Below, piece by piece: positions 1 through 64,000 of a stretch of DNA of 64,000 nucleotides. The stretch is taken from positions 1,426,001 through 1,490,000 of the forward strand of contig CP004371.1 in NCBI GenBank assembly GCA_000597885.1, given 5' to 3'. Position numbers and translations under genes: made by a program. This DNA is from Flammeovirgaceae bacterium 311. GTDB lineage: Bacteria; Bacteroidota; Bacteroidia; Cytophagales; Cyclobacteriaceae. The notes under the pieces are model-generated. The model saw only the letters and a program-made list of their open reading frames with translations. It was not told the DNA's origin and did not search any database. Within the stretch, counting starts at the first letter, position 1; each line of letters begins with the position of its first letter.

Positions 1-915
1 ATGTGTATTATGCTCCCAGATTATGATTTTAGCATCCCCGCCATGGAAATCAACCAGGTTGTTGATTTTTTCTACCATATGCCGGTCGCGGATGTTCCAG
101 GAAGATGAATTACTCTGCAGGGAGGTAGTATAGTAACGTTCTGCATTTACAGTCACAAGTGTATTTTGCAGCAAATTCAGGTGTTCTTCCTTAGCTGCTG
201 ATTCGTCAAGCTCATCCTGCACGCTTGCCAGTAGGGTTGCGAGTTCATCAGCACAGCTGTTTGCAGTCCTTACAGCTGCCTGTGCATAGGCCCATTCATC
301 TTCATCATAAGGAGCAAAACAAGCCAGTGCATTCCTTGCCTGCTGTGCAGCCGCAGGGTCTGTGGTATCCAGATAAGCAATAACTTCCTCCAGGGAGTCC
401 CAAAGACTGTAAACATCCAAACCGTAAAAACCCACCTGACGACCTGCGTCCCTGTTCTGATTATAAGTTCGCAACCATTCTCCCAGTGCTGCTACCTCTT
501 CGTTAGCCCACATCCATGCAGGCCAGCGCTCCTGCTGCCTTAACACCTCAGCTGCACTGCTGCCATTGGTATCAGATCCTTTAATGTACTGGTTCAGCCT
601 GTACATATCGGGCCAGTCGCCCTCTACAGCAATGATGGTAAAACCTTTTTCCTGCACCAGACGTCTGCTGATTTCGGTACGCCAGCTATAATACTCTGAG
701 GTACCATGAGAGGCTTCTCCCAATAATACATAGCGGGCATCTCCTATATCATTGATCAAAATATCGAGATCATCTGCAGTTTCCAGTGCTGCAATTGCAC
801 TGGCAGGCACTTCATTGATCAGGTTTCTATCGTTATCACTTAACTCCTCCTGCTGTTTACATGAAAATATTGTAACAAGCAGCAGAAGACTCCAAAATAA
901 ATTAGTCTTAAACAT
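1..915 (-). CDS. Erythromycin esterase-family lipoprotein (C-terminus cut by window edge)
   Basis: The frame is open from the ATG at 915 to the window edge (305 codons, no stop), so only the N-terminal part is present. Residues 1-19 form a lipoprotein signal (hydrophobic run, lipobox IFSC, Cys19), which predicts export and lipidation. Family motifs visible are GEASHGT (66-72), EGDWPD (about 98-103), a WMWAN block, GFYGLDVYSL and, at the edge, WEHNTH (300-305). These match the erythromycin esterase/COG2312 superfamily, whose characterised members use His/Glu catalysis to hydrolyse macrolide lactones or unknown esters. Most genomic homologues have no proven resistance role, and the motif set looks closer to the succinoglycan-biosynthesis/Bcr-like branch than to EreA/EreB. 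The substrate is unknown. It lies downstream of the transporter gene across a 377 bp gap, so it is probably a separate unit. Confidence 0.85.
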   Translation of the reverse strand, partial: MFKTNLFWSLLLLVTIFSCKQQEELSDNDRNLINEVPASAIAALETADDLDILINDIGDARYVLLGEASHGTSEYYSWRTEISRRLVQEKGFTIIAVEGDWPDMYRLNQYIKGSDTNGSSAAEVLRQQERWPAWMWANEEVAALGEWLRTYNQNRDAGRQVGFYGLDVYSLWDSLEEVIAYLDTTDPAAAQQARNALACFAPYDEDEWAYAQAAVRTANSCADELATLLASVQDELDESAAKEEHLNLLQNTLVTVNAERYYTTSLQSNSSSWNIRDRHMVEKINNLVDFHGGDAKIIIWEHNTH

Positions 916-1292
916 ACTGTTATTAAAAATAAAAAAATCAGAAAGTAGGGCTAAAAATATCACAGACTCATACTAACATAAGCATCTGCTAAACCCTGTA
1001 TATCAATCATTTCTGAAGATATATTTTATAATACGGGTAAAATTCATGAAAAGATATTATTCCATATCAAAATATATCATCCGCATTTAACACAAATACT
1101 AAGTCGTACTTTAATATGATTATTGGAGAAATTGCTTTGATATCCTGGCTGCGCGAGAAGCAGGCAGGAATAGGCATGGGTAAAAACCTGATTACGAAGG
1201 GCAAACAATGGTCCTATTGCAAGAATAACCACTAAATTACTGAGGATCAGTATTTTAGTTTTTCACCTGGTCGCCAGCAGGAATTATCAATA
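916..1292. other. Intergenic gap without a supported gene
   Basis: These 377 bp separate the transporter stop from the start of the esterase-like lipoprotein gene. They are AT-rich, particularly 940-1100, as expected for a promoter region reading leftward. A 39-codon plus-strand frame at 1116-1235 has no recognisable product. I found no exact TAnnTTTG box and no clear hairpin terminator. Confidence 0.5.
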
Positions 1293-3518
1293 TCAGAGGA
1301 TCTGCTTTTCTTTGTTTGTATTTACAAACAGGATTTCGCCAACATCATCATAACCTTCAAACACATGTGCTTCTTTGTGGCGGATTAGCTCGTGCCTGAA
1401 ACCAACAATGGTCAAATCTGCATCCCTGGAATGTTCGTTGATGATTGTTCGCGGGTCTTTTCGCAGCTCCTGAATGATGAACTGTACGTTAAGGGGGGAT
1501 ATAGGCAGTCTGCCGGAATTAATCAGAGAGAGAATTCTGTCGCGCTGCACCTCTGCTTCCTCTTCAGGTGAGATAACAAATATTTTGATGCTTCCCTGCC
1601 TCCATTCTTTATGGCCCAGAATAATGTATGCCATCAGGATCATCAGGTTGGCATTTTCATAATCCTGGGTAGTAATCCATATGTTGATCTGCCTCTTTAA
1701 TCCAAATTTGCGGTCTGAACAGCCCAATATACAAATATCAAAATCCATGGATTTGATCAGCTGAATATTATCTACAATATCTTCCAGGTTATCGGGCTGC
1801 AGTTTCGAAAATTCAAAAAGGATCATGTTGTTTTCTTTACCGGAAATACCCGGCAGCTGGATTACCTGTGCAATGGCAGAGGTGTAGGACGGACTGATCA
1901 GCGTATCGAGGTAAACATTGCTCTTTGAATATTCCGAAATCTTGATTAACCTGCTCATCACCTCCCGGGCCTGGTTGTGAGACTCTCTGGACAAATAGCC
2001 ATCGATGCGGTGAATGTAGGTACCAAAGCCGTACTTATAGGAGATCCAGCGCAAAAGGTCAAATGCTGCAAGCCGTTTAAAAGTACTGTTGGTAATACAA
2101 ATAACCGAAGGCCTCCAGTGGCCCAGTGCTGTTTCTTTTTCAGTTTTTTGCAGGTACACGTGTAACCTGCGGCTAAGCTGAAAAATTGCACCCTGGAAGA
2201 TAACGGATAATCCTTTGTTGTCTTCCTGTGTTCGGGTCAAACCTATAAAGATCATCAGCATAAAAAACAGAGCCATGATGGCATACTGTGCGTTCATCTG
2301 AAACATGAGCCACAAACACAAAAGAGCTCCCATCAGGGATAAATACCAGCGTGATTTAAAAGATGGCCTGTACGCCGGATCACCCGCAAAATGTTCCAGA
2401 AAAGATATCAGGCAGATGGCGCCATAGGTCACCATGAAGAACATTGAAATAATCTCTGCCACAAAGTTGACATCACCGACACTTACAAAAAAAAGTGCAA
2501 TAACAGAGGTTAACAGGGTCGCATTAAGGGGCTCATTCGTTACTTTCTTTCCCCTGGATAACCAGGTATTAAGTTTACCCACCGGAAAAACCCTATCGCC
2601 AGCAAGGGCCTGCAGGGTGCGCGGTGCCACCAAAATAGAACCCAGTGCCGAAGATACGGTAGCAGCAGCCAGGCCTATGGGTATGATCGGCCCCCATAGG
2701 GCAATCCTGCTCATGATCAGTTGATCGGCAGCAAGATCTTCGGCACTTGCCGATACATATAGCTTGTAGACGATAAAAACGTAAATCAGCATTCCACATA
2801 AGGTTGCACCCAGCGTGCCTATGGGAATTGCCTTTCGTGGTTCCTTCAAATCGCCTGAGAGGCCAACACCTGCAGTCATACCCGTAAATGCAGGAAAGCA
2901 AATGGCAAACACATAAAAGAAAGGGTCGGCATTCTCTACCGTTTTGCCAAAGGCAAAATCTTCGCCGGTGCCGGCATAGTCGGTACTGCCCAGAAAAAAC
3001 ATGATCAGTGAAAGAAATAAAATACTTGCCACCAGGTAAAGCACTTTAACTCCCAGGTCTGCCCCCTTGGTAGTGACAATCAGGATCAGTAAAAGTGTGG
3101 CAGGAATACTGACAATCCGGTCGTCGTAAACCAGAATGCCATACTCCTGCAGCAGGAAATCAAAAACCGGTCCGAACGACTGGGCAAATGCAATGATATA
3201 AAAGGCCACACTGATGGCCTGTGAGAAGTACAGTGCGATGCCAATAGAAGCACCGATGTTGAGGCCGAATGAACGTGAAATGATATAATACTCTCCCCCT
3301 CCCTCTACCTTCTGATTGGTAGCTATCTCTGCAATGGCCATGGCTGTAGGAATGGTAACCAAATGGCCAATAATCACAATGCCCAGGGTGCCCAGCATAC
3401 CAACATGCCCTACAGCATATCCAAAACGCAGGAACATGATTGCTCCCAGAATTGTAGAAATAGCTGTTAGAAATACAGGGGCTGTACCCAGGCGTTTACT
3501 ACCAGAAGTAGCTGACAT
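1293..3518 (-). CDS. SLC12-type cation-chloride / amino-acid permease family transporter
   Basis: 741 aa. The N-terminal ~430 residues contain about 12 hydrophobic segments of the APC fold. They start with a TAISTILGAIMFLRFG segment, the unwound-helix G-rich signature typical of the cation-chloride cotransporter (SLC12) family, followed by EIATNQKVEGGGEYYIISR. The remaining ~300 residues are soluble and resemble the cytoplasmic C-terminal domain of SLC12 proteins. Eukaryotic members cotransport Na/K/Cl; bacterial members are less well characterised and may move amino acids or ions, so the substrate is not assignable. The protein would sit in the inner membrane. ATG at 3518. The gene is apparently monocistronic, with 93 bp between it and the upstream SLOG gene. 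Confidence 0.85.
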   Translation of the reverse strand: MSATSGSKRLGTAPVFLTAISTILGAIMFLRFGYAVGHVGMLGTLGIVIIGHLVTIPTAMAIAEIATNQKVEGGGEYYIISRSFGLNIGASIGIALYFSQAISVAFYIIAFAQSFGPVFDFLLQEYGILVYDDRIVSIPATLLLILIVTTKGADLGVKVLYLVASILFLSLIMFFLGSTDYAGTGEDFAFGKTVENADPFFYVFAICFPAFTGMTAGVGLSGDLKEPRKAIPIGTLGATLCGMLIYVFIVYKLYVSASAEDLAADQLIMSRIALWGPIIPIGLAAATVSSALGSILVAPRTLQALAGDRVFPVGKLNTWLSRGKKVTNEPLNATLLTSVIALFFVSVGDVNFVAEIISMFFMVTYGAICLISFLEHFAGDPAYRPSFKSRWYLSLMGALLCLWLMFQMNAQYAIMALFFMLMIFIGLTRTQEDNKGLSVIFQGAIFQLSRRLHVYLQKTEKETALGHWRPSVICITNSTFKRLAAFDLLRWISYKYGFGTYIHRIDGYLSRESHNQAREVMSRLIKISEYSKSNVYLDTLISPSYTSAIAQVIQLPGISGKENNMILFEFSKLQPDNLEDIVDNIQLIKSMDFDICILGCSDRKFGLKRQINIWITTQDYENANLMILMAYIILGHKEWRQGSIKIFVISPEEEAEVQRDRILSLINSGRLPISPLNVQFIIQELRKDPRTIINEHSRDADLTIVGFRHELIRHKEAHVFEGYDDVGEILFVNTNKEKQIL

Positions 3519-3611
3519 GCTGGAAATTTAGATGTTGAGAACTATCTTGCTTTGTTGTTGTAACGGTTAAATAGATGAACCCGGCTAAAGCCTCCATAGT
3601 TATGGATAATT

Positions 3612-3941
3612 TTAAAAATACTTTAATAATATCTTTTTCTCCTTTTGTCGAGCATATTTCAATAAATCACCTGTGCCGGGACTTTTACCATCCCAGAAAG
3701 CTACCACCAGTTGTGCTGCTGTAATAATATTATAGGTGCGGGAGGCATTGGAGGTTTCGGGGTGCTCCGTATGCGGAATAATCTGCAGCGGAATACTTTT
3801 CTCCTCTGAATATTGCTCTGCCAGTTTATCGGCTCCTGTATCTCCACCAGAAACTATTTCTGTAATGTGTATACACCTTAAAGTGTCCTTCAGAAGCTCA
3901 TAATCTGAAAATGTTCTCGATCCAATCACTGCTACTTTCAA
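3612..3941 (-). CDS. YspA-type SLOG family protein (DUF2493-like)
   Basis: 109 aa, a single Rossmann-like SLOG domain. Motifs are VIGSRTF (5-11), SGGDTGADKLAEQY (from 31) and FWDGKSPGT (82-90), which match the YspA/cpYpsA-related SLOG families thought to bind nucleotides or nucleotide-derived ligands. No partner domain is fused. The start is TTG (3941): it gives the natural N-terminus MKVAVIGSRTF, and an AGGAGG Shine-Dalgarno-like sequence lies about 10 nt upstream. It follows dnaN on the same strand but is separated from it by a terminator, so it is likely a separate transcript. SLOG proteins occur in nucleotide metabolism, stress and some defence loci; this isolated copy gives no functional context. 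Confidence 0.8.
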   Translation of the reverse strand: MKVAVIGSRTFSDYELLKDTLRCIHITEIVSGGDTGADKLAEQYSEEKSIPLQIIPHTEHPETSNASRTYNIITAAQLVVAFWDGKSPGTGDLLKYARQKEKKILLKYF

Positions 3942-3951
3942 AACTATTTAC

Positions 3952-3957
3952 CCTCCT
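3952..3957 (-). promoter_or_regulatory. Shine-Dalgarno sequence supporting a TTG start
   Basis: Minus strand reads AGGAGG, 10 nt before the TTG at 3941-3939. Strong Shine-Dalgarno sites are uncommon in Bacteroidota, so this one supports the TTG start of the SLOG gene. Confidence 0.6.
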
Positions 3958-4113
3958 GATTAATTTGGTTCTACATAGTTAACGAAACCCGGCAGGAAGT
4001 GATTGGTAAATCCTGCATTACCTGCCAGGCCTGCTCCTTTACACATAATAGTCCGTTGCAGAAAAGGTAAAGGTAAAGAATTTATTCTAAAAATGATATT
4101 TATAAATATTACA

Positions 4114-4146
4114 TAAAAAAAGCAGCCCCTAAAGGCTGCTTTCGCT
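4114..4146 (-). terminator. Rho-independent terminator of dnaN
   Basis: On the minus strand AGCAGCC-TTTAGG-GGCTGCT forms a perfect 7-bp stem (4140-4134 / 4127-4121) followed by a run of six T (4120-4115). It lies 28 bp past the dnaN stop. Confidence 0.85.
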
Positions 4147-4173
4147 ATTTCTAAAATAAGCAGGTTCTGGCTG

Positions 4174-5298
4174 CTATACATAATTATTAAGCATTACCGG
4201 CATTACGAGCATCAAAATGTCTTCATTCTCATCTTTATCGCGCGGTATCAGCAGGCCTGCCCGGTTTGGTTTGCTTAGGTTTAGCTGCACATCGGTAGAA
4301 TCAAGATTGTTGAGCATCTCGATCAGGAAACGGGCATTGAAGCCAATTTCAATATCTTCTCCATCGTGATCGCAGCTAAGGCGCTCCATGGCTTCATTCG
4401 AGAAATCCAGATCTTCTGCACTAATCTGCAGCTGGTTGCCGCTTATCTTCAGACGCACCTGGTGGGTGGTTTTATTGGCATAAATGGCAATTCGCTTCAG
4501 GGAACTTAAAAGCTCCATGCGGTTAATCACCATATTATTGTTATTATCAACCGGGATTACATTTTCATAATCAGGGAAACGCTCATCAATCAGCCTGCAG
4601 ATCATCTTTATGTTATCGAACTTAAAGAAGGCATTGGAGGCGTTAAACTCTATGGTAACCGGCGTAGCACCAGAAGGCAGCGTTGTACGCAGCAGGTTCA
4701 GCGCTTTTTTAGGGATGATGATGTTATTGTCCATATCGGCTGCCACATCTACCCTGCGATAACGGATCAGGCGGTGACCATCGGTCGCTACAAAGGTAGC
4801 ATTTGTATCGCGCAGCTGAATATAAACCCCCGTCATGGCCGGGCGCAGCTCGTCGTTGCTAACGGCAAAGAGGGTATTGGAAATCGCATTCTGCAGTGTA
4901 TCGGCTGGTACATCAACCCCATACGGATCGTTTACCTCGGGCGTACGCGGAAAATCTGTAGCATTCTCCCCGGAGAGTTTATAGCGGCCGTTGTCGGAGC
5001 TGATCTCTATGGTGTAGGTTTCTTCATCAATGCTGAAGGTAACCGGCTGCTCCGGCAGGTTTTTTAGGGTGTCCATCAGGATGCGGGCCGGCACGGCAAT
5101 GCTGCCACTTTCGCGGGCTTCCACATCCATTTCGGTTATCATGCTGGTTTGCAGATCGGAAGCTGTTATTTTCAGCGCCCCATCGTTGATCTCAAAAAGA
5201 AAATTCTCCAGAATTGGCACTACCGGATTGGAGGTAATAACCCCGCTGATAGCCGAGAGTTGCTTTAAAAGGGCGGAGGAAGAAACGATAAACTTCAT
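4174..5298 (-). CDS. dnaN: DNA polymerase III beta subunit (sliding clamp)
   Basis: 374 aa, the usual length for the ring-shaped processivity clamp that tethers DNA polymerase III and other DNA-processing enzymes to DNA. The three repeated clamp domains are recognisable from the N-terminal MKFIVSSSALLKQLSAISGV start, the central ATDGHRL segment and the C-terminal LMLVMPVML segment that forms part of the peptide-binding cleft. It starts at ATG 5298 and is followed by a strong terminator. Here it is not beside dnaA or recF; upstream is the gliding operon, separated by a 143 bp gap containing a 10-bp-stem hairpin. Confidence 0.97.
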   Translation of the reverse strand: MKFIVSSSALLKQLSAISGVITSNPVVPILENFLFEINDGALKITASDLQTSMITEMDVEARESGSIAVPARILMDTLKNLPEQPVTFSIDEETYTIEISSDNGRYKLSGENATDFPRTPEVNDPYGVDVPADTLQNAISNTLFAVSNDELRPAMTGVYIQLRDTNATFVATDGHRLIRYRRVDVAADMDNNIIIPKKALNLLRTTLPSGATPVTIEFNASNAFFKFDNIKMICRLIDERFPDYENVIPVDNNNNMVINRMELLSSLKRIAIYANKTTHQVRLKISGNQLQISAEDLDFSNEAMERLSCDHDGEDIEIGFNARFLIEMLNNLDSTDVQLNLSKPNRAGLLIPRDKDENEDILMLVMPVMLNNYV

Positions 5299-5378
5299 AT
5301 GCGGCGATGAAAAGTCTTGTTGGTTTTAGCGGCTTAAAGTTAAAAAAAATTACACAAGCACCTAAAGGCAGTTTAACA

Positions 5379-5405
5379 AGAAAGCTTGTTTTTTCCAAGC
5401 TTTCT
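5379..5405 (-). other. Stable hairpin between the gliding operon and dnaN
   Basis: AGAAAGCTTG and CAAGCTTTCT form a perfect 10-bp stem with a 7-nt loop, 37 bp past the DUF4340 gene stop and 81 bp before dnaN. On the minus strand the stem is followed only by a weak T-rich stretch (TTGTTAAA). It may be an imperfect terminator of the gld operon or a structure in the dnaN leader. Confidence 0.5.
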
Positions 5406-5441
5406 GCCCGATCAAACGGTTTAGCCGCCTAAGTATGTTAT

Positions 5442-6380
5442 TTATTGCGCTAACATCAGGTCGCGTCGGCGAATAAGCATGGCCTGGGCCAGTCGTTCGT
5501 CGAGCAAAACGGCTTCTTTTTGGCCGGGCAAATAAGCCAGCCGCTGGCGCCTCCCCTGCAGCTGCGGATACAGGTGCAGCTCCAGCCCCTGAGAGTTACC
5601 CACCGTCTGCATCCTGAACAGGGCTAAGGGCTGAGTCTGCAAAAGGCTGTCGTAGGCAGGATCTTCGCCAGGTGCTAAATATCCTGATATCTGCAAAGGC
5701 TCATAGATCATCATGTACTGAAATAGTACAGAGCTATCCGGGCGCAGCAGGTTTTCTACGCCCAGTATATTATTCTGATAGCGTATGCTAACATTCTCGG
5801 CAGTATCGGCCGGATACACCACATCAAGCCCCTGGAAGTTCATGCTGTTGAGGCTGGTTAGCATTTTATTGCGCAAATCACTCTCCCGCAGGCGAAAGAT
5901 GCTGCTGATGTAGCTAGAGTAGCCTGGCAGCTCCATTACATAAGCATTTTCATCCATGGCAAAATAGGAAATCCGTTCTGCCTCTGAACCGCCTGCCATA
6001 AAACGTGTGATTCCATTTCCCTCCAGCTCTACCTCTACCCCCTGCTCCGTAAGTTGCTGGAGCACCGCTTCCTGCTGGCTGCGTGCTACCGGCCGTTTTA
6101 CCTGTACCTCACTTAGCACGCTCAGCAGCACATTGATGATGGCCGGATCGGCAGCATGGTTTTCATTGAGCAACCAGAAGCCATTGCGCTTCTGCAGGTT
6201 TTGAACCCTGCCATCGGGCTGGCGTAGGGTTATTCTTTGAATAGCTGCTGTATCACTTACCGCAAATAAATTTCTTTCGACCTGCTGGTTGCCCGCAGGA
6301 CCTTTGCGGCTGATCATGATAGCGAAGACAGCCGTTAGTATCAGGAGTATAATGGCGAGTGCCCAGTTCTTTCTTGTCAT
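5442..6380 (-). CDS. DUF4340 domain-containing membrane-anchored protein
   Basis: 312 aa. An N-terminal transmembrane helix (about 7-23) is followed by a long soluble region that resembles DUF4340, with the motif TLRQPDGRVQNLQKRNGFWLL typical of the repeated beta-rich unit in this family. Its ATG (6380) overlaps the gldG stop by 4 bp (ATGA), implying translational coupling. In many bacteria DUF4340 proteins are encoded directly after GldG-like auxiliary ABC components, so it is probably an accessory subunit of the Gld ABC complex, exposed on the periplasmic side. Its biochemical role is unknown. Confidence 0.75.
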   Translation of the reverse strand: MTRKNWALAIILLILTAVFAIMISRKGPAGNQQVERNLFAVSDTAAIQRITLRQPDGRVQNLQKRNGFWLLNENHAADPAIINVLLSVLSEVQVKRPVARSQQEAVLQQLTEQGVEVELEGNGITRFMAGGSEAERISYFAMDENAYVMELPGYSSYISSIFRLRESDLRNKMLTSLNSMNFQGLDVVYPADTAENVSIRYQNNILGVENLLRPDSSVLFQYMMIYEPLQISGYLAPGEDPAYDSLLQTQPLALFRMQTVGNSQGLELHLYPQLQGRRQRLAYLPGQKEAVLLDERLAQAMLIRRRDLMLAQ

Positions 6381-8095
6381 GCTTCTGTAGGTTTAGCGAA
6401 GCGGGTATATTTACGTTTGCGCCAGAAATGATGACCTACCCCCAGGAGCACCACCATTAATACAGGCAGCAGCAGGTTCAGGGTTTGCCACCAGCTCTTT
6501 TCTGCCTCCACGCGCACAGGATCCAGCGGCCGTATGGCTATTTCTTTGTTCCTGGCCAGAATCAGCCCACTTTCGTTGGTGAGGTAGGCCATTGCGTTCT
6601 GTATAAAATCGCTGTTGGCAAAAATCTGCTGGGTAAAAGGCGCTGCTCCCAGGGGCAGGGCTTCGTTGGTGCGGCGGTTTACTTCGTTGATGAGAAAATC
6701 GCCATCGCTCACCACCACAATCTTTCCTGCCTGCCCATCGGCTACAAAACTGCTTTCATCTACGCCTTCGGGCAAAAACCTGTTTTTATAGAGCGAGCTG
6801 AAACGCCCCTCTAACAGGTAAGCTACCGGCTGCGGACCGGCATTATAACTCTCGGGCCTGACATCGCGCCTCAGATCTTCCACACTTACCCGCACCGGGG
6901 CATTAAACAGGCGGCTGTAGGGTGATGTAAAAATTAGCGGTGTTTTCTGTACGCCTTCTGCCTTTACGGTGTCCAGGCTGCTCACAAAGCGGGCATAGGT
7001 AGCATCCAGGTTACGCACAATGGGGTGTGCAGCATAATTGTTCATAACAGGGTAAAAAGGCCAGCGCAGCATACGCATCTGCGGCTGATCGCCCATATTG
7101 CCCACCACCACCGGATAAGCACCGGCACTAAGGTCCTGCACCAGGTTCTGATTCAGGCGCAGGCCCCAGCGGAAAAGTAATTCCTCCAGACCCAGCGGCT
7201 GTGGCACTGCCACAGTACCTCCCTGGCCCAGGCTGTCCATGTTTACCCGCACGGGATCCAGGAACATCAGCAGGTTACCTCCCCGCAAAACATATTGGTC
7301 TAAGAGGTAACGTTGTTGTTCGGTATACTCACGGGTGGGGTTGGCAATGATCAGCGCAGCCGGCTGTTGAGTAGCAAGTGCTTCAGGCCGCATGCTGCTG
7401 ATCACATACTGCTCCTGCAAGGTTTGCCTGATGCTCAGTACCTTGATGGAATCGGCTTCACCGTTACCCACCAGCCAGCCCACCTGTGGCTTGCCCTGCT
7501 GAGTTAGCTCCCTGATGGCCGATGCAAGCTCGTACTCCACTCCTTCCACAGACTGGTTGAGCCGCTCCTCTGAGGTAGCGGCCATGTTGCCCTTGAGCAG
7601 CATTACCCCCCGCTCCTGTCCGCCGTAGCTAACCACTGCGCCGGGAAACACCAGCTTTTCGGTTCGCTTGCCCCCCTGGTTATCGAAAATATTTGTTGGC
7701 TGTATGCCTTTGGCTGCCAGGTTGCTGTAAAATTCATTACGGGCATTCTGGCTTACTGCTGTAGAGGGATCGATAAAATTATACTGAATATTGCCACCGG
7801 CATAGGTGCGGAATTCTTCCAGGGTTTCGCGCACACTACGCTGCAGGCGCTTGAAGCCTGCAGGCACATCGCCCTCCAGGTAAACATCCACATATACCAC
7901 ATCTTCCAGATCCTCCAGCAGGGCTGTGGTGGCGGGTGTAATGGAATAGCGCTTGTCTTCTGTCAGGTCCAGCCGAAAAAAATGATCTGCAGCCCATACG
8001 TTCAGGATCAGCAGCAGCATAATGCCAATGCCTAACCAGAGCAGGTCTTCTATTTTCTTAGGGGTTCCGCTGTGTTGTGTTTTCTTAATCTCCAT
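6377..8095 (-). CDS. gldG: Gliding motility ABC transporter auxiliary protein GldG
   Basis: 572 aa. There is an N-terminal membrane helix at about 18-36, a large extracytoplasmic region of the uncharacterised ABC_transp_aux/GldG type (opening RLDLTEDKRYSITPATTALL), and a C-terminal helix at about 545-560 followed by basic residues. GldG forms an ABC transporter with GldA and GldF that is needed for gliding in Flavobacterium johnsoniae, although it is absent from some gliding Bacteroidota, so its role is accessory. Only 7 bp separate it from gldF upstream; it overlaps the DUF4340 gene downstream by 4 bp. Gene order and family make the call firm; the transported substrate is unknown. Confidence 0.9.
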   Translation of the reverse strand: MEIKKTQHSGTPKKIEDLLWLGIGIMLLLILNVWAADHFFRLDLTEDKRYSITPATTALLEDLEDVVYVDVYLEGDVPAGFKRLQRSVRETLEEFRTYAGGNIQYNFIDPSTAVSQNARNEFYSNLAAKGIQPTNIFDNQGGKRTEKLVFPGAVVSYGGQERGVMLLKGNMAATSEERLNQSVEGVEYELASAIRELTQQGKPQVGWLVGNGEADSIKVLSIRQTLQEQYVISSMRPEALATQQPAALIIANPTREYTEQQRYLLDQYVLRGGNLLMFLDPVRVNMDSLGQGGTVAVPQPLGLEELLFRWGLRLNQNLVQDLSAGAYPVVVGNMGDQPQMRMLRWPFYPVMNNYAAHPIVRNLDATYARFVSSLDTVKAEGVQKTPLIFTSPYSRLFNAPVRVSVEDLRRDVRPESYNAGPQPVAYLLEGRFSSLYKNRFLPEGVDESSFVADGQAGKIVVVSDGDFLINEVNRRTNEALPLGAAPFTQQIFANSDFIQNAMAYLTNESGLILARNKEIAIRPLDPVRVEAEKSWWQTLNLLLPVLMVVLLGVGHHFWRKRKYTRFAKPTEA

Positions 8096-8102
8096 ACCAC
8101 TA

Positions 8103-8831
8103 TTACCATTTACGGCTGCTAAGCACCAGTTTGGTGAGCATCAGCATCAGCACAATTACACTTAGAAAGTAGATCACGTTGCGTGAATCGATCAGCCCTT
8201 TACTCAGGGCATTGTAGTGATACAAAATTCCCAGTTGCTGCACGACATAACCGCGGGCGCTTAGCACATCTATGGTTGCCAGGGAGCTAAAACCTGAATA
8301 AAGAATAAAGCACAGGAACAGGGCAATTAGGAATGAAACAATCTGGTTTTCCGTAAGCGAAGAGGCAAACATCCCGATGGCTGCAAAAACAGCCCCCAGC
8401 AGGAACAGCCCCAGGTAGGAACCTGCCACTGCGGCCGTATCGATGTTGCCGGGCGGATTACCCAACTCACTTAGGCTGTAATAATAGAGCAGGGTGGGAA
8501 TCAGGGCCAGCAACAGCAGAAAAAGGCTGCTGAAATACTTGCCCAGGATTACCTGCCAGTCTGTTAACGGGCGGGTGTAGAGCAGCTCCAGGGTTCCTCC
8601 CTTTTTTTCTTCGGCAAAGGTACGCATGGTGATGGCCGGCAGCAGAAAAAGCAGCACATAAGGACCAAAGGAGAATAAGGTTTCCAGATCTGCATAGCCC
8701 CACTCCAGCACCGATGTTTCAGGAAACACCCATACCAGCAGGCCAACCCCCACCAGAAAAACACTTAAAACTATATAGGCAATCAGTGAATTGAGGAAGC
8801 TATTTACTTCTTTCAGAAAAACTTGTATCAT
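8103..8831 (-). CDS. gldF: Gliding motility ABC transporter permease GldF
   Basis: 242 aa with about six predicted membrane helices, and an opening (MIQVFLKEVNSFLNSLIAYIV) typical of the ABC-2 permease GldF. A conserved FAEEKKGGTLELLYTRPL segment, the cytoplasmic coupling loop of ABC-2 permeases, follows the second helix. It is the membrane subunit of the GldA-GldF-GldG complex. The start ATG overlaps the gldA stop by 4 bp (ATGA), so the two are translationally coupled. Confidence 0.92.
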   Translation of the reverse strand: MIQVFLKEVNSFLNSLIAYIVLSVFLVGVGLLVWVFPETSVLEWGYADLETLFSFGPYVLLFLLPAITMRTFAEEKKGGTLELLYTRPLTDWQVILGKYFSSLFLLLLALIPTLLYYYSLSELGNPPGNIDTAAVAGSYLGLFLLGAVFAAIGMFASSLTENQIVSFLIALFLCFILYSGFSSLATIDVLSARGYVVQQLGILYHYNALSKGLIDSRNVIYFLSVIVLMLMLTKLVLSSRKW

Positions 8832-9754
8832 GCTACAGGCTGTTGTTGGGTTAGCTCCCTGAATACTTTTTCGAGTGAATTTTCCTCCAGCCTCAGGCCA
8901 ACCAGCGGCAAGTCATTATCGGCGGCCAGGCGGAAAATGCGGGAACGGACGCCCAGGTCATTGGTAGTATGGAGCAGGTATTGGGCAGGGCCTGCTGATT
9001 CTATGCTTCTGATGCCTTCTACACGTTCAAAGAGTACAGGGTCTACAGGCGCATCAAACTCTACCCTGATAAGTCTGCCGCCTGCAGGCTGTTGCTGCAG
9101 CTGGCCTACAGGACTGTCGGCTACTACTTTACCCCTGTTGATGATCACCACCCTGTGACACAGCGCCTGCACCTCCTGCATAATGTGGGTGCTGAAGATA
9201 ACGGTTTTGTAGCTGCTGATGCTGCGGATCACCCCCCTGATCTCCTCGATCTGATTAGGGTCCAGTCCGGTAGTAGGTTCATCCAGGATCAGCACGGTAG
9301 GGTCGTGCACAAGGGCCTGAGCCAACCCCACCCGCTGGCGGTAGCCCTTGCTAAGGGCCTGTATCTTTTTGTTTTGCTCACGCTCCAGCCCACAGAGGCT
9401 TACCACCTCGGCAACCCGCTGCTTTAGCAGTTTGCCCCGCATTTTGTGCAGAGAGCCTATAAAGCGCAGGTATTCGTGCACATACATATCCAGGTACAGC
9501 GGATTGTGCTCGGGCAGATAGCCAATTTGCTGTCTTACCTTCAGGGGATCTTCGAGTACATCCAGCCCGTTGATAATTACTGTACCAGAGGTGGGTGGCA
9601 GGTAACAAGTGGCAATTTTCATGGTGGTGGATTTGCCGGCGCCGTTTGGCCCCAGAAAACCTAATATTTCACCCTGAGCTACAGCAAACGATACATCGTT
9701 TACTGCCCACTGTTCTCCGTATTTTTTGTATAGATTTTTTACTTCCAGCGACAT
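8828..9754 (-). CDS. gldA: Gliding motility ABC transporter ATP-binding subunit GldA
   Basis: 308 aa ABC ATPase. Walker A GPNGAGKST is at 35-43, followed by the Q-loop (GYLPEHNPLY), the ABC signature (LSKGYRQRVGLAQAL), Walker B with catalytic Glu (LILDEPTTGLDP) and the H-loop (IFSTHIMQE). The C-terminal ~80 residues match the extension seen in GldA/multidrug-type ATPases. It energises the GldFG permease at the cytoplasmic face. First gene of the gldA-gldF-gldG-DUF4340 unit. A TAnnTTTG box lies 19 bp upstream of the ATG, in the 35 bp gap after the SDR gene. Confidence 0.93.
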   Translation of the reverse strand: MSLEVKNLYKKYGEQWAVNDVSFAVAQGEILGFLGPNGAGKSTTMKIATCYLPPTSGTVIINGLDVLEDPLKVRQQIGYLPEHNPLYLDMYVHEYLRFIGSLHKMRGKLLKQRVAEVVSLCGLEREQNKKIQALSKGYRQRVGLAQALVHDPTVLILDEPTTGLDPNQIEEIRGVIRSISSYKTVIFSTHIMQEVQALCHRVVIINRGKVVADSPVGQLQQQPAGGRLIRVEFDAPVDPVLFERVEGIRSIESAGPAQYLLHTTNDLGVRSRIFRLAADNDLPLVGLRLEENSLEKVFRELTQQQPVA

Positions 9755-9772
9755 GCTGCCTGTTTAACGCCC

Positions 9773-9780
9773 CAAAGATA
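9773..9780 (-). promoter_or_regulatory. Possible -7 box of the gldA promoter
   Basis: Minus strand reads TATCTTTG, an exact match to the Bacteroidota -7 consensus TAnnTTTG, placing a start of transcription roughly 12-14 nt before the gldA ATG. I see no good -33 TTTG at the expected spacing, so this is tentative. Confidence 0.35.
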
Positions 9781-9789
9781 ATAAAATTA

Positions 9790-10482
9790 TTAGCCTTTGG
9801 GCTTTAAGGGTCGCATCTCCACATCTACAATATGAAAATTCTTATGTGTGCCGATGCAATGCATAATTGTTTCGGCTATATCCTGTGGGCGCATCATGTT
9901 TTCATTGGCTGTTACGCTCCCTATTTCATCAAAAAAATGGGTGTTTACCGAGCCCGGATATATACAGGTAACTTTTATGCCCTGCTGCCGAACTTCCTTG
10001 TAGAGTGAGTGTGAAATGCCCCGCACTGCATGTTTGCTCCCTACATAACCACTCATGCCATTTATGCCTGTGGTGCCGGCTATGCTGCTTAGGTTAATGA
10101 TGTGCCCTTCTTCCTGCCGCTTCATCAGGGGCAGAACAAGTCTGGTGCAATAGAAAATACCATTTACGTTTACATTCATCATGCTGTGCCACTGTTCCAG
10201 GGGCATTTCATCAATTTTGCCTTCATAGCCAATACCGGCGTTGTTCACCAGCACTGCTATTACCTGGCCAAAACGATCTGTGGTTGCTTTAAAAGCCTGC
10301 TGCACCGAATCCCAATTACCAACATCACAGGGCTGCCACTGAAAATTGTCGTGCTGCAGCTTTGGTTCAGAGCGACTCCAGCCTGCCACCTTCATGCCTG
10401 CTTCCAGCAACTGATGTGTAAGCGCTAAACCAATGCCTTTGCTCGCACCAGTTACAATGGCTAATTTATCTTTCAATTCCAT
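9790..10482 (-). CDS. Short-chain dehydrogenase/reductase (classical SDR)
   Basis: 230 aa with the standard SDR set: the coenzyme-binding TGASKGIG (11-18), NNAG (80-83), a catalytic Ser in INLSS (129-133) and YVGSK (Tyr146, Lys150). It would catalyse NAD(P)(H)-dependent oxidation or reduction of an alcohol or carbonyl substrate in the cytoplasm; the sequence does not reveal the substrate. ATG at 10482; 35 bp before gldA on the same strand, so co-transcription is possible. The 191 bp upstream hold an inverted-repeat element. Confidence 0.9.
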   Translation of the reverse strand: MELKDKLAIVTGASKGIGLALTHQLLEAGMKVAGWSRSEPKLQHDNFQWQPCDVGNWDSVQQAFKATTDRFGQVIAVLVNNAGIGYEGKIDEMPLEQWHSMMNVNVNGIFYCTRLVLPLMKRQEEGHIINLSSIAGTTGINGMSGYVGSKHAVRGISHSLYKEVRQQGIKVTCIYPGSVNTHFFDEIGSVTANENMMRPQDIAETIMHCIGTHKNFHIVDVEMRPLKPKG

Positions 10483-10510
10483 TATCAGTAAATATCATGT
10501 TTAAAAAATC

Positions 10511-10651
10511 ACCTGAATAGAAGTTATAACTTAAATACCCGAAAATTACCTTACTCCCTGAAAAGCTAATCTGGCAGGGAAAAACGGATCCCCTCATTTG
10601 AGGGGATGACGTCTGTTGATTATGCAATAGATTCAGGTTTTCTATTCAGGT
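10511..10651. repeat. Small inverted-repeat element, MITE/REP-like
   Basis: Exact 12-bp terminal inverted repeats, ACCTGAATAGAA at 10511-10522 and its complement at 10640-10651, enclose about 117 bp. Inside lie a TCCCTG/CAGGGA pair (about 10557-10580) and a perfect 9-bp hairpin, ATCCCCTCA-tt-TGAGGGGAT (10588-10607). There is no coding potential and no T-tract. It sits in the intergenic space between the DinB-like gene and the SDR gene. Confidence 0.55.
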
Positions 10652-10673
10652 AATCAGGTTTAACACTGCTCAA

Positions 10674-11204
10674 TCAGGCTCTTACCAGCTGAATATCCGG
10701 AAAGTAACGTTCCTGCAAAATGCGGAAATGGTGTAACTGATGACCGGCAATCAGGTAAGCAAGTGCAAGTACCGTTATTGGATTATCATTGGCAATTCCC
10801 CTGCGGCGAAAAGCAGCTTCGTCGAAACTCTGAAAAAGGCAAATACTTGATTTGCGCACCAGCTGCAACTCACCTTTAAGTTCGGCCAGGCTTCTGTATT
10901 CAACATTTGCCTGACGGGCATAAGAATTTTCGTCGAAGCCCGGAAGTGGTGTGGTATCACCACGGGCAATGGTGAGTGCCCGGTAGGCCATGATACGCTC
11001 AGTATCGATCACATGCTGCAGCAGCTCTTTTACCGTCCATTTATCCGGGGCATAGCGGTAGTCGCTTTTACCTTCAGGCAGCAGCGTTAAGAAGCGGGAA
11101 ATTTCTTCTGCAGCTTTTTCCAGTGCCGGAATGGGTTCCATTTGCGGCACCTGTTCAATATACCCTTTGTAAAAAGGTGCATAGTCATTCTCCTGTGGTC
11201 TCAT
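10674..11204 (-). CDS. DinB/DfsB family four-helix protein
   Basis: 176 aa. The fold and motifs match the DinB-like (DUF664/DfsB) family: WTVKELLQHVIDTERIMAYRAL near 55-77, and HQLHHFRILQERY near the C-terminus, giving three histidines that usually bind a divalent metal. Members include bacillithiol/mycothiol-dependent transferases and many uncharacterised damage-inducible proteins; the substrate is not predictable. The start (ATG 11204) is 2 bp past the punA stop (11207), so the two genes probably form one transcript. Confidence 0.82.
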   Translation of the reverse strand: MRPQENDYAPFYKGYIEQVPQMEPIPALEKAAEEISRFLTLLPEGKSDYRYAPDKWTVKELLQHVIDTERIMAYRALTIARGDTTPLPGFDENSYARQANVEYRSLAELKGELQLVRKSSICLFQSFDEAAFRRRGIANDNPITVLALAYLIAGHQLHHFRILQERYFPDIQLVRA

Positions 11205-11206
11205 AG

Positions 11207-12025
11207 CTATAAGGTTTGGAGTGATACTAATTCTTCAACAAGGGCGGTGAGTTTTGGTTCTGCCTGTGCAGCAGCGGCCAGCACTTTCTCAATGGTTACA
11301 TGCTCCATGATCTCAGGAATGCCCATATCCGTAATTACAGATACGGCAAAAACAGGCAAATTCATATGCCTTGCCACCAGCGCCTCCGGCACGGTAGACA
11401 TCCCAACGGCATCGGCGCCTATAATCCGCAGGTAGCGGTACTCTGCAGGTGTTTCCAGATTAGGTCCTGTTACGCTGGCATACACTCCTTTGTGTAAAGT
11501 AAAGTTCTGTGATGCCGCAATTTTACCTGCCTGCTCCAGCAGCAGCTCATCGTATGGTTTAAACATATCCGGAAAGCGGGGTCCAAAGCTATCCAGATTT
11601 TTTCCTCTCAGGGGGTTCTCAGGCAGCAGGTTGATATGGTCTGACAGCGCCATCAGATCAGCCAGTTTATAATCAGGATTCAAGCCGCCTGCCGCATTGC
11701 TGATGTACAGCTGGCGGATTCCCAGCAGCTTCATTACACGTACTGGCAGGGTAATCTGCTGCATGTTGTAGCCTTCGTAATAGTGGAACCTTCCCTGCAT
11801 TACCACTACCTGCTTGCCGCCCAGCTCACCAAAGATCAGATGCCCGTTATGGCTCTCAACTGTAGAAATAGGGAAATTGGGAATATCTTCATAGCGGATA
11901 CTATGATGCACCTTTACTCTATTTACCAGCAGTCCCAGTCCGGTACCAAGTATAATTCCTATCTGAGGATCGAAGTTTGTTTGTTTACGAATGGCAGCAA
12001 CTGCCTCCTGGATTTGTTGTAGCAT
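11207..12025 (-). CDS. punA: Purine-nucleoside phosphorylase (trimeric type)
   Basis: 272 aa, typical length for the trimeric PNP family (PNP/MTAP). Visible motifs are GIILGTGLG near the N-terminus (phosphate loop), VESHNGHLIFG, MQGRFHYYEGY, SNAAGGLNP, SVTGPNLETPAEYRYLR and GADAVGMSTVPE. It catalyses phosphorolysis of purine (deoxy)nucleosides to free base and (deoxy)ribose-1-phosphate in purine salvage. It is divergent from the FMN reductase gene; the shared 198 bp region holds a 9-bp dyad. Confidence 0.93.
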   Translation of the reverse strand: MLQQIQEAVAAIRKQTNFDPQIGIILGTGLGLLVNRVKVHHSIRYEDIPNFPISTVESHNGHLIFGELGGKQVVVMQGRFHYYEGYNMQQITLPVRVMKLLGIRQLYISNAAGGLNPDYKLADLMALSDHINLLPENPLRGKNLDSFGPRFPDMFKPYDELLLEQAGKIAASQNFTLHKGVYASVTGPNLETPAEYRYLRIIGADAVGMSTVPEALVARHMNLPVFAVSVITDMGIPEIMEHVTIEKVLAAAAQAEPKLTALVEELVSLQTL

Positions 12026-12089
12026 GAAGATGAATTCTTAATAATTATAGGTGCATTGCAATATTTAAAACCGGACACAAAAGTCGGAA

Positions 12090-12115
12090 ATATCATAGCT
12101 AAGAAACTATGATAT
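12090..12115. promoter_or_regulatory. Perfect dyad in the punA / reductase divergent promoter region
   Basis: ATATCATAG (12090-12098) and CTATGATAT (12107-12115) form a perfect 9-bp inverted repeat with an 8-nt spacer, 65 bp from punA and 109 bp from the reductase. The geometry suits a dimeric regulator; no regulator gene is adjacent. Confidence 0.4.
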
Positions 12116-12223
12116 ACATCAACCCATTTTGAAAGTGTGTGTTCAATACTAATTAAATATTGGGTGGATTTGCAACATGCAGGAAGGAACCGCAAATTGC
12201 AGCTCCACAATTCAGGAACATTT

Positions 12224-12748
12224 ATGATAGAAATAATTTCAGGCACCAATCGACCAGGAGCTGTATCTGCAATGGTGGCACAATGGTATCAGGCGCTGCT
12301 GCAGGAAAGGGGCACTGAGAGTCAGATTCTTGATTTGATTGAGCTGCCCGAAGATTTCACGGTATCGGCGCTGTACGACAGCAGCGGAAAAAATGAAGGC
12401 TTTAATGCACTGGCTGAACGGCTTCGCCTGGCTAAGAAGATGGTATTTATCGTACCGGAATATAACAACTCTTTTCCCGGTGTACTTAAGGCTTTCATTG
12501 ATGGTATGGACTACCCCAGCCCTTTTAAGGGTAAAAAATGTGCCTTGGTGGGTGTTTCATCAGGCGTGCAGGGCGGTGGCATGGCCATGAGCCACCTGAC
12601 AGATGTTTTCAATTACCTGGGCATGCATGTGCTGGCCCAAAAGCCACGCCTGGCCCAAATAGAAAAAAATATGGCTGATGGGCAGTTAACAAATACAATG
12701 TATAAGCAACTACTGGTGGAGCAGGTGGTGGCGTTTGTGGAGTTTTGA
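12224..12748 (+). CDS. NAD(P)H-dependent FMN reductase family protein
   Basis: 174 aa flavodoxin-like protein. The N-terminal EIISGTNRPGAVSAMVAQWY is the FMN phosphate-binding loop, and PEYNNSFPGVLKAFIDGM is the conserved central segment of the NADPH-dependent FMN reductase/azoreductase family. It likely reduces FMN, quinones or azo compounds in the cytoplasm. An upstream extension to 12137 is possible in the same frame, but the ATG at 12224 starts directly at the beta-strand as in relatives and has AGGA about 7 nt upstream. Divergent from punA and followed by an inverted-repeat pair and a terminator. Confidence 0.85.
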   Translation: MIEIISGTNRPGAVSAMVAQWYQALLQERGTESQILDLIELPEDFTVSALYDSSGKNEGFNALAERLRLAKKMVFIVPEYNNSFPGVLKAFIDGMDYPSPFKGKKCALVGVSSGVQGGGMAMSHLTDVFNYLGMHVLAQKPRLAQIEKNMADGQLTNTMYKQLLVEQVVAFVEF

Positions 12749-12804
12749 CAGGCAGGCCTCTTCATACCCCAGCCGACACCAGCAAACACATGATCACCAA
12801 ACGA

Positions 12805-12984
12805 CTGTAGCGTCGATGCATGCATCGGCGTGGTGGTGAACAACAGTACAGCTAGAAAATTAACCAAAGAATATTTAACAACAGCGCCTCCCGTTTTGGA
12901 TAAAGTTTGTTTTTCAGCCAGTGCACCAGACAACTATCATTCTGCCAATCCGCTACCACATCGATGCGTGCATCGAGGCTACAG
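12805..12984. repeat. Pair of inverted 32-bp REP-like sequences
   Basis: Two 32-bp sequences, 12805-12836 and 12953-12984, are reverse complements with 27 of 32 positions matching. Each contains a near-palindromic core (CGATGCATGCATCG and CGATGCGTGCATCG) and an outer CTGTAG end. A perfect palindrome AGGGGCCCCT overlaps the right end (12983-12992). The 116 bp between them are non-coding. The arrangement resembles a bacterial REP pair (BIME); no RAYT transposase gene is in the window. Confidence 0.6.
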
Positions 12985-13043
12985 GGGCCCCTGCGGTGAA
13001 AAATCGTTTTATGGCAGCCATGCTTTGTTTTTTTTTGCCCTAA

Positions 13044-13081
13044 ACAAAAAAACCAGGACCGTGGCCCTGGCTTTTTTGTTT
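13044..13081. terminator. Bidirectional terminator between the FMN reductase and ftsZ
   Basis: Complementary arms AACAAAAAA-CCAGG and CCTGG-TTTTTTGTT pair over about 14 bp around the loop at 13057-13065. Poly-A on one side and poly-T on the other make it work in both directions. It closes the dcw cluster on the minus strand about 90 bp past ftsZ. Confidence 0.85.
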
Positions 13082-13170
13082 TGGTTGAAATTTGAGAGAA
13101 TAAGGTGGGAGTGCCTTAAACCTTCCGACCTTCGTTTACATTATCGACCTTATAGTCAACAATATTGACG

Positions 13171-14688
13171 CTAGTCGACATTATCGTGCAGAAACTTATT
13201 GTTTCCCAGTATCTGGTTTTCGTCGTTGAGGTTGTAGCGCGAAACGTTCTTTTCTGATGAATGGGGTACATCCTTCAGGCGAACATTTTTGCGCAGATAA
13301 GCCGGAACATCCAGCATCTCTTTCAGGTCCTCTGGTTCATTAACATTGCTTGTAGGGCGTAGACCTTTGATCCTGCGAACACGGTCTTTTGCCTTATCAA
13401 TCAGGAGCTGGCGTTTCTGACGAAGGTCTTCTTCATACAAAAACTCATCTTCCTCCATTTCCTCTTCAGCTTCCGGGCCTGATACAAATTCATATTCAGG
13501 CTCAGCATATATCTCTGGCTGAGGTTCTGGTTTTGGGGGGGTAGGTGCTGGCTTTTCGAAGGCATAGCCACGCCCTGCCTCAGGTTCGCGCTCCTGTGGT
13601 TGAGCCTGAGGCTTTGTAAAAGAAACAGGCTTGTTCTCGATAGTTCTGTTAGACTCAAGATCAATAACACGCTTCTTATCCTGCTGGAAGGGATCTTTGC
13701 TGATCGGTTCCTCTTCCGCAATAAAGCCGGTTGCAATTACGGTTACCCGTATGCTGTTGCCTAGTTCAGGATCCACACCGTGACCGAAGATCATCTCTGC
13801 ATCTTCGCCGGCTTTCTCCTGAATGTATTCTGTAATTTCAGTCAGCTCGTCCATTTGCAACTCTGCCTCTTCGCCGGATATAATGGAGAGCAGAATTTTC
13901 TGCGCACCATGTATATTTCGGCTGTTCAGCAGCGGCGAAGAAATCGCTTCTTCGGCAGCACGACGGGCCCTGTTCTCTCCTTCTGCAATAGATGATCCCA
14001 TTACGGCAGCACCGCTGTCTTTCATGACGGTTTTCACGTCTTCAAAGTCAACGTTTACATAACCGGGAACGGTAATGATCTCCGCAATACCTTTAGCCGC
14101 TGTGGTTAACACATTATCGGCCTGGGCAAATGCATCGCGGATGGGCAGATTGCCATATATTTCGCGTAGTTTATCGTTTAATATAACGATAACCGTATCG
14201 CAGTTATCTTTCAGCAGGTTGATACCGTGCGATGCCTGTGCCAGCTTCTTTTTACCCTCCCAGGCAAACGGAAGTGTAACAATGCCAACGGTAAGAATGC
14301 CAAGTTCTTTTGCTACTCTGGCCAGTTCCGGGGCTGCACCGGTTCCGGTACCGCCGCCCATACCAGCGGTAATAAACACCATTTTGGTGTCTTTGCTAAG
14401 CAGCTCCCTGATTTCCTCCTTGCTTTCTACAGCGGCATTACGTCCTTTTTCAGGATTTGCGCCGGCACCCAAACCTTCGGTAAGGCCGGTGCCAATCTGC
14501 AGGCGGTTAGGAATAGGGCTGCTTTTGAGGGCTTGTGAGTCAGTATTAACAACCACGAATTCTACATCGCGAATGCCCTGGTTGTACATATGGTTTACGG
14601 CATTGCTGCCGCCCCCGCCAACGCCTATCACTTTGATAATAGACCGATGATGTGAGGGTAATTCAAATTGGTATTTGTTTTCAGGCAT
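13171..14688 (-). CDS. ftsZ: Cell division protein FtsZ
   Basis: 505 aa tubulin-like GTPase that polymerises into the division ring. Seen: GVGGGGSNA (22-30), the GTP-binding tubulin signature GGGTGTGAAP (111-120), then a globular core to about residue 320 and a long acidic/proline-rich linker. The linker contains PPKPEPQPEIYAEPEYEF and a Glu-rich stretch. A PAYLR motif lies about 39 residues before the end, and the protein finishes with a FLHDNVD tail common in Bacteroidota FtsZ. It is longer than the ~390 aa E. coli protein because of the linker. Last gene of the dcw cluster, 20 bp after ftsA. Confidence 0.98.
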   Translation of the reverse strand: MPENKYQFELPSHHRSIIKVIGVGGGGSNAVNHMYNQGIRDVEFVVVNTDSQALKSSPIPNRLQIGTGLTEGLGAGANPEKGRNAAVESKEEIRELLSKDTKMVFITAGMGGGTGTGAAPELARVAKELGILTVGIVTLPFAWEGKKKLAQASHGINLLKDNCDTVIVILNDKLREIYGNLPIRDAFAQADNVLTTAAKGIAEIITVPGYVNVDFEDVKTVMKDSGAAVMGSSIAEGENRARRAAEEAISSPLLNSRNIHGAQKILLSIISGEEAELQMDELTEITEYIQEKAGEDAEMIFGHGVDPELGNSIRVTVIATGFIAEEEPISKDPFQQDKKRVIDLESNRTIENKPVSFTKPQAQPQEREPEAGRGYAFEKPAPTPPKPEPQPEIYAEPEYEFVSGPEAEEEMEEDEFLYEEDLRQKRQLLIDKAKDRVRRIKGLRPTSNVNEPEDLKEMLDVPAYLRKNVRLKDVPHSSEKNVSRYNLNDENQILGNNKFLHDNVD

Positions 14689-14708
14689 GATGGCTTTCTC
14701 GTTAAAGG

Positions 14709-16025
14709 TTAGTACAGATCCTGGTCCTCCATATCATCAATCAGCAGGTTACGGGTACGGTCTATAATATTCTTAAAGAACCCACCTGACTGCCGCTGCT
14801 GATCTTTCTTCACCTGTTTGCTCGTAATCTGCTGTTGCGGACGACGCTCGTTGTACTGATTTTCACGATCGTCTATTGCTTTGAAGCCAGATAGTACCAG
14901 ACCTACCGAAGTAGCATACATCGGGCTCTTAACCATTTCAACTTTACTTTTGCCCAGGTGCTCATTGGGGTAACCAATACGGGCATCCATGCCAATCATA
15001 TATTCATATAACTGACGGATACCTGCCAGCTGGGAACCACCACCCGTGATCACGATGCCACCTGCCAGGCGGTTATCGTAGCCACTGGAAATGATCTCGG
15101 CATGCACCAGTTCAATGATCTCCTCCATACGTGCCTCAATAATATGAGACAGATTGCGGATAGAGATTTCTTTTGGCGGACGGTTGCGCAGGCCGGGAAT
15201 TGAAACGATTTCATTCTCGCTTGCTTCCTCGGCAATGGCACGTCCGAATTTAGTCTTCAGCAGCTCGGCCTGATGTTGCATTACCATGCAGCCCTGCTTG
15301 ATGTCGGATGTAATGATATTACCTCCGAAAGGAATCACTGCTGTATGCCGGATGATGTTGTCATGGAAAATGGCAATATCGGTTGTACCGCCACCAATGT
15401 CTACCAGGCAGACACCGGCTTCTTTTTCCTCATCGGTCAGCACCGCCAGGCTACTGGCAAGGGGCTCCAGAATCAGGTTATCAATTTCAAGGTTAGCCCT
15501 GCGAACACACTTATTAATATTGTTAATAGCGTTGGTCTGAGCCGTTATGATGTGGAAATCAGCCTCCAGTTTTACACCCGACATGCCTACGGGATCTTTG
15601 ATCCCGTCTTCATAATCGACGGTATAACTTTGTGGCATGACGTGTATGATCTCGCTTCCCGGAGGAATTACGATACGGTACATATCATTGGTGAGGCGGT
15701 TAACATCCTCTACCGTAATTTCATCATCTGCAGAATTGCGGGTAATGCTGCCATGGTGAATAGAGCTCTTAATATGCTGGCCGGCAATGCCTACATTTAC
15801 TACCCGGATATCAATCCCGGATTGCTCCTCTGCTTCAGCAATAGCCTTTTGGATACCCGTTACCGTTTTATCAATATTGGTAACGATCCCGCGAACTACT
15901 CCGTCAGAAACAGCTTTCCCCATCCCCATCACTTCGAGTTTGCCGTACTCGTTCCGGCGCCCCACAATAACGCAGATCTTGGTGGTGCCTATGTCTAAGC
16001 CTACAACGATTTTATCTTCTTGCAT
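14709..16025 (-). CDS. ftsA: Cell division protein FtsA
   Basis: 438 aa actin-like ATPase that anchors FtsZ to the membrane and recruits later divisome proteins. Motifs: phosphate-1 VGLDIGTTKICVIVG near the N-terminus, the SHS2/1C insertion region, phosphate-2 CLVDIGGGTTDIAIF and the adenosine loop GGIVITGGGSQLAGI. The C-terminus (FFKNIIDRTRNLLIDDMEDQDLY) resembles a membrane-targeting amphipathic helix followed by an acidic tail. It starts at ATG 16025, 11 bp past the ftsQ stop, and sits 20 bp before ftsZ. Confidence 0.97.
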   Translation of the reverse strand: MQEDKIVVGLDIGTTKICVIVGRRNEYGKLEVMGMGKAVSDGVVRGIVTNIDKTVTGIQKAIAEAEEQSGIDIRVVNVGIAGQHIKSSIHHGSITRNSADDEITVEDVNRLTNDMYRIVIPPGSEIIHVMPQSYTVDYEDGIKDPVGMSGVKLEADFHIITAQTNAINNINKCVRRANLEIDNLILEPLASSLAVLTDEEKEAGVCLVDIGGGTTDIAIFHDNIIRHTAVIPFGGNIITSDIKQGCMVMQHQAELLKTKFGRAIAEEASENEIVSIPGLRNRPPKEISIRNLSHIIEARMEEIIELVHAEIISSGYDNRLAGGIVITGGGSQLAGIRQLYEYMIGMDARIGYPNEHLGKSKVEMVKSPMYATSVGLVLSGFKAIDDRENQYNERRPQQQITSKQVKKDQQRQSGGFFKNIIDRTRNLLIDDMEDQDLY

Positions 16026-16036
16026 GCCTGCGTGGT

Positions 16037-16798
16037 TTATTCACAAACAATTTGATTATTATATTTTAAACTCACCCGGTCATATGTATTCCAGCCCTTA
16101 GCAGGCAATATGTGGGTATAAAAAATCATCAACTTTCTAAATTTTTCTTCAATATCTTCTGCTTTCCCAAACTCCACCACTTGCCGTGTTACCTGCGGGT
16201 AAAGCCGTATGTCTCCACTCCGGTTAATACTAACCTCAGCAATCTGCGCCTTCCAGAATGGGTCCTGATCAATATACAGCAGCAACTCTAACAACTGTTG
16301 TCCGTACGGAGTCTCCTCCAGGTTATCGAGCCACAACTTGCGGGTGTAGTCTCCGCTAAGGAGCATTACCCGTGCCGTGTATTTTTCTGAAAGCGGAAGC
16401 ACCTGGCCGACATTACTTACATAAGCTCCCGGCCCGTCTTGCCGCAAGATTCGCGCTATAGGCTTGCTCTGGGTGATACTGACAAACAAGTTACCCTGAA
16501 AGTCTGTAGATACCTCAGTATTACTTACAAACTTATGATTCTTCAGGCGATTTTCAAGTATTTTTAAGCTTAAGTTTTCTACACTCGCTCCTACAATTTT
16601 TTCTTCGCCCCCATCTGTTAAAAGCTTTAATACATCTGCTTCGTCCAGAAAATAATTATTGATCTGGTTATCAATCTCAACCACAACTTTGCGCACCGTT
16701 CTGCCATCATTACGAAAGCTGATCCAGCCAATACTGGCTGAAATGAACAGCATGCTCAGTGCCCAGGGTAATGTACTTAAAAACCTTTGCTTATCCAT
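16037..16798 (-). CDS. ftsQ: Cell division protein FtsQ/DivIB
   Basis: 253 aa from ATG 16798. One N-terminal membrane helix (about 10-25) is followed by a periplasmic part with a POTRA-like region (VRKVVVEIDNQINNYFLDEADVLKLL) and a beta domain. In the divisome FtsQ bridges FtsL/FtsB to FtsK and FtsA. The chosen ATG overlaps the end of murC by 8 bp (ATGGATAA). An earlier in-frame start at 16858 would add 20 very basic residues, read entirely inside murC, and is less likely. Sequence conservation in this family is low, so the call rests on topology, length and the position between murC and ftsA. Confidence 0.88.
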   Translation of the reverse strand: MDKQRFLSTLPWALSMLFISASIGWISFRNDGRTVRKVVVEIDNQINNYFLDEADVLKLLTDGGEEKIVGASVENLSLKILENRLKNHKFVSNTEVSTDFQGNLFVSITQSKPIARILRQDGPGAYVSNVGQVLPLSEKYTARVMLLSGDYTRKLWLDNLEETPYGQQLLELLLYIDQDPFWKAQIAEVSINRSGDIRLYPQVTRQVVEFGKAEDIEEKFRKLMIFYTHILPAKGWNTYDRVSLKYNNQIVCE

Positions 16799-18203
16799 TC
16801 GCCTCTTCTTTCTCCTTTTGCTCCAACAGGTTTTTGATGCGCGGCACCAGGGTATCAATACTGCCTGCGCCCACCGTCAGAAGTACCTCATAATTACCTG
16901 CTTCAAGTAAAGCTATAACCTCCTGCAGCTTTACAACCTTCTTCTCTTTAGCAGTCAGTAAGTTATAGATCATGTAGGACTCCACTCCATCCAGAGGTTC
17001 TTCACGGGCAGGATATATGTTGGTAAGAATTACCTCGTCTGCCAGACTTAGTGCCTCTGCAAAGCCCGTGTGAAAATCGCGGGTACGGGTGTATAAATGC
17101 GGCTGAAAAACCACTGTTATTTTCTTGTCCGGGTACAGGGCTCTCACTGAGGTCAGGAAGGCCCGGATCTCTTCCGGATGATGTGCGTAATCATCGATTA
17201 AAACTGTTTCGGAACCCCGATAGATGACCTCAAACCTGCGCTTCACTCCTTTGAAGGAAGCAAGTGCATTTCTGATATTATCTGCTGAAATTCCCAGCTT
17301 TAAAGCAACAGAGCTGGCCGCTACTGCATTTTCCACATTGTGAAAACCTGGTATGCCCAGCTGCAGATCCGGGATCTCCTCTCCCAGCCCGATATAATCA
17401 AAATAAAATGCGCCATTCTCCACCCTTACGTTTTCTGCCCTGCATGCGGCAGCATCACTTAATCCGTAGGTAAGCACCTCCACCTCTTTTCCTGCTCCGT
17501 TGGCAATGGAAGCATGGCAGCCTGTGTTTATAAAAACAGTGCCACCTGCCTGTACCTTGCTTACAAACAAGCCAAAAGCCTCTACCACTTTAGCAGAATC
17601 TCCATAAATATCGAGGTGATCGGCATCGGTTGCCGTTACCACTGCCAGATCTGGCTCCAGCCACAGAAATGAACGGTCAAATTCGTCTGCCTCTGCCACC
17701 ACTACTGCTATTTCCGGCCCCTCATGCAGAATCAGGTTACTACCATAATTGGCAGCAATACCACCCAGAAATGCAGAGCAGGGTTTGCCCGAAGCTTTCA
17801 GCAGGTGTGCAATCATGGAAGAAGTGGTGGTTTTTCCATGCGTACCCGCCACTGCCGCCGTATAGCGGTTGTGGGTAAGCATGCCCAATACTTCTGCCCT
17901 TTTTTTTATGGTAAACTCCTCAAACTTCAGGTAATTCCAGCCCAGGTGAAATTTAGGAATTGCCGGTGTGTAGATCACCAGCGTTCGCTCCCGTTCGTCT
18001 TTCACCCATTTGGGAATGGCAGCCAGGCTGTCTTCAAAATGAATGGTAACGCCTTCGGCTTTCAGCTCATTTGTAAGTTCAGTTGGGGTACGGTCGTAAC
18101 CACCCACCCTGAAACCATTTTTACAAAACCAGCGGGCCAGGGCGCTCATACCGATGCCGCCAATGCCTAAGAAGTAGATATTATGGTAATCCTTTAGCCT
18201 CAC
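16791..18203 (-). CDS. murC: UDP-N-acetylmuramate--L-alanine ligase MurC
   Basis: 470 aa Mur ligase that adds L-alanine to UDP-MurNAc using ATP, the first amino-acid step of the peptidoglycan stem peptide. Seen: the Rossmann GIGGIGMSALA (13-23), the ATP P-loop GTHGKTTTS (120-128), the central ADEFDRSFL segment, and HHPEEIRAFL in the C-terminal domain. The start is GTG (18203) and overlaps the murG stop as GTGA. It overlaps ftsQ at its 3' end. Confidence 0.97.
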   Translation of the reverse strand: MRLKDYHNIYFLGIGGIGMSALARWFCKNGFRVGGYDRTPTELTNELKAEGVTIHFEDSLAAIPKWVKDERERTLVIYTPAIPKFHLGWNYLKFEEFTIKKRAEVLGMLTHNRYTAAVAGTHGKTTTSSMIAHLLKASGKPCSAFLGGIAANYGSNLILHEGPEIAVVVAEADEFDRSFLWLEPDLAVVTATDADHLDIYGDSAKVVEAFGLFVSKVQAGGTVFINTGCHASIANGAGKEVEVLTYGLSDAAACRAENVRVENGAFYFDYIGLGEEIPDLQLGIPGFHNVENAVAASSVALKLGISADNIRNALASFKGVKRRFEVIYRGSETVLIDDYAHHPEEIRAFLTSVRALYPDKKITVVFQPHLYTRTRDFHTGFAEALSLADEVILTNIYPAREEPLDGVESYMIYNLLTAKEKKVVKLQEVIALLEAGNYEVLLTVGAGSIDTLVPRIKNLLEQKEKEEANG

Positions 18204-19309
18204 GCAATTAAGGATATTATTTCGTTAGCAATATTTTCTGCCGCATTGGGTTTTCCAAGACGGGCTATTTGCCTGCTTAGCTCCTTTTTGCGGTCTTCAT
18301 CATGCAGCAGCGCCAGCGTTTCGCGCACCAGCTCTTCCTGAGCCTGGGCATCGCGTACCAAAACAGCTGCATTTGCCTTTACCAGGTTAAGGGCATTTTT
18401 AGTCTGATGATCTTCGGCCACATTAGGCGAAGGCACCAGCACAGCAGGCTTTGCTGCCAGGCATAATTCTGATATGCTTAAAGCACCGGCACGTGATACC
18501 ACCACATCGGCAGCGCCATATGCCAGGGGCATTTCCTTGATGAATGGCATTATCTTTAGCTGATCTCCCTGTAAATGTCTGGTGGCTTCGTTCAGTGCAT
18601 CATAATACACTTTACCCGTTTGCCACAAAACCTGAATCCGCTGCTCAAGCAGCTGGTCAATCCCCTTCAATATACTCTGATTTATGGTGCGGGCACCCAG
18701 ACTTCCGCCAATAATGAGGAGTGTTTTCAGATCTTCCCTGAAGCCAAAAAAGCTAAGCCCCTCCTGCCGCAACTGCTGTGCCTGCAGAATGTCTTTTCTA
18801 ACAGGGTTGCCGGTAAACACAAGCTTACTGGCAGGGAAATAGTTTTCCATTCCAGGGTAAGCCACGCAAATTTTCTTAACATATTTTGCCAGCAGCTTAT
18901 TGGTGAGACCTGCATAACCGTTTTGCTCCTGTAACACCGCAGGGATGCCCTGGCGGGTGGCAGCAAATACAAGGGGTCCGCTGGCATAACCGCCAACGCC
19001 AACTACTGCATCAGGTTTAAACTTCTTTACCAGCGCCGTACTCCTGGCAACACTGCTGAGCACCTTCAGGGGAAAAGCCAGGTTATCCAGGGTAAAGCGT
19101 CGCTGCAAACCACTGATCCAGAGGCCTTCAATTTTATACCCGGCTTCGGGTACTTTTTGCATTTCCATACGCCCTTTTGCACCTACAAACAGGATCTCTG
19201 TCTGAGGCTCAATGCGGCGCAGTGCATCTGCTATAGCTATGGCCGGATAGATGTGACCACCCGTACCACCGCCGCTAATAATTACCCGATATGGTTGTGA
19301 AGAGGAGAT
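18200..19309 (-). CDS. murG: MurG glycosyltransferase with no canonical start codon
   Basis: Adds GlcNAc from UDP-GlcNAc to lipid I, giving lipid II, at the inner face of the membrane. The frame is open from just after an in-frame TAG (19315-19313). Its first residues read A-I-SSSQPYRVIISGGGTGGHIYP, so the essential N-terminal G-loop (GGGTGGH) is encoded upstream of the first ATG (19168). Between the TAG and that ATG there is no ATG, GTG or TTG. I place the start at the ATC at 19309 (369 aa, normal length); this is inferred. Later motifs are normal: GVGGYASGPLVFAA, LQEQNGYAGLTNK, GNPVRKD, GGSLGARTIN, SRAGALSISEL. Starting at 19168 would delete the sugar/lipid-binding loop. A sequencing or assembly indel is the main alternative. 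Overlaps murC by 4 bp. Confidence 0.9.
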   Translation of the reverse strand: MSSSQPYRVIISGGGTGGHIYPAIAIADALRRIEPQTEILFVGAKGRMEMQKVPEAGYKIEGLWISGLQRRFTLDNLAFPLKVLSSVARSTALVKKFKPDAVVGVGGYASGPLVFAATRQGIPAVLQEQNGYAGLTNKLLAKYVKKICVAYPGMENYFPASKLVFTGNPVRKDILQAQQLRQEGLSFFGFREDLKTLLIIGGSLGARTINQSILKGIDQLLEQRIQVLWQTGKVYYDALNEATRHLQGDQLKIMPFIKEMPLAYGAADVVVSRAGALSISELCLAAKPAVLVPSPNVAEDHQTKNALNLVKANAAVLVRDAQAQEELVRETLALLHDEDRKKELSRQIARLGKPNAAENIANEIISLIA

Positions 19310-19378
19310 TGCCTAACAAAATTTAACTATCAATGTACAAGTATTAAATGGTATTTGATAAAGAAGAATGATATTAAT

Positions 19379-19387
19379 TTATCCACA
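19379..19387 (-). promoter_or_regulatory. DnaA-box 9-mer in the ftsW-murG gap
   Basis: The minus strand reads TGTGGATAA, a perfect complement of the DnaA box TTATCCACA, just past the ftsW stop and about 70 bp upstream of the proposed murG start. Binding is not shown by sequence alone. Confidence 0.35.
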
Positions 19388-19391
19388 TACC

Positions 19392-20546
19392 CTAGGCTGA
19401 CTTTACATAGTTGCCTACATCTTTAGGGGCTGTGGCAATATCTTCCACATCTCCCCTGCTCACACTTAAAATGATACCAAGGGCTAATCCATTGAACAGT
19501 AAGGAGGTACCCCCCATACTGATCATGGGCAGCGGCTGCCCTGTTACCGGTAAAATACCAACCGCAACACCCATGTTAACGAATGCCTGCAATACCAGCG
19601 CAAAGGCCAGCCCTGCAGACAGCAAACCCCCGAAGGCCCGTTCACTTTGGGAGACTGCCTTCATGCCCCGATACAGCAAGGCCATATAGAGGAAGATACA
19701 GAGGATGCCTCCGAACAATCCATACTCTTCTATGATGATCGCATAAATAAAGTCAGAGTACGGGTGCGGCAGCAGGTTGCGGCTGTCGCTGTTGCCAGGA
19801 CCCTTGCCGGCAATGCCGCCGGTGGCTATAGCAATATAAGACTGCTCTGTCTGGTAAGAGATTTCTCCGGGACTGGTATAGCTTTCAATACGGGCAAGTA
19901 AAGTACCCCCCCGCTGCCCAAAGGCAAATGCAAGACCGCCACCAATCGCACCGATCAGGATCAGCATAAACAGGTATTTGGCCGGTACCCTGCCAATGAA
20001 CATCAGGAGCAGACAGGTGGCAAACAGCAAACCAGCCGTAGAGAAGTTTGAGAGTGCAATTAGGCCGCAGATCAGGCCAATCCAGAACAAAACTGGGGTT
20101 AGCAGCTCTTTATCGGTGATGTTTTGCTGCCGCTTGCTCAGCATGGCCGCCAGGTTGGCAATCAGTGCCAGTTTGGCTAAGTCAGAGGGCTGAAAGGTTT
20201 TGTTGATGAGCGGTATTTCTATCCAGCGGCTGGCTTCGTTGATATTTGATCCGAAAAAGAAGGCATACAACAGCAGGGGCACCGATAAAATAAGAGCAAA
20301 GCGTGAAAGCCTGCTGTAATAGCGGTAATCTACCCGGTGAGCCACCCACATGGCACCAAGGCTTAGGAACATCAGCAGCGAGTGGTTGATCAGGTACTGT
20401 TCTACCTCTACATCGCGCTTAAAGGCAAGTGTGCCAGTTGCACTGTAAACCGCTGCTACACTAAGTAGCGACAGCATAAAAACAATGATCCAGATAACGG
20501 GATCACCTTTCAGGTTGTCCTGCATCCATAGTTTTACTTCATTCAT
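19392..20546 (-). CDS. ftsW: Lipid II polymerase FtsW (SEDS family)
   Basis: 384 aa with about ten membrane helices, SEDS family (FtsW/RodA/SpoVE). FtsW polymerises lipid II into septal glycan together with the FtsI transpeptidase. Visible are SRWIEIPLINKTFQPSDLAKLAL (the conserved helix-4 loop region, cited here only by its SRWIEI and QPSDLAK parts), PHPYSDFIYAIIIEEYG and GVAVGILPVTGQPLPMISMGGTS. Position between murD and murG identifies it as FtsW rather than RodA. It is 11 bp downstream of murD and is followed by a 79 bp gap before murG, one of the two longest inside the cluster. Confidence 0.96.
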   Translation of the reverse strand: MNEVKLWMQDNLKGDPVIWIIVFMLSLLSVAAVYSATGTLAFKRDVEVEQYLINHSLLMFLSLGAMWVAHRVDYRYYSRLSRFALILSVPLLLYAFFFGSNINEASRWIEIPLINKTFQPSDLAKLALIANLAAMLSKRQQNITDKELLTPVLFWIGLICGLIALSNFSTAGLLFATCLLLMFIGRVPAKYLFMLILIGAIGGGLAFAFGQRGGTLLARIESYTSPGEISYQTEQSYIAIATGGIAGKGPGNSDSRNLLPHPYSDFIYAIIIEEYGLFGGILCIFLYMALLYRGMKAVSQSERAFGGLLSAGLAFALVLQAFVNMGVAVGILPVTGQPLPMISMGGTSLLFNGLALGIILSVSRGDVEDIATAPKDVGNYVKSA

Positions 20547-20557
20547 AGTCCTGCCTC

Positions 20558-21913
20558 CTATCTGCTATTCTTAAATTCTTCTACTTTCTGCCTGAACTGA
20601 TTGCCTCTGTCAACATAATTTTTGAAAAGATCAAAACTGGCGCAGGCCGGCGCCAGCAGCACTACATCGCCTGGCTGTGCGGCCGCTGCTGCTGTTTGCA
20701 TGGCTTCTTCCAGACTGCTGCTGCTATACAAGTTAGGCACGATGCCATCAAAATACCTCAGTAGTTTTTCATTATCTTTTCCCATACATACCAAGGCTTT
20801 TACCTTCTGGCGCACCAGCGGTGCCAGCTGATCGTAATCATTGCCTTTGTCTACACCACCTGCAATCCAAACAATTGGTTTCTGCATGGCATCCAGTGCA
20901 TACCAGGCAGCATCTACATTGGTTGCCTTTGAATCGTTCACCCATTCTACCCCTCCTGCTTCGCCTACTTTTTCAAGTCGGTGCGGCGCATTTTTAAAGC
21001 TTAGCAGTGATAGCCTGATAGAAGCTTCAGAAACGCCGGCACGATAGGCTGCCAGTACAGCGCAGGCGGTATTCAGGTAATTGTGGCGGCCGCGCAGTAC
21101 AATATCGTTATGGGGATACAGGGTATCTCTTACCGGTCCTTTTATCCTGATCCACTCTTCATCCAGATTCGCTGCTGCTTCTATACCGGGGCCGGCAACC
21201 GGTAGTAACTGCCCTTTTGAAGGCTGCGCCTGCAGCGCCGATAGCAATACCGGGTCTTCGGCATTGAAGATCAGCGCATCCTCTTCTGTCATGGAGCGGC
21301 AAAGCTGCAGCTTGGAAGCTACATAATGCTCAAATTTGTGGTTATACCGATCCAGGTGATCAGGGGTGATATTGAGCAGGATGCCGGTATTTGGCCTGAA
21401 GCCGGGCATTCCATCCAGTTGAAAAGAGCTTACCTCCAGCACCAGCCAGTCGTACTCATTGCCGGCGGCCAGCAAAGCAGACAAACTGTAGCCCACATTG
21501 CCAGCCAGCCCTACTTTGAGCCCTGCTTCTTTCAGCAAATGGTAAGTGAGCAGCGTGGTGGTAGTCTTGCCATTGGTACCTGTTATGGCAATTACTTTTG
21601 CACGGGTATAGCCAAGTGCAAAGGATAGCTCATCTATCACCGGCACCCCTTTTTCCCGAAGCTGCACCACCATGGATGCCGTATCCGGTATTCCCGGGCT
21701 TTTAATTACTTTATCAGCCCTAAGTATCTGTTCTGCAGAATGAGCACCCTCCTCGAAAGGAATACCCCTTTCTACCAGCTGCTGCCGGTAAGCATCTGTC
21801 AGCTGGCCTTTTTCAGAAAGAAAGACTGCATAGCCTTTTTGGGCAGCCAGTAAAGCAGCACCAGTGCCGCTTTCGCCACCGCCCAAAACCACAATCTGTT
21901 CTTTTCTGCTCAT
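20558..21913 (-). CDS. murD: UDP-N-acetylmuramoyl-L-alanine--D-glutamate ligase MurD
   Basis: 451 aa Mur ligase adding D-glutamate to UDP-MurNAc-L-Ala with ATP. Seen: VVLGGGESGTGAA (8-20), the P-loop TGTNGKTTTT (111-120), the NITPDHLDRY segment, HRLEKVGEAGGVEWVNDSKATN in the central/C-terminal region (short core NDSKATN) and LLAPACASFDLFKNY near the end. It lies 5 bp downstream of mraY and 11 bp before ftsW. Confidence 0.97.
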   Translation of the reverse strand: MSRKEQIVVLGGGESGTGAALLAAQKGYAVFLSEKGQLTDAYRQQLVERGIPFEEGAHSAEQILRADKVIKSPGIPDTASMVVQLREKGVPVIDELSFALGYTRAKVIAITGTNGKTTTTLLTYHLLKEAGLKVGLAGNVGYSLSALLAAGNEYDWLVLEVSSFQLDGMPGFRPNTGILLNITPDHLDRYNHKFEHYVASKLQLCRSMTEEDALIFNAEDPVLLSALQAQPSKGQLLPVAGPGIEAAANLDEEWIRIKGPVRDTLYPHNDIVLRGRHNYLNTACAVLAAYRAGVSEASIRLSLLSFKNAPHRLEKVGEAGGVEWVNDSKATNVDAAWYALDAMQKPIVWIAGGVDKGNDYDQLAPLVRQKVKALVCMGKDNEKLLRYFDGIVPNLYSSSSLEEAMQTAAAAAQPGDVVLLAPACASFDLFKNYVDRGNQFRQKVEEFKNSR

Positions 21914-21918
21914 AAGCC

Positions 21919-23154
21919 TTAGCGTAATTTAAGGGTAGTAAGGGTAATAATTGCCAATAGAATACCTACAATCCAGAAGCGGCTCACAATTTTACTTTCG
22001 TGGTAGTCCATCTTCTGGTAGTGGTGGTGCAGGGGCGACATTTTGAAAATGCGCCGACCTTCGCCGTATTTCTTTTTGGTGTATTTAAAGTAGCTCACCT
22101 GCATCATCACTGACAGGTTTTCTACCAGGAAAATGCCGCAGAGGATAGGAATAAGCCACTCTTTGCGCAGGGCAAAAGCAAGCACGGCAATAATGCCGCC
22201 AAGTGAAAGGCTCCCTGTATCGCCCATGAACACCTGGGCCGGATAAGCATTGAACCAGAGAAACCCGATACAGGCACCTACAAATGCAGCACAGAAAACC
22301 ACCAGCTCGCCGGTATTGGGCAGGTACATGATGTTGAGGTAATCTGAGAAGATTACGTTACCCGATACATAGGCAAAGATGGCGAGTGTAAGCCCTATGA
22401 TGGCCGAGACCCCTGCTGCCAGCCCATCGATGCCATCGGTAATATTCGCCCCGTTCGAAACGGCCGTAACAATGAAGATTACAATCAGCACATAGACCAG
22501 CCAGGTGTAATTTCCATACTCCGCAGGAAGTATATTGCTGTAATTGAAGGAATTGTCTTTTACAAAGGGAATGGTGGTTATGGTACTTTTGATATCCCGA
22601 TAGGGAGTTTTGGTGGTGATGGGCTCCGGCTCCGGCTCTCCCTCCACCTCTACCACCAGCGGATCGCGAATAAATTCGCGGATCACCACATCGTTATGGA
22701 AGTAAAGCGTAAGCCCCACGATTAGCCCCAAGCCAACCTGACCCACCACTTTAAACTTGCCGGCCAGGCCTTCTTTATTTTTACGGAAAACCTTAATATA
22801 GTCGTCCAGAAAGCCAATGAAGCCCATCCAGAGGGTGGCTACGATCATCAGGATCACATAGATATTATCCAACTGAGCAAATAGCAGAGAGGGAATAACA
22901 ATGGCGGCAATAATAATAATACCACCCATGGTTGGTGTACCTTTTTTTTCAATTTGGCCCTGCAAACCCAGGTTACGCACAATCTCACCTATTTGTCTTT
23001 TCTGCAGATAGCGGATAATTCGCTTACCAATCAGCAGGCTGATGATGAGTGACAGAAACGCGGCACCGCCCGCCCTAAAGGAAATATACTGAAAAACCTG
23101 TGCACCGATCAGGTCAAACTCTCTCTCAAGATAATCAAAAATGTAATACAGCAT
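21919..23154 (-). CDS. mraY: Phospho-MurNAc-pentapeptide transferase MraY
   Basis: 411 aa polytopic enzyme that transfers phospho-MurNAc-pentapeptide to undecaprenyl phosphate, forming lipid I. Seen: [13 protein letters not shown], the catalytic aspartates in [53 protein letters not shown] and SPLHHHYQK. It is about 50 aa longer than E. coli MraY, mainly through a loop containing [12 protein letters not shown] before the DGLAAG motif; longer loops here are usual in Bacteroidota. It follows murE after a 76 bp gap. Confidence 0.97.
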
Positions 23155-23230
23155 CTTAGCTGGATGTTAATGGTTTTTGGCTAAACCAAATTAGAAGCTT
23201 TTTTGGGTTTTTCTAAGAAATATAATTTAA

Positions 23231-24694
23231 CTAAGACCTGACTTCACGTAAGATTTCTGCCAGAACCTGACGATCATCGAAGGGATGCTTTACTCCTGCA
23301 ATCTCCTGATATGTCTCATGTCCCTTTCCGGCCACAAGAATAATATCTCCCGGACAGGCCAGCATGCAGGCGGTGCGGATGGCTTCTTTCCGGTCCAGAA
23401 TACTTAGTACTTTTCTGGTGTTGATTGGCCCAATACCCTTCTGCATATCGGCAACGATCTGGGCCGGCTCCTCGTTTCGCGGATTATCTGAGGTCAACAC
23501 TACACGATCGCTCAGATTGGCGGCAATTTCAGCCATCAGGGGTCGCTTTTCTTTATCGCGGTTTCCACCACAACCAACCACAGTAATCACCTGCTCGTTT
23601 CCGGTGCGGAAACCGGCAATGGTTTTCAGAACATTTTCCAGTGCATCGGGCGTATGGGCGTAGTCTACCACGGCAATTATATCAGAACCGGTTGCCACCT
23701 GCTCAAACCTGCCGGGAGCAGTGGAAATGCTGCTAAGCTGGGTTAGTACCTCATCAGCATCCTCTCCCATCAACATGGCTGCAGCATATACCGAAAGCAG
23801 GTTATAGGCATTAAAATCACCAATCAGTTTAAACCACACCACTTTGCCATCCACATCCAGTTCCAGGCCCTGCAGGGTATTGCTGAGAAGCTTTGCCTTG
23901 TAATCAGCAGGCTTTTTCAGTGCGTAAGTATGTTTGGCAGCCCTGGTGTTCTGCAGCATAACCATTCCACGCTTGTCATCAATATTAGTAAGCGCCCAGG
24001 CGTCTTTGGGAAGCATGTCGAACAAACCCTTTTTCGCCTCTATGTAAGCATCAAAAGTCTGGTGGTAGTCCAGGTGATCGTGTGTAATATTGGAGAAGAT
24101 GGCACCACTCAGCTTCAGCCCGCTTAAGCGCTGCTGCACGATGGCATGCGAGGAAGCCTCCATAAAGCAGTGGGTACAACCCTCGGCTACCATTTTTGCC
24201 AGCAGCCGCTGAAGCTGCAGTGCATCCGGCGTGGTGTGGGTAGCCTGTACTTCATTATCATTGATGTAATTGCATACCGTAGAAAGCAAACCGGAGGAAT
24301 ACCCCAGCGCCCGAAAGAGCCTGAATAATAAAGTAGCTGTGGTGGTTTTACCATTGGTGCCGGTAACCGCCACGATGGTTAATTTCTCTGAAGGATTATC
24401 GTAAAAATTGGCAGCAGCAATGCCCAGCGCAGTGCCGGAGTTCACCACCTGCACCCAGGTAATGCCCTCGGGCAGGGGGCGCGGCAGCGTTTCAGCTATA
24501 ATCGCAGCTGCTCCTTTTTCAATGGCTTTTTCGATATAGTCGTGGCCATCGCTCTGTGTTCCTTTCACAGCCACAAACAGGCTGCCGGGGCCCACCTGCC
24601 TGGAGTCGAAGGTTACATCCAGTATGCTGATATCAGTTGGGCCACTTACAGCCTTTAAATTTATCTTATACAGAATATTCTGTAGAATTGGCAT
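23231..24694 (-). CDS. murE: UDP-MurNAc-tripeptide synthetase MurE (meso-DAP type)
   Basis: 487 aa Mur ligase adding the third residue of the stem peptide. P-loop TGTNGKTTTA lies at 111-120, HTTPDALQLQ and THDHLDYHQTF are in the centre, and SDNPRNEEP is in the C-terminal domain. The DNPR motif selects meso-diaminopimelate, so the wall is predicted to be the Gram-negative DAP type. Its start ATG overlaps the ftsI stop by one base (TAATG). MurF is not in this cluster. Confidence 0.97.
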   Translation of the reverse strand: MPILQNILYKINLKAVSGPTDISILDVTFDSRQVGPGSLFVAVKGTQSDGHDYIEKAIEKGAAAIIAETLPRPLPEGITWVQVVNSGTALGIAAANFYDNPSEKLTIVAVTGTNGKTTTATLLFRLFRALGYSSGLLSTVCNYINDNEVQATHTTPDALQLQRLLAKMVAEGCTHCFMEASSHAIVQQRLSGLKLSGAIFSNITHDHLDYHQTFDAYIEAKKGLFDMLPKDAWALTNIDDKRGMVMLQNTRAAKHTYALKKPADYKAKLLSNTLQGLELDVDGKVVWFKLIGDFNAYNLLSVYAAAMLMGEDADEVLTQLSSISTAPGRFEQVATGSDIIAVVDYAHTPDALENVLKTIAGFRTGNEQVITVVGCGGNRDKEKRPLMAEIAANLSDRVVLTSDNPRNEEPAQIVADMQKGIGPINTRKVLSILDRKEAIRTACMLACPGDIILVAGKGHETYQEIAGVKHPFDDRQVLAEILREVRS

Positions 24695-26781
24695 TATCCA
24701 AGTGTTAACGTAATATAACTTCCTTTTAGGGCTCTGCTGCCCGGCTCCTGCGATTGCCGCAACACCCGGCCATGGCCCGAAAACCGCACCTCCACCCCTT
24801 TATTTTCCAGCAGGTACAAGGCATCGCGCAGGGTCATGCCCCGTACATCGGGTATGCGGCCTACTTCTGTAGAGCGTGGTTTCCAGTCAATGGCAGCACT
24901 GTCTACCTGGGCTTTCACCCAATCTTCGGCAATTGGTGTTTTATAAGCCAGCCCAAACCTTTTGCTCAGCTCAAACAACTCGGGCATGTAACCCGACTGC
25001 ACCACCGGAAAACCAGGATCGATCAGCGGGGATGGTACATAGGGCGGGTGCATCTCCAGGTCGCGGGCATATACCTTATCGGCAATCTCCTTGAACACCG
25101 GTGCTGCCACATCGCTGCCATACTGGTTGTATCCTTTCGGATTATCAATTACTACAATGGCACTGTATTTAGGCCTGTCGGCCGGGAAATACCCTACAAA
25201 TGAGGTATAGTACTTTTTAGCGTACTTTCCGTTCTCCAGGGTTTGTGCCGTACCGGTTTTACCGGCAATGGGGTAATGGCTGTTGCGGATGTTATTGGCC
25301 GTACCATGCTCCACCACACCTTCCAGCATTTTGCGCACACTCTCCAGTGTCTGGGCAGAGCAGATCTTCTCCTGCATTACCTGAGGCTGAAACTCCTGCT
25401 CCAGACGATCAGCCCTGCGAATGGCCGAAACCAGCATGGGGCGCATCATTTTACCGTCGTTGGCTACTGCATTGTAAAAAGCCAGGGTTTGCAGGGGGGT
25501 AATCTCAAAGCCATAACCGTAGGCCATCCAGGGCAGGGTAATACCACTCCATTTTTGCTGGGGCGGAAACTTAGGCAGGCCCTCTCCTTTCAGCTGAAAG
25601 CCCAGCGGCTCAGTCAGGCCCATTTGCCTGATGTAATCCATGAAGCGCTGTGGCTTAAGGCCAAAATGGGCATCTACCAGTTTGGCTACGGCTATGTTCG
25701 ATGATTTAGCAAAAGCCTCTTCGATAGTGATCTTTCCATAGCCGCCTGGCTTATGGTCGCGGATAACTTCTTTGTAGAAGCGCTGCAAGCCATTTCCGGT
25801 ATCGACAGTGTCGGTAAGTTTTAAATTAGTGTCTTCGAACAGGGCAATCATGCTGGCCAGCTTAAAGGTAGAACCCGGCTCCCGCAGACCATGCTGCCCT
25901 ACGGCCAGGTTGTAGCTTTCGGCATAGTAACCAGATGCATTGCGGCTAAGGTTAGCCATTGCCTTTACATGCCCGGTTTTCACCTCCATTACCACCACAC
26001 AACCCCTATCGGCATTGTGGTACTGTAAGTGGCGCAGCAGCGAAGATTCTGCCACGTCCTGCAGGTTAACATCCAGGGTAGAAACAATATCAAGCCCTTC
26101 TACAGGCCGCTTTTCGGTTTCTACAAAAACAGGCTGCCAGCTACCACCGGCCACACGCCTGAAGAGTGCCTCCCCATGCTTGCCCATCAGCTGCTCATTG
26201 AAGCTATACTCTAAGCCGGCGCCGGATGCTGATTCGTTGATATAGCCAACCGTACGGTTTGCCAGGGTAGAGAAAGGCTTAAACCGTTTTTCAACCTTTT
26301 CAAAAATAACGCCGCCCTTGTATTTGCCTTCGCGGAAAAGCGGCCACTTCTCCATCTGTTTTTTATCCTGGTAGCCGATCTGCAGCCGGTTTACGATCAG
26401 GTACTGCCGCTTGCTGCGGCGTGCATCATTAATGCGGTGCTTGTACTCTTCCTTGCTGCGGTCGCCAAAAAAGCGCGACAGCATAAGGGCCAGTGAATCT
26501 ATATTTTGCTTGTACAGTTCTTCTTTGGCAATGGTGGGGTCCATGCACACCCGGTAAAAGGGCAGCGAAGTAGCCAGCAGGCTTCCATTATCAGAATAAA
26601 TATTTCCCCTGGTGGCTTTAATGGTGCGGTACTGCAAACTGGTAGATGCCGCTACCTTGCGCCACTTGTTTCCCTGCAGCATTTGCAGGTCGAAAATGCG
26701 GTAAATGATTGCTGCCCCAAACAAAAAGACAAAGAGGAAGGCAATGCGTACCCGCAGGAGCATGGACTGCTTAATCTTCAT
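24694..26781 (-). CDS. ftsI: Division-specific penicillin-binding protein FtsI/PBP3 with C-terminal PASTA domain
   Basis: 695 aa. An N-terminal membrane helix (about 12-28) leads into the pedestal domain (RGNIYSDNG at 58-66) and the transpeptidase domain with active-site STFK (Ser304), SSN (360-362) and KTG (508-510). A PASTA domain (PDVRGMTLRDALYLLENKG) occupies roughly 635-695. It cross-links septal peptidoglycan in partnership with FtsW. The C-terminal PASTA domain resembles SpoVD-type PBPs and is common in Bacteroidota. It overlaps ftsL by 11 bp and murE by 1 bp. Confidence 0.96.
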   Translation of the reverse strand: MKIKQSMLLRVRIAFLFVFLFGAAIIYRIFDLQMLQGNKWRKVAASTSLQYRTIKATRGNIYSDNGSLLATSLPFYRVCMDPTIAKEELYKQNIDSLALMLSRFFGDRSKEEYKHRINDARRSKRQYLIVNRLQIGYQDKKQMEKWPLFREGKYKGGVIFEKVEKRFKPFSTLANRTVGYINESASGAGLEYSFNEQLMGKHGEALFRRVAGGSWQPVFVETEKRPVEGLDIVSTLDVNLQDVAESSLLRHLQYHNADRGCVVVMEVKTGHVKAMANLSRNASGYYAESYNLAVGQHGLREPGSTFKLASMIALFEDTNLKLTDTVDTGNGLQRFYKEVIRDHKPGGYGKITIEEAFAKSSNIAVAKLVDAHFGLKPQRFMDYIRQMGLTEPLGFQLKGEGLPKFPPQQKWSGITLPWMAYGYGFEITPLQTLAFYNAVANDGKMMRPMLVSAIRRADRLEQEFQPQVMQEKICSAQTLESVRKMLEGVVEHGTANNIRNSHYPIAGKTGTAQTLENGKYAKKYYTSFVGYFPADRPKYSAIVVIDNPKGYNQYGSDVAAPVFKEIADKVYARDLEMHPPYVPSPLIDPGFPVVQSGYMPELFELSKRFGLAYKTPIAEDWVKAQVDSAAIDWKPRSTEVGRIPDVRGMTLRDALYLLENKGVEVRFSGHGRVLRQSQEPGSRALKGSYITLTLG

Positions 26782-27160
26782 CGTCTGAAAGTATTAGTTT
26801 GATTGGTGGTTGCTGACTTTCAATAATGCCCATGGGCTGTACCTTACGGGCCACTTCCGACTGCTTGCTGGAAAACATATAGTCGGCTTTCAGGGTGGTG
26901 TAGTCGGCGCGAAGGTCTTCTACCTCGCTCTCCAGCCGCTGAATTTTGCGCTGCATGCGCTCGGCATAGTGGTTGTTACCAATATAGGTAAGCAGTATCA
27001 GCATCAGAAAGATACCAAAAGGAAAATAACGTACCGGTACACCCTCATCAAAAAGGCGCTGCATGCGGAACATGGCTTCCACACGGGCAAACAGGTTCTT
27101 GCGATCCTTCTGCTTTTGCTTCTTTTTAATTTTTGGTTTGTTTGCTACTAACATCAACAT
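26771..27160 (-). CDS. ftsL: FtsL-like divisome protein
   Basis: 129 aa bitopic protein: a very basic cytoplasmic N-terminus, one membrane helix (about 48-62), then a coiled-coil segment (RMQRKIQRLESEVEDLRADY, with heptad spacing) and a short tail. That architecture and the position between rsmH and ftsI identify it as the FtsL-like partner that links FtsQ/FtsB to FtsWI, although primary sequence in this family is hardly conserved. ATG 27160 is preceded by a strong AAGGAGGT. The 3' end overlaps ftsI by 11 bp. Confidence 0.82.
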   Translation of the reverse strand: MLMLVANKPKIKKKQKQKDRKNLFARVEAMFRMQRLFDEGVPVRYFPFGIFLMLILLTYIGNNHYAERMQRKIQRLESEVEDLRADYTTLKADYMFSSKQSEVARKVQPMGIIESQQPPIKLILSDDED

Positions 27161-27165
27161 ACCCC

Positions 27166-27173
27166 ACCTCCTT
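27166..27173 (-). promoter_or_regulatory. Strong Shine-Dalgarno for ftsL
   Basis: Minus strand reads AAGGAGGT, 5 nt before the ATG of ftsL and overlapping the last bases of rsmH. Such a complete anti-SD match is unusual for Bacteroidota and fixes the ftsL start. Confidence 0.65.
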
Positions 27174-28077
27174 ATAATTTTTCTGCCACGCGCAAACGTG
27201 CACTTCTTGCTCTGTTATTTCTGACTATCTCCTCAGCAGAGGGCTCTACCGGCTTTCGGGTTACCGGCTCCAGCGGCCGTTGCATATTTCCATAGAAATC
27301 CTTTTCGGCTTCGCCCGAAAATTTACCCTTTGCCATAAAGTGCTTTACCAGCCTGTCTTCCAGCGAATGGTAGCTCATCACCACCAGCCTTCCTCCAGGC
27401 CTTAACACTTCTGCCGTCTGCTCCAGCATTTCTTCCAATGCCTGCAGCTCGTCATTTACCTCAATGCGCAGGGCCTGAAACACCTGAGCCTGGTATTTAA
27501 ATTCTTTGCCCCTGGGGGCATATTTGTTCAATACCTCCTTGAATTCACTTACTGTTCGAATAGGAGTATTGATGCGACTTGCCACAAGAGCTGCCGCAAG
27601 CGACTTTGCATTCTTTACCTCGCCGTACATGCCCAGTATTTTATGCAGCTCACGCTCCGGATATGTATTTACTATTTCACTGGCTGTCAGGCTGCTAGCC
27701 CTGTCCATCCGCATGTCCAGATCAGCTTCGAAACGGGTGGAAAATCCACGTGCCGGCTCGTCGAGCTGGTGGGAGGAAACTCCCAAATCTGCCAGGATGC
27801 CATCTACCGCCGTAACGCCAAAAAGCTTTAAGTATCGCTTTAGGTGCCTGAAATTGGTTTCTATAAACCTGAAGCGGGGATCTGTGATAGCAGCAGCCTG
27901 CTGGCGGGCATCATCGTCCTGATCGAAAGCAAACAACCGCCCCCCTTCTTCCAGCTGCTGAAGAATAGCTTTGCTATGGCCACCGCCACCAAAAGTAAGA
28001 TCTACGTAGGTACCGTTTGGCTGCAGCTGTAATCCTTCCAGCGTTTCCTGAAGCATTACCGGCTCGTGGTAGGACAT
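27172..28077 (-). CDS. rsmH: 16S rRNA (cytosine1402-N4)-methyltransferase RsmH
   Basis: 301 aa SAM-dependent enzyme that methylates N4 of C1402 in 16S rRNA (formerly MraW). Visible motifs: YHEPVMLQETLEGL at the start, DLTFGGGGHSKAIL (SAM site), FDQDDDA, ILADLGVSSHQLDEPARGFS, and MSYHSLEDRLVKHF near the C-terminus. The ATG at 28077 gives the usual MSYHEPVML start; a TTG two codons upstream is also possible. Second gene of the dcw cluster, 7 bp after mraZ. Confidence 0.96.
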   Translation of the reverse strand: MSYHEPVMLQETLEGLQLQPNGTYVDLTFGGGGHSKAILQQLEEGGRLFAFDQDDDARQQAAAITDPRFRFIETNFRHLKRYLKLFGVTAVDGILADLGVSSHQLDEPARGFSTRFEADLDMRMDRASSLTASEIVNTYPERELHKILGMYGEVKNAKSLAAALVASRINTPIRTVSEFKEVLNKYAPRGKEFKYQAQVFQALRIEVNDELQALEEMLEQTAEVLRPGGRLVVMSYHSLEDRLVKHFMAKGKFSGEAEKDFYGNMQRPLEPVTRKPVEPSAEEIVRNNRARSARLRVAEKL

Positions 28078-28084
28078 TGGCAAC

Positions 28085-28528
28085 TTATTCTGAAAGATAC
28101 TTTTCTGCTAATTTACTAAACTCGTCTCTGTCCTGAATCAGGTAATCCTCGTACTTAACCGGATTCCATAATTCAAAGCGATTACCCATTCCTACTACAA
28201 TTACATCTTTGTCAAGATCGGCATACTTCATCATAGTCTTTGGAATAAGCAGGCGACCGCTGTTATCCAGTTCCACCTGCACATTACCTCTAAAGAAATT
28301 CCGCTGAAGCGTTCTGTACTCTTCATTGAACTCATTTAGAGAAGCAATCTTGGAAAAGATCTTTTTGTATTCAGTATAGGGATAGACCACCAGACACGGT
28401 TCAAACCCCCGGCGAAGCACAAGCTCATCCGTTGCCGAACTTGGTAGTGCGGATTTGATGCGGGCGGGCAGCATCATTCTGCCTTTCGCATCGAGCTTAC
28501 ATTCATATTCGGAAGTGAAATATGCCAT
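28085..28528 (-). CDS. mraZ: Transcriptional regulator MraZ
   Basis: 147 aa with two SpoVT/AbrB-like swapped-hairpin repeats: DAKGRMMLPAR (13-23) and DNSGRLLIPKTMM (from about 87). MraZ forms a ring-shaped oligomer that binds several tandem GTGG-type boxes upstream of its own gene and controls the dcw cluster. Such boxes are present directly upstream here (28569-28604). It is the first gene of the cluster, preceded by a 0.94 kb non-coding region. Confidence 0.96.
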   Translation of the reverse strand: MAYFTSEYECKLDAKGRMMLPARIKSALPSSATDELVLRRGFEPCLVVYPYTEYKKIFSKIASLNEFNEEYRTLQRNFFRGNVQVELDNSGRLLIPKTMMKYADLDKDVIVVGMGNRFELWNPVKYEDYLIQDRDEFSKLAEKYLSE

Positions 28529-28538
28529 GGGTCTACTG

Positions 28539-28546
28539 CAAATCTA
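28539..28546 (-). promoter_or_regulatory. Probable -7 box of the mraZ (dcw) promoter
   Basis: Minus strand reads TAGATTTG, an exact TAnnTTTG match, 10 nt before the mraZ ATG. The nearest MraZ box (GTGG at 28572-28569) lies 22 nt upstream, about where the -33 element should be. Transcripts from here would have a leader of only a few nucleotides. Confidence 0.5.
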
Positions 28547-28564
28547 GAAATTAAAATGACATCT

Positions 28565-28967
28565 TTATCCACATTCTACCACTTTCTCCCACCATTGCTT
28601 CCACCAAAAACATGCTCAACAGTTAATATTCGTTTTATTATAAATAAATAGGCTTTTTTATTTATTTTAAGCACTTCACCATACCAATAATACAAATAAA
28701 TTAAATTTTTTAACAATTTCAAATCTGGCAGAAAGGGCTCAATTTCAGTGGTTTATCCTTCTTTTACCACTTCAAAATATACACAAACAACAACCTTCAA
28801 TATGCTGATATTCAGCGTTTTATATAAATACATTTAGACTTATCCACACTACTTTTGTGCACAAGTCAATCGAGAATCTAAATGTTTAGTTTTGAGGGTG
28901 ATTTATATCAACAAAATGAGCATCCATATTTGTGGCCAATTCCTCATTATTGAGGAAAATATACACA
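28565..28967 (+). promoter_or_regulatory. DnaA-box-like 9-mers upstream of mraZ
   Basis: Two perfect TTATCCACA boxes (28565-28573, 28840-28848) and two with one mismatch in the first base, ATATACACA (28777-28785, 28959-28967), are all in the same orientation in AT-rich sequence. The first overlaps the MraZ box nearest the promoter. They could serve DnaA-dependent regulation of the dcw cluster or, less likely, be part of an origin. Confidence 0.4.
28569..28604 (-). promoter_or_regulatory. MraZ-box cluster (four GTGG repeats)
   Basis: On the minus strand GTGG occurs at 28604-28601, 28592-28589, 28582-28579 and 28572-28569, spaced 12, 10 and 10 bp. Two of the repeats read GTGGGAGAAA and GTGGTAGAAT. 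Tandem boxes with about one helical turn between them are the established binding pattern of MraZ, so this is the likely autoregulatory operator of the dcw cluster. Confidence 0.75.
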
Positions 28968-29044
28968 TTACCATCTTTTATTACTTAACATAATGGTAAC
29001 ATCAGGGCACGATCACTTCATTAAAATAGCATATCTGAAACTTC

Positions 29045-29086
29045 CCACTTTCTCCCACCAGGCTAAAAAACAACTTCTCTTCCCAC
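29045..29086 (-). promoter_or_regulatory. Second, distal MraZ-box cluster
   Basis: The 15-mer GGTGGGAGAAAGTGG of the proximal cluster recurs exactly at 29059-29045, giving two GTGG boxes 10 bp apart; a third GTGG lies at 29086-29083. It is about 520 bp upstream of mraZ. I see no exact TAnnTTTG box next to it. Confidence 0.5.
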
Positions 29087-29432
29087 TATTCTTACACTAC
29101 TCATTATTTAGCTCTTTTTTTGACAAAGCCCGGCTAATTGATAGATTAGCATTCCTGCTGCAGGTAAATCATACATCAAAGCAGGCAACCAAGTCCTCCA
29201 GCTCTCTAAAAGCTGGCCTGTAAGTTATATCAGGAACTCGATAATCATTGATAAATAGCTGTAAATGTGAAGATTACAACATTCTACCAGGGATCTTACA
29301 TTAGGCAAAGGAGCTGAAAGCATTAGCGTCCGCACAAGGCTTATCGGTGTACTGCGGATTATCATTACAAGAGACACCGCATGTACTAAGCCCCGTGTTC
29401 ATCTATGATTTGTTCTGATAATAGTTATTGTA

Positions 29433-29453
29433 AAAGCAGAGGCTGACTGCTTT
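29433..29453. promoter_or_regulatory. Inverted repeat just upstream of the LytTR gene
   Basis: AAAGCAG and CTGCTTT form a perfect 7-bp dyad with a 7-nt spacer, ending 17 bp before the LytTR start codon. It could be an autoregulatory operator or a leader hairpin; the match to a known LytTR site is not established. Confidence 0.3.
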
Positions 29454-29470
29454 GAAGAAATGAATACAAT

Positions 29471-30343
29471 ATGTTAAAGATCTGGAACAAGCCCTGTCCG
29501 GTGCAAACGGGCGTGCCTTACATCATGCGCACATCCCTGCTGGTAGGGTTGTTTGTAGCGCTGTTTCTGTTCTTTTTTCAGCCATTTGGCATTCATGCTG
29601 TTCCCACCCAAAACCAGTACCCTATTCTTGCCGGTTATGGTTTAATTACCAGCTGTGTAATGCTGCTCTATGGCGGCAGTTTATCCATGTATATGAGACA
29701 GCATCCGGAGAGAGAATCGCAATGGACAGTTAAACGACAAATCGTGTATGTGCTTTTACAAATCAGTACCATTGCAGGTGCCAACTTCTATTATAGTGCT
29801 GCCATCGGCATGATCCCGTTCAGCTTAGAAGGTCTGCTCTTTTTTATAGGAGTAACCTTTGCCGTTGGATTGTTTCCCACCATTACGCTTACACTTTACG
29901 GCTACACCCATTATCTGAAAACTCATATTGCCATTGCCGAAGCTACCAATCTGCAACTGGAGCACAGGCCTGATCCTGCTACTCCTGAAGCAGGAACCAG
30001 AACCCTTCAGCTAACAGGGGAAAATAAAACGGAAGCCATAGACCTGGACCTGAAAAGGCTGCTGTTTATTGCTGCGGCAGGCAACTATGCCGAACTGCAC
30101 CTGCGGAAAGACAAAAAGGAACAGAAAATTTTATTGCGAAGCAGCCTAAGCCGACTGGAAGATCAGCTGCAGGGAGAACCCGACATTGCCCGCTGCCACC
30201 GCTCTTACCTGGTTAACCTGGAGCAGGTGGTGCATGTATCCGGAAATGCACAGGGCTACCTGCTGCATCTGAGGGAGAGCGAACTGACCGTGCCGGTAGG
30301 AAGATCTTTTGCCCGAAAAATCCTGGATAAAATTGGTCGTTAA
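29471..30343 (+). CDS. Membrane-anchored LytTR-domain transcriptional regulator
   Basis: 290 aa. The first ~140 residues contain about four membrane helices (near 20-38, 50-70, 87-108, 115-140). After a linker, residues ~185-289 form a LytTR DNA-binding domain, recognised by the run LLFIAAAGNYAELHLR, SSLSRLEDQL, the RCHRSYLVNLEQV motif and PVGRSFARKILDKI. There is no receiver domain, so it is not a classical response regulator; it probably senses something at or in the membrane. Such MHYT-less membrane-LytTR proteins are frequent in Bacteroidota and often lie next to DUF2306-type membrane proteins, as here (30483). Confidence 0.88.
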   Translation: MLKIWNKPCPVQTGVPYIMRTSLLVGLFVALFLFFFQPFGIHAVPTQNQYPILAGYGLITSCVMLLYGGSLSMYMRQHPERESQWTVKRQIVYVLLQISTIAGANFYYSAAIGMIPFSLEGLLFFIGVTFAVGLFPTITLTLYGYTHYLKTHIAIAEATNLQLEHRPDPATPEAGTRTLQLTGENKTEAIDLDLKRLLFIAAAGNYAELHLRKDKKEQKILLRSSLSRLEDQLQGEPDIARCHRSYLVNLEQVVHVSGNAQGYLLHLRESELTVPVGRSFARKILDKIGR

Positions 30344-30482
30344 AGATTTGCTGTTCATCCCTGATCCTTTTGTATTCGTCCCAAATCGTGTTTTTGATCC
30401 CTCCGATTTAACCCTCAACCCAATTTTCTGCGGCTAAATACAGGAATGCTTATTCTTGTAGCATCACTTAACAGCTAAGCCG

Positions 30483-31151
30483 ATGCTATACACCGTTATC
30501 CTGATTCTTCACATTGCCGCGGGCTTTACAGCACTTTTCAGCGGCGGCATTTCTTTTACCGCAACAAAAGGGCGCAGACTACATCGTATTGCCGGAAAGG
30601 TATATACCATTGCTATGATTGGGGTTGGCTTTACCGCTATTACCATGTGCCTGCTGAAGTATAACCCCTTTCTGTTTACGATTGGCATCTTCTCTACCTA
30701 CATGACCCTGACCGGCTACAGAAGCCTTCGGTATGACAAATACACACACAAGCCAAATCTAGCCATGGACTGGAGCTTTTTGGTGGCTGCCCTCCTGTTG
30801 GCAGGAGGTTTTACAGGCCATATGCTGCTGAACGAGGGCTTTCATTTACAGGGGCTACAGCTGGTACTCCTGATCTTTATGGGCATCTTGTTGCTGATGC
30901 TGCTGGTAGATGTACAGGTATTAAGAAATCCGGAAGGGCTGAAAAAAGCTGATTTACTGAGACGCCATATCAGCCGTATGGGCGGTGCTTATATCAGCAC
31001 CATCACTGCTTTTCTGGTAACCAATGTACACACCGAACCGGTATATATCGCCTGGCTCTTGCCTACTGCCATTGGTACACCATTCATCATTTATTTTATC
31101 AGGAAGTATAGCTCTAAAAAGAAGCCGATGAGGCAGGCAACAAAGGCATAA
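30483..31151 (+). CDS. DUF2306-like membrane protein
   Basis: 222 aa, about seven membrane helices and a short basic tail. The opening LILHIAAGFTALFSGGISFTATKGRRLHRIAGKVY with conserved His and the HRIAGKVY motif resembles DUF2306 family proteins, whose conserved histidines in helices suggest possible heme or metal binding, though no function is established. It lies 139 bp downstream of the LytTR gene on the same strand and may be its target or functional partner. Confidence 0.7.
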   Translation: MLYTVILILHIAAGFTALFSGGISFTATKGRRLHRIAGKVYTIAMIGVGFTAITMCLLKYNPFLFTIGIFSTYMTLTGYRSLRYDKYTHKPNLAMDWSFLVAALLLAGGFTGHMLLNEGFHLQGLQLVLLIFMGILLLMLLVDVQVLRNPEGLKKADLLRRHISRMGGAYISTITAFLVTNVHTEPVYIAWLLPTAIGTPFIIYFIRKYSSKKKPMRQATKA

Positions 31152-31210
31152 TCAACTCCCTGAAGTAAATAAGCCTCTCAAAAATGATGATGAAATTATA
31201 AACACCAGGA

Positions 31211-31240
31211 GGGGTGATGAGGCTGCATACCTCATACCCC
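31211..31240. terminator. Hairpin between convergent genes
   Basis: GGGGTgATGAGG and CCTCATACCCC pair over 11 bp with one bulged G and a 7-nt loop, 4 bp past the polyprenyl synthase stop and 59 bp past the DUF2306 gene. There is no good T-tract on either side, so termination would be weak or Rho-assisted. Confidence 0.45.
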
Positions 31241-31244
31241 AAAC

Positions 31245-32222
31245 CTACTTGTTCCGCTCAATGGTGTAGATCACCAGTTGCTGCAGGGAGGTTTTGTAGT
31301 CAGAATCGGGCATGGCCGACAGGAGCTGCATGGCTTCTTCCATATATCGCTTCATCACCTCTTCTGCATACTGAATGCCTCCGGACTTTTTGACGAAATC
31401 AATCACCTCACGGACTTTTTTAGGTCTGTGGCTCTGGTTTTTTACCTTGTAAACAACCATACGCCTGTCCATCCAGGAGGATTTTTTCAGAGCATAAATG
31501 AGTGGCAGCGTCATTTTACGCTCCTTGATGTCTATGCCTACAGGCTTCCCTATTTCTTCCTCGCCATAATCAAATAAGTCGTCCTTGATCTGAAAGGCCA
31601 TACCGACTTTTTCTCCAAACAGGCGCATACGTTCTATGATCTCTGCACCGGCCCCTACAGAGGCAGCGCCGGCAGCGCAGCAGGAAGCAATCAGGCTGGC
31701 AGTTTTCTTGCAGATGATATCGTAGTAAACCTCCTCGGTGATATCCATCAGGCGAGCCTTTTCTATCTGCAGCAGCTCACCCTCGCTCATTTCCCTCACG
31801 GCTGTCGATACGATTTTGAGCAGATTAAAATCTCCGTTATCTACGCTTAGTAGCAGCCCCCGGCTCAGGAGGTAATCGCCTACCAAAACGGCAATTTTGT
31901 TTTTCCAGAGAGCATTAACAGAAAAAAATCCCCTGCGATGGCTGGCATCATCCACCACATCATCGTGTACCAGGGTGGCTGTATGCAGTAATTCAATCAG
32001 GGAAGCCCCGCGATAAGTAGCCTCATCTATTTTACCGCCTGCAGTGCCTGCACTTAAAAATACAAACATTGGGCGCATCTGCTTTCCCTTGCGCTTTACA
32101 ATGTAGCGCATGATTTTATCAAGCAAAAGTACCCGTGTGCGCATGGAAGCACGGAATTTTTGCTCGAAAGCCTGCATTTCTGCCGCAATGGGGGCTTGTA
32201 TTTGGTCTAGAGAGATGGACAT
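31245..32222 (-). CDS. Long-chain polyprenyl diphosphate synthase
   Basis: 325 aa all-alpha trans-prenyltransferase. First Asp-rich motif HDDVVDD (86-92), second KDDLFD (212-217), plus GKQMRPMFVFLSAG and the KTASLIASC segment between them. It condenses isopentenyl diphosphate units to a long chain, probably the quinone side chain (menaquinone in this phylum); the chain length cannot be read reliably. The start is placed at the ATG at 32222 (MSISLDQIQAP); a TTG five codons upstream is open but less likely. It is divergent from the hydrolase gene. Confidence 0.92.
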   Translation of the reverse strand: MSISLDQIQAPIAAEMQAFEQKFRASMRTRVLLLDKIMRYIVKRKGKQMRPMFVFLSAGTAGGKIDEATYRGASLIELLHTATLVHDDVVDDASHRRGFFSVNALWKNKIAVLVGDYLLSRGLLLSVDNGDFNLLKIVSTAVREMSEGELLQIEKARLMDITEEVYYDIICKKTASLIASCCAAGAASVGAGAEIIERMRLFGEKVGMAFQIKDDLFDYGEEEIGKPVGIDIKERKMTLPLIYALKKSSWMDRRMVVYKVKNQSHRPKKVREVIDFVKKSGGIQYAEEVMKRYMEEAMQLLSAMPDSDYKTSLQQLVIYTIERNK

Positions 32223-32291
32223 TTTTAACGGATACAAGTATACAATCCCTTTTTTTGCAAACCAAAGTCCTGTTTTCTTATTTTGCCTAAT

Positions 32292-33161
32292 ATGGATACA
32301 CTAACTTATACCGGGAATCAGATTCTGCATTCCCTTCACAATAACAGACCCTTTATTTACGATGCCCGATACAAGCAGGATGGCGTACCCAAACCTGTAG
32401 TTGTGTTTGTACATGGCTTTAAAGGATTCAAGGACTGGGGCACCTTTAATTTAGTGGCAGATCGTTTTGCAGAACAGGGGTTTGTATTTGTAAAGCTCAA
32501 TCTTTCTCACAACGGCACCACGCCAGAACAACCAACAGAATTTGCAGACCTGGAGGCTTTTGGACATAATAATTTCACTATTGAGCTGGATGATTTATCC
32601 GTGCTGGTAGATCATCTGGAGAATGGCGAGAGCAGCATACCTGCCGTAGAATTGAACCTGGGGCAGCTTGCACTAATCGGCCATAGCCGTGGCGGCGGGC
32701 TGGTACTTCTGAAAGCTGCCGAGGAGCCCCGGGTGAAAGCCGTGGTAAGCTGGGCGGCTATCGACAACCTGGAAGAGCGCTGGCCAAAAAGCTTTATCGA
32801 TGAATGGAAGAAAAAAGGACTGGTACACATTGCCAACTCCCGCACCAAGCAGGAAATGCCCCTATACTACCAGCTGGTAGAAAATTTCCAGGAGAATAAA
32901 GAACGCCTCAACATACCTGCAGCAGTAAAAAGTATGCCGCAGCCCCTGCTGGTAATCCATGGTACTGCAGATGAAACCCTGCCTGTGAAAATGGCCAAAG
33001 ACATAGCCTCCTGGAAAGAGGATGCTGAACTATTGCTCGTTCCGGAAAGCAACCATACCTTTGGGGGTACTCATCCCTGGGAGGGGAATGATTTACCACT
33101 CGACACCGATTTGGTAGTAAATGCAAGCATTGCTTTTTTAGAGAAGCATCTGAAAAAATGA
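32292..33161 (+). CDS. Alpha/beta hydrolase family protein
   Basis: 289 aa. Core motifs: oxyanion segment VFVHGFKGFKDWG (38-50), nucleophile elbow GHSRGG (130-135, Ser132), acid in HGTADETLP, and catalytic His in ESNHTFGG. The set matches serine hydrolases near the dienelactone hydrolase/esterase group; there is no signal peptide, so it is cytoplasmic. Substrate not predictable. The start is the ATG at 32292; a TTG three codons earlier is possible. A 61-codon frame overlaps its stop codon. Confidence 0.88.
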   Translation: MDTLTYTGNQILHSLHNNRPFIYDARYKQDGVPKPVVVFVHGFKGFKDWGTFNLVADRFAEQGFVFVKLNLSHNGTTPEQPTEFADLEAFGHNNFTIELDDLSVLVDHLENGESSIPAVELNLGQLALIGHSRGGGLVLLKAAEEPRVKAVVSWAAIDNLEERWPKSFIDEWKKKGLVHIANSRTKQEMPLYYQLVENFQENKERLNIPAAVKSMPQPLLVIHGTADETLPVKMAKDIASWKEDAELLLVPESNHTFGGTHPWEGNDLPLDTDLVVNASIAFLEKHLKK

Positions 33162-33343
33162 TCACAATAGTTGTTATAGCATCTTTAGCCGCAGGGCATG
33201 GGGTTTCTGCGGCTTACCTCCTGCGCCATTTAAAGCTTAAGCCCAGGCCTAAGCTTAGGCAGTGGCAGGCGGCCAGCCTTGTTTTTCCGGCAGGGGTTAT
33301 GCTTGCTTTCTGGCTTAGCAGTAAGCAGCAACAGCATCTCTAA
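33158..33343 (+). CDS. Possible small two-helix membrane protein
   Basis: 61 aa starting at an ATG that overlaps the hydrolase stop (ATGA), the usual geometry of translational coupling. It has two hydrophobic stretches (about 3-20 and 39-54) separated by a basic loop rich in Lys/Arg/Pro. No family recognised. Short length and unassisted evidence leave it uncertain; coupling and composition favour a real gene. Confidence 0.42.
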   Translation: MITIVVIASLAAGHGVSAAYLLRHLKLKPRPKLRQWQAASLVFPAGVMLAFWLSSKQQQHL

Positions 33344-33355
33344 GCATTCTTCAGA

Positions 33356-33838
33356 CTATCCTTCTGTTTTGCTCATGGCCCTGGATGCCAGCGCTGTTGT
33401 TACACCGTATACAACATGGGCTAAAACCAGATGCGTATAATACTTTCCTTTGTTCAGCCTGGGCGGTGTTTCTCTCAGTCTGATGGTTGCCTCCCAGATG
33501 GCTACACCAGTTAAGCCGGCGAGCACGCCGTAGGCGGCCCCTTTCAGCACGGTTGGCAACTTAACTGCCGGTTTCCACAGATACTCGTAGCCAGCCGAAA
33601 AGCCGGCTCCTGCCAGGTAATGAAGCAAAAAACCAGTAGTTTTATTTGCTGGTTTGTAGCTTCCTGTAAGTTTAACCAGGGGTTGTTCATGCACCAGAAA
33701 ACTTAAAAATTCAGGTTCTCTGAACTGCTCTTTCAGGGTTTTGGACAAACCATAGCTATAGGCGGTCATAACAGTTGTGCCCGCTATACCGCTCAAAACA
33801 ATTCTGGCTGGCGTAGAGGAATCGGCAAGTCTATTCAT
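33356..33838 (-). CDS. Hypothetical protein with glycine-rich membrane segments
   Basis: 160 aa. I do not recognise the family with confidence. It contains several small-residue-rich hydrophobic segments (VLSGIAGTTVMTAYSYGL near 14-31; a Gly/Ala segment near 75-85; VLKGAAYGVLAGLTGVAIW; LVLAHVVYGVTTALASRAM), suggesting three or four membrane helices. The pattern is reminiscent of DUF1440/YagU-like proteins, which is only a suggestion. It is convergent with the small frame at 33158 and lies 124 bp downstream of the next minus-strand gene. Confidence 0.65.
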   Translation of the reverse strand: MNRLADSSTPARIVLSGIAGTTVMTAYSYGLSKTLKEQFREPEFLSFLVHEQPLVKLTGSYKPANKTTGFLLHYLAGAGFSAGYEYLWKPAVKLPTVLKGAAYGVLAGLTGVAIWEATIRLRETPPRLNKGKYYTHLVLAHVVYGVTTALASRAMSKTEG

Positions 33839-33962
33839 ATGTTATTTATCTATTTTTATCATTCAAATGCTACTGATCATCTTCGTTCTGCTGCAGGTGC
33901 CCGCCCCTGGTTCAGACATAGCGGGCCCTGCAACTTTTTAACTAAACTGGTACCCGTACCCA

Positions 33963-34595
33963 CTAATCCTTATCCAGCTCAATCTTATGAACCAGGTATT
34001 CGGTTAGTTTTCGCCATTGAATTTCCTGGAACAGGATCCAGCCTCCAACGGCTATCAGGGTATTTACAATTTCACGGCCTCCGGCTTCTTTTCCACGATT
34101 GTTGATTCCTTCTTTCATGCCTATTTCGCAGGCAGAAATAATATTCCCCTTTCGCTCCACACGAAAAGTACTGGTGGCTTCGTCGGCAAAAAAATGCTCA
34201 ACTTTTCGCTCCGGCTTTCCAGTATCTTTCGGGTCATGGCTGGGCCTTACTGTAAATTCAGCCCAGTCTGCACCTTCGTTCACATCGATTACTTCTACCC
34301 AGGTATCCGGACTTGGACCTGGTAAATCAATAAATAGAAAATCCCCTACCTGTGGAATACCACTCTCCTTTACTTCTCCACTGGCATGATGCACCTTGAA
34401 ACCTGAAGCTACGCCAGGCAGACGGGACCAGTTGTTTACATGAAAAAGCTTTTCTTTCGACAACTGAAATGCACTGACTGCCTCATCAATATTGGGGTAT
34501 TCAGCACTGCTAAAAAAAAACTTATCCTTGGTCTCATCCCCTTTGATCACGTCGACCTCGGTCTTTATTTTCTTCAAAAAATCATCTATTCCCAT
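33963..34595 (-). CDS. Hypothetical protein
   Basis: 210 aa, no family recognised. A soluble N-terminal two-thirds is rich in charged residues (GIDDFLKKIKTEVDVIKGDE at the start; motifs PGVASGFKVHHASG, LFIDLPGPSPDTWVEVIDV). It is followed by a segment with RKVEHFFADEATSTFRVER and ends with a weakly hydrophobic stretch (IVNTLIAVGGWILFQEI) that may contact the membrane. No signal peptide. Good codon content and normal base composition argue that it is real. Its place in a run of unknown genes gives no function. Confidence 0.7.
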   Translation of the reverse strand: MGIDDFLKKIKTEVDVIKGDETKDKFFFSSAEYPNIDEAVSAFQLSKEKLFHVNNWSRLPGVASGFKVHHASGEVKESGIPQVGDFLFIDLPGPSPDTWVEVIDVNEGADWAEFTVRPSHDPKDTGKPERKVEHFFADEATSTFRVERKGNIISACEIGMKEGINNRGKEAGGREIVNTLIAVGGWILFQEIQWRKLTEYLVHKIELDKD

Positions 34596-34777
34596 AGTAA
34601 GTTCTGTCTACTTCTCAATCCTTTGCTTTACAGACTTCCCTGTTATACTTATAAACCTTCCAGTCAGTTGTAGTTTCTGAAATATTTAATGCTGATAAAC
34701 AGAATTGGAAGCTACTGCTGCACCACATTTGTCAGCTATTCATAAAAATCTTATATTGTTCTACTCTCTCATTGATT

Positions 34778-35236
34778 ATGAGCAAATACCATTTTCAGAC
34801 CGAAAAGGCAGGCTTTTCCGATCAGGGCCTTCACCTGCTGCGCAACCGCTTCAATTTTAAGACCATCCCCTATAAAGCAATTAATAGTATTGAGATAACA
34901 CAGGGATGGGAAGTAAATAACTGGCTTATTCTGCTTCTATTAGGGCTCACCCTGATTGTGTTTGCTTTTATCGCTGCCCTCTCAGTTTACCTGGACTATA
35001 TTGACCCTGGTGTACACCGTATCCACACAGAACGCATCCTGATGATTCTGTTACCAATTTTAATAGGCTACTTTTCCATTTATTCCGCCTTGCAGCGGGG
35101 TGAGGTTCTGTGGGTATCCACCAACTCCAATAAACTTAAGCTCCCCCTGAAAGCTCTCCATAAAAGCGGAAAACGTGAGGAATTTGTGCAGTTCCTGAAA
35201 AACCATGTAGAGCTGCGGCATAAGTTAACAACCTAA
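34778..35236 (+). CDS. Hypothetical membrane protein, possibly PH-like
   Basis: 152 aa from ATG 34778 (a TTG two codons earlier is also open). Residues 1-40 are soluble, two membrane helices lie near 48-70 and 88-104, and the C-terminal ~45 residues are soluble and basic. The phrase LRNRFNFKTIPYKAINSIEITQGW resembles the first strands of bacterial PH-like domains interrupted by a membrane hairpin (DUF304-like); this is an inference. Monocistronic, convergent with valS. Confidence 0.6.
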   Translation: MSKYHFQTEKAGFSDQGLHLLRNRFNFKTIPYKAINSIEITQGWEVNNWLILLLLGLTLIVFAFIAALSVYLDYIDPGVHRIHTERILMILLPILIGYFSIYSALQRGEVLWVSTNSNKLKLPLKALHKSGKREEFVQFLKNHVELRHKLTT

Positions 35237-35303
35237 ATTTATTAAGCCTGAACTGAGAGTTACTCCAGTCTACCCTCTACAAGCATTGCATTCAAAACTG
35301 CAC

Positions 35304-35336
35304 AAAAAAGCCAGCCCCCATTTGGAGACTGGCTTT
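35304..35336 (-). terminator. Terminator of valS
   Basis: AAAGCCAG (35307-35314) pairs with CTGGCTTT (35329-35336) around a 14-nt loop. The minus strand then reads a T-run (35309-35304), 54 bp past the valS stop. Confidence 0.75.
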
Positions 35337-35389
35337 GAATATTCATGCAGGAAAAAACTAATTTTCCCTGTACTATTATTTAGAATACA

Positions 35390-38014
35390 TCAGCCCAATG
35401 CAGCCAGGCTTTCTTCCAGCGCCCTGATCTTCGCTTCGGCGTCGGCTTTCTTTTTGCGTTCGCTTTCCACAACTTCCGGTTTTGCGTTGCTAACAAAGCG
35501 CTCGTTGCTAAGCTTTTTGTCTACCGAAGCTAAAAAACCACGGGTATACTCCAGCTCCTTCATTACATTATCACGTTCTGCTTCGGCATCGATGCTTCCT
35601 GCCAGGGGCACCGATAATTCATCCGGTCCTACCACCATGCTCACGGCTGCATCAGGTTTTTCGCCAAACTGCAGGTCGCTAAGGTTTGCCAGCTTGCGCA
35701 GCACGCCTTCCCAGTTTTCATATAGCTGCGGGCGCTCGGTACGCACCACCAGCTTTAGCTCCTCTTTGGGCGACATACCTTTGCTGTTACGCAGGTTGCG
35801 TACGTTCTGTACGGCATCAAAGGCTACTGCCGCTTCATCGAGCAGTTGCTTTTCGAAGCTTTCGGCCTTTGGCCAGGGGGCAATACAAAGGCTCTCCCCC
35901 TCCTGCCGCTCACGCAGCTGGTGCCAGATTTCCTCTGTGATGAATGGCATAAAGGGGTGTAGCACCTTCAGCACCTCTTCCATAAAGCCAACCGTAGCTT
36001 CGTAAGTAGCAGCATCAATGGCTTCGCCGAAAGGTGGCTTTACCATCTCCAGGTACCAGCTGCAGAAATCATCCCAAGCCAGCTTATAAACAGTATGCAG
36101 GGAATCGCTGATGCGGAAGTTTTTGAAGTTATCTTCCAGCTCCTCGAGTATCTGGGAAAAGCGGTTGCGAAACCACTCTATGGCAACACTGTTAGTACTA
36201 CCATCTTTGCTGCTATCAACTTCCCAGCCCTGGATAAGGCGGAAGGCATTCCAGATCTTGTTGTTAAAGTTACGTCCCTGCTCGCATAACTTTTCATCGA
36301 ACAGCAGGTCATTACCAGCCGGGGAGCTGAAAAGCATACCTGTACGAACCCCGTCGGCGCCGTATTTCACAATCAGCTCCAGCGGATCGGGGCTATTGCC
36401 AAGCGACTTGCTCATTTTACGGCCCAGCTTATCGCGTACAATACCGGTGAGGTAAACATTTTTAAAGGGCTTCTCTCCCTGGTACTCATAACCGGCAATG
36501 ATCATACGCGCTACCCAGAAGAAAAGGATTTCCGGAGCGGTTACCAGGTCATTGGTGGGGTAATAGTATTTCAGGTCTTTGCTTTCCGGATCCAGAATAC
36601 CATCGAAAACAGAGATAGGCCACAGCCAGGAGCTGAACCAGGTATCCAGCACATCAGGATCCTGTTCCAGGGCCTCCATCGTTAAACCTGCATCTCCTGT
36701 TTTCCGGCGGGCCAGTTCCAGGGCTTCTTCTGCCGATTCGGCCACTACAAAATCCCTGGTACCATTAATATAGTATGCAGGTATTTGCTGTCCCCACCAC
36801 AGCTGCCGGCTAATGCACCAGTCGCGCACATTTTCCATCCAGCTCCTGTACATGTTCTTGAATTTGGCAGGGTGCAGCTGCACCGTATCGTTCAGTACAT
36901 TCTCCAACGCCGGTATGGTAATGGTATCCATTTTCAGAAACCACTGCAGCGAGATCTTTGGCTCAATTACAGCATTGGTACGCTCGCTGTGGCCAACATT
37001 GCTTTTGTAATCTTCAGTTTTAACCAGGTACTCTTTTTCCTCCAGCTCTTTGGAGATTTTCTTACGCACCACGAAACGGTCCTGGCCTACAAAAAGCTGT
37101 GCTTTCTCGTTCAGGGTGCCATCGTCGTTCAGTATATCGAGCACCTCCAGGTTGTGCTTCAGGCCCAGTTCATAGTCATTAGGGTCGTGGGCAGGGGTTA
37201 CCTTAAGGGCGCCGGTACCAAATTCACGGTCTACGTAGGTGTCTGTAATAATCGGAATTGGCCTGTTGATGAGGGGTATCAGTGCCTTTTTGCCATGCAG
37301 GTGCATGTAACGTTCATCTTCGGGATGAACACAGATGGCTGTATCGCCCAAAATGGTTTCCGGACGTACCGTAGCAATGGTGATCCACTCCTCCGTGCCC
37401 TCCACCTGGTAGCGGATGTGGTACAGTTTGCCCGGTGTTTCTTTATGGATCACCTCATCGTCCGAAAGGGCTGTTTTTCCCTGCGGATCCCAGTTTATCA
37501 TCCGAATGCCACGGTAGATGTAGCCCTTCTGATACAGATCTACAAAAACCTTAATAACCTGGGCGCTCATGTTGGGTTCCATGGTAAAGCGGGTACGCTC
37601 CCAATCGCAGGAGGCTCCCAGCTTTTTCAGCTGCTCCAGGATAATACCACCGTATTTATCTTTCCACTCCAGGGCATGGTTCAAAAATTCCTCACGGGTA
37701 AGGCTGCTTTTTTCAATGCCACGTTCCTTTAACATGGCCACCACCCTTGCCTCGGTGGCAATAGAGGCATGGTCAGTACCGGGTACCCAGCAGGCATTTT
37801 TGCCTTCCATACGAGCCTTGCGGGTAAGCACATCCTGTATGGTGTTGTTCATCATGTGGCCCATGTGCAACACCCCTGTAACGTTGGGAGGCGGAATTAC
37901 AATGGTATAGGGCTCCCGCTCATCCGGTTCAGAATGAAAAAAATTGTGTTTCAGCCAATAGGCATACCATTTATCTTCTACCTCGGCGGGGTTATATTTT
38001 GCACTGATGGACAT
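35390..38014 (-). CDS. valS: Valyl-tRNA synthetase
   Basis: 874 aa class I aminoacyl-tRNA synthetase charging tRNA-Val. Start [20 protein letters not shown] (ATG 38014). HIGH-type HMGH lies at 50-53 within [13 protein letters not shown], the editing (CP1) domain is in the middle, KMSKS is in [15 protein letters not shown], followed by the anticodon-binding domain. The C-terminal ~65 residues form the coiled-coil tRNA-binding arm ([20 protein letters not shown] and following). An upstream in-frame start at 38116 would add 34 residues that are not conserved in the family, so I reject it. Monocistronic with its own terminator. Confidence 0.97.
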
Positions 38015-38279
38015 GCTGTTGTATAGGTTAGTTTCCTGATTTGTAAAAGTAATTGCCTGCCCGCTAAAGCCAGGCGCAGTTGTAGTTTTCTTAAAAATCA
38101 ATTCCTGCCCGGGCATTATGCAGAACGCTGGTTTTTAATTTCCAGGCGCTCTTACGAGCTGCTATGGGGCAATATTGTTTTATAAGGTGCAAAATTAATC
38201 AAAAATGGCTAACCTGATGTTTATCATGTGAGCTTTTAGTGCATGCCATTTCCTGGTAGGTATTTTATGTTTATTACTA

Positions 38280-38287
38280 TAAATTTG
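38280..38287 (+). promoter_or_regulatory. Possible -7 box before the fumarylacetoacetase gene
   Basis: TAAATTTG, an exact TAnnTTTG match, 28 nt before the ATG. No clear -33 TTTG at the expected distance. Confidence 0.35.
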
Positions 38288-38315
38288 ATTTTCGTCAACC
38301 AGAAACTACTTTTTT

Positions 38316-39593
38316 ATGTACAATCCAAACGACCCGCATGTAAAAAGCTGGTTAAAAATTCCTGCTGATTCCCATTTCCCAATTCAAAACCTGCCCTTTG
38401 GTGTTTTCAAAGCAGGTAATAAAAATCCCCGCGCTGGTGTGGCCATTGGAGAGTATATTTTAGACCTCCACCAGCTACAGAAAGGTGGCTTTCTGAGCGA
38501 ACTGAAACTGCCGGATAAAATTTTCAGGCAACCCTCCCTGAATGCCTTTTTTGCACTTGGCCGCAAAAAGGTAGGTAAAGTACGCCGGGAGATAAGCAAG
38601 CTGCTAAATGAGGCAGCCGAAAAAAAAACCATTAAATACATCAGTAAAAAAGCACTGGTTCCGGTTGATGTTGCTGAAATGCTCATGCCAGTGGCTGTAG
38701 CAAACTATACTGACTTTTACAGCTCCGAAGACCACGCCCGCAATGTAGGCAGTATGTTTCGTGATCCCGACAATGCCCTGCTCCCCAACTGGAAACACCT
38801 GCCGGTGGGTTACCACGGCAGGGCATCTTCTATAGTGGTAAGCGGCACTCCCCTGCACCGGCCCTGTGGCCAGACCAAAGCGCCCGATGAAGAAGCACCC
38901 AGCTTTGGCCCCAGCCAGCGGCTAGATTTTGAGCTGGAGGTAGCTTTTATCACCTGCCAGAATACCCAGTTGGGAGAACGCATTTCTACTGATGAGGCAG
39001 AAAACAATATCATAGGTCTTGTGCTCTTTAACGACTGGAGCGCCCGTGACATCCAAACCTGGGAGTATGTACCCCTGGGGCCCTTCCTGGCTAAAAACTT
39101 CGGCAGCAGCGTAAGTCCCTGGGTTGTTACCCTGGATGCCCTGGAACCTTTTAAAACAGATGGCCCCAAGCAGGATCCTAAACCGCTTGATTACCTGCAA
39201 TACCAGGGGAAGCATCACTATGATGTTGTACTGGAGGTTTCCATTGGCACTACCGCCGGTATGGAGGAAAAAGTTGTATGCCAGAGCAATTACAAATACC
39301 TGTACTGGAATATGGCGCAGCAGCTGGCCCATCATACAGTCAATGGCTGTAACATCTGCGTGGGCGACATGTATGCCAGTGGTACCATCAGCGGACCTGA
39401 TCAGGAAAGCTATGGCTCTATGCTGGAGCTCTCCTGGAAAGGCACCAAACCAATTGAAATGCCAGACGGCAGCAAGCGCACCTTTATTGAAGATGGTGAT
39501 GTGGTAAGAATGTGTGGCTGGGCCGAAAGAAATGGCATCCGAATTGGCTTTGGAGAAGTAGTTACAGAAATTCTGCCTGCCGTTGTGGAATAA
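38316..39593 (+). CDS. Fumarylacetoacetase
   Basis: 425 aa, the length of eukaryote-like two-domain FAH. An N-terminal SH3-like domain (opens SWLKIPADSHFPIQNLPFGVF) is followed by the FAH catalytic domain. Seen: NYTDFYSSEDHARNVGSMFR, the metal- and substrate-site region LPVGYHGRASSIVVSGT, FELEVAFI, LFNDWSARDIQTWEYVPLGPF and GTISGPDQESYGSMLEL. It cleaves fumarylacetoacetate to fumarate and acetoacetate, the last step of tyrosine degradation, and needs a divalent metal. No other tyrosine-pathway gene is in the window. Monocistronic. Confidence 0.95.
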   Translation: MYNPNDPHVKSWLKIPADSHFPIQNLPFGVFKAGNKNPRAGVAIGEYILDLHQLQKGGFLSELKLPDKIFRQPSLNAFFALGRKKVGKVRREISKLLNEAAEKKTIKYISKKALVPVDVAEMLMPVAVANYTDFYSSEDHARNVGSMFRDPDNALLPNWKHLPVGYHGRASSIVVSGTPLHRPCGQTKAPDEEAPSFGPSQRLDFELEVAFITCQNTQLGERISTDEAENNIIGLVLFNDWSARDIQTWEYVPLGPFLAKNFGSSVSPWVVTLDALEPFKTDGPKQDPKPLDYLQYQGKHHYDVVLEVSIGTTAGMEEKVVCQSNYKYLYWNMAQQLAHHTVNGCNICVGDMYASGTISGPDQESYGSMLELSWKGTKPIEMPDGSKRTFIEDGDVVRMCGWAERNGIRIGFGEVVTEILPAVVE

Positions 39594-39854
39594 GCTTTCT
39601 GCTAAGCTTGTATTTACAGAGCACGCGCCGGAACTACAGCCCCCTGCGCTGGAGTAGGTCTTATTTCGGTCCGATACCATTTTACTGAATAAAGCTCCGG
39701 TTGCAGCCGGATTGCGCAATTAGCGTTTCATGACCTCTCCGTTACCATTGATACCGGTAAGGGCAGGAGATTATGGTGCGGCTGCAACACAGTAAGCTAG
39801 TTGTTAAGTTTTTTTATAACATGATTTAGATATGATATGCCTAAGCCTGCTTCT

Positions 39855-40349
39855 ATGAAAAGAATTGTAATAACAGTTTTTCTATGCGTGATGGGGGCAG
39901 CGGTGCAGGGGCAGCATTTTCAGCTGACCATTAACGCAATTACCAGTTGCACTACACTGGCTTGCATAGAGGAAATACAACAGAAAAATAAAGCCCTTAA
40001 AAGTGTAACACCCCACAGGCGTGAAATAGGTTCGGGTGCCTACAGGCTGCTGCTTGATTTCAGCCTGCCACAACGCGTTGGTAAAGGTGAAGAAGAAAAG
40101 GAAGCAACAGCCGGGCAGAAAAATTTCAGGCTCTTGCTGCTGATTCAGGAAAATAACCTGCTATTTGCCCAGCTGGAACAATTTACGGAAGAGGATCAAT
40201 TGGAAACCACCTATCTTTTTATCAACAAGGTAGAGGAGCTAAAGGGTTTTGTAGATCAGTACAACAAACGGAATAAGACCAACTACACCTACCAGAATCT
40301 GATCAAAACAATTACTTCCCCAAACCCATTTCTCTGGGTGTGGCTTTAG
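39855..40349 (+). CDS. Hypothetical exported protein
   Basis: 164 aa from the ATG at 39855, which puts a classical signal peptide at the N-terminus (KR, then IVITVFLCVMGAAVQGQ with likely cleavage after VQG). An in-frame ATG at 39837 would add six residues and is also possible. The mature part has two cysteines (SCTTLACIEEIQQKNKAL) and is otherwise charged and helical; family not recognised. Predicted periplasmic. It lies 58 bp before the flavin reductase gene on the same strand, possibly in one transcript. Confidence 0.6.
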   Translation: MKRIVITVFLCVMGAAVQGQHFQLTINAITSCTTLACIEEIQQKNKALKSVTPHRREIGSGAYRLLLDFSLPQRVGKGEEEKEATAGQKNFRLLLLIQENNLLFAQLEQFTEEDQLETTYLFINKVEELKGFVDQYNKRNKTNYTYQNLIKTITSPNPFLWVWL

Positions 40350-40407
40350 GAAAGCTGCCGACGACAACTACCCACTGCCTGTTACAAAGGTAAATTAATA
40401 TCAAGAA

Positions 40408-41301
40408 ATGAGTCTGAAATCTATATCTGTTGATCCGGGAGCCGTTAGCACGGCAGAATTTCACGGACATATGCTAAGTGCGGTAGCACCAAGACCCATT
40501 GCATTTGCCAGTACTGTAGATAAAGAGGGCAATGTGAACCTTAGTCCTTTCAGTTTTTTTAACTGCTTTGGTTCTAACCCTCCTACGCTTATCTTCTCTC
40601 CCTCGCGGCGGGTGCGCGACAATACCACAAAGCATACGCTAGATAATGTACTGGAGGTACCTGAGGTAGTCATTAACATTGTTAGCTACAGTATTGCAGA
40701 GCAAATGTCACTGGCCAGCACTGAATACGACAGGGGAATCAATGAATTTTTAAAAAGCGGTTTAACCCCCATAGCAAGCGAAAGAGTAAAACCACCCCGG
40801 GTGGCCGAAGCGCCTGCTGCTTTTGAATGTGTTGTGAAAGAGGTGATTCCCTTAGGTAATGAAGGCGGCGCAGGCAACCTGGTGATCTGCGAGGTACTGC
40901 TGATGCACATACAGGAGCAGGTACTGGATGAACAGGGGAAAATTGACCCGCACAAGCTGGATGCAATTGCCCGTATGGGCGCCAATTATTATTGCAGGGC
41001 AAGCGGCGCAGCTGTTTTCGAAATTGCCAAGCCGCTCAGGCATCAGGGAATCGGAATAGACCAGTTTCCGGAAGCCATCAGAAACAGCAAGATCTTAACA
41101 GGAAATGATTTAGGGAAATTAGGGAACACTGCCGTACTACCCGATGCTACTTCTGTTCAGGAGTTTGCCCGACAGGAAGCACTGGAAGATCAATGGTCCG
41201 GCCTGGGAGAACTGGATCGGGTACAGCAACAGCAGCTGCTGGCGCAAAAATATTTGCAGCGCGGCCTTGTTGAGGAGGCGTGGAAAGTGTTATTATCCTG
41301 A
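40408..41301 (+). CDS. Flavin reductase / FMN-binding split-barrel protein
   Basis: 297 aa. The N-terminal ~200 residues form a flavin reductase-like split barrel: HGHMLSAVAPRPIAFASTVD, NLSPFSFFNCFGSNPPTLIFSP (FMN phosphate-binding region; cited cores SPFSFFN and NPPTLIF) and the SLASTEYDRGINEF segment. The C-terminal extension of ~90 residues is helical and not typical of the smallest members. It probably binds FMN and reduces flavin or another cytoplasmic acceptor; substrate unknown. A terminator follows 14 bp after the stop. Confidence 0.82.
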   Translation: MSLKSISVDPGAVSTAEFHGHMLSAVAPRPIAFASTVDKEGNVNLSPFSFFNCFGSNPPTLIFSPSRRVRDNTTKHTLDNVLEVPEVVINIVSYSIAEQMSLASTEYDRGINEFLKSGLTPIASERVKPPRVAEAPAAFECVVKEVIPLGNEGGAGNLVICEVLLMHIQEQVLDEQGKIDPHKLDAIARMGANYYCRASGAAVFEIAKPLRHQGIGIDQFPEAIRNSKILTGNDLGKLGNTAVLPDATSVQEFARQEALEDQWSGLGELDRVQQQQLLAQKYLQRGLVEEAWKVLLS

Positions 41302-41315
41302 AGTACAATAAAAAA

Positions 41316-41339
41316 GGCGCTACAGGATAGCGCCTTTTT
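41316..41339 (+). terminator. Rho-independent terminator of the flavin reductase gene
   Basis: GGCGCTA-cagga-TAGCGCC forms a perfect 7-bp stem (41316-41322 / 41328-41334) followed by TTTTT (41335-41339). Confidence 0.9.
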
Positions 41340-41551
41340 CTTTAGTTTTTTACCTTTTTTATCTGGAATGTATATATGTAGCAGTAAAAGACATTACAGA
41401 TAACTTATAAAAGGGAAAAACTCATTTCTTTTAAGATTGGCAACAGTCTGGATACCTGATAAAACAGCCGCAGTACATTACAGAGGCAACTGAATCCTGG
41501 TTAAAAATTCACATCAGACACCAAACTGGAACAAACGCAGGAATAAGACTA

Positions 41552-41776
41552 CTATTTACCGCCTACTGAAGTAGAGGTAATCTGAGTAGTTCCCTGACGC
41601 ATAGTTCCAATATCATCATCCTGTCCGCCAATTGGCTTGTGCTTCTCGCCGGTGGCATCAATCATTTCTGAACCTGCCTGTACCTGCATCTCTTCCATTG
41701 GGTCGGAGCAGCCAGCAAGGAACAACATAAGGCCAGCACAAGCCAGCAAACTCTTTAGTCTGAAAAGGTTTTTCAT
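41552..41776 (-). CDS. Small lipoprotein of unknown function
   Basis: 74 aa. Residues 1-23 are a lipoprotein signal (KNLFRLK, hydrophobic core, lipobox LAGC, Cys23). The mature part is only ~51 residues, hydrophilic and probably disordered, with DDDIGTMRQGTTQITSTS near the end. No homologous family recognised. A TAnnTTTG box lies about 50 nt upstream of the ATG. Isolated; its own transcription unit is likely. Confidence 0.6.
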   Translation of the reverse strand: MKNLFRLKSLLACAGLMLFLAGCSDPMEEMQVQAGSEMIDATGEKHKPIGGQDDDIGTMRQGTTQITSTSVGGK

Positions 41777-42304
41777 AAGGGGAACTTGAAAATATTACGT
41801 AAGTAAGTTAACACTTAATATTAGCAAAGTTAAAATCAAAAGCCAACGTTTTTCTCTAAAAAATGTTTCGAAAACGTTTATTATTATTGAGAAAACCGAT
41901 CAGGATCTTACTTCAGGTTTTTAGATACCCTTTAATGCATCAAAGTGGCTAAACAGGCCGAAACGGGCTTTCAGTAAATCTTCTTCTTAAAAAAGAACCT
42001 GTGTTGCACCATAAATTACCTGTACAGAAAGTAACCCTTAAAAAAAATACCCGCCCACTCAATTGCTGTAAGATTATACCTGTTTTGTAACTAAATTAAA
42101 GCTATCCCCTGCCCCTACTAAATCAGCATAAATTGTTAACGTGGTGACTAAATAAACTGGAGGTGTAACATCCATGCACAGCTGCACGCATGCCTGTATA
42201 GATGGCTTGATAAAGAGGCGTTGAGATATGATCGCAACCGTAAGCCCCACGATCTAAGAAGTGATTGAAGAGTGTGGGTCCATCCCCATAAAAGCGCCTG
42301 GTGG
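41777..42304. other. Intergenic gap of 528 bp
   Basis: This separates the small lipoprotein gene from the DUF3667 stop. The right part of the gap must hold the 3' UTR of the DUF3667 gene, and the left part the lipoprotein promoter. It is AT-rich (41780-42120) and then more balanced. I found no credible gene, hairpin terminator or RNA gene. A 60-codon minus frame at 42148-42330 runs into the DUF3667 gene in another frame and is not supported. Confidence 0.5.
41825..41832 (-). promoter_or_regulatory. Possible -7 box of the small lipoprotein gene
   Basis: Minus strand reads TAACTTTG, an exact TAnnTTTG match, giving a leader of about 40 nt. Confidence 0.4.
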
Positions 42305-43120
42305 TTATCTGACCAGCAAAAGGACCCCAAGCATTACTACGATCATGAGCAAAACAAGAATCAGATACCCAGAAAGAACTACCCCGATTCCTTTACAGAT
42401 ATTCCGCAGCGAAAATTTTTCACTCATGATACTATTATAGAAGTATCCATAATACAGCAGGTTAAGCAGGGCCGAAATACCGGAATGAACATTTCCAGTG
42501 GCTTGATAAAGACTTGCCTGTAGGAGGGTAAGTAAGAACAGGTGGGCAGAGGAGTATATCATCATAACCACATGCTCCAAATAGTTGAATCCTTTTTTTC
42601 GGAAAAAGAAATAGCCGGCAAGTGCGAAAAATGGAACAAACAAAATTGCCATAAACCGGAATGCGCTGCTCATATACTGGAAAGCCAGCTGCTGCACTTC
42701 AAACACTCTCCCTTTTGGCGGCTCAAGGCTTGTAGTAAAACCATTGCCGGAGGCTTTCATAAATTCTTCGATATTGAAATCACTGGCTGACAATACAAGC
42801 AGCACCAGGGCGGTTACGATAAAATAATACCCTACAGGCCCCAGGTAGCTCACCCTGTTTCCCTTCAGGTAAGTTAGTATTACCTTTCCGGGCCGCAGGC
42901 TTAGGTCTATAAAAGTGCGACCTAACTGATTATCAAATCCCAGCCATGTTGAACCTAACTCCCGCCCCAGGCTTCTCCATGTAATTTTACTTACAGCACT
43001 CCTTTGCCCGCAGGAGCCACAGTATTTTTCCTCAACCAGCACACCACAGTTTACACAGGATACTATCTGTACTGCATCAGGCCTCTGCCTTTCTCCGACA
43101 TTGTTTACAAGTACTTGCAT
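42305..43120 (-). CDS. DUF3667 zinc-ribbon membrane protein
   Basis: 271 aa. The N-terminus is a zinc ribbon, CVNC (Cys22, Cys25) and CGSC (Cys34, Cys37), followed by a soluble linker and four or five membrane helices (regions near 95-115, 155-175, 188-210, 215-230, 243-270). This matches DUF3667, found mainly in Bacteroidota and without a known function. The ribbon is predicted in the cytoplasm. Divergent from the cysH-like gene; no partner gene is adjacent. Confidence 0.8.
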   Translation of the reverse strand: MQVLVNNVGERQRPDAVQIVSCVNCGVLVEEKYCGSCGQRSAVSKITWRSLGRELGSTWLGFDNQLGRTFIDLSLRPGKVILTYLKGNRVSYLGPVGYYFIVTALVLLVLSASDFNIEEFMKASGNGFTTSLEPPKGRVFEVQQLAFQYMSSAFRFMAILFVPFFALAGYFFFRKKGFNYLEHVVMMIYSSAHLFLLTLLQASLYQATGNVHSGISALLNLLYYGYFYNSIMSEKFSLRNICKGIGVVLSGYLILVLLMIVVMLGVLLLVR

Positions 43121-43210
43121 GGTGTATAATTTGAATGATTTCTATATTGCAGGCATAGTACCTATAAACATGTATTGATTTGGTGTTGTAAATTGCATCT
43201 ACATATCAGT

Positions 43211-43873
43211 ATGGCTGTGGAAATAAAGCATATTAAAGATAAAATAGAAAATTATAAAGCCGAAGGTAAAAAACTTTTTACTACTTCATCTTTTCAGACA
43301 CACAGCCTGGTACTACTGCACATCCTTAGCCAGATTGACAATACCATTCCTGTATACCTGATCAACACCGGCTACCATTTTCCGGAAACAATTGCTTTTG
43401 CAGAGCAGGTATGCCGGCAGTTTAAGCTGCCGCTGGTAGACCTGAAGAGCGAAACGCCAAAATCCATGCAGCGGGATACCGAAGGCCGTCTGCTTTTTAC
43501 CTCCGATCCCGACTATTGCTGCTACCTGAATAAGACTCAACCCCTGGATATAGTCTTACGTACTCATGATGTCTGGATTAATGGCATCAGGGCAGATCAG
43601 AGCAAAACCCGGAGTGCCATGCTGGTAGAGCAGTCGGCGCCTCATGGCAGCCTGCGTTACCACCCTATGCTGAACTGGAGCAAGCAAGAAATCTGGCGTT
43701 ATATCAAGGCGCACAACCTGCCCCGCCATGCTCTGGATGCCAAAGGCTATGTAAGCATTGGCTGCGAGCCCTGCACCCGAAGACCAGACCCCGGTATGCA
43801 GGAAAGAGAAGCCCGCTGGTATGGCCTGAAGAAAACAGAATGTGGCCTGCATACTGACCTGGTAAGCCGCTGA
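43211..43873 (+). CDS. cysH: Adenylyl-sulfate / phosphoadenylyl-sulfate reductase
   Basis: 220 aa PP-loop-fold reductase that reduces APS or PAPS to sulfite with thioredoxin. The four cluster cysteines of the [4Fe-4S] type are present: CC (103-104) and CEPC (185-188). The catalytic C-terminal cysteine is in ECGLH (210-214). Presence of the cluster motif favours APS as substrate, although this cannot be proven by sequence. The start is ATG 43211 (MAVEIKHIKD); an earlier alternative start at 43175 is unlikely. No other sulfate-assimilation gene is within the window. Confidence 0.88.
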   Translation: MAVEIKHIKDKIENYKAEGKKLFTTSSFQTHSLVLLHILSQIDNTIPVYLINTGYHFPETIAFAEQVCRQFKLPLVDLKSETPKSMQRDTEGRLLFTSDPDYCCYLNKTQPLDIVLRTHDVWINGIRADQSKTRSAMLVEQSAPHGSLRYHPMLNWSKQEIWRYIKAHNLPRHALDAKGYVSIGCEPCTRRPDPGMQEREARWYGLKKTECGLHTDLVSR

Positions 43874-43927
43874 TCATTTATTATAGTATAAGCCCTTTTT
43901 AAAAGATATATCACCTCACCTTCCGCC

Positions 43928-44848
43928 ATGAATATTTTAATAACCGGTGGTGCTGGTTACATAGGCAACTCGCTTTTAAAGCACCTGGCCCAGCAATCTG
44001 ACGTAGACAGGATCATAATTTACGATAACCTTAGTCGGGGCAGCTTTAACATCTTTTGCGGCCCCAGAATAAAAGGGGCAGAAAAGGTGACCTTTGTGCA
44101 GGGGGAACTGCTGGACTCACGCAAGCTTCGGAAAAACCTGGAAGGAATTGATACTGTTTACCACCTGGCTGCCAAGGTAACGACCCCTTTTGCCAATACT
44201 GACGGCCACATGCACGAGCAAATTAACCATTGGGGTACGGCAGAACTGGTGTATGCCATTGAAGAAAGCACGGTAAAGCGTTTTATTTATACCAGCAGCA
44301 CCTCTGTTTACGGTAGCTCTGCAGAAGAAATTGAGGAGCAGACTATTCCCAATCCCTCTACTTTATATGGTATCAGCAAGCTGCGTGGCGAAGAGCATGT
44401 ACAACGCCTTCAGCAAAAGATCGATACTTATATATTAAGACTTGGCAATGTGTACGGCTACAACAGAAACATGCGGTTCGATGCTGTTATTAACCGTTTT
44501 ATGTTTGATGCCCATTATAAGGGCCGCCTGAAGATAGATGGTAACGGTACTCAATACCGGGCCTTTCTGCATATTGAGCGCCTGGCGCCCTTACTGGGCA
44601 AATTGCGAAAAGCAGCAGTACCCTCAGGCACCTATGCGGTGGTAGATCGCAACCTACAGATTTTGGATTTGGTAGATGCAATCAAAACACTCTATCCTGA
44701 TCTTGAATTTTTATTTACAAACCAGCACCTGCAGCTCCCCCAGGTACGGGTGAATACTAGTTCAGCCTTATTCCAGTACGTAAAACTGGAAGCTGCCAGG
44801 CCTCTTGCAGAAGAACTGCTGGAGTTCAGAGACCACTTCAGCTTTTAA
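43928..44848 (+). CDS. NAD-dependent epimerase/dehydratase (extended SDR)
   Basis: 306 aa extended SDR of the sugar-nucleotide type. Seen: GGAGYIG (7-13), IYDNLSRGSFN, HLAAKVTTPFANTDGH, Ser-rich YTSSTSVYGSS, catalytic YGISK in NPSTLYGISKLRGEEH and LRLGNVYG. It likely epimerises, dehydrates or decarboxylates a nucleotide sugar; substrate not readable. It follows cysH by 54 bp on the same strand, but a functional link is not obvious. Confidence 0.87.
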   Translation: MNILITGGAGYIGNSLLKHLAQQSDVDRIIIYDNLSRGSFNIFCGPRIKGAEKVTFVQGELLDSRKLRKNLEGIDTVYHLAAKVTTPFANTDGHMHEQINHWGTAELVYAIEESTVKRFIYTSSTSVYGSSAEEIEEQTIPNPSTLYGISKLRGEEHVQRLQQKIDTYILRLGNVYGYNRNMRFDAVINRFMFDAHYKGRLKIDGNGTQYRAFLHIERLAPLLGKLRKAAVPSGTYAVVDRNLQILDLVDAIKTLYPDLEFLFTNQHLQLPQVRVNTSSALFQYVKLEAARPLAEELLEFRDHFSF

Positions 44849-44879
44849 AAAAACCTTCTTCCGTTTGATCAGAAGAAGG
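44847..44879. terminator. Terminator between the epimerase and ald genes
   Basis: CCTTCTTC (44854-44861) and GAAGAAGG (44872-44879) form a perfect 8-bp stem with a 10-nt loop. The run of A on the left (44847-44853) is the T-tract for leftward transcripts from ald; the right side is T-rich as well. Confidence 0.75.
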
Positions 44880-44929
44880 CTTGATACTTTTATAGGTAAT
44901 GATTATCTTATTTTATCGGCTGTATTGCC

Positions 44930-46162
44930 TTAATTTCTGGCAGCCATCAGCAGGTTCAGGTCTTTGTGCTTCAGGCCAAATTTTCGGGCTACGTGCTGGT
45001 TGCTCAGAAAGCCTTTGTAGGTGTACACCCCGTTCATGAACCACTTGTAGGAGAAGATCATTTCATCAATGCCGCCCAGATCGGCAGCCTGCAGCAAAAT
45101 AGGGCTAAAGATGTTACTGAACGCCTGGGTAGCAGTGCGTGCCACCCTGGAGGGCAGGTTTGGTACGCAGTAATGAATAATATCGTGCTTAACAAAGGTA
45201 GGTTTACTGTGGGTGGTAATTTCAGAAGATTCAACACAGCCACCCTGGTCTATGCTCACATCAATGATGATGCTGCCTGGCCGCATGTTCATAACCATTT
45301 GCTCGGTTACCACTGTTTTGTTCCGGCCCTTTTCAGCCCTTATGGCACCAATCACCACATCTGCAGTACGAAGGCTGTTTGCCAGCGTAACCGGATCGAG
45401 CGTTGAGGTATACAGGTGGTGCCCCAGCGATTGCCGGATACGCCTAAGTTTGTAGAGGTGCATATCGTAAACCTGCACTTCTGCACCCATACCCAGCGCT
45501 GTGCGGGCAGCATACTCACCCACCGTACCGGCACCCAGAATAACCACTTTTGTTGGCGGCACCCCGGTAATTCCTCCCAGAATAATGCCTTTCCCGTTGG
45601 CGGTGCTGCTTAAATATTCTGCGGCAATAAGCATAACTGCGCTGCCGGCAATTTCGCTCATGGCCCGCACTACCGGCATACCACCTACCTTATCTTCCAG
45701 AAACTCGAAGGCAACGGCAGTAATTCTTTTTTTATTAAGCCTGTGAATATACTCCTCACGCTGGTTACCCAGCTGAAGCGCAGAAATAACAGTCTTGCCT
45801 GGCTTCATAAAACTAACTTCCTCTTCGGTGGGCGGCTCCACCTTGAGCACCACATCAGCCTCAAACACTTCTTTAGAGGTATATTTGATATCTGCACCGG
45901 CATTACCATATTCCTGATCTGAGTACTTTGCCGTATCGCCTGCTCCTTTTTCCACCCACACCTCATGACCGTTATTGACTAAAAGTGCTACGGCCTCCGG
46001 CGTTAAAGCCACCCGGTTCTCCTGCATTGCCCGTTCTTTAGGAATGCCCAGCAGGAGTCGTTTTTTGCCCTGCTTCATTTCCAGCATCTTTTCCTGTGGC
46101 ACCAGAGATGTCTGGCGCGAGAGCGCCTGCATGCCGGATGTTGGGTTACTAGGTTGTTCCAT
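44930..46162 (-). CDS. ald: Alanine dehydrogenase
   Basis: 410 aa, AlaDH/PNT family. An N-terminal substrate domain (LGIPKERAMQENRVALTPEAV), the substrate-binding ALQLGNQ / EFLEDK segments and the NAD-binding Rossmann VVILGAGTVGEYAARTALGMGAE are all present; the C-terminus returns to the first domain. It catalyses the reversible NAD-dependent oxidative deamination of L-alanine to pyruvate. It is ~35 aa longer at the N-terminus than the typical 370-aa enzyme, and its start overlaps tsaE by 14 bp. Transcribed after porX and tsaE. Confidence 0.9.
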   Translation of the reverse strand: MEQPSNPTSGMQALSRQTSLVPQEKMLEMKQGKKRLLLGIPKERAMQENRVALTPEAVALLVNNGHEVWVEKGAGDTAKYSDQEYGNAGADIKYTSKEVFEADVVLKVEPPTEEEVSFMKPGKTVISALQLGNQREEYIHRLNKKRITAVAFEFLEDKVGGMPVVRAMSEIAGSAVMLIAAEYLSSTANGKGIILGGITGVPPTKVVILGAGTVGEYAARTALGMGAEVQVYDMHLYKLRRIRQSLGHHLYTSTLDPVTLANSLRTADVVIGAIRAEKGRNKTVVTEQMVMNMRPGSIIIDVSIDQGGCVESSEITTHSKPTFVKHDIIHYCVPNLPSRVARTATQAFSNIFSPILLQAADLGGIDEMIFSYKWFMNGVYTYKGFLSNQHVARKFGLKHKDLNLLMAARN

Positions 46163-46589
46163 GAATCTTTACCTCTATCGTTCTGCTATTATCTGGCTGC
46201 GGGTGAAGCAGTATTTGTACGCTCTCTTCCGGAAGCAGGGGCTGCACCCGTTCCGGCCATTCAATTAAACATATAAATCCACTATCAAAATACTCTGTTA
46301 CACCTATTTGCTGCGCCTCTTCCGGTTTATCGATCCGGTAAAAGTCGAAGTGGTAAACAGTGTCACCCTCCCGGGTAAGGTATTCATTTACCAGACTAAA
46401 GGTGGGGCTGTGTACACTATCCAGTACGCCCAGGGCACCACAAAGATGCTTAATAAAAGTTGTTTTTCCTGCACCCATCTGCCCACTAAATTGCCATACG
46501 GTGGGTGCAACTTTCAGCAGGTCCAGCACTTCTGCCGCTACCTGAGGCAGCTGTTCCAGTGTTACCTGCTGCCAGACCTTCTGTTTCAT
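46149..46589 (-). CDS. tsaE: tRNA threonylcarbamoyladenosine biosynthesis ATPase TsaE
   Basis: 146 aa, P-loop protein with Walker A SGQMGAGKTT (35-44), the HSPTFSLVNEY segment and the DFYRID / IEWPERV motifs of TsaE. With TsaB, TsaC and TsaD it makes t6A at position 37 of ANN-decoding tRNAs. It starts 1 bp after the porX stop and overlaps ald by 14 bp, so porX-tsaE-ald is likely one transcript. Confidence 0.95.
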   Translation of the reverse strand: MKQKVWQQVTLEQLPQVAAEVLDLLKVAPTVWQFSGQMGAGKTTFIKHLCGALGVLDSVHSPTFSLVNEYLTREGDTVYHFDFYRIDKPEEAQQIGVTEYFDSGFICLIEWPERVQPLLPEESVQILLHPQPDNSRTIEVKIHGTT

Positions 46590-46590
46590 A

Positions 46591-48153
46591 TCAGCTTCCT
46601 TTGCCCCGCAGGCTCACCAGGGGCACCATCATTTCTTCCATAGAGATACCGCCATGCTGAAAAGTATCCCGGTAGTAGTTCACGTAGTAGTTATAATTAT
46701 TTGGGTATGCAAAGAAATAATCTTCCATGGCAAAAACATAGGCCGTGGAAACATTAATCCGTGGCAGGCCCATTCTTTCAGGCTGACGGGCCTCTAAAAG
46801 ATGGTTCCCATCCCAATTCAGGTTTTTTCCCTGCTTGTAGCGGAGGTTGGTGTTCACATTCCGGTCACCAATGATTTTGAATGGTTTGCGTACGCGTATG
46901 GTGCCATGGTCTGTTGTAATCACTACGCGGCAATCTTTTTCGCTGAGCCGCCTCAGCATATCAAACAAGGGCGAGTGTAAAAACCAGGAATAGGAAAGGC
47001 TGCGGTAAGCAGCTTCATCAGAAGCAAGCTCCTTTAGCATCTCCACCTCGGTGCGGGCATGGCTAAGCATATCCACAAAATTATACACCACCACATTCAG
47101 GTCGTTGCGCAGCAGGTTGTTGAGGTTATCGTTAACACTTTTGCCCTGGCTGTTGTGAATCACCTTGTTGTAGCTGAACTTGGTATTGCCCAATCCGCCT
47201 TTTTTCAGCTGGCGCTCCAGAAATTTATCCTCGTACTGATTTTTGCTTTCGTCGTCATCATCTCCCACCCACAGATCCGGGTGCTGTTTGGCCATTTGTG
47301 AAGGGAGTAGCCCGCTAAAGATGGCATTACGGGCAAATCCGGTGGTGGTGGGTAAAATAGAAAAGTAAATCTCTTCCGACTCAATATTAAAATACTCAGA
47401 TACCAGCGGGGCCATGCTTTTCCACTGATCGTAACGCAGGTTATCAATCACAATAAAGAAAACAGGCTTTCTATCTTTCAGCAGCGGAAAAACCGCTTTT
47501 TTCATCAGCTGATGCGAGAGCAGAGGCTTATCTCCATTGGGCTCATTTAGCCAGTCTTCATAATTGCTGGCAATAAATTTGGAGAAAGCCAGGTTGGCTT
47601 CATCCTTTTGCATGCCAAACACCTCTCCCATACCGCCGGCCTCTGCACTGCCAATTTCCAGTTCCCAGTATACCAGCTTGCGGTAAATGTCTGCCCACTC
47701 TTCCCAGCTGCGGGCATCACCCACCTGCATGCTGATGTTCCTGAACTCCTGCTGATAGTTAAGATTGGTTTTCTCAGAAACCAGTCGTTTATTGTCCAGG
47801 ATCTTCTTAACGGATAACAGGATCTGGTTAGGGTTGAGCGGTTTGATAAGGTAATCGGCTATTTTAGAGCCTATGGCATCTTCCATGATGTGCTCCTCCT
47901 CGCTCTTGGTAATCATCACCACCGGCAGCGCGGGCTTTTGTGACTTTATGTAGGCCAGGGTTTCCAGTCCGGTCATGCCCGGCATGTTCTCATCCAGAAA
48001 TATTACATCGTAATTATGTTCTGCTACTTTATCGATGGCATCGGCGCCGCTGTTTACGGGGGTTACATCATAGCCTTTTTGTTCTAAAAAAAGTATATGA
48101 GGTTTGAGCAGATCTATTTCATCGTCTGCCCAAAGAATACTGTATCTTTGCAT
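46591..48153 (-). CDS. porX: Response regulator PorX (receiver + PglZ domain)
   Basis: 520 aa. The N-terminal CheY-like receiver has D10/D11, phosphoacceptor D54 (VIFLDENMPGM), T82 and K104 (YLIKPLNP). After a linker, the C-terminal ~320 residues form a PglZ-type alkaline phosphatase-superfamily domain (FFIVIDNLRYDQWKSM, LPTTTGFARNAIFSG, VVITTDHGTIRVRKP). PorX with the histidine kinase PorY regulates type IX secretion and gliding-related genes in Bacteroidota and interacts with SigP and cyclic oligonucleotides in Porphyromonas. No porY or T9SS component is in the window. Divergent from the HD-domain gene. Confidence 0.95.
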   Translation of the reverse strand: MQRYSILWADDEIDLLKPHILFLEQKGYDVTPVNSGADAIDKVAEHNYDVIFLDENMPGMTGLETLAYIKSQKPALPVVMITKSEEEHIMEDAIGSKIADYLIKPLNPNQILLSVKKILDNKRLVSEKTNLNYQQEFRNISMQVGDARSWEEWADIYRKLVYWELEIGSAEAGGMGEVFGMQKDEANLAFSKFIASNYEDWLNEPNGDKPLLSHQLMKKAVFPLLKDRKPVFFIVIDNLRYDQWKSMAPLVSEYFNIESEEIYFSILPTTTGFARNAIFSGLLPSQMAKQHPDLWVGDDDDESKNQYEDKFLERQLKKGGLGNTKFSYNKVIHNSQGKSVNDNLNNLLRNDLNVVVYNFVDMLSHARTEVEMLKELASDEAAYRSLSYSWFLHSPLFDMLRRLSEKDCRVVITTDHGTIRVRKPFKIIGDRNVNTNLRYKQGKNLNWDGNHLLEARQPERMGLPRINVSTAYVFAMEDYFFAYPNNYNYYVNYYRDTFQHGGISMEEMMVPLVSLRGKGS

Positions 48154-48273
48154 AAAAAATTGTTACTTGCCTTGGCTTAGTACAAAAACAGCCTAACAGA
48201 GGCAGATTGTTTAAAGATCCCGAAAATGTAAAACATTTGCTCCGGAATCGTTCTACAAGTTACACAAAGCGGC

Positions 48274-49521
48274 TTGAATAAGAAAAAAATATTTAACGAT
48301 CCCGTTTATGGGTTTGTGACCATAAGCAGCGAACTGATCTTTGATCTGATCGAACATCCTTTCTTTCAGCGCCTTAGGCGCATTAAGCAGTTGGGGCTAA
48401 CGGATATGGTCTATCCGGGTGCACTTCACACGCGTTTTCACCACGCCATTGGTGCCATGCACCTCATGAGCATTACGTTGGATAACCTGCGCAGCAAAGG
48501 GCACGAAATATCTCAGGAGGAGTATGTGGCCAGCCAGATTGCCATTCTGCTACACGATGTGGGCCATGGCCCCTTTAGCCATGCCCTCGAGTTCTCGCTC
48601 CTGAAGGGCATCCGGCATGAGCACCTGTCGCTGCTGCTGATGCATTATTTCAACAAACTGTTTAACGGAGAGCTGGAGCTGGCCATAAAAATATTTACCG
48701 GCCAGTACGAAAGGCGCTTTTTTCATCAGCTGGTAAGCAGCCAGCTGGACATAGACCGCCTGGACTACCTGCAGCGCGACAGCATGTTTACCGGTGTATC
48801 GGAAGGTACCATTGGAGCAGACAGGATCATCAAAATGCTGGATGTGGTGAATGACCAGATCGTGGTGGAGGAAAAAGGCATCTACAGCATTGAAAACTTT
48901 CTGAGTGCCCGCCGACTGATGTACTGGCAGGTATATTTGCACAAAGCAACGGTGAGCTCTGAGAAAATGCTCATCATGCTGATTAAGCGTGCAAAATATC
49001 TAAATAACCAGGGCGTTGGCCTTTTTGCAACCCCGGCCCTGCAGGTATTTCTGGAGCAGGATGTACATTTGGAGGATATTGCCGCCAATGTGGAAATCCT
49101 GAAAGCCTTTGCTTCGTTAGATGATTATGATATCTGGGCCGCTATAAAAGTATGGGCAAATCATCCCGATCGTATCCTGGCCTCTTTAAGTGCCATGATA
49201 TTAGAGCGCAGGCTATTTCGGGTTATACTTTCCAGCCAGAAGTTTAACAAAGAGGCCATCGAAGATTTAAAGCTCAGGATCAGCGACAACTACAATATTC
49301 AACATAATGAATTAAAATATTTTCTGGCCTGCGGCTCTATGAGTAATGCCGCTTATGTGGCTGGAGGGCAGCATATCAACATCCTTACCAAAAAGGGAAA
49401 GGTAGTGGATGTGGCACAGGCCTCTGATCTGCCAAACATTAAAGCCATGAGCAAAATTGTAAAGAAGTATTACATTTGCTGGCCAAAGCAAATCAGTATG
49501 GAAAAAGCTTTGTTTATCTGA
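48274..49521 (+). CDS. HD-domain phosphohydrolase (dGTPase-like)
   Basis: 415 aa, HD superfamily. The motif set is FHHAIGAMHLM (H in 55-57), LLHDVGHGPFSHALE (HD at 94-95) and DIDRLDYLQRDS. This pattern is seen in uncharacterised dNTP triphosphohydrolase-like proteins. The start is TTG (48274), giving the family-like N-terminus MNKKKIFNDPVYGFV. No ATG fits. It overlaps lpxD by one base (TGATG), so the two are coupled. Adjacent lipid A genes are a conserved neighbourhood in the phylum; the substrate is unknown. Confidence 0.88.
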   Translation: MNKKKIFNDPVYGFVTISSELIFDLIEHPFFQRLRRIKQLGLTDMVYPGALHTRFHHAIGAMHLMSITLDNLRSKGHEISQEEYVASQIAILLHDVGHGPFSHALEFSLLKGIRHEHLSLLLMHYFNKLFNGELELAIKIFTGQYERRFFHQLVSSQLDIDRLDYLQRDSMFTGVSEGTIGADRIIKMLDVVNDQIVVEEKGIYSIENFLSARRLMYWQVYLHKATVSSEKMLIMLIKRAKYLNNQGVGLFATPALQVFLEQDVHLEDIAANVEILKAFASLDDYDIWAAIKVWANHPDRILASLSAMILERRLFRVILSSQKFNKEAIEDLKLRISDNYNIQHNELKYFLACGSMSNAAYVAGGQHINILTKKGKVVDVAQASDLPNIKAMSKIVKKYYICWPKQISMEKALFI

Positions 49522-50573
49522 TGAAATTTACGGTAGCACAAATCGCTCAATTACTAGGGGGTACGTTAGAAGGAGACGGGCAAAAGGAGGTATATACCCT
49601 GGGTAAAATTGAAGAGGCCAAAGAAGGCAATATTTCCTTTCTGGCGAATCTTAAATACGAACCCTACCTTTATACGACTGAAGCTACAGCCGTTATCATA
49701 AGCAGGGAGCTGGAACTGAAAAAAAAGGTTCAGGCAGCCCTGATAAGAGTGGACGATCCCTACAGCAGCTTTACCCTGCTGCTGGAAGAGTATAATAAAA
49801 TCATAAACTTCCAGAAGGAAGGTGTGGAAGACCCTTCTTTCATGCACGGGAGTGCACAGCACGGCACCAAAATTTACCGTGGCGCCTTCTCCTACATAGG
49901 CGCCAACTGCAGGATTGGAGATAACGTTAAAATTTACCCCAATGCCTGGGTGGGCGATGGTACTGAAATTGGCGATAACACCATTATTCTGGCCGGTTCT
50001 AAGGTATATCCGGGCACAAAAATAGGGAGGAACTGCACCATCCATGCAGGTGCAGTGGTTGGCAGCGATGGCTTTGGTTTTGCCCCGCAGCCAGATGGCA
50101 GCTACAAGGCCATACCCCAACTGGGCAATGTGGTGCTGGAAGACTGGGTGAGCATAGGCGCCAACGCTACCATTGACTGTGCCACCATGGGCAGCACCAT
50201 TATTAGGCGGGGGGTTAAGATCGATAACCTGGTGCAGATAGCCCACAATGTAGAGGTTGGCGAAAATACTGTAATAGCAGCGCAATCCGGCGTAGCGGGT
50301 TCTACCAGAATAGGCAAAAGCTGCATCCTGGCCGGCCAGGTAGGCGTAATCGGGCACCTGCAGATTGCCGATAAAACCACTATTGCCGCCCAGGCAGGTA
50401 TTGGAAAGAATATTATGAAAGAAGGAAAAATTCTTATAGGCTCCCCTGCTTTCGAACGTGATGAATATCTGAAATCATATGTGGTTTTCAAGAATTTACC
50501 CGATTTGGATAAGCGACTTAAGCAACTTGAGGAAAAAGTTATAAATTTGCGGTCACCAGACGAGCATTCATGA
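49521..50573 (+). CDS. lpxD: UDP-3-O-(3-hydroxyacyl)glucosamine N-acyltransferase LpxD
   Basis: 350 aa. The N-terminal domain (MKFTVAQIAQLLGGTLEGDG and the substrate-uridine region) is followed by a left-handed beta-helix of hexapeptide repeats (RIGDNVKIYPNAWVGDGTEI and so on). GSDGFGFAP, catalytic His in LVQIAHNVEVGENT and AGSTRIGKSC mark the acyltransferase. LpxD adds the N-linked hydroxyacyl chain in lipid A assembly. Start ATG 49521, coupled to the HD gene; the 3' end overlaps lpxC by 4 bp. Confidence 0.96.
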   Translation: MKFTVAQIAQLLGGTLEGDGQKEVYTLGKIEEAKEGNISFLANLKYEPYLYTTEATAVIISRELELKKKVQAALIRVDDPYSSFTLLLEEYNKIINFQKEGVEDPSFMHGSAQHGTKIYRGAFSYIGANCRIGDNVKIYPNAWVGDGTEIGDNTIILAGSKVYPGTKIGRNCTIHAGAVVGSDGFGFAPQPDGSYKAIPQLGNVVLEDWVSIGANATIDCATMGSTIIRRGVKIDNLVQIAHNVEVGENTVIAAQSGVAGSTRIGKSCILAGQVGVIGHLQIADKTTIAAQAGIGKNIMKEGKILIGSPAFERDEYLKSYVVFKNLPDLDKRLKQLEEKVINLRSPDEHS

Positions 50574-51967
50574 AAATTAAACAGCATACTATTTGTAAAC
50601 CTGTAACGCTATCGGGCGTAGGCCTTCACAGAGGTGTAATGTGCAATATGACATTTCAGCCTGCAAAGCCTAACCATGGCATCAAGTTTCAACGCATCGA
50701 TATTGAGGGACAGCCTACCGTGGATGCTGATGTGGATTATGTGGTTGATCTGAGCCGCGGTACTACACTCGAACAGAATGGCGCCAGAGTTAATACAGTA
50801 GAACACGTTTTGGCCGCACTTGTAGGGCTTGAAATCGATAATATTCTGATTCAGCTGGATGGCCCCGAGCCTCCCATCATGGATGGAAGCTCAATTTTGT
50901 TTATTCAGGCGCTGAAAGAAGCTGGTTTTGAAGAGCAAAATGCACTCAGGAATTTCTTTGAAGTGCCTGAAGGCGTTTTTTACCGCGAGCCATCCCGCCA
51001 GGTAGAAATTGCAGCCCTGCCCCTGAACGATTACCGGGTAACCGTTATGGTTGATTATAATTCGCCGGTACTGGGCAGCCAGCATGCTTCTTTAAACAAG
51101 CTGGCCGATTTCGAAACAGAAATAGCCCACAGCCGCACCTTCTGTTTCCTGCATGAGCTGGAAATGCTGCACAAGCAGGGTTTGGTGCGCGGTGGCGACC
51201 TGAACAATGCCATTGTGGTGGTAGACCGCAAGATTGAAAAACATGAGCTTGATGAGATTGCCAAACTTTTTAATAAACCTACAGTAGAGGTTAGAAAAGA
51301 AGGCATTCTCAATAATGTAGAGCTTCGCTATAATAACGAACCTGCGCGCCATAAGCTACTGGACCTGGTGGGAGATCTTGCCTTGGTTGGCCGCCCTATG
51401 AAAGCGCAGATCCTGGCGGCACGCCCGGGCCATGCAGCAAATGTTGCCTTTGCCAAAAAGCTGAAACGCGTGATGAACGACTTCAGCAAAAACAACAACA
51501 TACCGCCTTACGACCCGAAGTTACCGCCGGTGCTGGATATTAACCACATCAGCAAAATGCTGCCGCACCGCTACCCTTTTCAGCTGGTTGATAAAATTTT
51601 TCACCTGGATGAAACAACCGTTGCAGGTGTAAAGAATGTCACTATAAATGAACCCTTTTTCCAGGGACATTTTCCGGGTAATCCTGTAATGCCAGCGGTG
51701 CTTCAGATTGAAGCCATGGCACAAACCGGGGGTATCCTGGTGCTGAATACAGTACCGGATCCGGAAAATTACTGGACTTATTTTCTTGGTATTGATAATG
51801 CCCGTTTCCGCAGAATGGTAGTTCCGGGAGACACCCTTATTTTTAAGTGTGAGCTTCTGGCGCCTATTAAGCGGGGTATTGCTAAAATGAAAGGTTATGC
51901 TTTTGTTGGCGATACCCTTGTGAGCGAAGCCGAATTATCTGCCAGCATTGTCCGTAAAGATTCATGA
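50570..51967 (+). CDS. lpxC/fabZ: Bifunctional LpxC deacetylase / FabZ dehydratase
   Basis: 465 aa fusion, characteristic of Bacteroidota. Residues 1-~310 are LpxC, the zinc UDP-3-O-acyl-GlcNAc deacetylase that commits substrate to lipid A; likely metal ligands H79 (VEHVLAALV), H261 and D265 (HKLLD), catalytic H288 (PGHAAN). Residues ~325-465 are FabZ, the (3R)-hydroxyacyl-ACP dehydratase (LPHRYPFQLVDKI; GHFPGNP with H367; E381). Fusing the two couples lipid A flux to fatty acid synthesis, since both draw on 3-hydroxyacyl-ACP. Overlaps lpxD and lpxA by 4 bp each. Confidence 0.97.
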   Translation: MKIKQHTICKPVTLSGVGLHRGVMCNMTFQPAKPNHGIKFQRIDIEGQPTVDADVDYVVDLSRGTTLEQNGARVNTVEHVLAALVGLEIDNILIQLDGPEPPIMDGSSILFIQALKEAGFEEQNALRNFFEVPEGVFYREPSRQVEIAALPLNDYRVTVMVDYNSPVLGSQHASLNKLADFETEIAHSRTFCFLHELEMLHKQGLVRGGDLNNAIVVVDRKIEKHELDEIAKLFNKPTVEVRKEGILNNVELRYNNEPARHKLLDLVGDLALVGRPMKAQILAARPGHAANVAFAKKLKRVMNDFSKNNNIPPYDPKLPPVLDINHISKMLPHRYPFQLVDKIFHLDETTVAGVKNVTINEPFFQGHFPGNPVMPAVLQIEAMAQTGGILVLNTVPDPENYWTYFLGIDNARFRRMVVPGDTLIFKCELLAPIKRGIAKMKGYAFVGDTLVSEAELSASIVRKDS

Positions 51968-52746
51968 ATCAACAACATCCATTAGCCTACATACACCCCG
52001 ATGCCCAAATAGGACCAAACGTTACTATTGAGCCCTTTGCAACCATTTACAAAGATGTTGTGATAGGAGAAGGTAGCTGGATCGGACCAAATGTTACTAT
52101 TTTTGATGGTGCCAGGATAGGCAAAAATGTAAAGATATTTCCGGGTGCGGTGATTTCCGGCGTTCCCCAGGACCTGAAGTTCAAAGGTGAGGAAACTACT
52201 GCTGAAATTGGAGACGGCTCTACCATCAGGGAATGTGTTACCATTAACAGGGGAACGGTAGATAAGTATAAAACTGCCATTGGTGCAAATTGCCTGGTAA
52301 TGGCCTATGTACACCTGGGCCACGACTGTATTGTAGGCAATGGTTGCATTATTGGCAACAGTACCCAACTGGCCGGCCATGTAGAGGTAGATGATTATGT
52401 GATTTTTGGCGGCGCCTGCGCCGTACAGCAATTTTCCAAAGTGGGTGCACATGCTTATATCGGGGGTGGCTCACTGGTGCGTAAAGATGTACCTCCCTTT
52501 ACAAAGGCAGCACGTGAACCATTAAGCTATGCCGGTATCAATTCTGTTGGACTCAGAAGGCGGGGTTTTACCAATGAAAGAATCAACGAGATTCAGGAAA
52601 TCTATCGCTGCATCTATCTTAGAGGCTTCAATAATTCAGAAGCACTGGATAAAATAGAACTTGAACTACCCGCCAGCAAGGAGCGTGATGAAATTGTTAA
52701 CTTTATCCGCACCTCCACCCGCGGCATCATGAAGGGTTACTCATAA
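51964..52746 (+). CDS. lpxA: UDP-N-acetylglucosamine O-acyltransferase LpxA
   Basis: 260 aa left-handed beta-helix of hexapeptide repeats (LAYIHPDAQIGPNVTIEPFA, VTIFDGARIGKNVKIFPG), with catalytic His in VLGHDCI-like YVHLGHDCIVGN and the C-terminal helical domain GLRRRGFTNERINEIQEIYR. It transfers the first 3-hydroxyacyl chain to UDP-GlcNAc from acyl-ACP, the first reaction of lipid A synthesis. Overlaps lpxC/fabZ as ATGA. Last of the lipid A genes in this group. Confidence 0.96.
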   Translation: MNQQHPLAYIHPDAQIGPNVTIEPFATIYKDVVIGEGSWIGPNVTIFDGARIGKNVKIFPGAVISGVPQDLKFKGEETTAEIGDGSTIRECVTINRGTVDKYKTAIGANCLVMAYVHLGHDCIVGNGCIIGNSTQLAGHVEVDDYVIFGGACAVQQFSKVGAHAYIGGGSLVRKDVPPFTKAAREPLSYAGINSVGLRRRGFTNERINEIQEIYRCIYLRGFNNSEALDKIELELPASKERDEIVNFIRTSTRGIMKGYS

Positions 52747-52779
52747 GCAGTTTGTGTTTGCTGCAAAACTCCTGATGCC

Positions 52780-53406
52780 TTGATCACCCTCTCTGCCCAA
52801 CAATTAGGTAAACGCTACATTCGTCAGTGGATATTCCGTAAGCTGGAGTATAGCTTTCGTTCCGGAGAACCCTGTGCTGTTACAGGCCCGAATGGCAGTG
52901 GAAAATCTACGCTTTTAAGAGTATTATCCCACTTTCAGCCTCCTACTGAGGGTAAAGTGGTACTGCAGCTTAACGGCAGGGAAATCAGCGCTGATGATGC
53001 GTTCCGCTATATCTCTGTTGCTGCCCCCTATCTGGACCTGATTGAAGATTTTAGCCTGGCAGAGCTGCTGCGCTTTCATTTCTCCTTTAAACAGCTAAGC
53101 AATAATATAACGCTTCCGGAACTTGCAGACCGCATGTACCTGAAAGAGGCCTGGAACAAACCTGTTAAACACTTTAGCAGCGGCATGAAACAGCGCCTGA
53201 AACTAGGTTTAGCCTTTTATGCCGATACCCCTGTTTTATTTTTAGATGAACCTACCACTAACCTGGATGAGCAGGGCCAGCAGTGGTACGCACAGGAAGT
53301 AAAACAGGTGCTGGCGCACAAACTGGTGCTTATTGCTTCTAACCAACCCGCAGAATATAGCTTTTGCACCCAAAGACTTTACCTGCCAGAATGGAAAGGT
53401 TTGTAA
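52780..53406 (+). CDS. ABC transporter ATP-binding protein
   Basis: 208 aa ABC ATPase. Walker A GPNGSGKST, signature FSSGMKQRLKLGLAF, Walker B LFLDEPTTNLD and the switch segment LIASNQP (Asn in place of the usual His of the H-loop) are seen. Small size resembles CcmA-like heme-export ATPases. The start is TTG (52780), 33 bp past lpxA; no ATG lies in a better place. No permease gene is adjacent, so the transporter and substrate are unknown. Confidence 0.85.
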   Translation: MITLSAQQLGKRYIRQWIFRKLEYSFRSGEPCAVTGPNGSGKSTLLRVLSHFQPPTEGKVVLQLNGREISADDAFRYISVAAPYLDLIEDFSLAELLRFHFSFKQLSNNITLPELADRMYLKEAWNKPVKHFSSGMKQRLKLGLAFYADTPVLFLDEPTTNLDEQGQQWYAQEVKQVLAHKLVLIASNQPAEYSFCTQRLYLPEWKGL

Positions 53407-53415
53407 CATATTCTA

Positions 53416-53423
53416 TAATTTTG
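53416..53423 (+). promoter_or_regulatory. Possible -7 box of the lipoprotein gene
   Basis: TAATTTTG, an exact TAnnTTTG match, about 55 nt before the ATG at 53479. Its TTTG neighbour upstream (53400-53403) is too close for a -33 element. Confidence 0.35.
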
Positions 53424-53478
53424 TATTTTATTGCACTGTATATTTTCCTATTATTGCTTAATAAATAATTTCATACAC

Positions 53479-53949
53479 ATGTCCAATCTCAAAAACTTAC
53501 TGGTAATGGCGCTTTTTCTTGCGCTTGGTGTTCTCTCAGCCTGTGGTGGTGATGATCCAACTGAAGAAACTGAACAGCAGGTAAAAACTCGTCAGTTAAG
53601 TAAAAACTGGAATATCACTTCAGTAGCTGTTACCGGTACCAATGATTACTCATATACTTCAGGAGCTTCAAGCATTCAGTTCAGAAATGATAATTCCTAT
53701 ACAGTAGGTTCACCAGCCAACCTGCCTGAAGTGCGCACTCCTTATGGCGATTTTCCTGCCAGTGGCTCATGGGCATTTGCCAGCGCTACAAATTTTAACT
53801 CTATTGTACTTACACCTACAGGTGGTACCGGCACAATTCCATTAACTATTACTACTCTAAGTGATAATTCTTTGGTGTTTACCTACAATGGTGCACTGGG
53901 TAAAGCTGAAAACGAGGTGGGTGTAACAGTAACTGCAGTTCCTCAATAA
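53479..53949 (+). CDS. Lipocalin-like lipoprotein
   Basis: 156 aa. The ATG at 53479 gives a lipoprotein signal (LLVMALFLALGVLSACGG, lipobox LSAC, Cys21). An in-frame start at 53431 would put a long odd tail before it and is less likely. After an acidic linker, the mature part looks like a beta-rich lipocalin-type fold (KNWNITSVAVTGTNDY, IQFRNDNSYTV, GSWAFA, LVFTYNGA), a frequent architecture of Bacteroidota lipoproteins. Ligand unknown. It has its own terminator and is convergent with mutS2. Confidence 0.78.
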   Translation: MSNLKNLLVMALFLALGVLSACGGDDPTEETEQQVKTRQLSKNWNITSVAVTGTNDYSYTSGASSIQFRNDNSYTVGSPANLPEVRTPYGDFPASGSWAFASATNFNSIVLTPTGGTGTIPLTITTLSDNSLVFTYNGALGKAENEVGVTVTAVPQ

Positions 53950-53972
53950 TCCTTATTGCGCTAAAAAAATAT

Positions 53973-53999
53973 AAAGGCTGCCCGTGGGCAGCCTTTTTT
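53973..53999. terminator. Bidirectional terminator between the lipoprotein gene and mutS2
   Basis: AAAGGCTGCCC and GGGCAGCCTTT pair over 11 bp around a 2-nt loop (53973-53983 / 53986-53996), with A-run on the left and T-run on the right. Confidence 0.9.
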
Positions 54000-54007
54000 A
54001 TTGCAAT

Positions 54008-56407
54008 TTATTGCAGATACACCAGCGTTACACCGGCACCACCCCGCTCCACATGCTCATCTTCAAAATGAGTTACAAATGAGTATCCCTTCATGTGATT
54101 ACGGATCATCTGGCGTAGTATACCATCGCCCTTTCCGTGAATAATGCGCAGCTCGGGGGTACCCAGCATGGCGGCAGAATCCAGCATAGCATCTACTTTT
54201 ACAAGTGCTTCGTCAGTCCGCAGGCCCCGCACATCCAGGGTGGAGCTAAAGTTGGCCATGCGTTCATTCATATTGATCCCCTGCATGGCAGGAGCCGCCT
54301 GTGTTTCCTTTCTGAAAGCTTTTTTACTGATCTTCTCCAGGCGGTTGAGCTTAACTGTAGAGGTTAATGCACCCATGCTAATCTGCACATCGTTGCCGCG
54401 TATGGCTACCACCTCTCCTACGGCACCCTGGTCTTTAAGCCGAACGGCATCACCAGGGCTAATAGGTCCCTTCTCTACCGGCAGGCGCTCCTGCTCAACT
54501 ACGCCCGATTGCTGCTCGGCAGTTGTGAGCCTGGTTTGCTTCCGGAGTGTTTCCAGTTCCTGGCGGTTCTTTTTGGTAGCTTCTTTTTCTGCCTTGTGCT
54601 CGCGTATATCACGTATGGTGGCTTCAATACGCTTGTTAGCATCATCCAGCAACTGACGTGCCTCCAGTTTGGCATCTCTGATATACTGATTACGTTTACC
54701 ATCCAGAAATTCCCGTAGCTCGGTATACTCCTGCACACTTTCGCGCAACTGCTTTTCCTTTTTCTCAATAGAGCGGGTCTTGTCCTGAAAGATTTTTTTC
54801 TCTTCCTCCAGCTGTACCAGCAGCTTATCGAGTTCTACCTGTTCGGTACCAGCAAGCTCTTTTGCTTTTTCCAGTACATTGTCGGGCAAACCTATTTTAC
54901 GGGCAATCTCCAGAGCAAAAGAACTGCCCGGCCTGCCAATATCAAGCTGATACATGGGCTCCAGCTGGCGTACATCAAAACGCATGGCCCCGTTTACCAC
55001 ACCTGTGGTGCGGTCTGCCATCTCCTTCAGGTTTCCATAGTGGGTGTTGATCACACCATAGCCTCCCTGGCGCAGCAGGTCTTCGAGTATTGCTTCGGCA
55101 ATGGCACCTCCCAGTTTGGGTTCGGTACCGGTTCCAAACTCATCGATCAGGAACAGGGTTTTCTTATCTACTGCCCGTAAAAAGAAACGCATGTTCGTTA
55201 TGTGAGAGCTGTAGGTACTCAGGTCGTTCTCCAGCGATTGCTCATCACCAATATCGATAAACAGGTTTCTGAAAAGACCAACTTTCGATCCATCTGCCAT
55301 GGGCACCGGCAGTCCGCACTGCAGCATATACTGCAGCAGGCCCAGTGTTTTAAGTGCAACGGATTTACCACCGGCATTGGGACCGGAAATAATCAGGATG
55401 CGCTGCTGGCTGTTTAAAGCGATAGTGAGCGGTTCAACGGGTTTGTTCATAGCCCTGTGGGATAGCAGCAGCAGGGGATGCACGGCATTTCGCCAGTCTA
55501 CCAGTGGCTGCGGCTGTACTTCGGGCACAATGGCATCGAGCTGCCGGCCTAATAAGGCTTTGGCCCTGATAAAATCAATCATGGCCAGGAAGCCGGAGGC
55601 TTTTCTTAACGCCCCTACATGCGGCCTGATGGTATTGGTTACCTGGATCAGGATGCGCATGATCTCCCGCTTTTCTTCCAGCTCCAGCTCACGGATGCTG
55701 TTGTTAATTTCAAGCACCTCGGCTGGTTCCAGAAACACTGTTTGCCCGGTGGCGGATTCATCCTGAACAAAGCCCTTGATACGCCTTTTGTGCTCTGCCG
55801 GCAGGGGAATTACCAGTCGTCCGTTACGGATCGTTAAGGAGGAGCCTTCTTCGGCATAGCCGGCACTGATGGCCGAGCGCAGAATAGAATCCAGGGTTCG
55901 GCGGGCCCGGGTTTGTTCAGATATAAGGGTACGCCTGATCTTTTGCAGCTCCGGGCTGGCATTATCACGTAAACGGCCGTTCTCATCCAGCACTTTTTCA
56001 ATATCCAGTAGCAGCCGGGGGTCCAGCCAGATGGCTACCCCCAGTTCGGTTAGCTGCGGATACTGCTCTTCCTTTCCCTTAAAAAAACGAAGGCAGGCCA
56101 TAATGGTCTGCAGGCTAAGCCGCAGGCTGTGGAGCTCTTCTTCTAAAAGATATGCTCCCTCCAGGCGGGCTTTATCGAGTTGCTTATCGAAAGGCAGGTA
56201 GTTAGAGGAGGGAAACTCCTCACCACTGGCCAGTATATTTATAAATTCACTGGTTTGTCCCAGCAGCCTCTGCAGCAGGGTTATATCGTCGGTAAATCGA
56301 ACCTTGTCTACAAAAGCAGTACCAAGGCTACTTAGGCAGTTTTGCTTAAGTAGCTGGCGTATATGGTCAAATCCAATTTTGTGCTCCAGATTATCCGGAT
56401 AGAGCAT
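54008..56407 (-). CDS. mutS2: Endonuclease MutS2
   Basis: 799 aa. The N-terminal clamp/core domains lead to the MutS ATPase (Walker A ISGPNAGGKSVALKT, the LFLIDEFGTGTEPKLGGA Walker B, and NTHYGNLKEMA). A long coiled coil follows (about 510-635), and the C-terminus is an Smr nuclease domain (LDVRGLRTDEALVKVD, RIIHGKGDGILRQMI). It lacks the MutS mismatch-recognition domain. MutS2 suppresses homologous recombination or rescues collided ribosomes in other bacteria. It starts 8 bp past the DUF4296 gene stop. Confidence 0.95.
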   Translation of the reverse strand: MLYPDNLEHKIGFDHIRQLLKQNCLSSLGTAFVDKVRFTDDITLLQRLLGQTSEFINILASGEEFPSSNYLPFDKQLDKARLEGAYLLEEELHSLRLSLQTIMACLRFFKGKEEQYPQLTELGVAIWLDPRLLLDIEKVLDENGRLRDNASPELQKIRRTLISEQTRARRTLDSILRSAISAGYAEEGSSLTIRNGRLVIPLPAEHKRRIKGFVQDESATGQTVFLEPAEVLEINNSIRELELEEKREIMRILIQVTNTIRPHVGALRKASGFLAMIDFIRAKALLGRQLDAIVPEVQPQPLVDWRNAVHPLLLLSHRAMNKPVEPLTIALNSQQRILIISGPNAGGKSVALKTLGLLQYMLQCGLPVPMADGSKVGLFRNLFIDIGDEQSLENDLSTYSSHITNMRFFLRAVDKKTLFLIDEFGTGTEPKLGGAIAEAILEDLLRQGGYGVINTHYGNLKEMADRTTGVVNGAMRFDVRQLEPMYQLDIGRPGSSFALEIARKIGLPDNVLEKAKELAGTEQVELDKLLVQLEEEKKIFQDKTRSIEKKEKQLRESVQEYTELREFLDGKRNQYIRDAKLEARQLLDDANKRIEATIRDIREHKAEKEATKKNRQELETLRKQTRLTTAEQQSGVVEQERLPVEKGPISPGDAVRLKDQGAVGEVVAIRGNDVQISMGALTSTVKLNRLEKISKKAFRKETQAAPAMQGINMNERMANFSSTLDVRGLRTDEALVKVDAMLDSAAMLGTPELRIIHGKGDGILRQMIRNHMKGYSFVTHFEDEHVERGGAGVTLVYLQ

Positions 56408-56415
56408 AAGTTATA

Positions 56416-56940
56416 TTATCTTTCTTTTTTACGTCGCCTTTTCAGGGCATTTATATCTTCTTCTAACATCGGTACGGGCGTAATTAATTCGCTTGTATCT
56501 GCCGGTGTAGCATTATTTTGAACGGAGTCGGCGGCAACAGGTTCTTCCTGCAGGGAGCTTACTTCTTGGACTGGCTTAGGCCGGTCAAAAAGTGAATCGG
56601 GCATAGCCTCCAGTTTACGCTGCCGTTCCGTTAAAGTATCCAGCGTAGCCTGGTGTACCCTGGTCATCAGCCTGTGGTTATCAAGATAATATTGATAGCT
56701 GTGCAAGTATTTCTCGGGAGAAACGTTGTGCTTATCTAAGATCTGTAATTCATAAATGCTGTATAAATGCCGCGCAGAATCCTGAGAAACGCTTTGCGCT
56801 TTCACCCTGGCTTCTGCTACATGCAGATCTGCCATGATGGAAACCATCTTTCTTTCAGATAATACATTTTTAGGCGGACCCAGGGTTTTATCGCACGAAA
56901 ACATGCAAAGAACCAGTAAACACAAAAAAAGCCTGTTCAT
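56416..56940 (-). CDS. DUF4296 lipoprotein
   Basis: 174 aa. Lipoprotein signal MNRLFLCLLVLCMFSC (lipobox MFSC, Cys16). The mature N-terminal half (MVSIMADLHVAEARVKAQSV through SPEKYLHSYQYYLDNHRLM) matches DUF4296, a small helical domain of Bacteroidota. The C-terminal third is low-complexity and ends in a basic cluster (ALKRRRKKER). Function unknown. Only 8 bp from mutS2, so probably co-transcribed. Confidence 0.8.
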   Translation of the reverse strand: MNRLFLCLLVLCMFSCDKTLGPPKNVLSERKMVSIMADLHVAEARVKAQSVSQDSARHLYSIYELQILDKHNVSPEKYLHSYQYYLDNHRLMTRVHQATLDTLTERQRKLEAMPDSLFDRPKPVQEVSSLQEEPVAADSVQNNATPADTSELITPVPMLEEDINALKRRRKKER

Positions 56941-56989
56941 AAGCCGAAAATTACGGAAACTATCCTAATTTTAAAATCCTCCTCAAGCG

Positions 56990-57868
56990 ATGGAAGAACT
57001 GCTTAAAAAACTCCGTAAGTATGAAATTCGTATCCGCAAAGCCATAAATTGGCAGATGCAGGGTAATTATCATTCTATTTTTAAAGGATCGGGCCTTGAG
57101 TTTGATGATGTTCGCTCCTACCAGTATGGTGATGATGTACGGATTATTGACTGGAAAGTATCTGCCAAAGGCCATGGCACCTTCATTAAGGTATTTAAGG
57201 AGGAGCGCGAACAGCTTGTTTATTTCCTGGTAGATGTAAGTGCCTCACAGGACCTGGGCAGGGCCGACCGCCATAAAATAGAAGTTGCCAAAGAGGTTTG
57301 CGGGGTACTTGCCCTTTCTGCCATTAAGGAGGCAGGACAGGTTGGCCTTATCGCTTATTCAGATCAGAATGAACTGTACATCAAACCTTCCAAAGGCATC
57401 CGGCATGCTTATGAAATTATTACCAGGCTTTTTAGCCTGAATCCCGCCTCTCCCCGTACAAACCTTGGCGCCGCCCTACTTTTTACTCTGCGCCTGCTGC
57501 GCCGCCGCAGTGTTGTGATTGTACTCTCAGACTTTATCGATACCGGTTGGGAACACAATTTAAAGGCACTCTCCCGTAAGCACGACCTGGTGGTGATACA
57601 GCTGGGCGACAGGCGTGAACGTGACATACCCAGACTGGGTCTGATTCCTATACTTGACAAAGAAAGTGGTAAAACAATATGGGTAAATACCTCCAGGGGC
57701 TTCTTCAGAAAACGCATGGAGAAACAATACAGCACCAATACAGAGCATTTGCAGCAGCTATGCGCTAAATTTGGAGCAGATTATCTCTACATCGATACAG
57801 CTGATGATTATGTACCTCAGCTGATCACCCTGTTTAAAAAGCGTAATCAAAGTAAAAGACGTGCCTGA
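56990..57868 (+). CDS. DUF58 domain protein of the Bat group
   Basis: 292 aa. The typical DUF58 core is present: [20 protein letters not shown] with the conserved D-VR-Y-GDD pattern, followed by a degenerate VWA fold ([22 protein letters not shown]). No membrane helix. In bacteria DUF58 proteins cooperate with MoxR AAA+ ATPases and VWA (Bat) proteins, possibly in assembly or stress tolerance. No moxR gene precedes it here; the upstream neighbour is the divergent DUF4296 gene. Confidence 0.9.
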
Positions 57869-58766
57869 GAAGCTTCTAAAGGTTGTAATACTTAGCCTGC
57901 TATTGCTGCAGGTAACTTTGGCACCTGCTCAGCAAATCTCTCCCAAAGGAGCTTTCTTGAAAGACAGCATAATGGTTGGAGAGCCGGTGTTGTACAGCCT
58001 GAGTGTTCGTTACCCCCGGCAGCTAAACCTGCTACTGCCAGACAGTACCCATGATTTCTCACCTTTCGAGATCCTGGGCAGCCAGTATTTTCCTACCCGT
58101 TCCGATTCTCTGTTTAGCCACGATAGCGTGGTGTACACCCTCACCGGCTTTATACCTGCCAGTACACAAGCCCTGCAGTTGCCTCTTTACCTGGTACAGG
58201 GCACCGATAGTTTGCCGGTATGGACGGAGCCTGATAGTGTATACATTGTATCGGTATTGCCGGCAGAAGGTGCAGATACGCTGCAGTTCAGCTCCAGCAC
58301 AGATTATACAGAAGTAGATTATCCTTTTAACTACCCTTACTTTTTACTGGGACTGCTTGCTGCCTTGATCTTCATCTTCAGCTGTGTTGCCGTATTTGGC
58401 AAGAGTATTCGCCGAAAAATAAGGCTTTGGTTCCTGCAAAGGCGTTATTCCAGCTTTGATGCAGAATATTCTTCCAGGCTTGCTCGTTTTCTAGCCGGAG
58501 ACCCTGCAGTCAGGCCTGATGAACTGCTGTTGCACTGGAAAACCTATCTGGAAGATTTGGAAAAGAAGCCCTATACAAAATTAACCTCTCAGGAAATAGC
58601 AGACATAAACCAGGACCAGAAGTACTGGCTGAATGTGTTAAGACCTATTGACAGGAGCATCTACGGTTACCAATCCGGAGACGATCTGCAGAACAGCCTA
58701 CGGCAGCTACAGGCACTGGCTCAGGAGAAGTTTGAAAAACGCAAACTGGAGGTGCTAAATGCTTGA
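57861..58766 (+). CDS. BatD-like membrane protein
   Basis: 301 aa starting at GTG (57861), overlapping the DUF58 gene by 8 bp. An N-terminal signal/helix (about 8-24), a periplasmic beta-rich domain ([20 protein letters not shown]), one membrane helix (about 155-175) and a cytoplasmic helical domain of about 125 residues follow. The arrangement resembles a shortened BatD (oxygen-tolerance) protein; position between DUF58 and VWA genes supports this. The GTG start gives a clear signal sequence. It overlaps the next gene by 8 bp. Confidence 0.72.
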
Positions 58767-59811
58767 GGTTGGCAGTAAAAAATTAGCCTGGCTATCGGCA
58801 GAGTGGTTTAAGCTGGAAACCCTGCTTGGATTTGAGTGGGAGTATCCCCTGCTGCTCTATCTCATCCTGCTCATTCCCCTGATATTCATTTTAAGGCTAC
58901 TGGTGGCTTTCAACAGGCGCCAGCGGTTGGAGGTTGCCTTATTTGATACAAACTCTGCCTGGGATCCCTCAAGCCTGCTGCGCTTTATCCCTCCAACCTT
59001 ACTATTCCTGGCACTTGTATTTATGTGCATTTCTCTGGCCAGGCCACAGCGTACCAATGAGCGCAGGGAGCAGTGGACCGAGGGGATTGATATTATGCTG
59101 GTGATGGACATCTCGGAGAGTATGAACCTGGAAGACCTGCGGCCAAACCGCCTGGAAGCTGCCAAAAATACTGCTCAGAGTTTTGTAAATGGTCGTTTTC
59201 AGGATAGAATCGGTATGGTTGTGTTTAGTGGCGAGGCCTTTTCGCTCTCTCCGCTTACAACAGATTATAACCTGCTCACAACTTATATTCAGGAGATCAA
59301 CTTTGGCATGGTACAGGCCGACGGAACCGCCATAGGCAGTGGTATTGCAGTTGCCACCAACCGCATGCGCGAGTCAGCAGCAAAAAGCAAGGTAATGATC
59401 CTGCTTAGTGATGGTGAAAACAATGCCGGAAACATTGACCCTATTATGGCAGCCAGGCTGGCTTATGCCCATGACATCAAAATACACTCCATTGCCATAG
59501 GTAAGGAAGGCCAGATATTTTATGGCCATGATCCCTTTGGCAGACCTGTTTACCACGAAAACAACCTGGATGAAACTACCCTTCGGGAAATAGCCAGGAT
59601 TGGCCAGGGAGAATTTTTCAGGGTATCTGATAACCAGGCCCTGCAGGAAGTGTTTGCCCAGATTGACCAGATGGAAAAAAGCGAAATAAAGGAAACCCGC
59701 TACAAGGACACCATAGATTTCTACGATGTATACTTAAGCTGGGCCATAGTTATGTTCCTGGGCTGGATTTTTGTTAAAGGCACCTTCATCAGCAACCTGC
59801 TTAGGGATTAG
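58759..59811 (+). CDS. batA: VWA domain membrane protein, BatA type
   Basis: 350 aa. Two N-terminal membrane helices (about 30-50 and 77-94), then a von Willebrand factor A domain with the metal-ion-dependent adhesion site DISES (117-121), [14 protein letters not shown] and [11 protein letters not shown], and a C-terminal membrane helix (about 328-345). This matches BatA of the Bat (Bacteroides aerotolerance) group. Start overlaps the BatD-like gene by 8 bp. No BatB, BatC or BatE follows; the next gene is on the opposite strand. Confidence 0.9.
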
Positions 59812-59892
59812 GATGAGTTGGGATGGAATACGAGATATATTGAGATTGAACAGTAGATTTTAGCGGCAGCCCACAAAAATTCACTCATTCAC

Positions 59893-60519
59893 TCAAAAAC
59901 TAAACGCCTCATAAGCAAAGTAAAACAGTTTGATGCTGAAGATAATCAGGGCCACTCCCACGAGTTTGTTCATGCGGTTCATAAAGCCTGGCGTAAGCCA
60001 CCGCCTTAGTTTATTAGCCAGAAACGCCTTTAAAAAATCCGTTAGCAGTACGGTCAGCAAAGAGCCTCCAAAGAATAAAATTTTTTGCTGAAGGTTGTAA
60101 TTCATCACAGCTACCCCTACACCAAACCAGATCAGCAGCACAAACGGGTTGATTCCATTCAGTAAAAACCCTTTTAAAATTTGTCTGATGTAATTACCGG
60201 AGTCGCTGGCTGCAACTGTATTGGAGGGTTGTTTCAGCTTTTTCCGGGTGTTTGCAACTCCAAATGCCAGCAATATAAAGCCTCCCACCAAACCCAACCA
60301 GGCCTGGAATATCGGGCTGCTGGCCAGCACAGCCACCCCCAGCGAAGCTACTACCATGTAAATAGCATCGCTTAGGGCAATTCCCACTGCCATGGTGGCC
60401 CCGGAACGAAAACCCCTTTCGATACTGGTTTGAATCAGGGCAAAAAATACAGGCCCTATCATTAAGGTTAGTCCAAGTCCAAATATTACTCCATAGCCAA
60501 AAGCAGAAAGCAGGTTCAT
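59893..60519 (-). CDS. LysE family transporter
   Basis: 208 aa with six predicted membrane helices. The family opening LGLTLMIGPVFFALIQTSIERGFRSGATMAVGIALSDAIYM (short cores IGPVFFALIQTS and SDAIYM) is that of the LysE/RhtB amino-acid exporter family. The protein likely exports amino acids or related metabolites; substrate not predictable. It overlaps the GH3-family gene stop by 4 bp (ATGA), so both are in one transcript. Confidence 0.88.
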   Translation of the reverse strand: MNLLSAFGYGVIFGLGLTLMIGPVFFALIQTSIERGFRSGATMAVGIALSDAIYMVVASLGVAVLASSPIFQAWLGLVGGFILLAFGVANTRKKLKQPSNTVAASDSGNYIRQILKGFLLNGINPFVLLIWFGVGVAVMNYNLQQKILFFGGSLLTVLLTDFLKAFLANKLRRWLTPGFMNRMNKLVGVALIIFSIKLFYFAYEAFSF

Positions 60520-62069
60520 CCTTTTTGCTTTTCCTCTTTCAGAAACTGTTTTAACTCTTCGTAAAGAGGGCCTTTGATCACACGCGGAAATTTATTTTGC
60601 CCTCCTTCTTTTCCCTTCATCTTCATAAAGCGATAGAAGAAGTTAACAGGTACCACATCTACCAGTACCTCTTTAAGGGCATGCTGACGTTCGGTGGCAT
60701 AATCATCGTTCAGCTCTTTCAGTCTGGCATCCAGCATTTCTCTAACCACTGCTGCATCTGCAGGCTCATTGGTGCCCACAAACCAGTGGTGCGCAAACAA
60801 AGATCCATGTGGGATACCCGCCACGGTAAATTCATTCATTTCCAGATTCAGCTCTTCGGCCACCAGCCTGATGGCCTTGTTCATGTTGTCGACAGAAAGG
60901 TGTTCGCCACAAAGGCTTAGAAAATGCTTGGTGCGGCCGGTAATAACAATTTCACTGTTTTCCTTAGATACGAATCTGATCACATCTCCGATCAGGTACC
61001 GGTAGGCACCAGCGCAGGTGGTGAGCAGCAAAGCATATTCCCTGCCCTCTTCTACCTCGTTTATCATCAAAGTTTCAGGGTTCTCTGCCAATTGTCCGTC
61101 TGCACCAAAGTTTTGTTCATTGAAAGGCACAAACTCAAGAAAGATGCCATTATCCAGCACCAGTTGCATACTTTTCTGTTCTGGCAGGGCCTGGTAAGCA
61201 ATAAAACCTTCAGAGGCCAGGTAGGTCTCCATATAGTTTAGCGGACGTGCCAATAGCTTCTCAAAGCTTTTTTTGTATGGTTCAAAGGCTACACCGCCAT
61301 GTACAAAAATGGAAAGGTTGGGCCATACCTCATGTATATTTTTTACTTTGTAGTGCTCAATGATTTTCTCCAGCAGGATCTGCAGCCAGGCAGGCACCCC
61401 CACTATCACACCAATATCCCAGTCTTTGGCCTGCTTTACTATCTCGTTGAGCTTTACTTCCCAGTTACGTTCTTTGGCAATTTTAGGACCTGGTTTATAA
61501 AACGACTGAAACCAGAGCGGCAGCTGGCTGGCTGTAATACCACTTAAATCTCCCTCGTAATAGAGGCCGGCATCGTTAAGCATTGTACTGCCCCCCAACA
61601 TCAAAACTTTTTTGGTGTACAGCTCATTGGGCAGGTGTTTGTAGTGCGATAAAGAAAGAATCTGCCGCACACTGGTACGCCGGATGGCCTTCAGCATATC
61701 ATTGGTAACAGGTATGTACTTGGAGGAGGCCTCCGAAGTACCTGAACTAAGGGCAAAGTATTTTACTTTTCCAGGCCAGCAGATATCTTTCTCGCCTGAG
61801 CGGGTACGGTGCCAGTATTGGTTATAAAGTTTGTTGTAATCGTATACTGGTACGTTCTTTTTAAATTCCTGATAAAGGACCTTCAGATCCTCATCACCCT
61901 TTTCAAGAATGGCAGAAAATTTTTTATCCCGGCCAAATACCGTTTCTTGTGCTTTCGTAAGCAATTTTTCCAGCTCGTGCCCCTGTAATAGTGCGGGCGA
62001 AGCTTTTGCTCCGGCTAGTTTTTTTCGGAGTTGAATACTTTTCTTAAGCAGACTACCTAATATCGCCAT
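60516..62069 (-). CDS. GH3 auxin-responsive promoter family protein
   Basis: 517 aa from ATG 62069 (MAILGSLLKKSIQLRKKLAG); a GTG 11 codons upstream would extend it without a clear reason. The sequence covers the acyl-adenylate GH3 fold: KYFALSSGTSEASSKYIP (ATP-binding P-loop-like), YLASEGFIAYQ, and the YRYLIGDVIRFV segment. Plant GH3 enzymes conjugate amino acids to acyl acids such as auxin; bacterial ones are not characterised, so this probably activates an unknown carboxylic acid. Overlaps the LysE gene. Confidence 0.88.
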   Translation of the reverse strand: MAILGSLLKKSIQLRKKLAGAKASPALLQGHELEKLLTKAQETVFGRDKKFSAILEKGDEDLKVLYQEFKKNVPVYDYNKLYNQYWHRTRSGEKDICWPGKVKYFALSSGTSEASSKYIPVTNDMLKAIRRTSVRQILSLSHYKHLPNELYTKKVLMLGGSTMLNDAGLYYEGDLSGITASQLPLWFQSFYKPGPKIAKERNWEVKLNEIVKQAKDWDIGVIVGVPAWLQILLEKIIEHYKVKNIHEVWPNLSIFVHGGVAFEPYKKSFEKLLARPLNYMETYLASEGFIAYQALPEQKSMQLVLDNGIFLEFVPFNEQNFGADGQLAENPETLMINEVEEGREYALLLTTCAGAYRYLIGDVIRFVSKENSEIVITGRTKHFLSLCGEHLSVDNMNKAIRLVAEELNLEMNEFTVAGIPHGSLFAHHWFVGTNEPADAAVVREMLDARLKELNDDYATERQHALKEVLVDVVPVNFFYRFMKMKGKEGGQNKFPRVIKGPLYEELKQFLKEEKQKG

Positions 62070-62200
62070 AGAATCTTTATTAGCGGTTTGAGCCCACGGC
62101 ACATTTTGTAAACGAAAACCTCAAACCGTAGTAATTAAAATAGATGCCTGTTCAGTAGTTTCAGGCTACTATTACAGAATACTGATAAATTTATTAATGC

Positions 62201-62878
62201 ATGAATATACAGGAAAACATACAAAGGTTTAAAAATATCCTGAACAACGAAAATGTTACCCTGATTGCGGTGAGTAAAACACACCCTTTTGAGCTTGTAT
62301 TAGAAGCCTATAGCGAGGGTGTGAAAAATTTTGGCGAAAACAAAGTGCAGGAAATGGTTGATAAATTTGAGCAGTTGCCAAAAGACATCAACTGGCATAT
62401 GATTGGCCATTTACAGCGTAACAAGGTTAAATATATAGCCTCTTTCGTTCACCTGATCCATTCGGTAGACAGCGAGCGGCTGTTGCAGGAAATCGATAAA
62501 CAGGGCCAGAAAGTGGGGCGTGTGATCAACTGCCTGCTGCAGGTACATATTGCCAAAGAAGAAACCAAGTTTGGTTTATCAGAAGAAGAACTGTTTGCCC
62601 TGCTCAATAATCCGGAAATACAGCAGCTCAGGCATGTGCAAATTACAGGTTTGATGGGCATGGCTACCAACACAGGAGATGGGGAGCTGATCCGCCAGGA
62701 ATTCCGATACCTGAAAAGCCTTTTTGAGCAGATCAAACTTAATTACCAGTTGGGAAATATAACCATGCACGAACTAAGCATGGGCATGAGCAGCGACTAC
62801 ACCATAGCCCTTGAAGAAGGCACCACCATGGTACGGGTGGGTAGCGCCATTTTCGGCAGTAGGGATTATGATGTTTAA
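62201..62878 (+). CDS. YggS-type pyridoxal-phosphate homeostasis protein
   Basis: 225 aa, alanine racemase-fold PLP protein (YggS/YBL036C/PROSC). The PLP lysine is K26 in LIAVSKTHPF; other motifs are GENKVQEMVDKF, WHMIGHLQRNKV, HSVDSERL, GLMGMAT, and ELSMGMSSDYTIALEEGTT with VRVGSAIFG near the end. These proteins bind PLP and balance vitamin B6 and amino-acid pools rather than catalyse a known reaction. Apparently monocistronic, followed by a short repeat-rich gap. Confidence 0.94.
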   Translation: MNIQENIQRFKNILNNENVTLIAVSKTHPFELVLEAYSEGVKNFGENKVQEMVDKFEQLPKDINWHMIGHLQRNKVKYIASFVHLIHSVDSERLLQEIDKQGQKVGRVINCLLQVHIAKEETKFGLSEEELFALLNNPEIQQLRHVQITGLMGMATNTGDGELIRQEFRYLKSLFEQIKLNYQLGNITMHELSMGMSSDYTIALEEGTTMVRVGSAIFGSRDYDV

Positions 62879-62880
62879 TG

Positions 62881-62946
62881 TGCTAATTTGCTAATGTGCG
62901 TTCCGCCGCTGCGGTTCATATGCTAATTTCAAGGGAGGCTGCTAAT
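62881..62946. repeat. Four copies of TGCTAAT in a small intergenic tract
   Basis: TGCTAAT occurs at 62881-62887, 62889-62895, 62921-62927 and 62940-62946. A small inverted CCGC-cgct-GCGG lies between the second and third copies, and ACCTGAT is repeated just downstream. It looks like short-repeat slippage; no coding potential. Confidence 0.5.
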
Positions 62947-62998
62947 TTTTACTCTCAGATCTCATGTTACCTGATACCTGATACCTTTTAAATAAAAT

Positions 62999-63373
62999 AT
63001 GCATAAAATTTTTCTACAGGCGGGGGCTTTGCTGGCGGGATTAGCGGTGGCACTGGGTGCTTTTGGGGCTCACGGACTGCGCAATGTACTGCAGCAGACA
63101 GGGCGTACTGCCAATTTTGAAACCGCTGCACAATACCAGCTGTACCACGCCCTTGCAATACTGCTGGTAGGCGTTTTGCTGATCCACTATCCCCATCGGC
63201 AGCTGGTCTGGGCAGGCTGGTGTTTTATTATAGGAATATTTTTCTTTTCTGGCTCTCTTTATATTTTAAGCCTTACCAACGTAACCAAATGGGGTGCGGT
63301 AACACCCATCGGCGGTCTGGCTTTTCTGGCAGGCTGGGTGCTTTTGCTTATTGCCTTTTTCCGTAATGCATAA
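62999..63373 (+). CDS. DUF423 membrane protein
   Basis: 124 aa with four membrane helices. The opening LLAGLAVALGAFGAHGL and the central YHALAILLVG are diagnostic of DUF423 (YwdK-like), a family of small inner-membrane proteins without a proven function. ATG at 62999. It ends 54 bp before the convergent DUF1573 gene, with a terminator in the gap. Confidence 0.9.
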   Translation: MHKIFLQAGALLAGLAVALGAFGAHGLRNVLQQTGRTANFETAAQYQLYHALAILLVGVLLIHYPHRQLVWAGWCFIIGIFFFSGSLYILSLTNVTKWGAVTPIGGLAFLAGWVLLLIAFFRNA

Positions 63374-63417
63374 AAAAAGCCCCTTGCTCAAAGAGCAGAG
63401 GGGCTACAATTTTTTTC
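63372..63417. terminator. Bidirectional terminator between DUF423 and DUF1573 genes
   Basis: AGCCCCT-TGCTC and GAGCA-g-AGGGGCT pair over 12 bp with one bulge and a 3-nt loop (63378-63405). A-run on the left, T-run (63410-63416) on the right. Confidence 0.9.
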
Positions 63418-63427
63418 CGGCTAAGTA

Positions 63428-63841
63428 TTAACGTCCGGCAGCGTTGTTTGGCACAATGTTACCAACCATTTTCACTTGTTCCTGAGCGTTTACAGCGTTA
63501 GAAACAATGGTAACTACTTTGTTCTGAACACCCATTTTACCGGCACTGTTAAAGGTAACTTTGATTTGTGCGGTTTTTCCAGGAGCCAGGGGCTCTTTAG
63601 GCCATTCAGAGGCAGTACATCCGCAGGTAGTCAACACATTAGACAGTACCAGTGGCGCTGTTCCTGTATTTTTAAAGGCAAAGATGTGCTCTACCTTTTC
63701 TCCCTGCTTAATATCGCCAAAGTTAAACTCTGTTTCCTCAAATGTAATTTGTGGGCCGTTCACGGCTGCATCTTTCTGCTGCTGTGCAAAAGCTGCTACA
63801 ACAAAAAGCATCATCAGGAGACTTAGTGCTAATTTTTTCAT
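63428..63841 (-). CDS. DUF1573 exported protein
   Basis: 137 aa. Signal peptide (KKLALSLLMMLFVVAAFA, predicted cleavage near Ala-Gln), then one Ig-like DUF1573 domain with FGDIKQGEKVEHIFAFKNTG and the conserved TTCGCTASEWP. Two cysteines in TTCGCT are typical. Predicted periplasmic or outer-membrane associated; function unknown. Common in Bacteroidota. Confidence 0.88.
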   Translation of the reverse strand: MKKLALSLLMMLFVVAAFAQQQKDAAVNGPQITFEETEFNFGDIKQGEKVEHIFAFKNTGTAPLVLSNVLTTCGCTASEWPKEPLAPGKTAQIKVTFNSAGKMGVQNKVVTIVSNAVNAQEQVKMVGNIVPNNAAGR

Positions 63842-63898
63842 GTTTATTCGCTTTGAAATATTGTGCTAATTAAAACGTGCATAATCTATTAACAAATA

Positions 63899-64000
63899 TC
63901 AGCAAAAAAAATTCTTATTAAAATTTATCAGGTATAACTCTTTTGTAGATCTTGTTATGGCGGTGTACAGCCAGCGAACCCACTCTACACCAGTGTTTTC
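63899..64000 (-). CDS. SF1 DNA helicase, C-terminal end only (gene continues past window)
   Basis: 33 codons and a TGA (63901-63899) are read in from the window edge. The residues WVRWLYTAITRSTKELYLIN match motif VI at the C-terminal end of UvrD/RecD-like superfamily 1 helicases (the YTAITR-type arginine finger). The rest of the gene lies beyond 64000, so its exact subfamily is not decidable. It is 57 bp upstream of the DUF1573 gene on the same strand. Confidence 0.65.
   Translation of the reverse strand, partial: ENTGVEWVRWLYTAITRSTKELYLINFNKNFFC

Follow-up and report, generated by a model that had tools for sequence, protein, structure and literature searches.

In Flammeovirgaceae bacterium 311, translation of murG very likely begins at an AUC codon (19309-19307) on the minus strand of the window, the stretch of 64,000 nucleotides of contig CP004371.1 that was analysed here. 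This codon is in all likelihood one case of an AUH start (AUA, AUC or AUU; ATH in DNA) that is conserved within one family of the Cytophagales. By analogy, the murG start is probably weak and sensitive to IF3, of the same kind as those of infC and pcnB but without a Shine–Dalgarno (SD) sequence. AUH starts are a known kind of start; what appears to be new is their recurrence, without an SD sequence, across a family and on an essential lipid II enzyme. Our search of open-access papers found no AUH start of murG among them.

The murG frame and its missing canonical start

The murG frame is described by the following features of the window.

18200..19309, minus strand: murG coding sequence from the AUC, 369 codons plus stop, from its translation, TIGR01133 and the 1f0k alignment
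19307..19309, minus strand: inferred murG start ATC (AUC), from the homologous column and the onset of coding constraint
19313..19315, minus strand: in-frame TAG directly 5′ of the murG start, from the sequence and its translation
19166..19168, minus strand: first canonical in-frame murG start, ATG, inside the conserved domain; the ORF is listed as 18200..19168

Read on the minus strand, the 5′ codons are TAG (19315-19313), GCA (19312-19310) and ATC (19309-19307), followed by TCC TCT TCA CAA CCA TAT CGG GTA ATT ATT AGC and then by the G-loop GGGTGGHIYP, which begins at 19273; the stop codon is at 18202-18200. Since the TAG is in frame, no in-frame murG start is possible further upstream, and between it and the ATG at 19168 the frame contains no ATG, GTG or TTG, in agreement with the initial annotation, which had reported that murG has none of these ahead of the G-loop. 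The ATG at 19168 lies 35 codons beyond the beginning of the loop (a distance first put at about 38) and is too late to be the start because the G-loop would be deleted from such a product; according to the alignment with 1f0k, the first strand would be lost together with the loop, and this candidate was rejected. Translated from the ATC at 19309, MurG has an intact G-loop and is otherwise normal. It matches TIGR01133 above the cut-off in a profile search (E = 1.9e-93) and aligns with E. coli MurG (1f0k) over query residues 3-365 (E = 1.3e-62). We take the product to be the UDP-GlcNAc:lipid I GlcNAc transferase. A gene caller that accepts only ATG, GTG and TTG would leave this murG about 47 codons short and without its substrate-binding loop.

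The same codon in relatives

The genome, 6.67 Mb in one contig, adjoins Cesiribacter sp. SM1 and C. andamanensis, both of which share the ATC, located 12 codons before GGG. In Cesiribacter sp. SM1, whose MurG is 91% identical, the region reads TAA GCT ATC TCC TCT TCA CAA CCA TAT CGA. With codons numbered back from the G-loop, no canonical start is found up to and including codon −6 in 43 of 122 distinct murG loci, and all 43 have ATH at codon −12 (ATC in 25, ATA in 10 and ATT in 8). In the remaining loci, codon −12 is often canonical (TTG in 22, ATG in 9 and GTG in 3). The alignment of relatives that the initial annotation had proposed thus gives ATC, ATT or ATA at the homologous codon in some and TTG, ATG or GTG in others and, on this alignment, the AUC codon is homologous to the canonical murG start of relatives. 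Because ATH makes up 3 of the 61 sense codons, chance would hardly produce even six independent origins at codon −12 (a probability of about 1e-8, a rough figure).

When canonical starts were sought in the same loci for other genes, none could be found in 0 of 82 murD, 0 of 115 ftsW, 0 of 114 murC, 1 of 70 ftsQ and 0 of 65 ftsA, compared with 44 of 122 murG. The missing start is therefore a property of murG, and not of the assemblies or of the lineage. The one ftsQ that has no canonical start near its conserved N-terminus is at locus L049.

Coding constraint begins at the AUC codon

Compared with Cesiribacter sp. SM1, the 48 codons ahead of the first ATG differ at 1, 1 and 17 sites at codon positions 1, 2 and 3, respectively, and murG is the sole case of such a lead among 228 orthologous ORFs of the two genomes. 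A single assembly is by itself no proof against a sequencing or assembly indel that conceals a normal start, as had first been suggested as an alternative. However, the clean third-position divergence over this 48-codon lead, the shared ATC of Cesiribacter sp. SM1 and C. andamanensis, and the ATH at over 40 other loci from isolates and MAGs, i.e. in dozens of independent genomes, contradict it; we ruled out an assembly error, which is vanishingly improbable.

The onset of the constraint was located more precisely using 26 pairs of related AUH murG. Codons +7 to +12 differ by 0.083/0.013/0.327 at positions 1/2/3, and the 11 codons upstream of the AUH differ by 0.336/0.350/0.315, with no periodicity. 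The start codon itself is unchanged at positions 1 and 2 and changed at position 3 in 23% of the pairs, positions 1 and 2 being partly fixed by the way in which the group was selected, an effect of which the flanking codons are free. As judged from these substitution patterns, protein-coding constraint starts at the AUC codon.

These values also bear on an internal start at one of the AUU codons of GTA-ATT-ATT (19279 or 19276), which would give an N-terminus such as M-I-S-GGG. The initial annotation had named the AUU codons of this VII segment as alternatives; there are two of them just ahead of the G-loop, and in some Belliella and Algoriphagus an ATG or TTG precedes the loop by 2-3 codons. 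They are nevertheless disfavoured because the codons that precede them (CCA/ACA TAT CGN or AGR) show the substitution pattern of coding sequence, being conserved as protein over +7 to +12. Moreover, where relatives have a canonical start, it is often found in the −12 column, and an internal start would remove most of strand β1, for which the alignment with E. coli MurG begins at query residue 3. We thus consider a start at an internal AUU to be very unlikely. For the AUC at 19309, already singled out as the best-placed start, the homologous column, the onset of coding constraint and the register of the A-element described below all agree.

Initiation context and neighbouring genes

The surroundings of the start comprise the following features.

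19322..19324, minus strand: AAA at −15 to −13 of the murG AUC, counterpart of the conserved AAA at −14 to −12 in AUH murG
19392..20546, minus strand: ftsW, upstream of murG, with an ordinary ATG start, named from its sequence and cluster position
16791..18203, minus strand: murC, downstream of murG, whose GTG start overlaps the stop of murG (GTGA), from the sequence and the ORF listing
19379..19387, minus strand: TGTGGATAA, DnaA-box-like, 78 nt before the murG AUC, a candidate murG regulatory site

The frequency of A at −14/−13/−12 in AUH murG loci is 0.93/0.91/0.91, and AAA occupies the position of the element in 35 of 46 AUH murG starts versus 15 of 115 canonical ones. It is supplied variously by ftsW codons, by the ftsW TAA or by the spacer, and is kept in each case. 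The initiation region of F. johnsoniae genes has a motif of adenines at −14 to −11, of which −12 and −13 are characteristic of well-translated genes (PMC6847099). In our alignments, the upstream A-element is registered on the AUH codon and matches the register of the F. johnsoniae motif. A phylogenetically independent-pairs test of AUH with AAA points in the same direction (about 3:0), with too few pairs for significance. An SD-like tetramer was found between −20 and −4 in only 1 of 40 AUH murG regions.

The distance from the ftsW stop to the AUH ranges from −1 to 92 nt, with all three frames represented (a value of 902 nt in L003 is an artefact of the search for the ftsW stop); it is at most 18 nt in 35 of 43 AUH loci and 82 nt in this genome. 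We may wonder whether MurG could be produced by readthrough or programmed frameshifting from the ftsW frame, or from a mini-ORF, so that it would need no start of its own. The end of ftsW is indeed close upstream in many relatives, and MurG can exist within a fusion, as in the MurG-MurC proteins of some of them. Yet the variable distance and frame speak against such a passage from ftsW, which was rejected, and neither constraint nor periodicity is seen upstream of the AUH. The mini-ORF present here (MIVKFC*) is absent from Cesiribacter sp. SM1 and C. andamanensis, and was likewise rejected as a conserved upstream element. Overall, this route to MurG is extremely unlikely.

The fusions themselves join murG and murC into a single open frame (841 to 909 aa, with one cut at 668) and occur at loci L336-L339, in relatives G030, G141, G168 and G180. 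Weak canonical starts are common in the cluster besides murG: rsmH is listed with TTG and murC with GTG.

As for the spacer, a perfect TGTGGATAA lies exactly 78 nt ahead of the murG AUH in three Cesiribacter species and Nafulsella (the window, L002, L003 and L004). It forms part of a TGTGGATAAAT block that is invariant among them, although the ftsW–murG spacer has diverged over much of its length. With 17 occurrences in the 1.6 Mb scanned, versus about 16 expected, the 9-mer shows no enrichment. It could be a site for DnaA or another regulator before murG.

AUH starts in the rest of the genome

A genome-wide control by raw alignment extension proved too noisy, and codon-position substitutions and codon-usage scoring were used instead. 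The codon-usage scan covered about 1,137 coding ORFs in 1.6 of the 6.67 Mb and revealed a coding lead ahead of the first canonical start in six ORFs: murG, infC, two genes broken by stops, one ambiguous case (1616.0 kb) and one at the edge of the scanned stretch. Within these 1.6 Mb, murG and infC are the only intact genes without a canonical start. The broken genes are a PQQ-type sugar dehydrogenase and a small PepSY-like gene, interrupted by in-frame stops at about 497550 and 546697 (L268 and L271).

The infC gene of this genome (L232:1448, about 369.6 kb) reads AGGGAGGTAAAC ATC AGA AGA, with no canonical start. The classic case of infC, to which murG had been compared at the outset, is thus found in the same genome with the same ATC. 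Its AUH is accompanied by a strong AGGGAGG SD sequence, in a phylum that rarely uses SD sequences. AUH infC with GGAGG is common in relatives, and the infC open frame lacks a canonical start in 16 of 30 sampled loci. As infC is also started by ATC, AUH starts are very probably accepted by ribosomes in this lineage. The genome has an ordinary tRNA-Met (CAU) whose stem is of the initiator type (GGG-CTCATAA-CCC, the GGGCTCATAACCC stem), which makes a special tRNA unnecessary, and a gene for the IF3 N-domain was found in 59 of 59 genomes.

Distribution and evolution of the AUH start

We sampled 37 genomes from 35 genera of the GTDB family of the window, and murG starts with AUH in 12 of them (10 genera), ATG in 13, TTG in 8 and GTG in 4. 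Carriers of AUH include Cesiribacter, Nafulsella, Xanthovirga, Agaribacillus, Splendidivirga, Roseivirga, Algoriphagus, Belliella, Rhodonellum and Echinicola pacifica. All of the murG loci read from 21 other families of the order have canonical starts, as do 28 loci elsewhere in the class. A MurG tree of 161 rows (46 with AUH), a quick tree with many weak branches, shows AUH in every sampled row of Algoriphagus (11/11) and Belliella (5/5). Parsimony on this tree requires 17 changes of AUH, compared with a mean of 40 after shuffling, and the well-supported (starred) branches force at least six. Third-base changes from H amount to 5.4 towards another H and 2.1 towards G, the latter being about the neutral share; these changes on the MurG tree do not support selection against AUG as such.

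The AUC could be the true start and its weakness nonetheless be neutral, if little initiation were needed and coupling to ftsW relaxed the choice of codon, so that AUH drifts. The 17 parsimony changes, the nearly neutral share of H-to-G changes and the short distance to the ftsW stop in most AUH loci are consistent with such drift. However, AUH is kept throughout Algoriphagus and Belliella, murC is also closely coupled but is never AUH, and the AAA element is strong in AUH but not in canonical murG, which implies selection on initiation. This neutral account is possible but somewhat doubtful. Since the third-base changes do not show selection against AUG, low MurG output may be tolerated rather than selected; we lean slightly towards its being selected.

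Comparison with known AUH starts

To our knowledge, very few bacterial genes have AUH starts, mainly infC and pcnB, whose AUH starts are inefficient and sensitive to IF3. Features of this class found in murG are the AUH at a homologous position, the lack of a usable canonical start and the onset of constraint; an SD sequence ahead of the start, as in infC and the S. aureus cases but not strictly defining for the class, is not found in murG. The AUU, AUC or AUA start of infC is, like that of murG, conserved over a clade. In contrast, infC encodes IF3 and, in E. coli, is subject to its own feedback, whereas murG encodes a cell-wall enzyme, and the strong AGGGAGG of infC in this genome has no SD-like equivalent in 39 of 40 AUH murG loci.

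The AUU start of E. coli pcnB limits its translation (Binns and Masters 2002, as cited in PMC13009471). As far as that citation describes it, pcnB resembles murG in being a non-ribosomal chromosomal gene with a weak AUH start; it is a single proteobacterial gene, whereas murG lies in the dcw cluster and its AUH recurs across genera. The S. aureus genes ccpN (AUA) and cvfC1 (AUU) also have conserved AUH starts, and these AUA and AUU starts initiate at about 10% of AUG in reporters (PMC13009471). The lowering of initiation was thus seen there, but ccpN and cvfC1 rely on extended SD pairing, whereas none is visible in murG, where an A-rich element is found at −14 to −12. Finally, Streptomyces sigR has a GTC start that is repressed by IF3 and sets the stoichiometry of co-transcribed genes (PMC5472188). 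It differs from murG in its codon (GTC versus AUH), and repression by IF3 was shown for sigR and is proposed here for murG.

Proposed mechanism and meaning

The fMet-tRNA (CAU) would presumably read the murG AUC with a third-position mismatch. By analogy with infC and pcnB, initiation would be inefficient and discriminated against by IF3, a weakness for which the AAA element, together with the closely preceding ftsW stop in many relatives, may partly compensate, so that MurG would remain sufficient. In E. coli, IF3 inhibits re-initiation without an SD sequence (PMC2268962). The outcome would be a MurG output that is low relative to that of the ATG-started neighbours and sensitive to IF3 and to the conditions of initiation; it is plausible, on the same analogy, that the AUC start throttles MurG output.

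Another gene of the cluster is of interest here.

27172..28083, minus strand: rsmH (mraW), in the same cluster, from the ORF listing and recognized by sequence and cluster position

We take rsmH, the second gene of the cluster, to encode the 16S rRNA C1402 N4-methyltransferase. In the ribosomal P site, the C1402 methylation is in contact with the start codon. The gene is present in most dcw clusters, irrespective of the start codon of murG. It is relevant to murG because the loss of rsmH raises AUU initiation in E. coli, according to work cited in PMC13317604. The dcw cluster might then hold its own initiation-fidelity circuit, in which RsmH activity or the level of IF3 would tune MurG, although we regard this as unlikely. 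If it were true, lipid II synthesis would be tuned via MurG, separately from the canonically started neighbours.

More generally, the rare start could link wall building to the translation machinery. The occurrence of AUC, AUU, AUA, UUG, GUG and AUG at one murG codon provides natural replicates within the family, suited to asking how AUH is read in bacteria without SD pairing.
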